Virus record (IMG/VR): IMGVR_UViG_3300038715_000034 | Span: 1-32,413 of that record | Reading direction: 5' to 3' (one strand) | DNA: 32,413 nt | From: a virus | Shown here: positions 1-32,413 of the stretch, piece by piece | Numbering within the stretch: position 1 is the first letter of the stretch | How the letters are laid out: every line of letters begins with the position of its first letter | The notes under the pieces: generated by a model | The model's input: only the letters and a program-made list of their open reading frames with translations | Databases searched by the model: none | Told to the model about the DNA's origin: nothing | Program-made: the position numbers and the translations under genes

Positions 1-73
1 AATTCCTGCTGATCTGCAAACTCAATTCTCTCTAATGGTACTAATGATCTATGTAAATAAAGTTTATCATCTA
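1..73. repeat. Terminal direct repeat, left copy
   Basis: These 73 bases are identical to the last 73 bases of the window. The PP-loop gene is broken at both ends of the window but becomes one open frame when the copies are merged. The repeat is therefore best read as the overlap of a circular or circularly permuted assembly, not as a true biological repeat. The unique length is 32,340 bp. Confidence 0.95.
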
Positions 74-746
74 GTCCTTTTTTGGTTGCATCTCTTATTG
101 TATTATCTATCTGTACACATTTTTCCCATTCTTCTGGTAGTTTTTCTTTTATCTCCTTCCAGTTCTTATCACTATGATATGGGCAAAATACACAACTTGA
201 TTTAGGTGGTATTGGAAATTGAAATCTTTCAAATATTTTTATACAATCTCCTCTACTCATCCTTTGATCTATTAATGGGTACACATAATCTATTCTAGGT
301 AATTGACTTACTTTCATTCTTTGTATTTCATCCAATGTAATACCTAACCACATTTCTGTTTTAGGCATCCTTTGTCTTGGCTTTAATCCATGTAATTCTC
401 TTACCTTTTTTATTACTGGTTGAATCTTATACTCACCAGTACATTGTCTCTGTATCATACCACCACTTTCAGAAAAAGCTGGTATAGCCGCCCACTTAAC
501 ACCTCTTGAATTTTGTGCCTTCATTGTATCTTGTAGTAGATTTCTTTCATTGGTAACATGAATTGGTATGCCATCATTTAAACTTGCCCAATCTTGTAGA
601 TATTCAAGTATCTCATAAGTTCTTGGAAGTTCTGCACCAGGATCAGCAAATACTGCATGGTCTGCTCTTTCTATTATATTCTTACTACTCATCATGTACA
701 TTGCTGTGCTTTGTACACCCATTCCTAAACTAATTACTTTTAACAT
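1..746 (-). CDS. PP-loop ATPase, PAPS reductase-like (main part)
   Basis: This is the N-terminal and central part of a 259-residue protein. The rest lies at 32307-32340 across the circular seam. It opens with a modified PP-loop, S-L-G-M-G-V-Q-S, followed by a second strand ending in F-A-D-P-G-A-E, as in the PAPS reductase/adenine nucleotide alpha hydrolase superfamily. These enzymes adenylate a substrate using ATP, often for sulfur transfer or base modification. A C-V-F-C-P-Y-H motif about two-thirds along and a C-E-E-G-F-C-G-L tail suggest bound metal or a redox thiol pair. Its ATG overlaps the TAA of the preceding nuclease gene (TAATG), so translation is probably coupled. Related proteins are common in phages. 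The substrate is unknown, and a role in nucleic-acid modification is only inference. Confidence 0.85.
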   Translation of the reverse strand, partial: MLKVISLGMGVQSTAMYMMSSKNIIERADHAVFADPGAELPRTYEILEYLQDWASLNDGIPIHVTNERNLLQDTMKAQNSRGVKWAAIPAFSESGGMIQRQCTGEYKIQPVIKKVRELHGLKPRQRMPKTEMWLGITLDEIQRMKVSQLPRIDYVYPLIDQRMSRGDCIKIFERFQFPIPPKSSCVFCPYHSDKNWKEIKEKLPEEWEKCVQIDNTIRDATKKGLDDKLYLHRSLVPLERIEFADQQE

Positions 747-1132
747 TAGCTAAACTCAGGAAACCGTTCATATGAATAGAACCACTTCCTACCTTTTGTT
801 TGATTGTTCTTACCAGTTGTCAACGCAAGACTCAACGCATGTTTGTTATCATATGGATAGTATGCAATTATATCTTTAGGTAAAAAGTACACTGCAACTA
901 CGTCAATACGATTAGTATCTTTATATTTAGTAAGGTTTACCTCTACTGCTGTGCCACGTTTTAATGTCATTACTGTTTTAATTTGTACCTTTTTCATACT
1001 ACCACTTTTTAATTCTACTATAAGGTCAACTTGATCAACATCTACTACTGGCGCGTAAATATTATATCCTTGCCGTATCAAATCTTTTTGTACCGCAAGC
1101 TCGCCAAGTGCGCCTTTGTTTAGACTATGCAA
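746..1132 (-). CDS. PD-(D/E)XK endonuclease, I-Ssp6803I-like family
   Basis: This is a 128-residue protein if it starts at the TTG at 1132, which has GGAG seven bases upstream. The open frame extends further upstream, but that part lies wholly over the preceding gene. The order of motifs is K-G-A-L-G-E-L-A, a G-Y-N-I-Y-A-P-V strand, D-Q-V-D-L-I-V and then V-Q-I-K-T. These give the E, D and Q-x-K residues of a PD-(D/E)XK active site. The spacing resembles the family (PDDEXK_5 in Pfam terms, from memory) that includes the group I intron endonuclease I-Ssp6803I. It overlaps the previous gene by 8 bases and the next by one. It could be a free-standing homing endonuclease, a restriction-type nuclease or a recombination nuclease. 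The link to the capsid introns is conjecture. Confidence 0.7.
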   Translation of the reverse strand: MHSLNKGALGELAVQKDLIRQGYNIYAPVVDVDQVDLIVELKSGSMKKVQIKTVMTLKRGTAVEVNLTKYKDTNRIDVVAVYFLPKDIIAYYPYDNKHALSLALTTGKNNQTKGRKWFYSYERFPEFS

Positions 1133-1592
1133 AAAGCAACTCCATGGGTTGTAGCTGACTTTGCTCCATAATATATTTAGGACCATAACCCATATCCTGC
1201 ATATTGACCTGTTGTAGTAAGTCCTCTGATTGCGCACCGCCAAGTATTGTGAAGCGTGGAAATGATGCATGCACTAGTATAAAAACATCACAATCGCTTG
1301 GGTTTTTTTTGGTTTTAGCTTGTAAGTATCCTGGATCGTAAGTGGTTGTTTTAACGTCAACCTTCTTACCTTTGACTTTGAGGTCGTAACCACTAAAGTG
1401 TGGTCCAATACTAAGGTCGGGGTATCTATTAAAGTATTTACATACTGCAATCTCGCCACCTGCACCATTGATGTCAGGTTCGAGTTTGCGCGGTCCGCGT
1501 GAGATCACTCCATTGGTCTGGTTCTGAAGCATTCTCGCTGTTCCTGTCTGCACCGCTATCTGCGCTTCCAGGTAGTTCAGTGTTATTTGCAT
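1125..1592 (-). CDS. Phage PD-(D/E)XK-like nuclease, unnamed family
   Basis: This is a 155-residue frame. From about residue 44 it reads G-A-G-G-E-I-A-V, then G-Y-D-L-K-V-K-G-K-K-V-D-V-K-T-T. This gives an E, D, D-x-K arrangement typical of small PD-(D/E)XK nucleases. D-V-F-I-L-V and a late F-T-I-L-G-G-A strand follow. The ATG at 1592 has GAGGAA eight bases upstream. An inner ATG at 1532 also has an AGGA site and would shorten an unusually long overlap (119 bases) with the upstream gene. It sits between two other PD-(D/E)XK candidates in the recombination/replication operon, so a role in DNA processing or host DNA degradation is plausible. The substrate is unknown. Confidence 0.7.
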   Translation of the reverse strand: MQITLNYLEAQIAVQTGTARMLQNQTNGVISRGPRKLEPDINGAGGEIAVCKYFNRYPDLSIGPHFSGYDLKVKGKKVDVKTTTYDPGYLQAKTKKNPSDCDVFILVHASFPRFTILGGAQSEDLLQQVNMQDMGYGPKYIMEQSQLQPMELLFA

Positions 1593-1902
1593 GTGGTTGT
1601 TCCTCGTAGTCTAAGGCTGCATACAGCACCATATAATTTACCACATCAAGACATCTTTGGTATGTGGTTTCATCACTATAGGTCTTGCCTGTTTTTGCAT
1701 CGTTGCATAGTGCATCGACATGTTTTAAGATATACACCATCATTGCCTGCTTTGCTGTGCTTCCAAGTCGCTCCGCAACGTGCTTGAAATTGTAGAATTT
1801 ATCTTCGTTACTGATGGTATATTCTATTGATTTATTATCGCTTATCTCAGCTGCGATATTAAAAAACTTCTTTCTAAACTTGTTGTAATCTTCGTAGGTC
1901 AC
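1474..1902 (-). CDS. Hypothetical phage protein, DUF1599/Nmad1-like pattern
   Basis: This encodes 142 residues from a GTG start with a strong GGAGAG ribosome site. Residues about 20-100 are helical and carry a recognisable phage pattern: Y-T-I-S-N-E-D, then an N-F-K-H-V-A segment, a lone K-H in the middle, and D-V-V-N-Y-M-V-L-Y near residue 90. I associate this with the DUF1599/nucleotide-modification-associated group, but only loosely. The last 40 residues are low in complexity and rich in N, S, T and D, where the gene overlaps the next one in another frame. Function is unknown. Its presence in the same operon as the PP-loop enzyme would suit a nucleotide-related role, which is inference. 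Confidence 0.6.
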   Translation of the reverse strand: MTYEDYNKFRKKFFNIAAEISDNKSIEYTISNEDKFYNFKHVAERLGSTAKQAMMVYILKHVDALCNDAKTGKTYSDETTYQRCLDVVNYMVLYAALDYEEQPHANNTELPGSADSGADRNSENASEPDQWSDLTRTAQTRT

Positions 1903-2071
1903 TCTTTCTCTCCTTTTTTTCTATTCTCCTTAGTATTTCATCGCAGGCATCCATGCATACGTCTAATCGTAAATCCTCGCTTACAAGCACCTTTTTCAGC
2001 GCATTATCGATACATTCACTAACTAATGCAACCATTGCTGCTCTTGGGTTTTGTTTCATTGGATATGGCAT
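1874..2071 (-). CDS. Small hypothetical protein (65 aa)
   Basis: A predicted mostly helical protein with an acidic middle and a basic C terminus rich in E, K and R. The ATG is preceded by AAGGAGAG seven bases away, one of the best ribosome sites in the operon. Its end overlaps the following gene's GTG start. No domain is recognised. Position between the resolvase and the DUF1599-like gene suggests it is an early accessory protein. Confidence 0.6.
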   Translation of the reverse strand: MPYPMKQNPRAAMVALVSECIDNALKKVLVSEDLRLDVCMDACDEILRRIEKKERKSDLRRLQQV

Positions 2072-2080
2072 ACTCTCTCC

Positions 2081-2458
2081 TTATAGTTTAGCGGGGTCAC
2101 GACTATCACGATCATTAGACACGCCATTTTCGGGTTCATGGGTTTCTAAGACCCCGCTATTAAATAAATTCTTCATCCACTCATGCTTGACTATCCACAG
2201 CCAAGGCTTTCTATCTTGGCGGACCATAACTACGTCCGCATTCTTAAAATCTAAAAATCCTGCAATCTTTTTTCTGCGCTTAACCTGCACACGAATCGTT
2301 AAGTCTCCTTTAGTGGCCTTAACATCAATATCACTTTTCTCACCAAAGCTACGACCATCACTACCCCAACTGCGTTCGGCTATGAAGCCGAGATCGCGGA
2401 GCAGTTCAACGACCTCGACTTCACCTTTGTAGCCTTTTCGGGATGCGGAAGAAGGCAT
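2081..2458 (-). CDS. Hjc-like Holliday junction resolvase (PD-(D/E)XK)
   Basis: This is a 125-residue protein. It opens R-K-G-Y-K-G-E-V-E-V-V-E-L-L, continues through G-F-I-A-E-R-S, then S-D-I-D-V-K-A, and closes the active site with V-Q-V-K-R-R-K-K. The E, D and Q-x-K residues and the basic strand after them match archaeal-type Hjc resolvases and their phage relatives, which cut four-way junctions during recombination and before packaging. The length is normal for the family. Its ATG overlaps the SSB stop codon (TGATG), implying coupled expression with SSB. The C-terminal 25 residues are polar and probably disordered. Another PD-(D/E)XK nuclease with a different target cannot be excluded. 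Confidence 0.75.
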   Translation of the reverse strand: MPSSASRKGYKGEVEVVELLRDLGFIAERSWGSDGRSFGEKSDIDVKATKGDLTIRVQVKRRKKIAGFLDFKNADVVMVRQDRKPWLWIVKHEWMKNLFNSGVLETHEPENGVSNDRDSRDPAKL

Positions 2459-2958
2459 CAGAAAGGTAGCTCTTCCTCGCCTTCCGCTGTTGGCGTACTC
2501 TCAAAAACCTTGTTTGGTTCGTAGGTTTTTTTAAAATCTGCCAACGCACCTTTAACTTCATCAGTAATAGGTGCTTTAGGACATGGTGTGGTAGTATAGG
2601 TAGTATCCATACCATCACCACTACGTGTAACAATAACATCATAATCAGTCAGGTTGCCCCACTCAGAATTACGATCCAACTCTGTTAACTGCTTTTGCAC
2701 AGTGCTTTGAGTTACATCCAATACTTTAATAGAATGACCATCCCACACTGGTATCTGCCAAAAGTGTTTTGGCTTCTCACCTGCGGGTGCTTCACCTGCT
2801 GTTTTGATGCGAACTGGCGTACGATCATCCTGCCAGTATTGGTATCCCATTACTGGTGTATCTAATATTCGGAATCTGTTTTCGCCTTTGACAAATTTCA
2901 TAAAGCTACTCTCACCAGTGCTTGGCACATCGTAGGTAGGCTCTAGTAGTCCACTCAT
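2458..2958 (-). CDS. ssb: Single-stranded DNA-binding protein
   Basis: This is a 166-residue protein that coats single-stranded DNA during phage replication and recombination. It starts at an ATG with AAGGAG five bases upstream. The body contains F-M-K-F-V-K-G-E-N-R-F-R-I-L followed by strand-rich segments with aromatic residues (Y-Q-Y-W, H-F-W-Q-I-P-V-W). It ends in an acidic stretch closing E-E-E-L-P-F, the usual SSB tail that recruits partner proteins. The fold looks like the phage SSBs related to T4 gp32 in arrangement rather than E. coli SSB, since the N-terminal OB-fold signature of the latter is absent. The resolvase gene follows with overlapping codons, which fits a replication-recombination operon. 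Confidence 0.75.
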   Translation of the reverse strand: MSGLLEPTYDVPSTGESSFMKFVKGENRFRILDTPVMGYQYWQDDRTPVRIKTAGEAPAGEKPKHFWQIPVWDGHSIKVLDVTQSTVQKQLTELDRNSEWGNLTDYDVIVTRSGDGMDTTYTTTPCPKAPITDEVKGALADFKKTYEPNKVFESTPTAEGEEELPF

Positions 2959-2960
2959 CG

Positions 2961-3179
2961 TTACTCCTTTATTATGTTATAGGTATATCCATGGCGATCG
3001 AGTAAAGCGAGTATCTTCTTATACGTTTTATCATCTGTATTAGCCTTAACACCGATATCTGATTTATAGACTTTTCGCGCACCTGGAATGTATGTTTGGG
3101 ATTGACCCAAGAGTTTGCGCACCTTATGTGCAAAATTTATTCTCTCTTGTTTATCTGGTATGTGTATAGTGAGGAGCAT
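2961..3179 (-). CDS. Small hypothetical protein (72 aa)
   Basis: A basic protein of mixed helix and strand, with no domain recognised. It ends two bases before the SSB start. Its ATG lies exactly at the base of a long inverted repeat (3179-3248), so initiation could be controlled by a hairpin. The ribosome site is weak (AGG at distance), consistent with low or regulated translation. Confidence 0.6.
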   Translation of the reverse strand: MLLTIHIPDKQERINFAHKVRKLLGQSQTYIPGARKVYKSDIGVKANTDDKTYKKILALLDRHGYTYNIIKE

Positions 3180-3248
3180 GGGCAGTGCCTAATGACGTAA
3201 AAGAGAGAGAGTGTAGTTGTGAAACGTCACTTCAATCAGCACTGCCCA
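3179..3248 (-). promoter_or_regulatory. Inverted repeat that would sequester a start codon
   Basis: A perfect 10-bp inverted repeat pairs TGGGCAGTGC (3179-3188) with GCACTGCCCA (3239-3248). Nested inside is a second pair, TGACGT (3193-3198) with ACGTCA (3224-3229). Read as minus-strand RNA, the outer stem ends on the first base of the ATG at 3179. The element could be a translational switch, an attenuator or a protein-binding dyad. No T tract follows, so it is not an intrinsic terminator. Confidence 0.5.
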
Positions 3249-3268
3249 AGATACATGACAAACTTTAA

Positions 3269-3472
3269 TCACTCGTTGGTCCATAAATCTAAAAAATGAC
3301 AAATACCTTTTCTATTAGTATTTATTGAAGTTTCAAAGATATTAAATATTTGAACAGAATCCTCATCTCTTTTCCATTCTGTTTTTTGTTTTTGAGCTTT
3401 GCGCTTATTTGTGAACCATTTTTTCTCTTCCAAACCATCTAGCGTTTGCCTACTAACTTGATATATTTTCAT
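3269..3472 (-). CDS. Small basic hypothetical protein (67 aa)
   Basis: The start is the ATG at 3472, which has AAGGAGAG seven bases upstream. The open frame extends further upstream but overlaps the repressor gene and has no ribosome site there. The protein starts M-K-I-Y-Q-V-S-R and is rich in K, W and Q, with a conserved-looking K-K-W-F-T-N-K-R core. It is second in the early operon behind the repressor. No family is recognised. Small basic proteins at this position are often DNA-binding or host-takeover proteins, which is inference only. Confidence 0.6.
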   Translation of the reverse strand: MKIYQVSRQTLDGLEEKKWFTNKRKAQKQKTEWKRDEDSVQIFNIFETSINTNRKGICHFLDLWTNE

Positions 3473-3488
3473 TTTCTCTCTCCTTGTT

Positions 3489-3677
3489 TTAATAAGGCCA
3501 CTGGATATATTCCATCTTGATGCCAAGTACTCTGGCAATCCTGACCTTGTGTTCATAACGAAACTTACGCTTACCACGCATCATTAGTGAGAGCATAGAT
3601 TTATCCAGCGCAATCTCGCGCGCTAATTGATTTTGTGAAAAACCACACTCTCTCATATGTTGTTGTAAATCTTTCAT
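3489..3677 (-). CDS. XRE-family repressor (Cro/CI-like HTH)
   Basis: This is a 62-residue protein with a helix-turn-helix of the XRE type. F-S-Q-N-Q-L-A-R-E-I forms the first helix and D-K-S-M-L-S-L-M-M-R-G the recognition segment, followed by R-Y-E-H-K-V-R-I-A-R-V-L-G-I. There is no dimerisation or cleavage domain, so it is Cro-sized. I chose the ATG at 3677 because the frame upstream runs through the palindromic operator. No Shine-Dalgarno precedes this ATG, and a possible TATACT box lies 12 bases upstream, so the mRNA may be leaderless. It heads the leftward early operon and probably represses its own promoter. With no integrase in sight, it is more likely a temporal regulator than a lysogeny repressor. 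Confidence 0.8.
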   Translation of the reverse strand: MKDLQQHMRECGFSQNQLAREIALDKSMLSLMMRGKRKFRYEHKVRIARVLGIKMEYIQWPY

Positions 3678-3678
3678 A

Positions 3679-3713
3679 AGTGTTGACAAAGTATAATAAC
3701 GCTTGTCAACACT
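3679..3713. promoter_or_regulatory. Palindromic operator/promoter of the early operon
   Basis: Two perfect 11-bp arms, AGTGTTGACAA (3679-3689) and TTGTCAACACT (3703-3713), flank a 13-bp AT-rich spacer. On the minus strand TATACT (3690-3695) would serve as the -10 element, with a weak TTGCTT about 18 bp upstream. The dyad covers that -10 and sits directly in front of the XRE gene, as expected of an autoregulatory operator. The half-site GTGTTGACA recurs in the divergent control region near 26205 and 26471. Confidence 0.7.
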
Positions 3714-3732
3714 AAGCAAGAACTATTTTATA

Positions 3733-4791
3733 TTAGAACTCTTCTTCGATGCGCATACCGACATTATATACGTCTGGCGCGACTTGCTGCATGTCTAAAC
3801 TATTCTGTGCAAATCGTGCAAATATATACTCTGATTCCGCATTGTTTCCTGTACTTGCATTATCAATATTAAATATAAAAGGTCTGTGCGGACCATCAGT
3901 TAAGTTCCATACATCTGACACCACTGAATCATCAGTGAACTGATATATCGTTGTTTCTGATGGTAGTAAATCACTTGCAGAGAGAAAACTAAAATTTAGG
4001 TCATATGCAATGCGGCCACCATATACTGCCTGACCATAAGTACCTAATGCAAATGGACTATTATTTGTACCGCTTGCAGTCCTACCAAAGCTAGTTGATG
4101 TTCCATAACGCTGACCACCTACTGATTCATTTATATTGACCTTATCATAAATTATACTTCTTGTTAAATTTAAATCTGGTGACTGTGGCATATCAAAATG
4201 TTCACCAATCATAATACCGCCTAACTTAAAATCTGTGCTACCATCCCATGCAGTATCACCTTCAAATTGTATGGCCCAATATCTAAGGTTTAATTCATTT
4301 ACTGCAACAATTGTTGTACCATCTGATGCTGGTGTAACTGTGCCAGTTTTGTTACTATCACTTGGTACTCTAGTGTCAGCATTTATTATTTCTGTCACTC
4401 CTGCATTGCTCCAATTAACGTCTGATGTGTCTGCATTTGCACCGTCTAAAGCTGTTATGTCACTAGCTGCATTACCAGCAAATACTTTAAATCTGCCATT
4501 ACATGAATTTAAATTATGATTAAGTATTGCAATGTATGTTTGTTTATATGAAGCGGTAGTAAATGCAACATTAAAAAGAACATGACCATCAGTATCTGCA
4601 CTTGTATCAAATGTGACTTGATTTAGTGGACGTAAATCTAAAAGATCATCCACCGTATTGCCAGATGGTAAACCTACAAAACCATTACTAGGATTTGTTG
4701 CAGTGATGCTACCGATTGCACTACCACGCGCTCTATGGTAATTAATTAAGTCTGTATAAAATCTTGGTGTGCGTATATTTTGATTAGCCAT
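3733..4791 (-). CDS. Tail tip/distal structural protein
   Basis: This is a 352-residue protein, the last gene of the structural operon. It is rich in N, T, S, G and D, with strand-like segments and no membrane helices or signal peptide. The N terminus reads N-I-R-T-P-R-F-Y-T-D-L-I-N-Y. A middle segment (L-R-Y-W-A-I-Q-F-E-G) looks like a beta-sandwich carbohydrate-binding or tail tip fold. It overlaps the upstream 725-residue tail gene in a TAATG junction. Position two genes behind the tape measure suggests a distal tail or host-contact protein. No named family was recognised, so the function rests on context. Confidence 0.6.
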   Translation of the reverse strand: MANQNIRTPRFYTDLINYHRARGSAIGSITATNPSNGFVGLPSGNTVDDLLDLRPLNQVTFDTSADTDGHVLFNVAFTTASYKQTYIAILNHNLNSCNGRFKVFAGNAASDITALDGANADTSDVNWSNAGVTEIINADTRVPSDSNKTGTVTPASDGTTIVAVNELNLRYWAIQFEGDTAWDGSTDFKLGGIMIGEHFDMPQSPDLNLTRSIIYDKVNINESVGGQRYGTSTSFGRTASGTNNSPFALGTYGQAVYGGRIAYDLNFSFLSASDLLPSETTIYQFTDDSVVSDVWNLTDGPHRPFIFNIDNASTGNNAESEYIFARFAQNSLDMQQVAPDVYNVGMRIEEEF

Positions 4792-6968
4792 TAGCCTACC
4801 TCACGTGCTGTTATACTCACTTTTCCTAATGAGCGTTTTAAATCTGTAATCATATAATAATCTCCCCAGTTATCTCCAAATGGTTCTATTGGCATTTCAC
4901 CTGACGTATTAGAAAATTGTATTATATCTCCTGTTTCTAACATATATCCTTTTGCTGGATTTACAATATCACAACTTATTATCTTTTTAATGTCACCATA
5001 AATATTCATATAGTAATCAGCAAAACCATCATTTGGATTACCACCACCAACATCAGCGTTACCTGCTTTGTTTACATTATAATTTAAATTAACCTGCTTG
5101 ATATTCTCTTTTGCGCCAATATTTAAATTAGAACGCGTTGAGTTGGTAGAATCCTCAGATGTTACGCTACTCATGTAAGAACTTTGTGCAGGATGCTTTT
5201 CAAAGCTAATTTCCATTTTAGTTATTAATTCACTAAATGGTGTTGTAGAAATATTTATATTACTAATGTCGTTACCTTGTAATGTGGTAGCAACATCGCT
5301 AGAACTATATGAATTTTTAATGTACCAATATGAACCAGAACCATCAGCACGAAACTTAAATATAAAACTAAATTCGTATTGTATTCTCTCTAAAATCTTT
5401 TTTAATGAGGTTGGTTCTAAAACCCAAGCTCGTATGTTCCATGCACTACTATCTATTCTAGAATCTTCTATATCTAAATTACTGTTCCAATTATAAATAT
5501 TCCCATCTGTATCATCATATCCAGTAAAGCGAACCAACAAATCTCTGTGTGCTTCTAATCCACATGTTGCAGTACCACTACCGCCATTATAACTCTTCTC
5601 TAAACCATCACCACCACAATATAAATATTCGATACTTTTTAATGCCTGATAGCCTTGATCTTTGTCGCTAAAATCTATCTCGGTAGATACAGCACTACGT
5701 ATATCATATATTCTTGGAGTAAAGGTACATGTACCTGCATCTAATCCAGTATTTTCTATTTTACCTCTTATTTCTGTTAAATCACTCCAACCATTTGTAT
5801 TATTAAATGCAGTCAACATACTTGCACTTACATCTGTGGATACTGGTACAGATGTTGTATCAGTAGTAGTAGAATTAGATGTATTATCTGTAATGTCAAA
5901 CGTGTCATCAAAAGACCAAGTTTTATTCACAAAAAAACACTTTTGCGCTCCATCTACGCCTAAACTACGTGAAATAGTCCAGGCATACACAATGGTCATA
6001 TTTACTGCATCAACTTTATGATCTGGTCTTGTCCATTTTGCTTTGTATGATTTTGTTCTAGTACCATTTCCTGTTTGTGAAAACTGTAATTGAGTAAACG
6101 TGCTAGTGTCGTCAGCCAATGGTGTATCAATTGCATTATCACCGTTAGTCCAACCATCTGTTGACACATCTTCAACAGGTTTCATTTTAAATTTTTTAGG
6201 CATCTTATGATAAGCTCGTACTGCAAAACCGTTTTTATAACTTTCATTAGCAGTATCAAAACTTAAGAAATCATCTACGTATACTGGTAAAAACCTATCT
6301 AAGTTGCGATCATAGTAATGAGGATATGCAGTGCTAGAAATACTATGTATACCAGTTAACGCGAACACCTCATCACCACGTATTTCATTTACAGGTATAG
6401 GAAATACAGTCATATTGGCTCTATAATCCTGTGAAGTGCTATTAGCAGTATAATTACCATAAGATACTGGAAAGTATTTATTAGTATCAGATGCCTTAGT
6501 TTGTGGTATTTCTATATTATCCCAAGGTGATCTCTCTACAATCATTAAATTTATTTGATCATTATTATGAGATATATCAACTAATCTACCATTATATACT
6601 TGTAAACAATTTGACAGCGTACTGTCTCCATTTAATTGGCTATATATTTTTACAGTGCGATTTAAATAGCTATTAGAACCACCAAAAATTTCAGCAGAAA
6701 AGTCATCACCTTTATATTTAAAATTTGCAAGCGTTATAGAAATATTTCCTGTTTTAGCAGTGCTATTAGATAAATTAATTGAGCTTCTTATTGTTAAATT
6801 GGTGTTAGTTACAACACCATGGTAAAAAACATTGCTTACAGTCGTATTATTTAATGCAATAGGAGTAAAGTTACTTTCATCTCCATAATATAATTGTATA
6901 ATCCAATTTTCAACAATGTTACTTGCTTTTGATGCTGCACTGTAAACTGCGGGTAATGTTAAGCTCAC
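4791..6968 (-). CDS. Large tail tip/hub protein
   Basis: This is a 725-residue protein directly following the tape measure, starting at a GTG that overlaps its stop codon (GTGA). The composition is strand-rich and polar. The first 170 residues (L-Y-Y-G-D-E-S, then a segment ending S-P-W-D-N-I-E-I-P) resemble the start of siphovirus tail tip proteins, which carry an N-terminal ring domain. The C terminus has segments such as G-Y-M-L-E-T-G-D-I-I-Q-F-S, reminiscent of hub or baseplate beta-domains. Several C-x-C-like cysteines occur but with no metal-site pattern. It probably forms the tail hub or adhesion platform, by position. No enzymatic motif is visible. Confidence 0.65.
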   Translation of the reverse strand: MSLTLPAVYSAASKASNIVENWIIQLYYGDESNFTPIALNNTTVSNVFYHGVVTNTNLTIRSSINLSNSTAKTGNISITLANFKYKGDDFSAEIFGGSNSYLNRTVKIYSQLNGDSTLSNCLQVYNGRLVDISHNNDQINLMIVERSPWDNIEIPQTKASDTNKYFPVSYGNYTANSTSQDYRANMTVFPIPVNEIRGDEVFALTGIHSISSTAYPHYYDRNLDRFLPVYVDDFLSFDTANESYKNGFAVRAYHKMPKKFKMKPVEDVSTDGWTNGDNAIDTPLADDTSTFTQLQFSQTGNGTRTKSYKAKWTRPDHKVDAVNMTIVYAWTISRSLGVDGAQKCFFVNKTWSFDDTFDITDNTSNSTTTDTTSVPVSTDVSASMLTAFNNTNGWSDLTEIRGKIENTGLDAGTCTFTPRIYDIRSAVSTEIDFSDKDQGYQALKSIEYLYCGGDGLEKSYNGGSGTATCGLEAHRDLLVRFTGYDDTDGNIYNWNSNLDIEDSRIDSSAWNIRAWVLEPTSLKKILERIQYEFSFIFKFRADGSGSYWYIKNSYSSSDVATTLQGNDISNINISTTPFSELITKMEISFEKHPAQSSYMSSVTSEDSTNSTRSNLNIGAKENIKQVNLNYNVNKAGNADVGGGNPNDGFADYYMNIYGDIKKIISCDIVNPAKGYMLETGDIIQFSNTSGEMPIEPFGDNWGDYYMITDLKRSLGKVSITAREVG

Positions 6969-8794
6969 GCAAGATTCCGATTCGTTGCTTTGTTGATTGC
7001 AGGTATGATATGATCTATAACTGTTTCATCAACTAATGGTGCAGAAATGTTCACCGTCACTCCACCTGCATCGCCAGTGCGATTCATCTGCGCTAAGTTT
7101 TGTACACCAATGTTTTGAACCGCTTCTCTGCGCATGACAAACTCACCTGCCTGGGCCATGATAGGTACATTATCTTGACCTTGCACCACACCGCCATTTG
7201 CGAAGCGTTGTATTCCTCTATTAGTTATGAGTCCACCAGTATGAGCAAAGAAACCAGATAATAGACCTAATCCTGCACCGCCAACTGCATTCCCAGATAA
7301 TGCAACAAATTGTCCTATGGTGCTTAATAAAAATCCAAAAGTTTGCGATGCGTCCATAGAATTATTTCTTAATTGAGATATCGCATTGGCAAAAATATTA
7401 ATTGATGCAGCAGCATTTTTCGATGACGTGCTTGTTTGATCTATTTTGTTGTTATTTGCAGCAATAACATTAGTAGCATTGCTTTGTTCAGAGTTTAAAA
7501 AAGCTATTGCAGCTTCTGACTGTAGAAATAAATTAATTTGTTCTTTTAATAGTGCAATAAACTTTGATCTTTCAATAATATCTTCAGATAAAACATCCAA
7601 CTGCTCAAGCTGACCATCTTTTCCATTTAAAAAAGCAGCGGTTAATTCTGGAAGACTTTGTTGCACTAAACCTTGATTTTGCGCAACCAATGCTTCCATT
7701 AATGCTTGAGCTTCTTCTAAGGCAAAATTAAATTCTCCACTAATTACAGCTCCACCTCTTCCTGCAAAGTTAACAGCAAAGTTTTCTAATAAACCAAATT
7801 TTTCAGCCATTATTTGTAAGTCTTGATTTCTTGCCACAAGATTTTTTACTTCATCATTTATATCTGCAAATCTATCTTGTGTTTCTTCCTGTATTACTGA
7901 AATTTCTAACGCACTTAACGCTTCCGCTTCTACGCCAAGTTCTTTCATGCGCCTTAATAATTGCTCTGCTTCTGTTTCTGTGAGTCTTGCTAAAGAATCG
8001 GTTATGGCATCTCCAATATCTCCAATGCTCATTACTATTGATTTTATAGCAGGAAGAACCACATCTCCAATCTCAGCACTTAATCTGGTAAGGCTATCTT
8101 GCATATTACTAAATGCGCCAACAAAAGTTCTAGATAGTCTATCTGTGCTTCCAGAAATACCCGCTACAGGGTCTTGCAACGAATTAAGTAATGCTTCGCG
8201 AAATTCTGGAAGCGTAATTTTTGTTAAATCTGTTATACCTTGCGAATCTTTAATTAACTGTAATATTCCTCTCTCACGCAAAATGTCCGCCGCACCTGCT
8301 CCTCCCGCAAACGCACGACCTAACGCACTTGCTGCTTCAGTAGCGGTCGTTCCCATAAATGCAGCTAAGTCAGTAGTAGCTTTTAATGTCTTTTCAGATT
8401 CTAATCCAAATGCTTCTAACTGCGCACCTGCGTTTACAACATCGTTTAGAGTAAATGGTGTCGTAGCAGCAATCTTATTAAATTGATCGAAGGCACGTCT
8501 AGCCTGTATTACTCCACCAGTCAAACCAACCAATCTTACTTTTACCATTTCAAATTGTGATGATGCACTAATAAATCTACCCATAGCACTCAAAGCACCA
8601 CCGATGGCAAACGTATATACTAAAATACTATTTCTCAAAGCACCAATTGATCCTGCAAGTCCAGTAGAACTTCTACGCATTCTTCGTTGCGTTTTATTAA
8701 AATTACTTGAACTTTTATCTAGCTTATTAAAATCTTTTGTAGCGCGTGAAAAGCCTTTGGTGCGAACTTCAATTATAAATCTTTTTTCAGCCAT
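6965..8794 (-). CDS. Tape measure protein
   Basis: This is a 609-residue protein that sets tail length and occupies the tail lumen before DNA ejection. The N terminus (R-F-I-I-E-V-R-T-K-G-F) is followed by a basic coiled region. Two hydrophobic stretches, around residues 50-75 and 490-520, are glycine- and alanine-rich and could insert into membrane. Residues about 100-250 match the phage tape measure core, with T-T-P-F-T-L-N-D-V and A-L-G-R-A-F-A-G-G. It follows the frameshifted chaperone gene with an 8-base overlap, the invariant order in siphoviruses. By the usual length rule it implies a tail of roughly 90 nm, on the short side. Confidence 0.92.
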   Translation of the reverse strand: MAEKRFIIEVRTKGFSRATKDFNKLDKSSSNFNKTQRRMRRSSTGLAGSIGALRNSILVYTFAIGGALSAMGRFISASSQFEMVKVRLVGLTGGVIQARRAFDQFNKIAATTPFTLNDVVNAGAQLEAFGLESEKTLKATTDLAAFMGTTATEAASALGRAFAGGAGAADILRERGILQLIKDSQGITDLTKITLPEFREALLNSLQDPVAGISGSTDRLSRTFVGAFSNMQDSLTRLSAEIGDVVLPAIKSIVMSIGDIGDAITDSLARLTETEAEQLLRRMKELGVEAEALSALEISVIQEETQDRFADINDEVKNLVARNQDLQIMAEKFGLLENFAVNFAGRGGAVISGEFNFALEEAQALMEALVAQNQGLVQQSLPELTAAFLNGKDGQLEQLDVLSEDIIERSKFIALLKEQINLFLQSEAAIAFLNSEQSNATNVIAANNNKIDQTSTSSKNAAASINIFANAISQLRNNSMDASQTFGFLLSTIGQFVALSGNAVGGAGLGLLSGFFAHTGGLITNRGIQRFANGGVVQGQDNVPIMAQAGEFVMRREAVQNIGVQNLAQMNRTGDAGGVTVNISAPLVDETVIDHIIPAINKATNRNLA

Positions 8795-9191
8795 TTTGTT
8801 TCTTTATGTCTTCTTGTTGGAGTGCATTAAATTCTTCATCTATAGCCGAAAAGATGACTAAACGGTGATAATCTGCTTCATCTATGGTATTTGCCAAAGA
8901 TAGATTAAATCGTTTCATAGCCATGTACTCCTCAAGCGTAAATATAGTCTCAGGCGTTAAAAAGTACGTTGAGTCGGCACAGAATACTAATGAATGATAT
9001 AACGCAGCACCAAGCGTAAATTTTCCATCTTTGCTTTCATCTACAATACGCCATATCTCATTCCACAGTTCATCTTCGTCATACGTGATGGTTTTCTTTA
9101 GCGTTGGAGACTGCGCTTGGTATGGAAAATGCAAGTTGCGACTAGGTTGGTTTCTATAACTCATCCACATCGCAACGCGGTGCATTATGAC
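8787..9191 (-). CDS. Tail assembly chaperone, frameshifted (GT-type) extension
   Basis: This segment is read after a -1 frameshift at 9191-9197 and adds 134 residues to the 87 of the upstream gene, giving a 221-residue fusion like lambda gpGT. It contains an acidic helix, D-E-D-E-L-W-N-E-I-W, and a helical C terminus. These regions are thought to bind the tape measure and tube subunits. The same frame also has an ATG at 9185 in a TAATG junction, so separate initiation is possible, but no good ribosome site precedes it. The slippery site, the following tape measure gene and the frame relation all favour the fusion. No other domain is seen. Confidence 0.8.
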   Translation of the reverse strand, partial: VIMHRVAMWMSYRNQPSRNLHFPYQAQSPTLKKTITYDEDELWNEIWRIVDESKDGKFTLGAALYHSLVFCADSTYFLTPETIFTLEEYMAMKRFNLSLANTIDEADYHRLVIFSAIDEEFNALQQEDIKKQNG

Positions 9192-9451
9192 TTTTTTTGG
9201 TTTACGTCCTTATAAGCATTATAAATAGTCATTAAGATTTCATCAATGACATTGTCATCAAACTTGCCTAATGACTCTTCTGGATTGGTAAATGCGTAGT
9301 TGGTTATCCAATCAAGAACATCAAAAAACTTTGCAGTGTCGATATCACCTTCTTTGGTGATTGCTTTGACTTCTAGTTTATGTAGTTCTCTACGCGCTTT
9401 AAAGGTTATATCTGGTACATCAAATGCACCATGGTCTGTTTTTACTTTCAT
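9185..9451 (-). CDS. Tail assembly chaperone (G-type)
   Basis: An 88-residue protein preceded by AGGATG nine bases before the ATG. It is mixed helix, beginning V-K-T-D-H-G-A-F-D-V-P-D, and carries many charged residues. By position between the tube gene and the tape measure it is the short chaperone (lambda gpG equivalent). Its last codons include the A AAA AAG heptamer followed one codon later by TAA, the normal layout for a programmed -1 shift into the longer product. The short form should be the more abundant. Confidence 0.8.
   Translation of the reverse strand: MKVKTDHGAFDVPDITFKARRELHKLEVKAITKEGDIDTAKFFDVLDWITNYAFTNPEESLGKFDDNVIDEILMTIYNAYKDVNQKKS
9191..9197 (-). promoter_or_regulatory. 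Programmed -1 ribosomal frameshift site A AAA AAG
   Basis: On the minus strand the codons are CAA AAA AAG TCA TAA. The heptamer A|AAA|AAG fits the X XXY YYZ rule exactly in the frame of the short chaperone. Slipping back one base leads into the frame V-I-M-H-R of the downstream segment, which stays open to 8787. Its position, at the end of a tail chaperone and just before the tape measure, is classical. Confidence 0.9.
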
Positions 9452-9483
9452 TTTGCATCCTAGAAAGATGAAAATGGCGTGAT

Positions 9484-10470
9484 TTAAGCGATCGTGATTG
9501 CAATAACACTTCCTGCTTCATTTTCAGCAAATGCTCTAAATGGTATCGTTTGTAATAAAAAGTCACTAACTTCTGGTTTGGAATTATCTATCATTATTTT
9601 TGGGCAACTTATAGTAAAATTACTTGATTCTGCCAATGATAATGCCACACCCGTATTATCACCTCTAATCTGTGTAGCAAGGTCAAAGATAGATCCATCG
9701 CGTTTTGCAACTAATGAACCAGTGACTTCATATGGGCCAGTTTGCACATATCCAAATGGTTTAAAAGAAGCAGCACTACCTTGATGATGTACTCTAGCTA
9801 AAGGTCTTGCGATAGTTATTTCAAAAGAATTTAATACTAATGCTTCATTATTTATGGACGAGGTTGTTAAATCAAATATATTTTTTGGAGCAGCTTCATC
9901 TAAAGTTGGTGTGCTACTTGGTTGTAAGGCCATTTCTACTGGTAGGTATGCTGAAAAAAATGTTGTTTCACATATCAACTCTCCACCATTAGTTCCTACA
10001 TCTTCACGTAAAACCATTTGTGTTGCCATGCATCCTGGCATAACTACATCTATGTTTGACCCGTCATCAGAACCTGCATTTTCAAATAGTAATGTAACTT
10101 GATCATCATTTGCAACATTATCTTTCATGCTGCCAGTATTACTAGCACCAGATAAAGTTGCTACGCTTGCTCCATCACTGAATAATGATAAACAGCTTTT
10201 TAAAACCGATGTAGGCGTTCCTCTCATAGTTAGCGTAACTTCATAAATTTGTGAGTCGGGTCTATGATGACCTTGTTTTTCCATTTGCGCATAAACACCG
10301 CTTCTAGATGGCGCAACGTCTATTGGCGCGCTTGCATGTTCAATGTTAAAATCTACTACCTGTAGAGCATTCCATGTGTCATCAACAGCATGATTTACAC
10401 CTAATGCTTTAGCACCACTACCCATAATTACTTTTATATCACCTCTGGGTTGAAAATTAGTGTCAGCCAT
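9484..10470 (-). CDS. Major tail (tube) protein
   Basis: This is a 328-residue protein located upstream of the two tail chaperones, where siphoviruses place their tube subunit. It is rich in strand-forming residues. It opens T-N-F-Q-P-R-G-D-I-K-V-I-M and later has Y-E-V-T-L-T-M-R-G-T-P-T and Y-E-V-T-G-S-L-V-A-K-R-D, typical of tube beta-sandwich strands. Low cysteine content and lack of membrane segments suit a virion protein. It overlaps the preceding small gene by a single base (TAATG). It is longer than lambda gpV and may include an extra surface domain. No sequence family was certain, so the call rests mostly on gene order. Confidence 0.75.
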   Translation of the reverse strand: MADTNFQPRGDIKVIMGSGAKALGVNHAVDDTWNALQVVDFNIEHASAPIDVAPSRSGVYAQMEKQGHHRPDSQIYEVTLTMRGTPTSVLKSCLSLFSDGASVATLSGASNTGSMKDNVANDDQVTLLFENAGSDDGSNIDVVMPGCMATQMVLREDVGTNGGELICETTFFSAYLPVEMALQPSSTPTLDEAAPKNIFDLTTSSINNEALVLNSFEITIARPLARVHHQGSAASFKPFGYVQTGPYEVTGSLVAKRDGSIFDLATQIRGDNTGVALSLAESSNFTISCPKIMIDNSKPEVSDFLLQTIPFRAFAENEAGSVIAITIA

Positions 10471-10655
10471 TACTTATCTTCCTTTGATTTTTTTAAATTT
10501 ACTTTTTCTAAATGCTTTTCTAATGCTTTTGGCAAATCTGTAACGTCAACAGTAAAACCTGCTAATAACTGTCGGTGTTTGTTACCACTAAAATATGCAC
10601 AAAAGTTCTCACTGTCTTTAAGTTTAAAATAAGATTCTTTTGCTTTGTAAATCAT
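10470..10655 (-). CDS. Small hypothetical protein (61 aa)
   Basis: A lysine-rich protein, Y-K-A-K-E-S-Y-F-K-L at the start, between the tail terminator candidate and the tube gene with overlaps on both sides. It may be a minor tail or chaperone protein, but nothing in the sequence identifies it. Confidence 0.6.
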   Translation of the reverse strand: MIYKAKESYFKLKDSENFCAYFSGNKHRQLLAGFTVDVTDLPKALEKHLEKVNLKKSKEDK

Positions 10656-11083
10656 CCTATAATCTCCATTGCTGATACTACAGCAGTCATGTTAGCGCGC
10701 AATAAATCTGGATTGTCTTCATCGCGCTCATATACAGTAGAGTCGATGACAGCATTATAAAACTGCCTTACTCCTGACTCGCTAAAGTTTCTGTTATTAT
10801 ACATTAATCTCTTCAAACGCTCTGCCACTAATGACACTTGCCTAAAACTTTCTTTGGTGTAATTACCTGCAAAATCCACTTGGTAACTAATAAGGATCGT
10901 ATAATCTCTGACCATACCAGTATTAATCTCTTCATTAAGATCATCGGATACTGGTTGGATAAGAAAACTCTGATTGCCTTTATGTTCATCATAAAATATC
11001 TGTATCCCAAATTCATTTGCAATGATACTGTGAAGATTGTCAATGACTCGATCATAGATGACATTGTTAAATGTAATTGCCAT
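10652..11083 (-). CDS. Tail completion/terminator-type protein
   Basis: This is a 143-residue protein placed between the neck protein and the tube gene, where the tail terminator (lambda gpU or HK97 gp10-like) is usually encoded. Strand-helix-strand segments include Y-D-R-V-I-D-N-L and Y-T-I-L-I-S-Y-Q-V-D, followed by S-L-V-A-E-R-L-K-R-L-M-Y. This matches the general pattern of terminators that cap the tail and join it to the head. It overlaps both neighbours by a few bases. The specific family was not recognised, so the name is from synteny and fold impression. Confidence 0.6.
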   Translation of the reverse strand: MAITFNNVIYDRVIDNLHSIIANEFGIQIFYDEHKGNQSFLIQPVSDDLNEEINTGMVRDYTILISYQVDFAGNYTKESFRQVSLVAERLKRLMYNNRNFSESGVRQFYNAVIDSTVYERDEDNPDLLRANMTAVVSAMEIIG

Positions 11084-12054
11084 TATCTATAAATCTGCCC
11101 ACTGCGCACAGTTCCCATTTGTATATCATCAGATTGAAAAGTTATGGACCACTCATCGTTTAATGTATAAACACCTGCTTGAAATCTGATTAGTGCGCCA
11201 TATGCAAGTGCTTGGTAATCTCCATTCATCACTTCAGCATCTACTGACTTATGCCTACGTAAACCAGTATCGTCTTTGGTAAACACATCATATTTAACTG
11301 TGCTTGCAGTTCCAGGAGAGAATGTACCTGCTGTGCTGATTACAACGCGAACCTCATCGTAATCAGTGCTTGGTGGTCCATACATTTTTATATCTTCAAT
11401 ATATCCAGTAGTTGATCCATTGACGCTTACTTCTCTTATAACACCAGATTCACTACGAAAGGATGTTTCGTGCCACATGACATAATCGCGCCTTTTTAGC
11501 TTTACTAATAATCCATCTTCACCTAATACACGTTCCTCAAGCTCGTCTGCTTTCTCTGGGTCTTGACTGCGCACTAAATCAGCACAGGCCAGTATCGCAT
11601 TGCAACGTATAACGATGAAGTCATATGGCCTGTCTGCTGCGCCTTGATAATTAGAATTACCGCGCTTGTAGATTGGTCTATTTAAAAAACTACGCATATG
11701 ATCTGCCTGTTCTTTTACAACTCGATTCTTGAGATCTTCCCAATCTTGACCTGCTTCAAATACGCTACTGTTTAGTGCGTTTACTGAGCTAGATGCTAAA
11801 AAGAAATCAACAGAATCAGTGGACTCAGAGTATTTAAATTCGTTATCTGCGTTTGGAGTATCAGTAACCTTAGTCATTTCAACTCCATCCTTATATAAAT
11901 TTTCTATGTATCCTGTATTGCTTAATCGATATAGATTGGAACTAGGATTGCTCCAATTTGACATTAACACTCGTTTACGATCATAGCGATCAATATCGCT
12001 AACGATCGCTTGTAAATCTGTAGTTATATTGCAAAACGCTGTTAAGTAACTCAT
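11083..12054 (-). CDS. Head-tail connector/neck protein
   Basis: This is a 323-residue protein with no signal or membrane segment. The N-terminal half is helical: S-Y-L-T-A-F-C-N-I-T-T-D, then the basic segment D-R-Y-D-R-K-R-V-L-M, then D-H-M-R-S-F-L-N-R-P. This is reminiscent of head completion proteins that attach beneath the portal. The C-terminal third is strand-rich. Position directly before the tail terminator candidate supports a neck role. It starts at an ATG overlapping the previous TGA (ATGA). A decoration or structural role is the main alternative. Confidence 0.55.
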   Translation of the reverse strand: MSYLTAFCNITTDLQAIVSDIDRYDRKRVLMSNWSNPSSNLYRLSNTGYIENLYKDGVEMTKVTDTPNADNEFKYSESTDSVDFFLASSSVNALNSSVFEAGQDWEDLKNRVVKEQADHMRSFLNRPIYKRGNSNYQGAADRPYDFIVIRCNAILACADLVRSQDPEKADELEERVLGEDGLLVKLKRRDYVMWHETSFRSESGVIREVSVNGSTTGYIEDIKMYGPPSTDYDEVRVVISTAGTFSPGTASTVKYDVFTKDDTGLRRHKSVDAEVMNGDYQALAYGALIRFQAGVYTLNDEWSITFQSDDIQMGTVRSGQIYR

Positions 12055-12248
12055 GCTTGTGCTATCTCACTTATATTACTATTAGTAGGTAATATGGTGA
12101 CATCGGGTACATCAGCGCAGATAATCAGCGCAATAATCGTAGCCAGTGTCACGTCCACATCGTTGCGTGGGTCTTCAAGGTTTTTAGCTAGCTCTTTTAG
12201 TTCAAACATTAAGTGAATTAACCTATCTATTTTACCTGCTTCATCCAT
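12051..12248 (-). CDS. Small acidic hypothetical protein (65 aa)
   Basis: Helical N terminus (I-D-R-L-I-H-L-M-F-E-L-K-E-L-A) followed by a hydrophobic stretch of about 14 residues, T-L-A-T-I-I-A-L-I-I-C, that may be a single short membrane segment. It overlaps the lysozyme-like gene by 8 bases and the neck gene by 4. Function is unknown. A helper of the neighbouring lysozyme or a neck assembly factor are possible. Confidence 0.55.
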   Translation of the reverse strand: MDEAGKIDRLIHLMFELKELAKNLEDPRNDVDVTLATIIALIICADVPDVTILPTNSNISEIAQA

Positions 12249-12717
12249 ATTTTTGTACTATTTCACAATATTTTTCTGCAGTACCTTTGCCTTTTGCAGT
12301 GTTGTAGTAGGTCTTCCATTGTTTTGCCTGTTCTTCTAAAGTTTTAGGAAGTCTCCTTGGTATTCTGCGTAAATGTAATCTGCAAAACACAATCTGCGCT
12401 GCTATGTTTGTAGTAAGAATATACTCCCAGTCTTTTTCTTTTGGAGCAGTAAAATGTGACCAATCTAGATAACAAGCACTAGCGACTAATTTCATTAAGT
12501 CTGGGCGATACTGTAAATAGTTTTTGATTATATCTACCGCAGTAAAAGGTTCACACTGATACACACCGCGAGCTGGCCCTTTTATCTGCTCCAAATAGAC
12601 GTACTTTGACTCTACCAAACCTATGTTGTAAATGAACTCTGCTGCTTCAGGAGAATATAAATCTATCTTCTGCAAGACACGCTTTATAAGTCCTTTCATT
12701 TGGCCTGGATTAATCAT
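12241..12717 (-). CDS. Lysozyme/lytic transglycosylase-like protein
   Basis: This is a 158-residue protein resembling the phage lysozyme-like group that keeps a catalytic glutamate in a helix end. Residues about 30-60 read I-G-L-V-E-S-K-Y, then L-E-Q-I-K-G-P-A-R-G-V-Y-Q, then C-E-P-F-T-A. This is the E...G-P-A-x-G-x-x-Q-x-E-P pattern seen in phage muramidase-like proteins. It lacks a signal peptide. It is either the endolysin, released by the small membrane proteins upstream, or a virion wall hydrolase used at entry. No other endolysin candidate is visible in the genome, which favours the lysis role. It starts at an ATG overlapping the stop of a tiny basic gene. Confidence 0.65.
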   Translation of the reverse strand: MINPGQMKGLIKRVLQKIDLYSPEAAEFIYNIGLVESKYVYLEQIKGPARGVYQCEPFTAVDIIKNYLQYRPDLMKLVASACYLDWSHFTAPKEKDWEYILTTNIAAQIVFCRLHLRRIPRRLPKTLEEQAKQWKTYYNTAKGKGTAEKYCEIVQKYG

Positions 12718-12800
12718 CTGCGTTTCATCTTTTTCATCATTTTATTTTTCTTCTTTCTACCTTTCTTCTTCTTCTTACTGTGTCCTTTATGATATGGCAT
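12714..12800 (-). CDS. Tiny lysine-rich protein (28 aa)
   Basis: A 28-residue peptide starting M-P-Y-H-K-G-H-S, followed by runs of K and R and ending M-K-R-R. Over half of the residues are basic. Its ATG overlaps the previous TAA (TAATG) and its TGA overlaps the next ATG, so it fits seamlessly in the operon. Such peptides occur in marine phage structural operons. A role in neutralising packaged DNA is inference. Confidence 0.65.
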   Translation of the reverse strand: MPYHKGHSKKKKKGRKKKNKMMKKMKRR

Positions 12801-13048
12801 TATCTTGCACTCCTTACTTTGCTTCTTGTTCTTTTGCTGTATTTAGCGCGTTGCTTACCTCGCTTACTTGCAGCGCGCTTTAGCCTATTCTCATAGGCTC
12901 TCTGTGATTTTGTTAATCCTTTGCGGACACTGGCAGGTAAATATCTACCACGTTTCCTACGTGGTTTCTTCTCATCGCCTTTTGTGACATAACCCCAATC
13001 CTGCCTTGTCCACTTCTTTAAACTTCGCTGTGATTTTTTAAGTGCCAT
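12800..13048 (-). CDS. Basic protein with KKWTxQxW motif (82 aa)
   Basis: A very basic protein with L-K-K-W-T-R-Q-D-W-G near its start, then G-R-Y-L-P-A-S-V-R-K-G-L and a tail dense in K and R. The pattern K-K-W-T-x-Q-x-W plus R-Y-L-P recurs in marine phage proteins of unknown function. Its ATG overlaps the TAA of the shifted frame of the upstream gene (TAATG at 13048). It is probably a DNA-binding virion or packaging accessory protein, judged by charge and position. Confidence 0.7.
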   Translation of the reverse strand: MALKKSQRSLKKWTRQDWGYVTKGDEKKPRRKRGRYLPASVRKGLTKSQRAYENRLKRAASKRGKQRAKYSKRTRSKVRSAR

Positions 13049-13243
13049 TACTTATATCCACCACCTGCTTTCTTATATGCTCTTGCTAATAATTGCGCCT
13101 TCCGAATGTCGAGCTGACCATTGGCCAGCTCTACCTCCTTTTGACCCAGCCTTAATTCGGTAGAACAATCTTTTACGAAGCGTTGGCTTGGTGTAGTTAC
13201 CCGCTTCGTTGACTCTTGATTTTCTTCTTTTCTTTTTCTTCAT
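13048..13243 (-). pseudogene. Conserved basic mini-protein with a frameshift
   Basis: The frame from the ATG at 13243 reads N-E-A-G-N-Y-T-K-P, then K-A-G-S-K-G-G and G-Q-W-S-A-R. This is the start of a small phage family (I associate it with DUF5872) that usually continues K-A-Q-L-L-A and ends A-G-G-G-Y-K. Here the frame turns to H-S-E-G-A-I and stops at 13073. The expected ending (R-K-A-Q-L-L-A, then K-K-A-G-G-G-Y-K) is present one frame over and stops at 13048, overlapping the next ATG. One extra base near 13105 explains it. It may be a mutation, an assembly error or a +1 recoding site. Confidence 0.75.
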
Positions 13244-13413
13244 TTACCCACCTTCCTCATCGCACTTGTATGTGATTGACTAAACGTAGCTCCTCTTCGC
13301 ATTGCTGCTACCATAGAGCGTAAGTGCTTTGCAGTGTGATGTCGTGCATGTCTACGCATTGCAGCTACCTGACGTTTACTTAATCCTGTTACACTAATAC
13401 CTTTAACTTTCAT
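13240..13413 (-). CDS. Basic mini-protein (57 aa), SHxxAM family
   Basis: Starts M-K-V-K-G-I-S-V-T-G-L-S-K-R-Q, then histidine- and arginine-rich M-R-R-H-A-R-H-H-T, ending F-S-Q-S-H-T-S-A-M-R-K-V-G-K. I recall similar proteins in marine phages, but no function is known. Its TGA overlaps the ATG of the frameshifted gene (ATGA). The high H, K and R content again suggests nucleic-acid contact. Confidence 0.7.
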   Translation of the reverse strand: MKVKGISVTGLSKRQVAAMRRHARHHTAKHLRSMVAAMRRGATFSQSHTSAMRKVGK

Positions 13414-13414
13414 G

Positions 13415-13714
13415 TTAGCTCCATTTTACTCGATTTGCCCAGAAGGCTGCGCTCATGCGACCTTTCGCAATGTTCTTAGCATGTCTCGCCTTGAACGATC
13501 TGCGCTTTGCCTTCATCCTTGCTGACTCACCTTTACGTGGTTTACCTGCGGTTTTAGCACCTTGCTGACCAAAGCGTATCAACTTATATCTGTTACCAGA
13601 CTTTGCCATTACTACGTGTGACTTAGTCTTATGTCCAGGAGTACGCTTTGGTTTGTTTACCCCGCGCAGGCCTAACCTACGCATGGTTGCTCTGACTCGC
13701 GCAGGTACTGCCAC
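13415..13714 (-). CDS. Basic conserved phage protein (99 aa)
   Basis: A strongly basic protein from a GTG start that overlaps the previous TAG. Conserved-looking elements are N-K-P-K-R-T-P-G-H-K-T-K-S-H, then I-R-F-G-Q-Q-G-A, then K-A-K-R-R-S-F-K-A-R-H and a closing M-S-A-A-F-W-A-N-R-V-K-W. I associate this with the DUF6321-like proteins of marine and cyanophages, which are of unknown function. The S-F-K-A-R-H and W-A-N-x-V-K-W elements may form a small metal-free fold. It is first of the run of five basic genes. Confidence 0.75.
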   Translation of the reverse strand: MAVPARVRATMRRLGLRGVNKPKRTPGHKTKSHVVMAKSGNRYKLIRFGQQGAKTAGKPRKGESARMKAKRRSFKARHAKNIAKGRMSAAFWANRVKWS

Positions 13715-13890
13715 TATAATCCTATTTTTTTAAGTAGCACGCTTTTAATTACTTTCCAGAGTGCTTCTAAAATTGCCTTCTCAGTTTTTTCAGAGATAAT
13801 TGGTATATCAACTGCTTTATTGATTTCATCAATGATTTCTTCACCAGTTTTGTCGGATAGTAATTCATCCGCTATCATTTTCATTAACAT
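13714..13890 (-). CDS. Small hypothetical protein (58 aa)
   Basis: Helical, with an acidic front (A-D-E-L-L-S-D-K-T-G-E-E) and a basic, hydrophobic C terminus (W-K-V-I-K-S-V-L-L-K-K-I). It follows the holin-like gene by one base and its stop overlaps the next GTG. The amphipathic tail could associate with membrane. Nothing further identifies it. Confidence 0.6.
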   Translation of the reverse strand: MLMKMIADELLSDKTGEEIIDEINKAVDIPIISEKTEKAILEALWKVIKSVLLKKIGL

Positions 13891-13891
13891 A

Positions 13892-14029
13892 TTATTTTCC
13901 TTTTTTTATGTTCATTACTAATAAAATTATCGATAACAAAGCAACAACCACTTGTAATAACTCATGTACTTGAGTTAATCCAATCGCGTAGTTACTAAAA
14001 CTGATTGCTGCTATTTTTAAACTGTCCAT
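13892..14029 (-). CDS. Holin-like single-span membrane protein (45 aa)
   Basis: A 45-residue protein with one transmembrane helix, V-V-V-A-L-L-S-I-I-L-L-V-M, and a positively charged end, N-I-K-K-G-K. A short N-terminal amphipathic part precedes it. This is the layout of small phage holins, which form pores that release endolysin. Its ATG overlaps the TGA of the previous membrane gene (TGATG). The lysozyme-like gene lies about 1.2 kb downstream in the same operon. The call rests on size and topology. Confidence 0.55.
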   Translation of the reverse strand: MDSLKIAAISFSNYAIGLTQVHELLQVVVALLSIILLVMNIKKGK

Positions 14030-14322
14030 CAATGCCTACCATTTGTTAATTTTGCTTTTATAAAAGATAAATCATCGCTGATTTCTCGCCAAAATTCTTC
14101 TCTTTTTTCGTCACCTCTGTTCATACGATCCACTAATTTAATAGATATATTTTGTATGTTTGCAATTTGAGTTTCTATTTTGCTAATAGATTGCTTTATA
14201 GATTCTAAATCTTCGCTTTGCTCTTTCTGGCTTTGTATTAGGTTATAAATCATAAAACCAAATAGAACTGCAATAAATCCTGCTGATCCTAACTGTAAAT
14301 ATAAATCTGCTATATCAGTCAC
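14029..14322 (-). CDS. Membrane-anchored coiled-coil protein (97 aa)
   Basis: GTG start with AGG eight bases upstream, overlapping the previous stop. An N-terminal transmembrane helix (G-F-I-A-V-L-F-G-F-M-I-Y) is followed by a long charged helix with heptad-like hydrophobics (S-I-K-Q-S-I-S-K-I-E-T-Q-I). The architecture fits an inner-membrane spanin or a BhlA-type holin. Spanins fuse inner and outer membranes at the end of lysis. It cannot be assigned more closely. Confidence 0.5.
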   Translation of the reverse strand: MTDIADLYLQLGSAGFIAVLFGFMIYNLIQSQKEQSEDLESIKQSISKIETQIANIQNISIKLVDRMNRGDEKREEFWREISDDLSFIKAKLTNGRH

Positions 14323-14608
14323 TGTCTTTACCTAATACCTTGTCTAATAAACTCTTATTCATCTCTGCTAATCTTTGTTCTCGTTCTGCTTCTAATGGAT
14401 TCATTCTTTCATCTAAGTTTTGTTCAAATTCTATCAACGCTTCTTTTATATGTTCTATTTCTTTTGCATTACTTTCTATACTTGCATTAATTGTAAACCA
14501 TGCACCAGTAAGTGTGAACACCAAAAACAATATCTGTACCGCCCATTTAACTGATATGTGTATCTGTAATTCATCGTTTAATGTTTTAGTTTTCAATTCT
14601 TTGTACAT
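14315..14608 (-). CDS. Membrane-anchored coiled-coil protein (97 aa), second
   Basis: It opens with Y-K-E-L-K-T-K-T-L-N, then a transmembrane helix, V-Q-I-L-F-L-V-F-T-L-T-G-A-W-F, then a charged coiled coil (E-H-I-K-E-A-L-I-E-F-E). Topology matches its neighbour at 14029-14322, so the two may be paralogous partners, holin/antiholin-like or spanin-like. The start is uncertain: a TTG six bases earlier is possible, and neither has a good ribosome site. It overlaps the upstream gene by 23 bases. Confidence 0.5.
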   Translation of the reverse strand: MYKELKTKTLNDELQIHISVKWAVQILFLVFTLTGAWFTINASIESNAKEIEHIKEALIEFEQNLDERMNPLEAEREQRLAEMNKSLLDKVLGKDSD

Positions 14609-14831
14609 CCTCAAATTGGTTATGCAACCAACACCAATTCTGCGTAGGATATAACCTATCGTAATAATAATGGACTACTGAATCAGTACCCATTATTTCT
14701 ATGAACACTGTATTGGAATCACTAGGCGATATTTGCCACCCCGCAACACTCCAACCACCAGAACAATTAAGACTGGAAAGTGTAAGTAACAGAAATATCA
14801 TAAGATGTACTAATTTCATAATCCACTTCAT
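14586..14831 (-). CDS. Possible lipoprotein, o-spanin-like (81 aa)
   Basis: A signal-like N terminus (K-L-V-H-L-M-I-F-L-L-L-T-L) leads to S-S-L-N-C-S-G-G. This is a near lipobox, but with N before the cysteine instead of the preferred G, A or S. The remaining 58 residues are soluble and rich in aromatic residues, including W-C-W-L-H. An outer-membrane spanin partner for the neighbouring coiled-coil proteins is possible. Alternative ATGs lie at 14819 and further in. Confidence 0.45.
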   Translation of the reverse strand: MKWIMKLVHLMIFLLLTLSSLNCSGGWSVAGWQISPSDSNTVFIEIMGTDSVVHYYYDRLYPTQNWCWLHNQFEDVQRIEN

Positions 14832-14840
14832 AATTTATTT

Positions 14841-15131
14841 TCATAATACTATCCACCAGGCTATGGCAGTTTCTACGATAATATCCGCAATAGTATTATA
14901 TGCCCATCGCCTTTTACTGCCATACGGTTTCCAATTCTCAATATAATATTCAAATACTTCCCATAGTACGCCAACAATAAAAACTCCCATAACGCACCAA
15001 AAGTTAGTCCAACCCCACCACTGGAATATTTTGCACAGAAACGCACCCGCAGCAATGTGGTATGAGGTCCAACCATCTAACTGGCCAGTCTTGAGTTGCC
15101 ACGATACTAGCTTTGATAAAGGACTATTCAT
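14841..15131 (-). CDS. Multi-span membrane protein (96 aa)
   Basis: A hydrophobic protein with two to three likely transmembrane helices. One is around C-V-M-G-V-F-I-V-G-V-L-W-E-V-F-E-Y-Y and one at the C terminus, I-V-E-T-A-I-A-W-W-I-V-L. An H-I-A-A-G-A-F segment and the W-E-V-F-E-Y motif are reminiscent of small VanZ-like or DUF2238-like membrane proteins. It lies in the membrane/lysis cluster with ATGA overlap to the previous gene. A holin role is possible but the charge pattern is not diagnostic. Confidence 0.55.
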   Translation of the reverse strand: MNSPLSKLVSWQLKTGQLDGWTSYHIAAGAFLCKIFQWWGWTNFWCVMGVFIVGVLWEVFEYYIENWKPYGSKRRWAYNTIADIIVETAIAWWIVL

Positions 15132-15418
15132 CGATTAACTACCTTGTTTTCAATAATTTTATGTTTTACAATATCGATGCGCCCATGATTATCTGAATCC
15201 TTTAAAGATTCGCACTGTTTAACGTACTCTTCTTCAATGGTTTTGAAGCTGTCTGATCTTTTAATTATCTCCTCACCTACGCGTAAAAAATACTTTTTAC
15301 TGTTTGGATAGGTTAACGAGAATAGTGTACCATCATTTAGCTTTAAATTTTTAGTCATACCTTGCTTACTATTCAAGTGGATCACAACATCATTATCATG
15401 GGCGCATCTAATAATCAC
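15128..15418 (-). CDS. Hypothetical protein (96 aa)
   Basis: Starts at a GTG overlapping the previous TGA (GTGA). The first half is strand-like (I-I-R-C-A-H-D-N-D-V-V-I-H-L), the second helical and charged. No membrane segment. Gene neighbours are a DUF6447-like gene and a membrane protein. Not recognised. Confidence 0.55.
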   Translation of the reverse strand: MIIRCAHDNDVVIHLNSKQGMTKNLKLNDGTLFSLTYPNSKKYFLRVGEEIIKRSDSFKTIEEEYVKQCESLKDSDNHGRIDIVKHKIIENKVVNR

Positions 15419-15630
15419 TCTTCTTCTACCTCTAGCGATTCTTTTAACATTTTAACAAATGCATCGTGACCTACTCTAAGTTGGTCTGCAATAAACCCAT
15501 TAGATGCCTGTTTGTTTTGTATGTCGTTTATATGATTTACCATCATCTTCTGTTCATCAGTTAAGTCCTCAATGATATATTCTTTACCATCAAGATTAAT
15601 AACTGGCTTTTCTTTTTTTTCTTTAGCCAT
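15415..15630 (-). CDS. Small conserved phage protein, DUF6447-like (71 aa)
   Basis: It starts with lysine-rich A-K-E-K-K-E-K-P, then V-I-N-L-D-G-K-E-Y-I-I-E-D-L-T-D-E-Q-K, then a helix ending acidic (V-E-E-E). The D-G-K-E-Y...L-T-D-E pattern is frequent in small marine phage proteins near tail fibres. The ATG has AAGGAG six bases upstream. Function is unknown. Confidence 0.65.
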   Translation of the reverse strand: MAKEKKEKPVINLDGKEYIIEDLTDEQKMMVNHINDIQNKQASNGFIADQLRVGHDAFVKMLKESLEVEEE

Positions 15631-15648
15631 TATTGACTCCTTGTTTAG

Positions 15649-15687
15649 TTAACAATTACAATCTTTACAATTACAGCATTTACACAT
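15649..15687 (-). CDS. Cysteine-rich 12-residue micro-ORF
   Basis: The sequence M-C-K-C-C-N-C-K-D-C-N-C ends in TAA. Six of the twelve residues are cysteine in a C-x-C-C-x-C-x-x-C-x-C arrangement like a metallothionein fragment. The ATG comes one base after the fibre stop codon, with GAAGG near the end of the fibre gene as a ribosome site. It fits the tight packing of the operon. Whether it is translated is unknown. Confidence 0.4.
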   Translation of the reverse strand: MCKCCNCKDCNC

Positions 15688-15688
15688 T

Positions 15689-18600
15689 TTATTTACCTTC
15701 TAATTCTTCTACTCTTGCAGATAATTCTTGTACAGCTTTAATTAAAGGAAAAATAAGATTTCCATAAGTTAAAGTCTTAATACCGCTATCTTGAGTAGGT
15801 GCATAGGTTTCTGTATTTCCAACATTATGCTTTTCAAGTGCTTCTATAACTTCTTGTGCAATTAACCCAACTTGTGTTTCTGTTGGGTCATCTGGTCTTT
15901 CATATTTTGATTTGCCATCTTCATCTTTTTCATCCCACTTGCTATGTCGTATTTCATCTGGATAGTCTACTGGATTTTTATAGATATATGTTTTAAGGTT
16001 TAATTCTTTTATAAAATCAACACCTTTCAAATCATAATCTTCTACGTTCTTTTTAGTCCTTTCATCAGATGAATATGCAGTAATACTTGTAACTTGTGCG
16101 TTAATAGCCGATATACTTGTATTGCCTAATGATACTTGATTTGCACCAACTCCTGTTACCCCATATCCTAAAACCACTTCATTACCTGAGTCTACAGCAC
16201 TAATATCTGAATCTGCTCCAACAATAACATTCTGAACGCCAGCTGTAATAGCATCTCCAGATGCAGAGCCAACGGCAACATTTTGCCTTCCTGAAGTAAC
16301 AGCACCTAATGCCTCGTAACCAAATGCGGTATTATTATCTGCTGTAGAGGTTAAGTTGCCATCAAGAGACGCATAGCCAATTGCAGTATTTTGAGATGCT
16401 CCAGCATTTGTGCCAGACATAGCCGATGCACCAATTGCTATATTCCTTTTATTTTCAGAAGATGTAGATGCTCCACCTAATGCTCCATAACCTAAAGCAA
16501 CATTGTCCTCGCCTACAGTTAGTTCATCCATTGCCTGAAATCCTACAGCGGTGTTTCTTACTCCAGAAGTCAATGCCTTTAATGCTCTGAATCCTACAGC
16601 AACCAGTCCTGTTTGAGGAGTAACTCCTGTACTCATTATTGCTTCGTGACCTATGGCAACATTACCTTGACTAACAGATGCTCCTGAGTCTGCCATTGAA
16701 CCAGCAAGAAAAGCACTATTACCAATAGCAATATTACTGTTTGCTCTTGCATCATTGTGTACACCAGCATTTAATGAACCCATTGCATCTACACCAATAG
16801 CAATATTATCAGAACCACCATTATTACCATCATCACCAGCTAAAGCATCCAATGCTTGATAACCTATTGCCGTGTTTCGATTGCCTTGTAACAATGAAAG
16901 TGAAGCTTGGTATCCGATAGCTACGTTCTTTTCTCCAGAAGTCAATGCTGAAAGAGCATTATGACCTACGGCTACTGTACCATCTGATGCAGAACTTAAA
17001 GAACCGCTTAATGTAGTTGTTCCTATAGCTACACAGTTACTTGCATTTCCATTTCCGCCCAAAGCCTGACTACCAATACCAACATTACTACCATTTGTAT
17101 CAAATGTTTCACCAGCTCGATAACCTAACAGAACATTACCATCTCCAGTAGTAATTGAACTACCAGCATTAAAACCAAATAGAGTATTGTTATTTCCGCC
17201 AGATGCTATTGCATCACCAGCAGTTCTTCCAAATACAGTATTAGCTGTACCACTATCATTATTAGAAAGTGAGATTCTGGAGTTGTTATCAAGTATGAAT
17301 CTTGTATTGTTTCCATTAACACCAAAGTGAATTTCACCTTCAGACCTTAAGCACATTACATAGGCCTTACTGGCAGTTGAAGAAAGAAAAGCCCCACCAT
17401 CACTATCGTCTACACCAATTAAACCCCTGAGAGCACTACTATCAGCCTCAAATCTAATTTGTGTTGCTCCTGTACTGGTATTTTCAATAACAATTCCATC
17501 AGCAGATGTTGATGATGAAATATGTAACTTCTTATCTGGGCTAACTTCGTTTATACCAACATCTCCTCCACCCGCATTCAGTATTAAGTTTCTCCAAGCA
17601 GTTCCGGGTGTCAATGCACCAATATAACCTCTATTATTTGTTTGGTCATAAGATATAAATACATTACCACCAGTTGTGCCACCTTCTCCAACTGTAAAAA
17701 ATTTATTACTGTAAGCAGTTGGAGTTCCATCTGTATCACTTGTTGTTACTACAGTTAGCTTACTTGATGTATCAGAACCTATACCAACATTTCCATCGTC
17801 AGAAATAACCATCCTTTGTGTAGGTAAGGTATCTGTAGTTACATTTCTTGTGTAGAATGTTAAGTTGCCTTTAGTGTCTCCACTTGTAGATGTTTCTTCA
17901 AATCCTATGTATGCTGGAGCATTTGTGTTGGTTAGTACATCAGTATAACCAAAGCCAATCATAAACTTACCTAATCCACCGCTACCAAAATCTTCACTAC
18001 CCAACTGTATATATGCATTACTTGCTGTAATACTCAAAGGTGCAGATGCTGAACCATTTGATAAAGTTAGCTTACCTGACGGAGAAACTGTGCCAAGACC
18101 TAATTTTCCTGACGAATTAAACCTTGAAACCTCTGTGCTTCCAATTAAAAATCTAACAGATTGACCAGTGTGACTTGCAAGTTTTACTATACCACCAGAG
18201 CCATCTAATGAAACATTTGTGCTTACATCAGAATCATCTAATCGTAGGAGTGGTGTTGAATTACTTATAAATATATCACCAGCAAAAGTAGCCGATTGAT
18301 CAGAGCCTAATGTAAGTGCAACAGCATCAACAGTCGAACCACTTGGAGTGGTTTCAAAAATCATTTTAGTAGGTGAAGATGAACTTGTAAAGTCTGCATC
18401 TGCGTGTAATCTTATTCTTCCTATGTCGGCTATAGAAGATTCACCACCTCTAAATAGTATAGCACCAATTGCATCATTATTAGCTACACTTGTATCAACT
18501 CTTTCTAATTGTATAAAAGCATCTGTTGAACTTGCAATGTGTAGCAGTTGTGTTGGAGAATCTGTGCCTATACCCAGTCCTGTATCTGTAAGTCTCATTC

Positions 18601-19033
18601 TCTCAGCACTTCCAGTAGCAAATCTTATATCATCTGCTCTAAATCCTAATGGCTTTAATGTAGAGCCACCGCTATCAACTACTTGAAGTGCAAAGTTACC
18701 AGAACCAACTTCGCCTATGTTTGATGCAAAATAACCTCTTGCATTACTGCTGATATTTATATCAAGCTTTCCAGTTGGCGTGACTCCTATACCAACTCGT
18801 GAATTAGTAGTGTCAACAACCATTACATCACCACCATCACCATTCTTGCGTACAAGTAAGGCTTCTGTGTTAGTGACATCTATTACTTGTGTACCTTCTA
18901 TGATCTCATCAAAACTAAGACTACCACCGCCATCTACCTGGAGATCACCATTGATGACCAAGTCTCCTGTGATCGTACCGCCAGATGAGATTTGCGCTGA
19001 TGTGTTGCTAATTAAATTTTTAAAGGATGCCAT
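15689..19033 (-). CDS. Tail fibre/spike with S74 chaperone domain
   Basis: This is a 1114-residue fibre starting at an ATG with TAGGAG six bases upstream. The N-terminal 90 residues include beta repeats (T-G-D-L-V-I-N-G-D-L). A long strand-rich shaft follows, with segments such as R-V-G-I-G-V-T-P-T-G-K-L repeated. Residues about 600-960 are a run of N-x-x-x-G-x-x-A-L units (for example N-V-A-I-G-Y-Q-A), like the left-handed helices of YadA-type adhesin heads. The C terminus has S-S-D-E-R-T-K-K-N-V, G-V-D-F-I and Q-V-G-L-I-A-Q-E-V, which mark the peptidase S74 intramolecular chaperone. This domain trims itself after trimer folding. It binds the host surface. Its place next to the capsid gene rather than behind the tail genes is unusual. 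Confidence 0.9.
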   Translation of the reverse strand: MASFKNLISNTSAQISSGGTITGDLVINGDLQVDGGGSLSFDEIIEGTQVIDVTNTEALLVRKNGDGGDVMVVDTTNSRVGIGVTPTGKLDINISSNARGYFASNIGEVGSGNFALQVVDSGGSTLKPLGFRADDIRFATGSAERMRLTDTGLGIGTDSPTQLLHIASSTDAFIQLERVDTSVANNDAIGAILFRGGESSIADIGRIRLHADADFTSSSSPTKMIFETTPSGSTVDAVALTLGSDQSATFAGDIFISNSTPLLRLDDSDVSTNVSLDGSGGIVKLASHTGQSVRFLIGSTEVSRFNSSGKLGLGTVSPSGKLTLSNGSASAPLSITASNAYIQLGSEDFGSGGLGKFMIGFGYTDVLTNTNAPAYIGFEETSTSGDTKGNLTFYTRNVTTDTLPTQRMVISDDGNVGIGSDTSSKLTVVTTSDTDGTPTAYSNKFFTVGEGGTTGGNVFISYDQTNNRGYIGALTPGTAWRNLILNAGGGDVGINEVSPDKKLHISSSTSADGIVIENTSTGATQIRFEADSSALRGLIGVDDSDGGAFLSSTASKAYVMCLRSEGEIHFGVNGNNTRFILDNNSRISLSNNDSGTANTVFGRTAGDAIASGGNNNTLFGFNAGSSITTGDGNVLLGYRAGETFDTNGSNVGIGSQALGGNGNASNCVAIGTTTLSGSLSSASDGTVAVGHNALSALTSGEKNVAIGYQASLSLLQGNRNTAIGYQALDALAGDDGNNGGSDNIAIGVDAMGSLNAGVHNDARANSNIAIGNSAFLAGSMADSGASVSQGNVAIGHEAIMSTGVTPQTGLVAVGFRALKALTSGVRNTAVGFQAMDELTVGEDNVALGYGALGGASTSSENKRNIAIGASAMSGTNAGASQNTAIGYASLDGNLTSTADNNTAFGYEALGAVTSGRQNVAVGSASGDAITAGVQNVIVGADSDISAVDSGNEVVLGYGVTGVGANQVSLGNTSISAINAQVTSITAYSSDERTKKNVEDYDLKGVDFIKELNLKTYIYKNPVDYPDEIRHSKWDEKDEDGKSKYERPDDPTETQVGLIAQEVIEALEKHNVGNTETYAPTQDSGIKTLTYGNLIFPLIKAVQELSARVEELEGK

Positions 19034-19042
19034 GCTGCGCTC

Positions 19043-19375
19043 CTATGCTAGTACGATGCGTACAGTAGCTGTAGCACCTTTACCGAGTAAGTGTAAATAA
19101 ACTGCTGAACCAATACCATGAGGTACATTAAGTTCATAAATAGTATCTCCGCCCGCTAAATACAGGCTATTTGACGTGTTTATCATATCACTAGAGCTAC
19201 TACTGAATCCATAATAAATATCGCTACTAGGCTGTAATATGACGCTGTGTACCGAGCTTACATCTAAATTATATTCTGAGCCTGTGGTAACACTTTGTGC
19301 GGATTGTACTGAATGATTTGCAGAACTGCTGATATTCAGTGACTCAACCACTGAATGTTTGGATAGATCAGCCAT
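19043..19375 (-). CDS. Small virion-type protein (110 aa)
   Basis: Soluble and serine-rich. The middle and C terminus are strand-like, with Y-N-L-D-V-S-S-V-H-S-V-I-L-Q and Y-E-L-N-V-P-H-G, ending A-T-A-T-V-R-I-V-L-A. It lies between the capsid gene and the fibre, so a capsid decoration protein or fibre-base protein is plausible. The ATG overlaps the end of a tiny ORF. Not recognised as a named family. Confidence 0.6.
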   Translation of the reverse strand: MADLSKHSVVESLNISSSANHSVQSAQSVTTGSEYNLDVSSVHSVILQPSSDIYYGFSSSSSDMINTSNSLYLAGGDTIYELNVPHGIGSAVYLHLLGKGATATVRIVLA

Positions 19376-19427
19376 CTTGTTTCTCCTTTCTGAATGCCTT
19401 ACCGAGCGTGACTTGTCTCATGGGCAT
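19368..19427 (-). CDS. Possible 19-residue ORF
   Basis: Reads M-P-M-R-Q-V-T-L-G-K-A-F-R-K-E-K-Q-D-G and ends in a TGA that overlaps the next gene's ATG region. It fills the gap between the zinc-ribbon gene and the virion protein, and its end carries the AAGGAG used by the next gene. No ribosome site of its own is clear, so coding is doubtful. Confidence 0.3.
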   Translation of the reverse strand: MPMRQVTLGKAFRKEKQDG

Positions 19428-19432
19428 TTCGG

Positions 19433-19618
19433 TTATTCTATGATGTTTTGTTCTCTTAAACTTGCATCACTTATTGTTTTCATATGAATGATTGGACTTG
19501 CTATCAACTTGCGAACCTTTACCGATTTACACTTTGGGCAAGTAATTTTATCATCCTTGGACCATAATAGTTCCCATTTATAGTTGCAACGATGACATAG
19601 AAAATCGTTTGTTTTCAT
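19433..19618 (-). CDS. Zinc-ribbon protein (61 aa)
   Basis: Two C-x-x-C pairs, C-H-R-C near residue 8 and C-P-K-C near residue 28, frame a short aromatic hairpin (N-Y-K-W-E-L-L-W). This gives a zinc ribbon much like FmdB-type regulatory proteins. The C-terminal half is a helix with no further motif. It overlaps the lysine-rich gene in ATGA. It probably binds nucleic acid or protein. Its place right behind the capsid terminator suggests partial read-through or a separate promoter. Confidence 0.65.
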   Translation of the reverse strand: MKTNDFLCHRCNYKWELLWSKDDKITCPKCKSVKVRKLIASPIIHMKTISDASLREQNIIE

Positions 19619-19776
19619 TTTTTCTTTTTCAAGCTTATCTTTCTTTTTGGCTTTTTTACTTCACCTTTTTCATTACAAGGTTCGCAACCATCTTTGATGT
19701 ATGCGTCAATCTGTTCTTTACTGATTGAATCTAGTTTACCAAAAACTGATCCATCTTTTCTTTTAAAATATTTCAT
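19615..19776 (-). CDS. Lysine-rich small protein (53 aa)
   Basis: Starts M-K-Y-F-K-R-K-D-G-S-V-F-G-K-L-D, has a single C-E-P-C pair near residue 31, and ends in K-K-P-K-R-K-I-S-L-K-K-K-K. The ATG has AAAGGAAAG seven bases upstream. It is first after the capsid terminator. The pattern Y-F-K-R-x-D-G-S-V-F is common in small phage virion-operon proteins. Function is unknown. Confidence 0.65.
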   Translation of the reverse strand: MKYFKRKDGSVFGKLDSISKEQIDAYIKDGCEPCNEKGEVKKPKRKISLKKKK

Positions 19777-19790
19777 TTATCTTTCCTTTT

Positions 19791-19821
19791 AAAAAAGGCA
19801 GGCCAAAAGGCCCGCCTTTTT
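19791..19821 (-). terminator. Rho-independent terminator after the capsid gene
   Basis: Minus-strand RNA folds GGCGGGCC, loop UUUU, GGCCUGCC (one G-U pair), followed by six U. It lies 8 bases beyond the MCP stop codon. The plus strand also ends in five T, so it could work both ways. A partial terminator here would set capsid expression above that of the fibre and tail genes. Confidence 0.9.
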
Positions 19822-19829
19822 ATTATTCC

Positions 19830-21179
19830 TTACGGATTGTTGAAGTTTACAACTCCAAGTGACGTGCTAGAAGCACCATGTGATAAAGACGCACCGAACA
19901 AAATGTCCGCGACCACAGATGTCAAATGTTCCATTAGGCTTTTTATCCTAAATCTCAAACTTTCGTTCGAGTATCGGCATATCTTTTCATCTCGTAAGAT
20001 GGCGCGGTCTCGTGGGAGAATTATTTCATCTCCTATGCTCTGCCCCTGACTACACTTCGTGTAGCCTTCGGTTCGGGTTAGCTTATCAAAGGACTTAGCC
20101 TTCCCGCTTAATACCGCACTAATAATTTGCATAGTCACCTACGCAAACGCCAAATTAATAGCTAGGTGGTCAATGTCGTAGGCCGACTGCACTCTAGGTG
20201 CAATCTGCATAGCCATGTACACTGCTTCTTTTTTGAATATGGACGCTGTTTCGTCTCCACTTCCACCATCATCATCCCAGTCTGTGCTGATAAAGGATTC
20301 CATTCCATAAATCATTCCTACTCCACCAGACACATTAGGATTTTGAGCGTCACCTCTTTGAGATGAGTCAAAGAAGTCTTGAAGACCTAACAAACTCATA
20401 TATGCAGCAGGAGAAGCATACAAGTATGTTTCACCATCAGCATAGTCAAAGCCTGCATCAAGCAGTTTTTGCAAACCACTACGTAGCAACGCAGAGGTTA
20501 TGGTATTATCACTTGATAAACTTACATCATTACCAGTTGCAGACTGAAGTACGTCTACTGCCAAGTAGTTTTCAACCTTTTTAGCCAAGGCATAACCCAT
20601 AGATTGTGCATAAGCTCCAAAAAGATTTGCTGATTCCTGGACACGAACAATATCTTCTATTCTCTTCGCTTCATAATGATGTTGATCAACTGTAATAGTG
20701 ACTTCACTATCAGTGTTGTTTTGATACGTTACCGCACTTCCTGCGGATTTTGCAGCAGCAGTTTCCTCTGTTACCTTTGGTATATGAAGCACATCTCCAG
20801 AAGGTAGCTCAGAAGAAAAATCCATCACTTGATTACGCAACTCAAATTTACGTTCTGCATAATCTAGGATAGCATCCCGCCATCAAATGTTACAGTGAGC
20901 TTTTTATCTCACATCTCCACATTTCTATGGAGTATCGGCATATCTTTTCTACTCAGTAAGTAGTTGCGGACTCTTGGATGGATTATATCTTTTCACCATC
21001 TATGCTCTGCCCCTGACTGCGCTAAACGCAGCCTTCGGTTCGGATTGCCTTATGCTATCGCACTTAGGTTTCCCGCTTAATTCCGCAATAATAATGATCA
21101 TAGTTACCTATGAAAACGTCCTAGCGAACTCTGGGATGAATACTGCCGCGGTAGTGGTTGTTACATTACCATCAGCCAT
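19830..21179 (-). CDS. Major capsid protein, split by two group I introns
   Basis: Spliced from 21179-21127, 20883-20160 and 19922-19830, it gives 289 residues and one stop. The ATG has AAGGA seven bases upstream. The first junction restores A-V-F-I-P-E-L^W-R-D-A-I-L-D-Y, a hallmark capsid start. The second gives D-H-L-A^T-S-V-V-A-D-I-L-F-G, the usual ending strand and loop. Without splicing the first reading frame stops within 9 codons of the first junction, and the middle piece has no sensible start. It follows the scaffold gene directly, as in HK97-type heads, and has the largest coding share of the head operon. A terminator follows. Capsid yield should depend on splicing efficiency. Exon borders are inferred from protein continuity and intron structure, with a possible error of a few bases. 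Confidence 0.88.
19923..20159 (-). ncRNA. Group I intron 2 in the capsid gene (237 nt)
   Basis: The 5' junction follows a U (codon GCU) and the intron ends in G (A-C-A-U-U-U-G). P2 carries a GUGA loop. P3 pairs GUGCGGU (20119-20113) with ACCGCGC (20008-20002). P4 is CGGG with CCCG, and the P6 arm is CUACAC with GUGUAG. P7 is GCAUA with UAUGC, P8 is CAUCU with AGAUG, P9 is CUCGAAC-GAAA-GUUUGAG, and P9.2 is UUAGG with CCUAA. A hairpin GGAGA/UCUCC between P7 and P3' is the extra P7.1-like element of subgroup IA. There is no ORF inside. P1 is short with an A-G mismatch. Confidence 0.88.
20884..21126 (-). ncRNA. Group I intron 1 in the capsid gene (243 nt)
   Basis: It follows a U in the F-I-P-E-L codon run and ends A-C-A-U-U-U-G. 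P1 pairs the exon end with GACGUU, leaving a U-G at the cut. P2 is CAUAG-GUAA-CUAUG. P3 pairs UUGCGGA (21088-21082) with UCCGCAA (20970-20964). P4 is CGGG with UCCG, and the P6 arm is CUGCG with CGCAG. P7 is GCAUA (21005-21001) with UAUGC (20942-20938), P8 is CUACU with AGUAG, P9 has a GAAA loop, and P9.2 is GUGAG with CUCAC. UGGCG of exon 2 could pair with CGCUA at the intron start as P10. No ORF inside. The R and S core segments equal those of intron 2. Confidence 0.9.
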
Positions 21180-21193
21180 TTTTTATTCCTTTT

Positions 21194-21742
21194 TTAAGTT
21201 CCTTTGCGTTTATAGGATTCCAATATGTTGCTCCAATTCATACGCCTGTCTTCGTCTTTTATCTTTCTTAACTCTATATTACCATCATTTACTGGCGCAG
21301 ATGGTGCGCTGGAAACCGCAACGCGTTGTGTTCTAAGTTTCTTTACTACAGCACGCAATGCTTCTATGGGTAACTCCCCAAATGTTGCGTGTTCGTCCTC
21401 TGGTATCTCACTTAAAAGTTCAGCGCGAAGCGATGCTTCTTGCTTATTAGCTCTTTCTACAATGGGTTCGAGTTCTGCGAGCTTGGATGCACGCTCCTCG
21501 GCAAGATTCTTCCATTGTTCTTGCTCTTCCATTTGAGATATTCGAGTATCCTCGATTTCTTTGCGGAGCTTTGCTAGTTCCTGTTCGGCAGCTTGTGCGC
21601 GACCACGATACTTTTTTGACTCTGCAATCAGATTACCAACTTCGAGTTGCTGTTGGTTCTGTTCTTGGGTTTGTTCTGGTCCTACAGGATCAACTGTAGG
21701 TTCAGGCACTGACTGTGCAACTGGTGTTTGTTCTTCGGACAT
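21194..21742 (-). CDS. Scaffolding protein
   Basis: This is a 182-residue soluble protein of mostly charged helix. The first 30 residues are Q-, E- and P-rich and likely disordered. Residues about 40-110 form a strong coiled coil (A-A-E-Q-E-L-A-K-L-R-K-E-I-E-D). A conserved-looking C-terminal segment ends M-N-W-S-N-I-L-E-S-Y-K-R-K. This matches scaffolds that help HK97-type capsids assemble and are then lost or cleaved. No protease motif is visible. It lies immediately before the capsid gene and has TAGGAG six bases from its ATG. Confidence 0.8.
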   Translation of the reverse strand: MSEEQTPVAQSVPEPTVDPVGPEQTQEQNQQQLEVGNLIAESKKYRGRAQAAEQELAKLRKEIEDTRISQMEEQEQWKNLAEERASKLAELEPIVERANKQEASLRAELLSEIPEDEHATFGELPIEALRAVVKKLRTQRVAVSSAPSAPVNDGNIELRKIKDEDRRMNWSNILESYKRKGT

Positions 21743-21752
21743 ACTGTCACTC

Positions 21753-22229
21753 CTATATGTTTACTTTTACGTGTGTCTTGCTCATACGTGATAGGTTCTT
21801 GCCAATAATATTGGCGAAGTCTTTGACGATACCTTCTTCTACTTTATCGCCTAATTCATTATGTTTTTTCTTACCTGGTTCTACAGTGGACCTAAATGGC
21901 ATACCACCTTCACCTTCATTATGAAGAGTGAACTTTGTTCCTTGTTTATTCTTCTTAATACCATATAAAAATTGTATTTCTTGATTTTTTCTTACTGTAG
22001 TACGTTGCACTTGAAATGCATTTAACATTTTGCCAGTATCTTTCAATGTTACTGGTTGTACTTTACCGTTTTTCTTACGATTAGCATAACTCTCAGAATA
22101 ATCATTAAATGTTTTGCCTGTATAATCTTTACCACTAGCAATTTGTTGTTTAGTACGCCTAACCGTATTCTCCGCCATCTTCTTTACGTCAGGCTCTCTA
22201 AATTTTAATATATCTTGTAATTTAAACAT
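21753..22229 (-). CDS. Phage morphogenesis protein, Mu gpG/HK97 gp10-like
   Basis: This is a 158-residue basic protein overlapping the minor head gene by 8 bases. It includes D-Y-T-G-K-T-F-N-D-Y-S-E-S-Y-A-N-R-K, then L-K-D-T-G-K-M-L-N-A-F and H-N-E-G-E-G-G-M-P-F-R. This is the signature of virion morphogenesis proteins, where S/D-T-G-x-L and N-x-G...P-x-R-x-F are conserved (Mu gpG tail completion family). It probably links tail and head or helps tail completion. Its position early in the head operon, before the scaffold, is a known variant arrangement. Confidence 0.75.
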   Translation of the reverse strand: MFKLQDILKFREPDVKKMAENTVRRTKQQIASGKDYTGKTFNDYSESYANRKKNGKVQPVTLKDTGKMLNAFQVQRTTVRKNQEIQFLYGIKKNKQGTKFTLHNEGEGGMPFRSTVEPGKKKHNELGDKVEEGIVKDFANIIGKNLSRMSKTHVKVNI

Positions 22230-22893
22230 CTACTGGTTTCCAATAATGTCTACAATTAACCCCACCGCCATGCTCAAAACCATCTGCTTTTACTGATCTT
22301 ATCTCTCCTATTGTCAGCGGATCACTTGCTAAATAGGTTCTACATACTGGGCGAGTCTTTTCATCGTCAGGCCCAACATACTCATACTCTGTGCCTTCTG
22401 GTAAATCCATAGCCATCGCTCCAATCACTGCACGTCTATAATCTCCAAGCAATGTGCCAACCACGTTTTCCACTCTTGGGATATTAGTGCGGACCGCAGT
22501 GCGAATCACACTTTTAAGTTCATCACCTTTAAGTCCACTGTTTACACCAGCTATCATTGCATTCTGCATCGCATTACTTACTTGTCTGGTGACACCTTCA
22601 ATACCTTGGCGTTGCAAAGTCTGGAGAGCCACGAGTTGTACCTCGCTTGCACGCCCAAAACTCGGCAAATCAGCAAGAATATCCTCAGTTGTAGCCATGA
22701 AGGAGTTGATTGCGGTAGAGAAGCGTAGCTCCTCAACAAAATAGGTCGAAAAGTCAATTGCAGCGATAATTCCCAGTATTTCAGTTGTAGATAAGCCTTC
22801 CTCTTCAAGGTTTTCAACATCCTGTTGAAATCCATTGATGGCATCTTCAATACTACTTTCATAAGAATTAACTGTCTGGTCTATTGTTGGCAT
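22222..22893 (-). CDS. Minor head protein, Mu gpF/SPP1 gp7-like
   Basis: This is a 223-residue protein overlapping the end of the portal gene by 26 bases. The first two-thirds are helical. The C terminus has Y-E-Y-V-G-P-D-D-E-K-T-R-P-V-C-R and then H-G-G-G-V-N-C-R-H-Y-W. This matches the conserved D-x-x-T-x-x-x-C...N-C-R-H motif of gpF-type head morphogenesis proteins, with two cysteines and histidines that may bind metal. These proteins sit inside the capsid near the portal and may be ejected with DNA. No ADP-ribosyltransferase or toxin fusion is present. Confidence 0.85.
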   Translation of the reverse strand: MPTIDQTVNSYESSIEDAINGFQQDVENLEEEGLSTTEILGIIAAIDFSTYFVEELRFSTAINSFMATTEDILADLPSFGRASEVQLVALQTLQRQGIEGVTRQVSNAMQNAMIAGVNSGLKGDELKSVIRTAVRTNIPRVENVVGTLLGDYRRAVIGAMAMDLPEGTEYEYVGPDDEKTRPVCRTYLASDPLTIGEIRSVKADGFEHGGGVNCRHYWKPVDV

Positions 22894-24229
22894 TTAAGAT
22901 ATTCAGTAGTCTATTCTGTGGAGCAGGTTCTTCAGCTTCAGCCTGTTGCACTTCAAACCTAGCTCTATCATCTGGACTTGCGTCAGGATTGTGATAATCA
23001 AACCAGTCCATCGGTGTACTAAGATTTCTGTCAAATCTCCAACTCCATAGCATAATCTCTGCTTCTGGAGTCAATGCATAGTTTGGTTCTAGGAAGTCAA
23101 CACTATATTCATCACCTACGTTCACATTTGCTTCTATTTCAATAATTCTTTTGTCTACTTGATATCTACGCTGTTCCCAAGGCCGCCATGTATCTTCGGT
23201 CATTGCGCTACGCTCGTCCATATTTTCCATTTCTAGTATGGATAAACTTGCTGCGCTTGGTGCGTTGCCTGAGTCATCTCTAGCATACTTTGCGCGGATG
23301 TGATTGTTATTCAATGTAGTTTCCACTAAGAATCTAGTAGAGTCCACTATATCGTTAAGATTACCACCGCTTGAAGTTACGCCAAAGTTTGCCTGTTCTG
23401 GCAGATATAATATCTTATCTGTGCCAATCGATATGCGTGAAGGGTCATCAACACCGCTAATAAACTTGATTCCGAGACAGCCATAGCGTATCGCAAGATT
23501 TAGCTCTAACAATGCAACATTTACTGCAAGATCGGTTTGAGCCACGTCCATTGCGTTGCCTACGTGGTAATCGCGGATCGGTGGATAGCGATGGCAAAAG
23601 GTCACTGGCAACATGCCATATGGATTAATGTCGTTTTCGTTGACACTCATCACTTTGCCTTCTTCATCGACAAGGAAATGTCTTCCTGGTACACCGTAGC
23701 GTTCCTCAGTCCACACCGCGTGCATCACATTGGATGATCTTGCATTGCCTTGGTTTTCAATTGGATACATAACTCCAATCGGTTTCTCTCGTGAGTCACC
23801 TGCCAAGAAAAGCGGTGTGAAATGAGAAAGTATTTCATACTCAATCTTTTGCTCTACCTCATTCCACTTGCTCCTAAATGCCATTGTACCAAGTAGAAAT
23901 GTTAAACGCTCTAAGATTCTGCGCTGCGCATTCAGTCCATGTTTGTCTATAATAGACAGATAGGATTCGCTAGTACGCATGCGCGGTGGGCGTTTGTAGG
24001 TCATCGAACGTAGACTGCAAACACGTCTTGTGAGATTATTTTGCGGGATGACCGTCTGACGCAGTGTTTCTGGGCCAAAGTAATCGCTCACATAGTGTTC
24101 CAGGTTGATGCCTTCGTAGAAGTCCATCAAATAGTCACGTTCGCGAGTACGCTCATCCTCGATATATTTTAACTGTTCTTGTAATGCGCTAAGTATCGCG
24201 CCTTCGGATTGATCTTGAATTGTAAGCAT
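22868..24229 (-). CDS. Portal protein
   Basis: This is a 453-residue protein from the ATG at 24229, which has AAGG four to five bases upstream. The frame extends 9 codons further but overlaps the terminase. Early residues carry L-M-D-F-Y-E-G and Q-T-V-I-P-Q-N-N-L-T-R-R-V. The middle has M-L-P-V-T-F-C-H-R-Y-P and many helical segments as in the portal stem and wing. A long C-terminal helix region ends with P-rich and acidic tail residues. It forms the dodecameric DNA channel at the capsid vertex. It starts 7 bases beyond the terminase stop. Length is normal for siphoviruses. Confidence 0.88.
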   Translation of the reverse strand: MLTIQDQSEGAILSALQEQLKYIEDERTRERDYLMDFYEGINLEHYVSDYFGPETLRQTVIPQNNLTRRVCSLRSMTYKRPPRMRTSESYLSIIDKHGLNAQRRILERLTFLLGTMAFRSKWNEVEQKIEYEILSHFTPLFLAGDSREKPIGVMYPIENQGNARSSNVMHAVWTEERYGVPGRHFLVDEEGKVMSVNENDINPYGMLPVTFCHRYPPIRDYHVGNAMDVAQTDLAVNVALLELNLAIRYGCLGIKFISGVDDPSRISIGTDKILYLPEQANFGVTSSGGNLNDIVDSTRFLVETTLNNNHIRAKYARDDSGNAPSAASLSILEMENMDERSAMTEDTWRPWEQRRYQVDKRIIEIEANVNVGDEYSVDFLEPNYALTPEAEIMLWSWRFDRNLSTPMDWFDYHNPDASPDDRARFEVQQAEAEEPAPQNRLLNILNANNRPDS

Positions 24230-24236
24230 ATCTACC

Positions 24237-25565
24237 TTAAAAGAAATCGATGACACCAGCGTGTCGGTTTTTCATTGGAAATAAATTTGTCAACAGAAAA
24301 CGTAATGCATCACATGCATGATCGAACTTACCATCTTTTTTTGGTTCGTGACGTAAGGTTTGATCTTCGCGATGTTCTGGATAGTGATAATTTTCGTACG
24401 CTTCTATGCTTTTTTCGCACTTTGGGTGAATAAATAAGTGTGGATCGCCATTTGCATCTTCAAACCATCTGCGTACGTGAGATACTCCAGATACTACGTT
24501 TCTGGTCACTGCATCGCGTTTTACACTGACGCGCAAGCCTTGGTTGGCAAATACCTGTATATCACTAATTCCTGACTGCAAATTTGTACCACTTCCCGCA
24601 GGATCGCCCCATATACCAGTAAATTCGTAACCAAGTGACTTAATCTTTGTCGCAAATTCCTCTGTGCGCGTGTTTTGCAGGCTGACTTCATCAATTTGAT
24701 GCACATCAGCAAAATTCTTCTCTTTATTGTGTAACTGGACTATGCTACAATGGCTATGGCGATAGCCAAAATCAATACCTGCGTATACTGGTTTGGATGG
24801 ATCGTATTGTATATCTTCTCGTATTTGTGTGGTCCTGTCTACAGGATAAACCTTACCACTATAGCTTTGGAACTCGCAAAGAATCTCCTGCCTATAGGTT
24901 TCTTTGGTTAGTGTGCGCTTTAATTCTTCGTGATCATCCTTGAAATATGGTGACAAGGTACTAGGAAAACGCCAAGACTCCCAATCTGGGTGTTCTTCGC
25001 TTTTCCCAAACTCGTATAGCTTGTGTAAATAGTTGAATCCGCGTGGAGTGGAGCAGAATAACGCCCATCCTTGTCTGTCGGATAGCGTTGGGCGCAGGTA
25101 CATCTCAAATGTGTTTCTAGGTATCAAAGCCATTTCATCGCATACCAGGTAGTCAATTCCTTCTCCAATCAATGATTCAGGTGCATCCGCTGATTTTACT
25201 ACTAGCTCGCTTTGTAAGCCTGCGAGCTTCATGTAGTACAGATCACCAGATATTTCTTTTTTACTTTCCAGTGGCAGTTTCAGCTCTGTCATCACTACGC
25301 GTTTTACCTCACGCGCTATCTTATTAGCCAATGAGTAGTTTGGACCTACGATCCAGCCACGCGTTCTTGGCGTGAGCAACCATGGCAGGATTTCGTGCGC
25401 TGCCATAAAGGATTTACCACTGCGCCGCCCCATGAGACAGACGCGCCAACGCTTATTACTATTATGAACTTGCAGTTGTTGTGGAGTCGGGTGATACCCC
25501 AAAAGACTCCAGAGCTTTTGCTTGTTCAGTATTTGCTTTATCAATTGGATTGTCCTCAAACCCAC
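24237..25565 (-). CDS. terL: Terminase large subunit
   Basis: This 442-residue ATPase-nuclease translocates and cuts phage DNA. The ATPase part has the Walker A form G-R-R-S-G-K-S near residue 47, a Walker B with Y-L-V-C-D-E-M-A near 135, and a C-motif F-C-S-T-P. The nuclease part has V-Y-A-G-I-D-F-G-Y near residue 260, W-G-D-P-A-G-S-G-T near 315 and F-D-H-A-C-D-A-L-R near the end, the three acidic clusters of the RNase H-like fold. The first in-frame start is a GTG at 25565, which overlaps TerS by 104 bases. A TTG two codons on is another choice. No intron or break is seen. Confidence 0.95.
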   Translation of the reverse strand: MGLRTIQLIKQILNKQKLWSLLGYHPTPQQLQVHNSNKRWRVCLMGRRSGKSFMAAHEILPWLLTPRTRGWIVGPNYSLANKIAREVKRVVMTELKLPLESKKEISGDLYYMKLAGLQSELVVKSADAPESLIGEGIDYLVCDEMALIPRNTFEMYLRPTLSDRQGWALFCSTPRGFNYLHKLYEFGKSEEHPDWESWRFPSTLSPYFKDDHEELKRTLTKETYRQEILCEFQSYSGKVYPVDRTTQIREDIQYDPSKPVYAGIDFGYRHSHCSIVQLHNKEKNFADVHQIDEVSLQNTRTEEFATKIKSLGYEFTGIWGDPAGSGTNLQSGISDIQVFANQGLRVSVKRDAVTRNVVSGVSHVRRWFEDANGDPHLFIHPKCEKSIEAYENYHYPEHREDQTLRHEPKKDGKFDHACDALRFLLTNLFPMKNRHAGVIDFF

Positions 25566-25860
25566 ACTGCTGTAACACAGTTTGCAGGTTACCAGTCATG
25601 TCAACAGCTGTCTTATCACTCATACCAAGGTAGTTTTTAGCCATGAATATTTGCATTGCGATTGCGTTGTTTTCAATAGCTGAAACCCACATAGCGCGTC
25701 TGAGCTTGAACTTCATCTCTTCGCGACCTGCTTCGTACTGTGATTTAAAGTTTTTGCGTATATGCGATTCAGAAACTTCAAAATATTTGCCGATTTCGTT
25801 ACAATCACATCCAAATGATGCAAGCATTCTTACTTTATCTGCGTCTACTTTACTTTTCAT
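25462..25860 (-). CDS. terS: Terminase small subunit
   Basis: This 132-residue protein recognises phage DNA for packaging. I chose the ATG at 25860, which overlaps the previous stop. An N-terminal helix-turn-helix reads V-R-M-L-A-S-F-G-C-D-C-N-E-I-G-K-Y-F, then V-S-E-S-H-I-R-K-N-F, followed by an oligomerisation helix region with A-M-W-V-S-A-I and M-A-K-N-Y-L-G. The last 25 residues are polar. This is the common small terminase plan. TerL follows directly. Confidence 0.85.
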   Translation of the reverse strand: MKSKVDADKVRMLASFGCDCNEIGKYFEVSESHIRKNFKSQYEAGREEMKFKLRRAMWVSAIENNAIAMQIFMAKNYLGMSDKTAVDMTGNLQTVLQQCGFEDNPIDKANTEQAKALESFGVSPDSTTTASS

Positions 25861-26182
25861 CAATATTAGCCTGTTCGATGACATTCTTTATTTTTATTAG
25901 TGTTCTGCGCCAGTATTCCTTTACGCTGGACTCAGTTATTTCCATTTCCTTTGCTATACTAACAAAGGTGTGGCCAAGTGTGCGCTGTTTGAACACGCGT
26001 AGTTCCTGTGGAGACATAAGATCATAAAACTTATGTGCGCTGAGTTGCAGGTTGCGCAGGTGTGGTTCAATCAGTCCGCTTCGGAATACTAGCATGTGGA
26101 GATGGTAGCGATCTGCGCGGTCGATGGCGTGCAGCCATTTGTCAGTATTTTCATCAGTTAGATTAGACCAAACCTCTTCCAT
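25850..26182 (-). CDS. HTH regulator with sigma-4/LuxR-type motif (110 aa)
   Basis: The C-terminal half carries M-S-P-Q-E-L-R-V-F-K-Q-R-T-L-G-H-T-F-V-S-I-A-K-E-M, then T-E-S-S-V-K-E-Y-W-R-R. This is a tetra-helical HTH of the sigma-region-4/LuxR kind. The N-terminal half has no known receiver or sensor domain. It is the first gene of the packaging and structural operon, so a late transcription activator or a packaging cofactor are both plausible. The TerS ATG overlaps its stop codon. The ATG has no Shine-Dalgarno. Confidence 0.7.
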   Translation of the reverse strand: MEEVWSNLTDENTDKWLHAIDRADRYHLHMLVFRSGLIEPHLRNLQLSAHKFYDLMSPQELRVFKQRTLGHTFVSIAKEMEITESSVKEYWRRTLIKIKNVIEQANIDEK

Positions 26183-26281
26183 TATTTAAATTTACACATA
26201 AGGTGTTGACAAAAACGAAAGTAAAAATTCTAAGACGCGGTAAGTGAGCAAAAATGCGTTGCGCCTTGGTATAGCCAAACT

Positions 26282-26308
26282 ATTATACATAATATAAGTT
26301 ATATGCAA
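26282..26308 (-). promoter_or_regulatory. Candidate promoter of the structural operon
   Basis: On the minus strand TTGCAT (26308-26303) and TATAAT (26287-26282) are 15 bp apart, with AT-rich spacer. Transcription would start near 26275 and read the HTH and terminase genes. The spacing is slightly short. Confidence 0.45.
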
Positions 26309-26360
26309 TTTTTTTTTGGTGTAATATTCTAATATACTCAACAATATCAAGACTTATCAA

Positions 26361-26399
26361 TTTACGCGGGTTTTACGTGGTATGGTTTACGCGGGTTTT
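26361..26399. repeat. Two 14-bp direct repeats
   Basis: TTTACGCGGGTTTT occurs at 26361-26374 and 26386-26399, 25 bp apart. They lie between the two candidate promoters and may be binding sites for a regulator acting on both operons. Confidence 0.6.
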
Positions 26400-26472
26400 G
26401 TGTCAATGTGGCAAAGTCCGCGCAAGTCTCTTTTTGTTTTACTTAGATAGATATTTTTTATTTAGGTAAGTG

Positions 26473-26501
26473 TTGACACAATATATATATATAATTAAAT
26501 T
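26473..26501 (+). promoter_or_regulatory. Candidate rightward promoter
   Basis: TTGACA at 26473-26478 stands upstream of an alternating AT tract and A/T-rich -10 candidates (about 26490-26501). It lies inside a copy of the repressor half-site GTGTTGACA, which suggests that the XRE protein controls the rightward genes. The exact -10 is uncertain because perfect TATAAT is only 11 bp away. Confidence 0.5.
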
Positions 26502-26554
26502 TATGAGCGCATTGAGAGAGCGCAATTAACTAAACAACAAAAGAGAGAGTAATA

Positions 26555-26836
26555 ATGTATCAACTACGTACTATACAAGTTAAAAAATTAAGCCCAACAA
26601 ATACGCAGGGCACGCGCATTAAATTAACCGATACTTTTTATAATGGTAGAAATGCAGAGCGTAAAACAATTGTAATTTTACCGTATAATTATGAATTAGA
26701 CGGTGCGATCGACCATGGTTTAAAATTTTGTGAAGAATGCGGTATAAAAATTATTGGTTATTCATATGATACTAGACATTATACATATTCTTTATTAACT
26801 AAAGATTTTAAAACGCAACTAAAAAAGAGAGGTTAA
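26555..26836 (+). CDS. Conserved phage protein next to Gp88 (93 aa)
   Basis: First gene of the rightward cluster, starting at an ATG with AGAGAG upstream. It has T-I-Q-V-K-K-L-S-P-T-N-T-Q-G, then I-K-L-T-D-T-F-Y-N-G and a single pair C-E-E-C. The S-P-T-N...G-x-x-I-K-L-T-D pattern is typical of small proteins that travel with Gp88-type genes in phages. The last residues K-K-R-G are encoded by the next gene's ribosome leader, which shows tight packing. Function is unknown. Confidence 0.7.
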   Translation: MYQLRTIQVKKLSPTNTQGTRIKLTDTFYNGRNAERKTIVILPYNYELDGAIDHGLKFCEECGIKIIGYSYDTRHYTYSLLTKDFKTQLKKRG

Positions 26837-26839
26837 AAC

Positions 26840-27535
26840 ATGTCATCAATTAAACTATTAACCGCGCCGCATGGCAGCACTAAAACAAATAAGAGCATGA
26901 AATACGGTTTTGCGAATTTCATAATGTATTTATCACCATTCAAAAAAAGCGGCTGGAACACGTGCGCCGCAGCCACTAAAGGCTGTATTAAAGTGTGTTT
27001 AGATGAAAGCGGCCGCGGTAATTGGACAGAAAAAAACGGTAAAATAAATCCAATACACGCCGCACGCTTAAAACGTACGCAACTATTTTTTAATGACCGC
27101 GGCGCGTTTCTTGAACAGTTAGAGAGAGAGATTAAAAACGGTATTAAATGGGCAACAAAACGCGATTTGAAACCCGTTTTTAGGTTAAACGGTACTAGCG
27201 ATTTGAGATGGGAGAATTTCGGTATAATGCAAAAATTTAATGATATTCAATTTTATGATTATACTAAACTATGGAATCGCCGCGATTTACCACCTAATTA
27301 TCATTTAACATTTAGCCGCGCCGAATCTAACCAAAAAGAAACATTAAACGCTGTTGTTAACGGTTTAAATATCGCGGCTGTATTTAGACATGAGTTACCA
27401 AAAGAATATTTAGGATTAAAGGTAATAAACGGCGATAAACACGACTTGCGATTTTTAGACCCTGCGCGATCTTGTATTGGTTTAATTGCTAAAGGTAAGG
27501 CCAAACATGACACAAGCGGGTTTGTACTTAATTAA
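26840..27535 (+). CDS. Gp88 family protein (231 aa)
   Basis: This is a phage protein of the Gp88 type (named after mycobacteriophage gene 88). The N terminus is L-L-T-A-P-H-G-S-T-K-T-N-K-S, followed by Y-L-S-P-F-K-K-S-G and the cysteine set C-A-A-A-T-K-G-C-I-K-V-C-L. This is the hallmark C...A-x-x-G-C...C-L. Then come F-R-L-N-G-T-S-D near residue 115, F-Y-D-Y-T-K, N-Y-H-L-T-F-S, V-I-N-G-D-K-H-D-L-R-F-L-D-P and a closing T-S-G-F-V. The D-Y-T-K and G-D-x-x-D-x-R elements suggest an enzyme. The reaction is not established. The three early cysteines may hold an iron-sulfur cluster, which is inference. It is the main member of the only rightward operon. Confidence 0.82.
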   Translation: MSSIKLLTAPHGSTKTNKSMKYGFANFIMYLSPFKKSGWNTCAAATKGCIKVCLDESGRGNWTEKNGKINPIHAARLKRTQLFFNDRGAFLEQLEREIKNGIKWATKRDLKPVFRLNGTSDLRWENFGIMQKFNDIQFYDYTKLWNRRDLPPNYHLTFSRAESNQKETLNAVVNGLNIAAVFRHELPKEYLGLKVINGDKHDLRFLDPARSCIGLIAKGKAKHDTSGFVLN

Positions 27536-27555
27536 TAACAAAAGAGAGGTTAAAA

Positions 27556-27903
27556 ATGACAAAAGAAACACTATTAAATAATATTGCAGCAATTAAAGGA
27601 ATAGGTCCAAAAGTGTTGCAAAAAGTAGAAAGTGAAATTGATAAATATGAAGAAGATAATTGTGTAAATCTACCGTATTGTAGCGATTTAAAAATACAAT
27701 TCTATAATGACTTTGGTTACCAAGGATTAGAAAACGCGGAAGAATGCGGTAATGTGGACGCGTACCACGCATTCTGGGATACCCAAGAAGGTTTGCAAGG
27801 TATTGCGAATATATTAAACGGCTACGCGGAATTAACTAGTCACCAAGACACTTATAGCGGTGCTGTAGTAACCATGGAATTTTGCGCTCTTAATGACCAT
27901 TAA
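27556..27903 (+). CDS. Protein with helix-hairpin-helix N terminus (115 aa)
   Basis: Residues about 8-24, A-A-I-K-G-I-G-P-K-V-L-Q-K-V, form a helix-hairpin-helix of the kind that binds the DNA backbone without sequence preference. The acidic remainder has Y-C-S-D-L-K-I-Q-F-Y-N-D-F-G-Y and H-A-F-W-D-T-Q-E-G-L, and looks like an unknown conserved fold. It follows Gp88 after a 20-base gap with the stereotyped AAAAGAGAGGTTAA leader. Confidence 0.65.
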   Translation: MTKETLLNNIAAIKGIGPKVLQKVESEIDKYEEDNCVNLPYCSDLKIQFYNDFGYQGLENAEECGNVDAYHAFWDTQEGLQGIANILNGYAELTSHQDTYSGAVVTMEFCALNDH

Positions 27904-27916
27904 TCCATACTGAAGA

Positions 27917-27962
27917 GCGCGAATAGTTATCGCGCGAAATATCGCCGTTTTTACGGCGGTAT
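27917..27962 (+). other. Two tandem RNA hairpins
   Basis: Between two rightward genes the RNA can fold GCGCGA-(7 nt)-UCGCGC (27917-27935) and then AUAUCGCCG-UUUUUA-CGGCGGUAU (27939-27962, one G-U pair). No T tract follows, so they are not terminators. They could protect the upstream mRNA or mark a processing site. Confidence 0.55.
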
Positions 27963-27993
27963 ATATGGAAACTAAAAAAAGAGAGGTTAATCA

Positions 27994-28158
27994 ATGAAAA
28001 GAGAGAAAGGCAGCGCAACAATTATTTTAACACTGTCAAGCGGTGAATTAATCGCATATAATGAAAATAATGCGCGTATTTTACATAGGCGTAAGATGTA
28101 CCAGGGCGAATGGAATAAGCTGTGGAATTTTATCACAAAAGAAAAAAAGAGAGGTTAA
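27994..28158 (+). CDS. Small basic protein (54 aa)
   Basis: Starts M-K-R-E-K-G-S-A-T-I-I-L-T-L and has a short beta stretch followed by R-R-K-M-Y-Q-G-E-W-N-K-L-W. The leader AAAGAGAGGTTAA stands four bases before the ATG. Its own last residues (E-K-K-R-G) are encoded by the next gene's leader. Function is unknown. Confidence 0.6.
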   Translation: MKREKGSATIILTLSSGELIAYNENNARILHRRKMYQGEWNKLWNFITKEKKRG

Positions 28159-28161
28159 AAA

Positions 28162-28302
28162 ATGAAACATAATTATTTTGTTCCTTTAGATCATAACAAA
28201 AGTAAAAAAGTCAATAATTTGGATAGGATAGAAAAAACTCTTAGCGCATATGTCAAAATTTGCGCGGTAATATGGATAATACGCGCATGTTTTGGTTTTT
28301 AA
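28162..28302 (+). CDS. Small hydrophobic-ended protein (46 aa)
   Basis: Reads M-K-H-N-Y-F-V-P-L-D-H-N-K at the front and V-K-I-C-A-V-I-W-I-I-R-A-C-F-G-F at the end, a short membrane-affine segment. It has the stereotyped AAAGAGAGGTTAA leader. It overlaps the next small gene by 31 bases. Confidence 0.5.
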   Translation: MKHNYFVPLDHNKSKKVNNLDRIEKTLSAYVKICAVIWIIRACFGF

Positions 28303-28352
28303 TCTATGTTACTTTTGGCATACTTTTTATTTTATGGCATGAACTAGAATAA
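28272..28352 (+). CDS. Tiny single-span membrane protein (26 aa)
   Basis: Reads M-D-N-T-R, then a 16-residue hydrophobic helix (M-F-W-F-L-I-Y-V-T-F-G-I-L-F-I-L), then W-H-E-L-E. It overlaps the preceding gene in another frame and ends 20 bases before a terminator. No clear ribosome site, so it may depend on coupling. Confidence 0.4.
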   Translation: MDNTRMFWFLIYVTFGILFILWHELE

Positions 28353-28372
28353 ACCAAAAACCCAACAAATTA

Positions 28373-28396
28373 ACCCGCATTTATGCGGGTTTTTTT
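28373..28396 (+). terminator. Rho-independent terminator of the rightward operon
   Basis: ACCCGCAT, loop TT, ATGCGGGT, then a tract of seven T. A perfect 8-bp stem. It closes the only rightward transcript. Confidence 0.93.
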
Positions 28397-28546
28397 GTGT
28401 CTAAAATTGGTATAAATTGCACTGTATCATTTTGTTAATGGACAAAATACGAATTATGCGCAATTTTTTAAATGAGCTTTTTGAGCTTTTTTGGTCATTT
28501 TTTTCATCATTATATGGTGAATTATATAGTTATTATATTACCTGGG

Positions 28547-28628
28547 CAGGGTTTTATATCTGATCCGCAGGGTTTTTTGCCAAATTATATTATAGTGGCA
28601 GGGTTCATTATATTATTCACTCAGGGTT
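28547..28628. repeat. Four CAGGGTT iterons
   Basis: CAGGGTT starts at 28547, 28568, 28599 and 28622, all in the same orientation, with 21, 31 and 23 bp between starts. Three are followed by a T run. AT-rich DNA lies between them. Confidence 0.65.
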
Positions 28629-28830
28629 TTTTCTGCTTTAGCATTCTATTCCGCCACGCCAATTTGTCACGCGTTCGTAAACGCAACCAACACCGATCTA
28701 AATTGCAAACTCTCGTATCATCGTACCACTCCAAAACCAGCGCACAACGCTCACCATCATTGGCGATTTGTACAAATTCGCAGGACTTGTCCTGTTTTTT
28801 AGAAAGTGAGCATTTTTCTGCTAAAATCAC
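28621..28830 (-). CDS. Doubtful ORF (69 aa)
   Basis: A frame from a GTG at 28830 with CAGG seven bases upstream. It reads E-F-V-Q-I-A-N-D-G-E-R-C-A-L-V-L-E-W-Y, a protein-like alternating pattern, and ends lysine-rich. It would be the last gene of the primase operon. It overlaps one iteron, has no known family and could be chance. Confidence 0.3.
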   Translation of the reverse strand: MILAEKCSLSKKQDKSCEFVQIANDGERCALVLEWYDDTRVCNLDRCWLRLRTRDKLAWRNRMLKQKKP

Positions 28831-28845
28831 TAGAGTACCTGAGAA

Positions 28846-28967
28846 GCGGAATATGCGGAATATGAAGAATTTGACTCTCTCTCTCCTCTATAACTACAGT
28901 TTCCCATATTCCTTTTTTTCACCGCCTAACGGAATTTGAAATTCCGCATATTCCGCATATTCCGCAT
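28846..28967. repeat. 9-bp repeats in direct and inverted array
   Basis: GCGGAATAT twice in tandem (28846-28863). The reverse unit ATTCCGCAT occurs three times in tandem (28941-28967), followed by a partial copy. The two arrays give a perfect 18-bp inverted repeat (28846-28863 with 28948-28965). It may be a protein-binding array or form a large hairpin at the end of the primase transcript. Confidence 0.75.
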
Positions 28968-28981
28968 ATTCTTTGCACGCG

Positions 28982-30844
28982 CTAATCATTAAAACTATCC
29001 AATTCAGTTTCCATTTTACGATATTGACCATGCCCAATCTTACTAATTAAGCCTTGGTTAATCATGCGATCCAACCAATTTGAAACCGCAGTATTGCTAC
29101 CAACTCCAACCACCGAATCCAGCGCAGCCTTAAACATTTCTCTGCTAAAGTTATGCCCTTCTGTCGCAATCGCCTGCAAGACTTTTTCTTCAACTGACTC
29201 TTTCGGATCGGTATACCAAAACATTTCATTCTTTGGCAGCGGCTTTAAATACTCAAAGTATAATGGCCCATCACTAACATTATGCAACTTGACTCCAACT
29301 GGCACGCCATGCAAATCATTCTGGCTGCGCACCTTCGTAATCTTCATTACCTTTAATCCAGGCAAACGCTGACTACTAGCAAGCTGTACAATACCATCCA
29401 AATGGTTCGTGTATGCACTCCCGCCCAACATCATGCTGACATCGAGCGGACTTGCTTCACCAATCTTTTTATGATGTGACACAATCAAAATAGCAACCTT
29501 ATGCTTATTCTTCAAATTAACCATCGTACGCAGCAAGTCCATTACATCATCGTTCTTACTTACATTCTTATTCGTACTTGTATAAAGGTTATCAACTACC
29601 AACACCTCGCATGGGTCAAACGTCAAATTAGCGTCCATTTCTTCCCACTTGTCGGTAAACACATTGTCTTGACCACTGCTCAAAATACTAAGATTCTGCT
29701 CAAACCGCTCCGCTTCTACTGGATACTTGTCAACAAAATGCATTGCGGTCCGCTCAATCAACTGCTTAAAACTCTCGTCCTTCAACTCAAACTGCACATG
29801 CATAACCTTCCTAGGCTTCGGTATCCTAAACCCCAAGAACGGCACACCTAAAGCCAGACACGTAGATAACTGCAAGCTCATTACAGACTTACCCACGTTC
29901 GTACCGCCTGCAAGGCCCATAATGTCCTTTTCAAAAAACAAGTCATCAATGATAGGCTCTGGCATCTTCACAAATGTTTTTGCAAATTGTGAAGGACTAA
30001 AACTGCGCATTCCGCCAATATCCTCTGGTTTATCACCAAACCGCACACAGCACGCCAACAACTGATCTAAACTATGCCCATCACTAAACCAATCAGTAAG
30101 ATCATACCTTGAAGGCTTTTCTTCCCATTTCATAACGTACAATTTCAACAATTGAACCTTAGTTAATGAATATAGCCTTTTTGCCAGTTTTTGCGCACCT
30201 AGCTCGCCTTTTTCATCGTTATCGTACACTATGTATACCTTATTATATCTGTCAGCCAGAGTTATTTTGGCAGGCAGCGCACCCGCACCTGACGTAAATG
30301 TCAAGGCGGATGCGCCATTGCAGTATGCGGTGACAACGTCCTTTTCACCTTCGCAGATCACAAGACTGGAGAGAGATAGATGCGGAGTCTCAAATACCTT
30401 GCATTCTGCGTCACCAAACTGCGGTCCTTTATGAAATTTTACATGATTCTCATTAATCTGAAACACCAACTGCGCATTTTTCTTTTCATCGCGCCTGACA
30501 CCTATTGGCAGGTCCAGACACTTCTCATTCCAAGGTAGCTCCAACTCATCTATAGCCTCCTGCCAATGAGCAACAAACGTAGCGCGGCTCTGCGCATATC
30601 CGCTCTTTTTGACCTCTTTTGACTCAACTTTGACCTTGGTATTGGTCAGTTTATATTCTACCCGCGGGGTTTGTATCTTCTCTTCGCTAAAATCCCAAGG
30701 TGTTTGACATTTATGGCAATATGCATAGTCACCATTGATCTGCACTGTGCCTTGCTTACGTGATGTACCATCGTCACATAAAGGACACCAGGCGCGCCTA
30801 CCATTACTGCTTATGCGAGAAAAGACATCCGATGCACTCCTCAA
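28982..30844 (-). CDS. Primase-helicase (zinc finger, TOPRIM, RecA-like)
   Basis: This is a 620-residue replication protein that combines primase and helicase parts. A zinc finger at the N terminus has C-P-L-C near residue 21 and C-H-K-C near 45. A TOPRIM fold follows, with V-I-C-E-G-E-K-D-V near residue 165 and Y-I-V-Y-D-N-D-E-K-G near 210. A RecA-type motor has A-G-G-T-N-V-G-K-S near 315 and V-L-V-V-D-N-L-Y near 420, followed by L-I-V-S-H-H-K-K. The last 80 residues look like a winged helix. The start is a TTG overlapping the nuclease stop, with CAGGA upstream, since no ATG is available in frame. It is the largest early gene and probably acts at the repeat-rich gap next to its end. Confidence 0.92.
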   Translation of the reverse strand: MRSASDVFSRISSNGRRAWCPLCDDGTSRKQGTVQINGDYAYCHKCQTPWDFSEEKIQTPRVEYKLTNTKVKVESKEVKKSGYAQSRATFVAHWQEAIDELELPWNEKCLDLPIGVRRDEKKNAQLVFQINENHVKFHKGPQFGDAECKVFETPHLSLSSLVICEGEKDVVTAYCNGASALTFTSGAGALPAKITLADRYNKVYIVYDNDEKGELGAQKLAKRLYSLTKVQLLKLYVMKWEEKPSRYDLTDWFSDGHSLDQLLACCVRFGDKPEDIGGMRSFSPSQFAKTFVKMPEPIIDDLFFEKDIMGLAGGTNVGKSVMSLQLSTCLALGVPFLGFRIPKPRKVMHVQFELKDESFKQLIERTAMHFVDKYPVEAERFEQNLSILSSGQDNVFTDKWEEMDANLTFDPCEVLVVDNLYTSTNKNVSKNDDVMDLLRTMVNLKNKHKVAILIVSHHKKIGEASPLDVSMMLGGSAYTNHLDGIVQLASSQRLPGLKVMKITKVRSQNDLHGVPVGVKLHNVSDGPLYFEYLKPLPKNEMFWYTDPKESVEEKVLQAIATEGHNFSREMFKAALDSVVGVGSNTAVSNWLDRMINQGLISKIGHGQYRKMETELDSFND

Positions 30845-31497
30845 AACTTCCTGCGTAAGTTATACAGCGCACAGCAATGACGAAACGCCTGCGCACCCGC
30901 ATCCAACTTGTCGCGATCAATGACATGCTTATGAAACTTTCCATCTTCCTTACCAAAGCGCATAATAATACCGTATTTGACATCTGCTTTAGGCTGCGCA
31001 GCTTCATACATCATCGTGTATGCACCTAATTGAATCATCATCTCTGGGTATGGCCCGCCTTTACTCGTCTTCCAGTCCACCACAACAAGCTCATTATCTA
31101 TCTTGCCTATACAGTCCACTGTACCGCCAACGCGTAACTCTTCATTTACCAGCGCAAGCTCGGCAGCAAGTACCTTAAAGTTTGCCTTATCATACCATTT
31201 TTTAAATCCAAAGAATGCTTTTAGTGCCTGCTCTTCTTGATTTGGTGTATAATCCCGCGTATCTACATCAAAACCTTGAAGATAACCTTGTATAAGGATA
31301 TGTGTTAATGTGCCTATATGACCCGCTTCTCGCATGACTGCGTCGGCATCTTCGCCCTGCGCAGTAACACGCTTGGCCCATGCAATCAGCGTATTCTTAT
31401 TCCATCCTAACTGATTGTTAATGATAGTGGTCACACTTGCTGCGCGCTTGCCGTCTTTCAGCACATAGTTTTGACCATGTAACTTTGTTTTACTCAT
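30841..31497 (-). CDS. RecB/Cas4-type PD-(D/E)XK exonuclease
   Basis: This is a 218-residue nuclease. The N-terminal half is helical and has G-H-I-G-T-L-T-H near residue 60. The core V-G-G-T-V-D-C-I-G-K-I, then L-V-V-V-D-W-K-T-S-K-G, then M-I-Q-L-G-A-Y-T-M-M-Y-E gives the H, D, D-x-K and Q-x-x-x-Y residues of RecB-family exonucleases. There is no Cas4 four-cysteine cluster in the expected place, though two C residues lie at the C terminus. A role in degrading host DNA or in recombination with SSB fits. The ATG overlaps the stop of a tiny membrane gene. Confidence 0.85.
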   Translation of the reverse strand: MSKTKLHGQNYVLKDGKRAASVTTIINNQLGWNKNTLIAWAKRVTAQGEDADAVMREAGHIGTLTHILIQGYLQGFDVDTRDYTPNQEEQALKAFFGFKKWYDKANFKVLAAELALVNEELRVGGTVDCIGKIDNELVVVDWKTSKGGPYPEMMIQLGAYTMMYEAAQPKADVKYGIIMRFGKEDGKFHKHVIDRDKLDAGAQAFRHCCALYNLRRKF

Positions 31498-31624
31498 TAA
31501 TATATCTCTCCTTTAATTCAGTTATGATTAAAAACGCAACTCCAAATGCCAATGCCCAGAAAAACAAGCCTAGGCCAAGCACTAGGACATTCGCTACCCA
31601 TTCTGCTATATCAAACATAATCAC
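31490..31624 (-). CDS. Small single-span membrane protein (44 aa)
   Basis: From a GTG with AAGGAG eight bases upstream (an ATG six bases on is the alternative). It has a hydrophobic helix V-L-V-L-G-L-G-L-F-F-W-A-L-A-F-G and ends E-L-K-E-R-Y-I-N-E. GTG overlaps the TGA of the preceding gene. It stops inside the RecB gene's ATG region. Function is unknown. The early-operon position makes it unlikely to be a holin. Confidence 0.6.
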   Translation of the reverse strand: MIMFDIAEWVANVLVLGLGLFFWALAFGVAFLIITELKERYINE

Positions 31625-31791
31625 GATATAATCTCCTTATATATGTCCATACATAGCTCTTCTATCTCTTTGATCTTCTTTGCAAAGTACCATCTCTGTA
31701 AATAATGGTATGCAATGATAGATACAATGACTATGGTAACAATAAACACGTCAAACGCGTTCTCCTGCAATGATTCTAACCAATAGCTCAT
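31621..31791 (-). CDS. Small single-span membrane protein (56 aa)
   Basis: ATG with AAGGAG five bases upstream. N-terminal S-Y-W-L-E-S, then a transmembrane helix V-F-I-V-T-I-V-I-V-S-I-I-A-Y, then a charged helix (A-K-K-I-K-E-I-E-E-L). It is coupled to the next tiny membrane gene by GTGA. The pair could form a superinfection exclusion or membrane replication anchor, which is inference. Confidence 0.65.
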   Translation of the reverse strand: MSYWLESLQENAFDVFIVTIVIVSIIAYHYLQRWYFAKKIKEIEELCMDIYKEIIS

Positions 31792-31856
31792 ATTATCTCC
31801 TTTTCTTTATATTTACCCGACATGGTAGCGTCCACCAAGCCAATGTCATCCTTTTT

Positions 31857-32102
31857 CTATGCATTCGCACTTTTGTCGGGTTTGCATCTTTTACAAATCT
31901 TTCTCGGTTTGCCATAACTAACAAAATCTTCATAATACTCTGTACGCTTATGCCAGTTGACTCTAGATGGTTCATAGCACCGCTTGCATTCTGTGCAATA
32001 AAAAATAGTTTTATCTGCAAGCTCCGCATCTAAATTCTTCTTATGACGCAGTTTTTTGATTGGTTTACTCTTACGTCTGCCAAATACAATAAAGTTATTC
32101 AT
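31857..32102 (-). CDS. Zinc-ribbon protein (81 aa)
   Basis: A basic front (F-G-R-R-K-S-K-P-I-K-K-L-R-H-K-K) followed by C-T-E-C near residue 36 and C-K-R-C near residue 70 makes a two-pair zinc ribbon. The W-H-K-R segment lies between. It resembles small phage DNA-binding or HNH-less remnants, and no nuclease motif is visible. It overlaps the upstream gene by 8 bases. Confidence 0.65.
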   Translation of the reverse strand: MNNFIVFGRRKSKPIKKLRHKKNLDAELADKTIFYCTECKRCYEPSRVNWHKRTEYYEDFVSYGKPRKICKRCKPDKSANA

Positions 32103-32310
32103 TAATCAATTCCTTTACTTTATTTGTTATATCATTTTCTTTGCCTTGTCCATCTATGTATGCAGCAAAGAACACCTCTGCATTTTTCCTACGGCCCATG
32201 AAGGCTTTCATATCCTTGCATAAGTCCTCAAGAGAAAACGCCATAAACTGCGCATCTTCCCATTCATCATGCTCATTGTCATAAGCCACACTGCCTGCGT
32301 AATGTCTCAT
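32095..32310 (-). CDS. Small acidic hypothetical protein (71 aa)
   Basis: Starts at the ATG at 32310, which overlaps the TGA of the PP-loop gene (ATGA). Reads M-R-H-Y-A-G-S-V-A-Y-D-N-E-H-D-E-W, then F-S-L-E-D-L-C-K-D-M-K-A-F. Mixed fold, no domain recognised. The next gene's ATG lies within its last codons. Confidence 0.6.
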   Translation of the reverse strand: MRHYAGSVAYDNEHDEWEDAQFMAFSLEDLCKDMKAFMGRRKNAEVFFAAYIDGQGKENDITNKVKELINE

Positions 32311-32413
32311 AAGCCACAAAATCCTTCTTCACACATAAACAATTCCTGCTGATCTGCAAACTCAATTCTCTCTAATGGTACTAATGATCTATGTAAATAA
32401 AGTTTATCATCTA
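32307..32413 (-). CDS. PP-loop ATPase, 3' end across the seam
   Basis: C-terminal end of the gene that starts at 746. The unique part is 32307-32340. It ends L-F-M-C-E-E-G-F-C-G-L and TGA. The C-x-x-x-x-C pair in the tail is conserved in related phage proteins as I remember them. Total length after joining is 780 bases, a whole number of codons, which supports the circular reading. Confidence 0.85.
   Translation of the reverse strand, partial: DDKLYLHRSLVPLERIEFADQQELFMCEEGFCGL
32341..32413. repeat. Terminal direct repeat, right copy
   Basis: Identical to positions 1-73. It should be counted once in the genome. Confidence 0.95.

Follow-up and report, generated by a model that had tools for sequence, protein, structure and literature searches.

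Two predicted ORF-less group IA introns in the major capsid protein gene of an uncultured virus and the intron family to which they belong

How does a major capsid protein (MCP) gene broken twice within its frame still specify a capsid protein, and how did the interrupting segments get there? The question is raised by a 32,413-base record of an uncultured virus, which was analyzed at its full length (hereafter, the window) and whose minus strand encodes terminase, capsid, tape-measure and tail proteins. Many short overlapping frames lie between the tail genes (12800..15630, minus strand), and at 28300..28472 there is a strong G+C hairpin that resembles a terminator, with a T-run behind it (AACCCGCATTTATGCGGGTTTTTTT); weak matches of leader-peptide RNA families around this hairpin, at 28.3-28.5 kb (Rfam search of the whole window, E<=1), were taken as chance. 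The MCP is coded in three pieces of 53, 724 and 93 nt on the minus strand (21179..19830). In our opinion, the two inserts separating them are very probably ORF-less group IA introns, predicted to splice, of a family whose members have repeatedly invaded, in related phages, about 20 positions of the MCP gene.

The interrupted gene and its uninterrupted relatives

The inserts, of 243 and 237 nt, follow nt 53 and nt 777 of the MCP coding sequence, respectively (Table 1). An earlier note, made from the letters of the window, had described a capsid frame split twice by inserts of these lengths, and had predicted that their removal would give a protein of 289 residues. Indeed, the joined exon pieces form an open coding sequence of 870 nt for 289 aa, with the predicted joins FIPE-L-WRDA and HLA-TSVV, and both introns appear as exact gaps upon alignment with uninterrupted relatives, in agreement with the TTG^ 3' ends. 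The alignment of the spliced product with capsid proteins, recommended in the same note, gave matches to phrog_267 (major head protein, E 2.3e-26), to PF25209 (Phage_capsid_4, 37.4 bits at a cut-off of 27) and to cyanophage MCPs, the latter being at most 32% identical to it.

Homologous capsids containing the inserted segments as protein would have argued against introns; among 80 MCP loci from IMG/VR (73-98% identity), 72 have no insert at all, and relative L003 has the same MCP uninterrupted, at 98% amino acid identity. A 243-nt insert is present exactly at site 1 (CDS nt 53) in L005, L031, L035, L042 and L051, and a 237-nt insert exactly at site 2 (CDS nt 777) in L010 and L042, so that L042 carries both together, as the window does; L079 and L082 have one insert each, at a third site that precedes site 1 by a few codons. 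The reading of the inserts as two group I introns of the MCP gene, with the junctions and lengths originally proposed, is supported.

Table 1. Positions of the MCP exons, the introns and their helices in the window
Feature	Coordinates	Strand	Remark
MCP exon 1	21127..21179	-	53 nt, ATG to ...GAG TT^; preceded by AAGGAATAAAAA
Intron 1	20884..21126	-	group IA (predicted), 243 nt, no ORF; begins CGCTAGGAC, ends AACATTTG
Intron 1 guide GAC	21118..21120	-	pairs with exon-1 end GUU (21129..21127) as P1
Intron 1 P2 hairpin, GUAA tetraloop	21098..21113	-	carries in-frame stop UAG
Intron 1 core	20964..21088	-	covariation
Intron 1 P3	21088..21082/20970..20964	-	
Intron 1 P4	21075..21072/21044..21041	-	
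Intron 1 P5	21068..21066/21050..21048	-	
Intron 1 P6	21039..21037/21013..21011	-	
Intron 1 P6a	21033..21027/21021..21015	-	
Intron 1 P7	21007..21001 (5' strand)/20942..20937 (3' strand)	-	
Intron 1 P7.1	21000..20996/20981..20977	-	
Intron 1 3' part (P8 to P9.1)	20895..20963	-	covariation
Intron 1 P8	20963..20959/20953..20949	-	
Intron 1 P9 (GAAA loop)	20932..20926/20921..20915	-	
Intron 1 P9.1	20912..20908/20899..20895	-	
MCP exon 2	20160..20883	-	724 nt
Intron 2	19923..20159	-	group IA (predicted), 237 nt, no ORF; begins ATTAATTTGGC, ends AACATTTG
Intron 2 guide GGC	20149..20151	-	pairs with exon-2 end GCU (20162..20160) as P1
Intron 2 helices, whole span	19934..20144	-	covariation
Intron 2 P2	20144..20139/20134..20129	-	
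Intron 2 P3	20119..20113/20008..20002	-	
Intron 2 P6	20072..20070/20046..20044	-	
Intron 2 P6a	20066..20060/20054..20048	-	
Intron 2 P7	20040..20034/19981..19976	-	
Intron 2 P7.1	20033..20029/20019..20015	-	
Intron 2 P8	20001..19997/19992..19988	-	
Intron 2 P9	19971..19965/19960..19954	-	
Intron 2 P9.1	19951..19947/19938..19934	-	
MCP exon 3	19830..19922	-	93 nt including stop

Group I structure, guide pairing and predicted splicing

The check with the Rfam group I model (RF00028), suggested in the earlier note, gave matches below the cut-off only: in a 1.45-kb search the model matched both inserts, with 24.5 bits for intron 1 and 16.3 bits for intron 2 (E-values 0.001 and 0.29), but both scores are below its gathering score of 50, and on the whole window the model gave no match at E<=1. 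Six introns of five multi-intron loci scored 22-49 bits (top 49.3, best E 5.6e-10). The gathering score is set by the database and does not define group I introns, the structural traits of which are present. A group I structure of 62 pairs, drawn up for intron 1, was scored in a MAFFT alignment of 41 relatives that took no account of structure and covered about 20 insertion sites. Across these relatives 96.0% of the cells were paired, both sides had changed in 44 of the 62 pairs, and double-changed cells numbered 480 vs 124 in shuffles, none of 500 shuffles being as high; when the partner was slid by 1-3 columns, pairing was only 32-36%. Every helix has changes on both sides, including P3 (6 of 7 pairs) and P7, while P6 and P7 swap as units between subtypes (CC/GG to GG/CC and GCAUA/UAUGC to GACUA/UAGUC, respectively). 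Considering that covariation establishes the structure despite the sub-threshold Rfam scores, it is not a chance fold.

The group I core, the U before the intron and the G at its end, all listed in the earlier note, were found, and to its helices we add P2 with a GNRA loop, P5 and P7.1; the core has P4-P6 and P3-P8, with the P3/P7 pseudoknot. The P7.1 hairpin, located between the 5' strand of P7 and the 3' strand of P3, is 100% paired, and both sides have changed in five of its five pairs; a further hairpin was seen by eye in the alignment in L097, L103, L089 and L120. By established definitions P7.1 (and P7.2) in this place is the mark of subgroup IA, and the intron family was placed there because this hairpin is present. 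Neither intron contains an endonuclease gene, as a homing intron would, and their length of 237-243 nt together with the early stop codons leaves no room for one.

The MCP junctions were placed by protein continuity, the only constraints being a U before the intron and a G at its end; thus, the U was forced, while the G at exon position -3 and the variable base next to it were free. Counts of guides and stop codons exclude the extreme N-terminal sites (HMM positions 5-10) and site 47 of L120 and L390-L392, for which junctions could not be placed reliably by the automatic method; a search at site 47 of L120 without the U/G constraint had the T/G junction among the two best-scoring ones. The exon ends in GNU, and a GNC lies a few bases inside the intron, P1 being as short as 3-4 bp. 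The G at exon -3 was found at 20 of 20 sites, and the variable base is Watson-Crick in 22 of 23 distinct site/guide combinations (shuffle mean 7.9, P ~1e-5, a value that is indicative only, the introns being mutually related). As this relatedness weakens the P value, the case for guide pairing is carried by the occurrence of all four Watson-Crick pairs, seen as GGU/GCC, GCU/GGC, GUU/GAC and GAU/GUC. At HMM position 13, three guides occur at one site, each fitting its own exon. Outside the GNU, flanking sequences from different sites are only 26% identical, i.e., unrelated.

By the established chemistry of group I introns, P7 binds a guanosine that cleaves behind the U, whereupon the released exon is joined after the terminal G. 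In the MCP transcript, the guide GNC would pair with the last exon bases GNU to form a very short P1, the guanosine bound in P7 would attack after the U, and the exon thus freed would attack after the terminal G, resulting in the 289-aa MCP. On these grounds we infer that the introns of the window actually splice, and, as judged from the reading frame, full-length MCP must require it; the control of virion yield by splicing, proposed in the earlier note, would be a further step beyond this requirement. In-frame stops were found 3-33 nt into all 48 of 48 distinct introns, before the catalytic core. Such a stop just inside each intron would end translation ahead of the core, so ribosomes should halt before unfolding it. 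The unspliced message is predicted to give a 22-aa peptide, and a message retaining intron 2 alone, a 265-aa MCP.

The early position of these stops could also mean that the introns are kept as regulators of the MCP, retention of intron 1 yielding 22 aa and retention of intron 2 yielding 265 aa with another C-terminus. This seems unlikely to us, since introns are present sporadically (8/80, 5/80 and 22/43 loci in protein-driven samples of MCP loci), their sites and numbers vary freely, close relatives such as L003 have none, and the early stops may simply shield the core from ribosomes. The weak Rfam scores, in turn, would agree with inserts that stay in the message, either as dead relics in a broken gene or as elements bypassed by ribosomes. 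We consider it very improbable, as the MCP frame is intact in its exons and closely resembles that of uninterrupted relatives, and the core, the U/G boundaries and the guide pairing are kept across many sites; bypass elements, to our knowledge, have no group I core. Finally, an uncultured virus contig could be an assembly artefact fusing unrelated sequences, an explanation that can practically be dismissed, because the same sites with near-identical introns recur in independent contigs of other metagenomes. Introns predicted to splice remain the best reading of both inserts.

Distribution and movement of the intron family

In the orthologous MCP gene, the ORF-less family of about 240 nt occupies about 20 positions, and one or more introns are present in 104 of 272 loci with this MCP, in a sample that was enriched by intron searches and includes some contigs twice. 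L120 and L391 have four introns in one MCP gene each; those of L120 were located by the main method (two), by open search (one) and, for the N-terminal one, only approximately. Scanning with a 17-base motif of the P7-P9 region, which itself comes from MCP introns and does not survey all group I introns, gave 62 loci with profile-confirmed introns. Fifty-six of them are in MCP genes of several sequence families: 42 in this MCP, eight in a distant capsid family (an assignment based on weak Pfam and pairwise matches), five in an SU10-type MCP (PF17236) and one in a phrog_9953 MCP; the rest are in a small terminase-like gene (three) and elsewhere (three). With a looser motif, the family was also detected in tape-measure and other genes. 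The picture is larger than that of the earlier note: both introns are members of a mobile family, one that has invaded many sites in MCP genes.

Several observations were made outside the MCP genes. Over 30 prophage-like contigs (L182, L185, L192, L209 and others) contain a related intron in apparent tape-measure genes, the identity of the gene having been checked for one representative, L182. Besides this relative, L182 has a group I intron at 2334-2552 (minus strand) with 92.8 bits, above the Rfam cut-off. Another relative (139 bits) is located at 5180-5381 of L161, a contig labelled Heimdallarchaeota. A relative in L164 was considered as a tRNA intron and rejected, ARAGORN listing no tRNA gene there. 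Among isolated phages, the intron was matched only in part, at most 64% of it and with 71-74% identity, the matches being to Aeromonas jumbo phages and one Exiguobacterium phage.

Introns at the same site may be far more alike than two introns of one gene. Introns 1 and 2 of the window are 73% identical; the intron at site 255 of L120 is 91.5% like that of L089 and 68.6% like the L120 intron at site 89. Between intron 2 and its counterpart in L091 the identity is 97.9%, whereas 60-nt exon windows around the site are only 65-93% identical. Upstream of intron 2, L010 and the intronless L003 match the window almost equally, but in the 180 nt after it L010 is 100% identical to the window and L003 only 82, 90 and 83%, so the L010 tract looks co-converted. 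Furthermore, the intron of L084 (site 207) is 97.2% identical to that of L089 (site 109) and nests among the site-109 introns in the tree, while the flanks of the two share 7/20 and 9/20 bases. Taken together, these comparisons demonstrate, at the level of sequence, that introns have been transferred between phages and have recently moved between sites.

That a phage MCP gene may contain one group I intron is already known. The MCP intron of mycobacteriophage LittleE, the splicing of which was shown by RT-PCR and protein sequencing, resembles those of the window in its gene, the U before it and the G at its end, but it is 819 bp long, has a predicted endonuclease gene, occupies one site in one of six relatives, and is described only as most likely group I (PMC3706429). 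A capsid-gene intron of Tuc2009 is cited in the same paper (PMC3706429). Mycobacteriophage BAKA, compared by description, also has a small ORF-less intron (265 bp) in a virion gene, although it is a tail gene with one site (PMC3706429). Introns of Bastillevirinae share the IA-like architecture, some genes having two or three of them; however, their mean length is about 800 nt, 32 of 45 carry an endonuclease gene, and they reside in DNA polymerase, terminase, thymidylate synthase and nrd genes, none in MCP (PMC11878797). Jug phages have many short (about 206 nt) group I introns per genome, 37 of 76 being supported by metatranscriptomes, but these are scattered across many genes of huge gut phages with no MCP concentration described (PMC12363816). 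Group I introns of nuclear rDNA are alike in that a single, strongly transcribed gene harbors related introns at many sites, for the new ones of which reverse splicing has been proposed, though the gene is eukaryotic rDNA and not a protein-coding phage gene (PMC1299323). No description of an ORF-less family colonizing one virion gene at about 20 sites was found in the open-access literature, which is weak evidence.

Possible routes to new sites

Two routes, reverse splicing followed by reverse transcription and recombination, and endonucleases acting in trans, were weighed about equally, each being put forward tentatively. By the former, the probability of which falls somewhat short of even, ORF-less introns would multiply at the RNA level, reverse-splicing into MCP mRNA, normally a very abundant late message, wherever G-N-U fits a guide adjustable by one base, and would be fixed by reverse transcription and recombination. 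If true, such spread would account for one gene having about 20 unrelated sites, for several MCP families serving as hosts and for 97%-identical introns at dissimilar sites. In its favor are the tiny target, the matching guide, the unrelated sites, the lack of an ORF and the MCP preference across several families. Against it, no reverse transcriptase (RVT_1) was found in the window or 35 related records (36 in total), the sites lean to conserved protein regions, as with homing endonucleases, and the co-conversion-like tract fits DNA-level homing too.

Homing at the DNA level only, with a comparable chance of being right, would involve free-standing or relaxed-specificity endonucleases that cut the conserved MCP gene in trans, repair then copying an intron that has lost its own endonuclease gene or never had one. 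The position of the sites in conserved MCP regions (P = 0.02, sites grouped by region), the tract beside intron 2 in L010, and the HNH, GIY-YIG or PDDEXK_5 genes of some of these phages point to it, but the sites share only G-N-U, their other flanking bases being as dissimilar as noted above, 97%-identical introns sit at dissimilar targets, and no nuclease is consistently present. HNH, the one family of the two searched in the window record, had no match there, and neither HNH nor GIY-YIG matched in the intron-bearing relatives L035 and L051; homing by HNH, HNH_3 or GIY-YIG enzymes was rejected, as none of them matched in the closest intron-bearing relatives of the window. PDDEXK_5, counted among free-standing homing endonucleases (PMC12363816), is found in 4/20 intron-bearing vs 9/16 intronless records and, being also in the latter, is not associated with the introns. 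A PDDEXK_5 nuclease gene (43.8 bits) is located at 746..1270 of the window (minus strand). In L100, an HNH-like gene recognized by eye (8948-9436, reverse-strand coordinates) directly follows a family intron and is a possible endonuclease partner.

Whichever route is taken, introns of this kind escape standard Rfam scanning, and phage and metagenome annotation may therefore call MCP genes broken or leave them truncated. The MCP gene is a good place to study the movement of such RNA elements, offering one phage gene with about 20 sites and one compact family in small dsDNA phages. With a guide that differs by one base per site and near-identical copies at different sites, the question of how these introns spread becomes directly testable.
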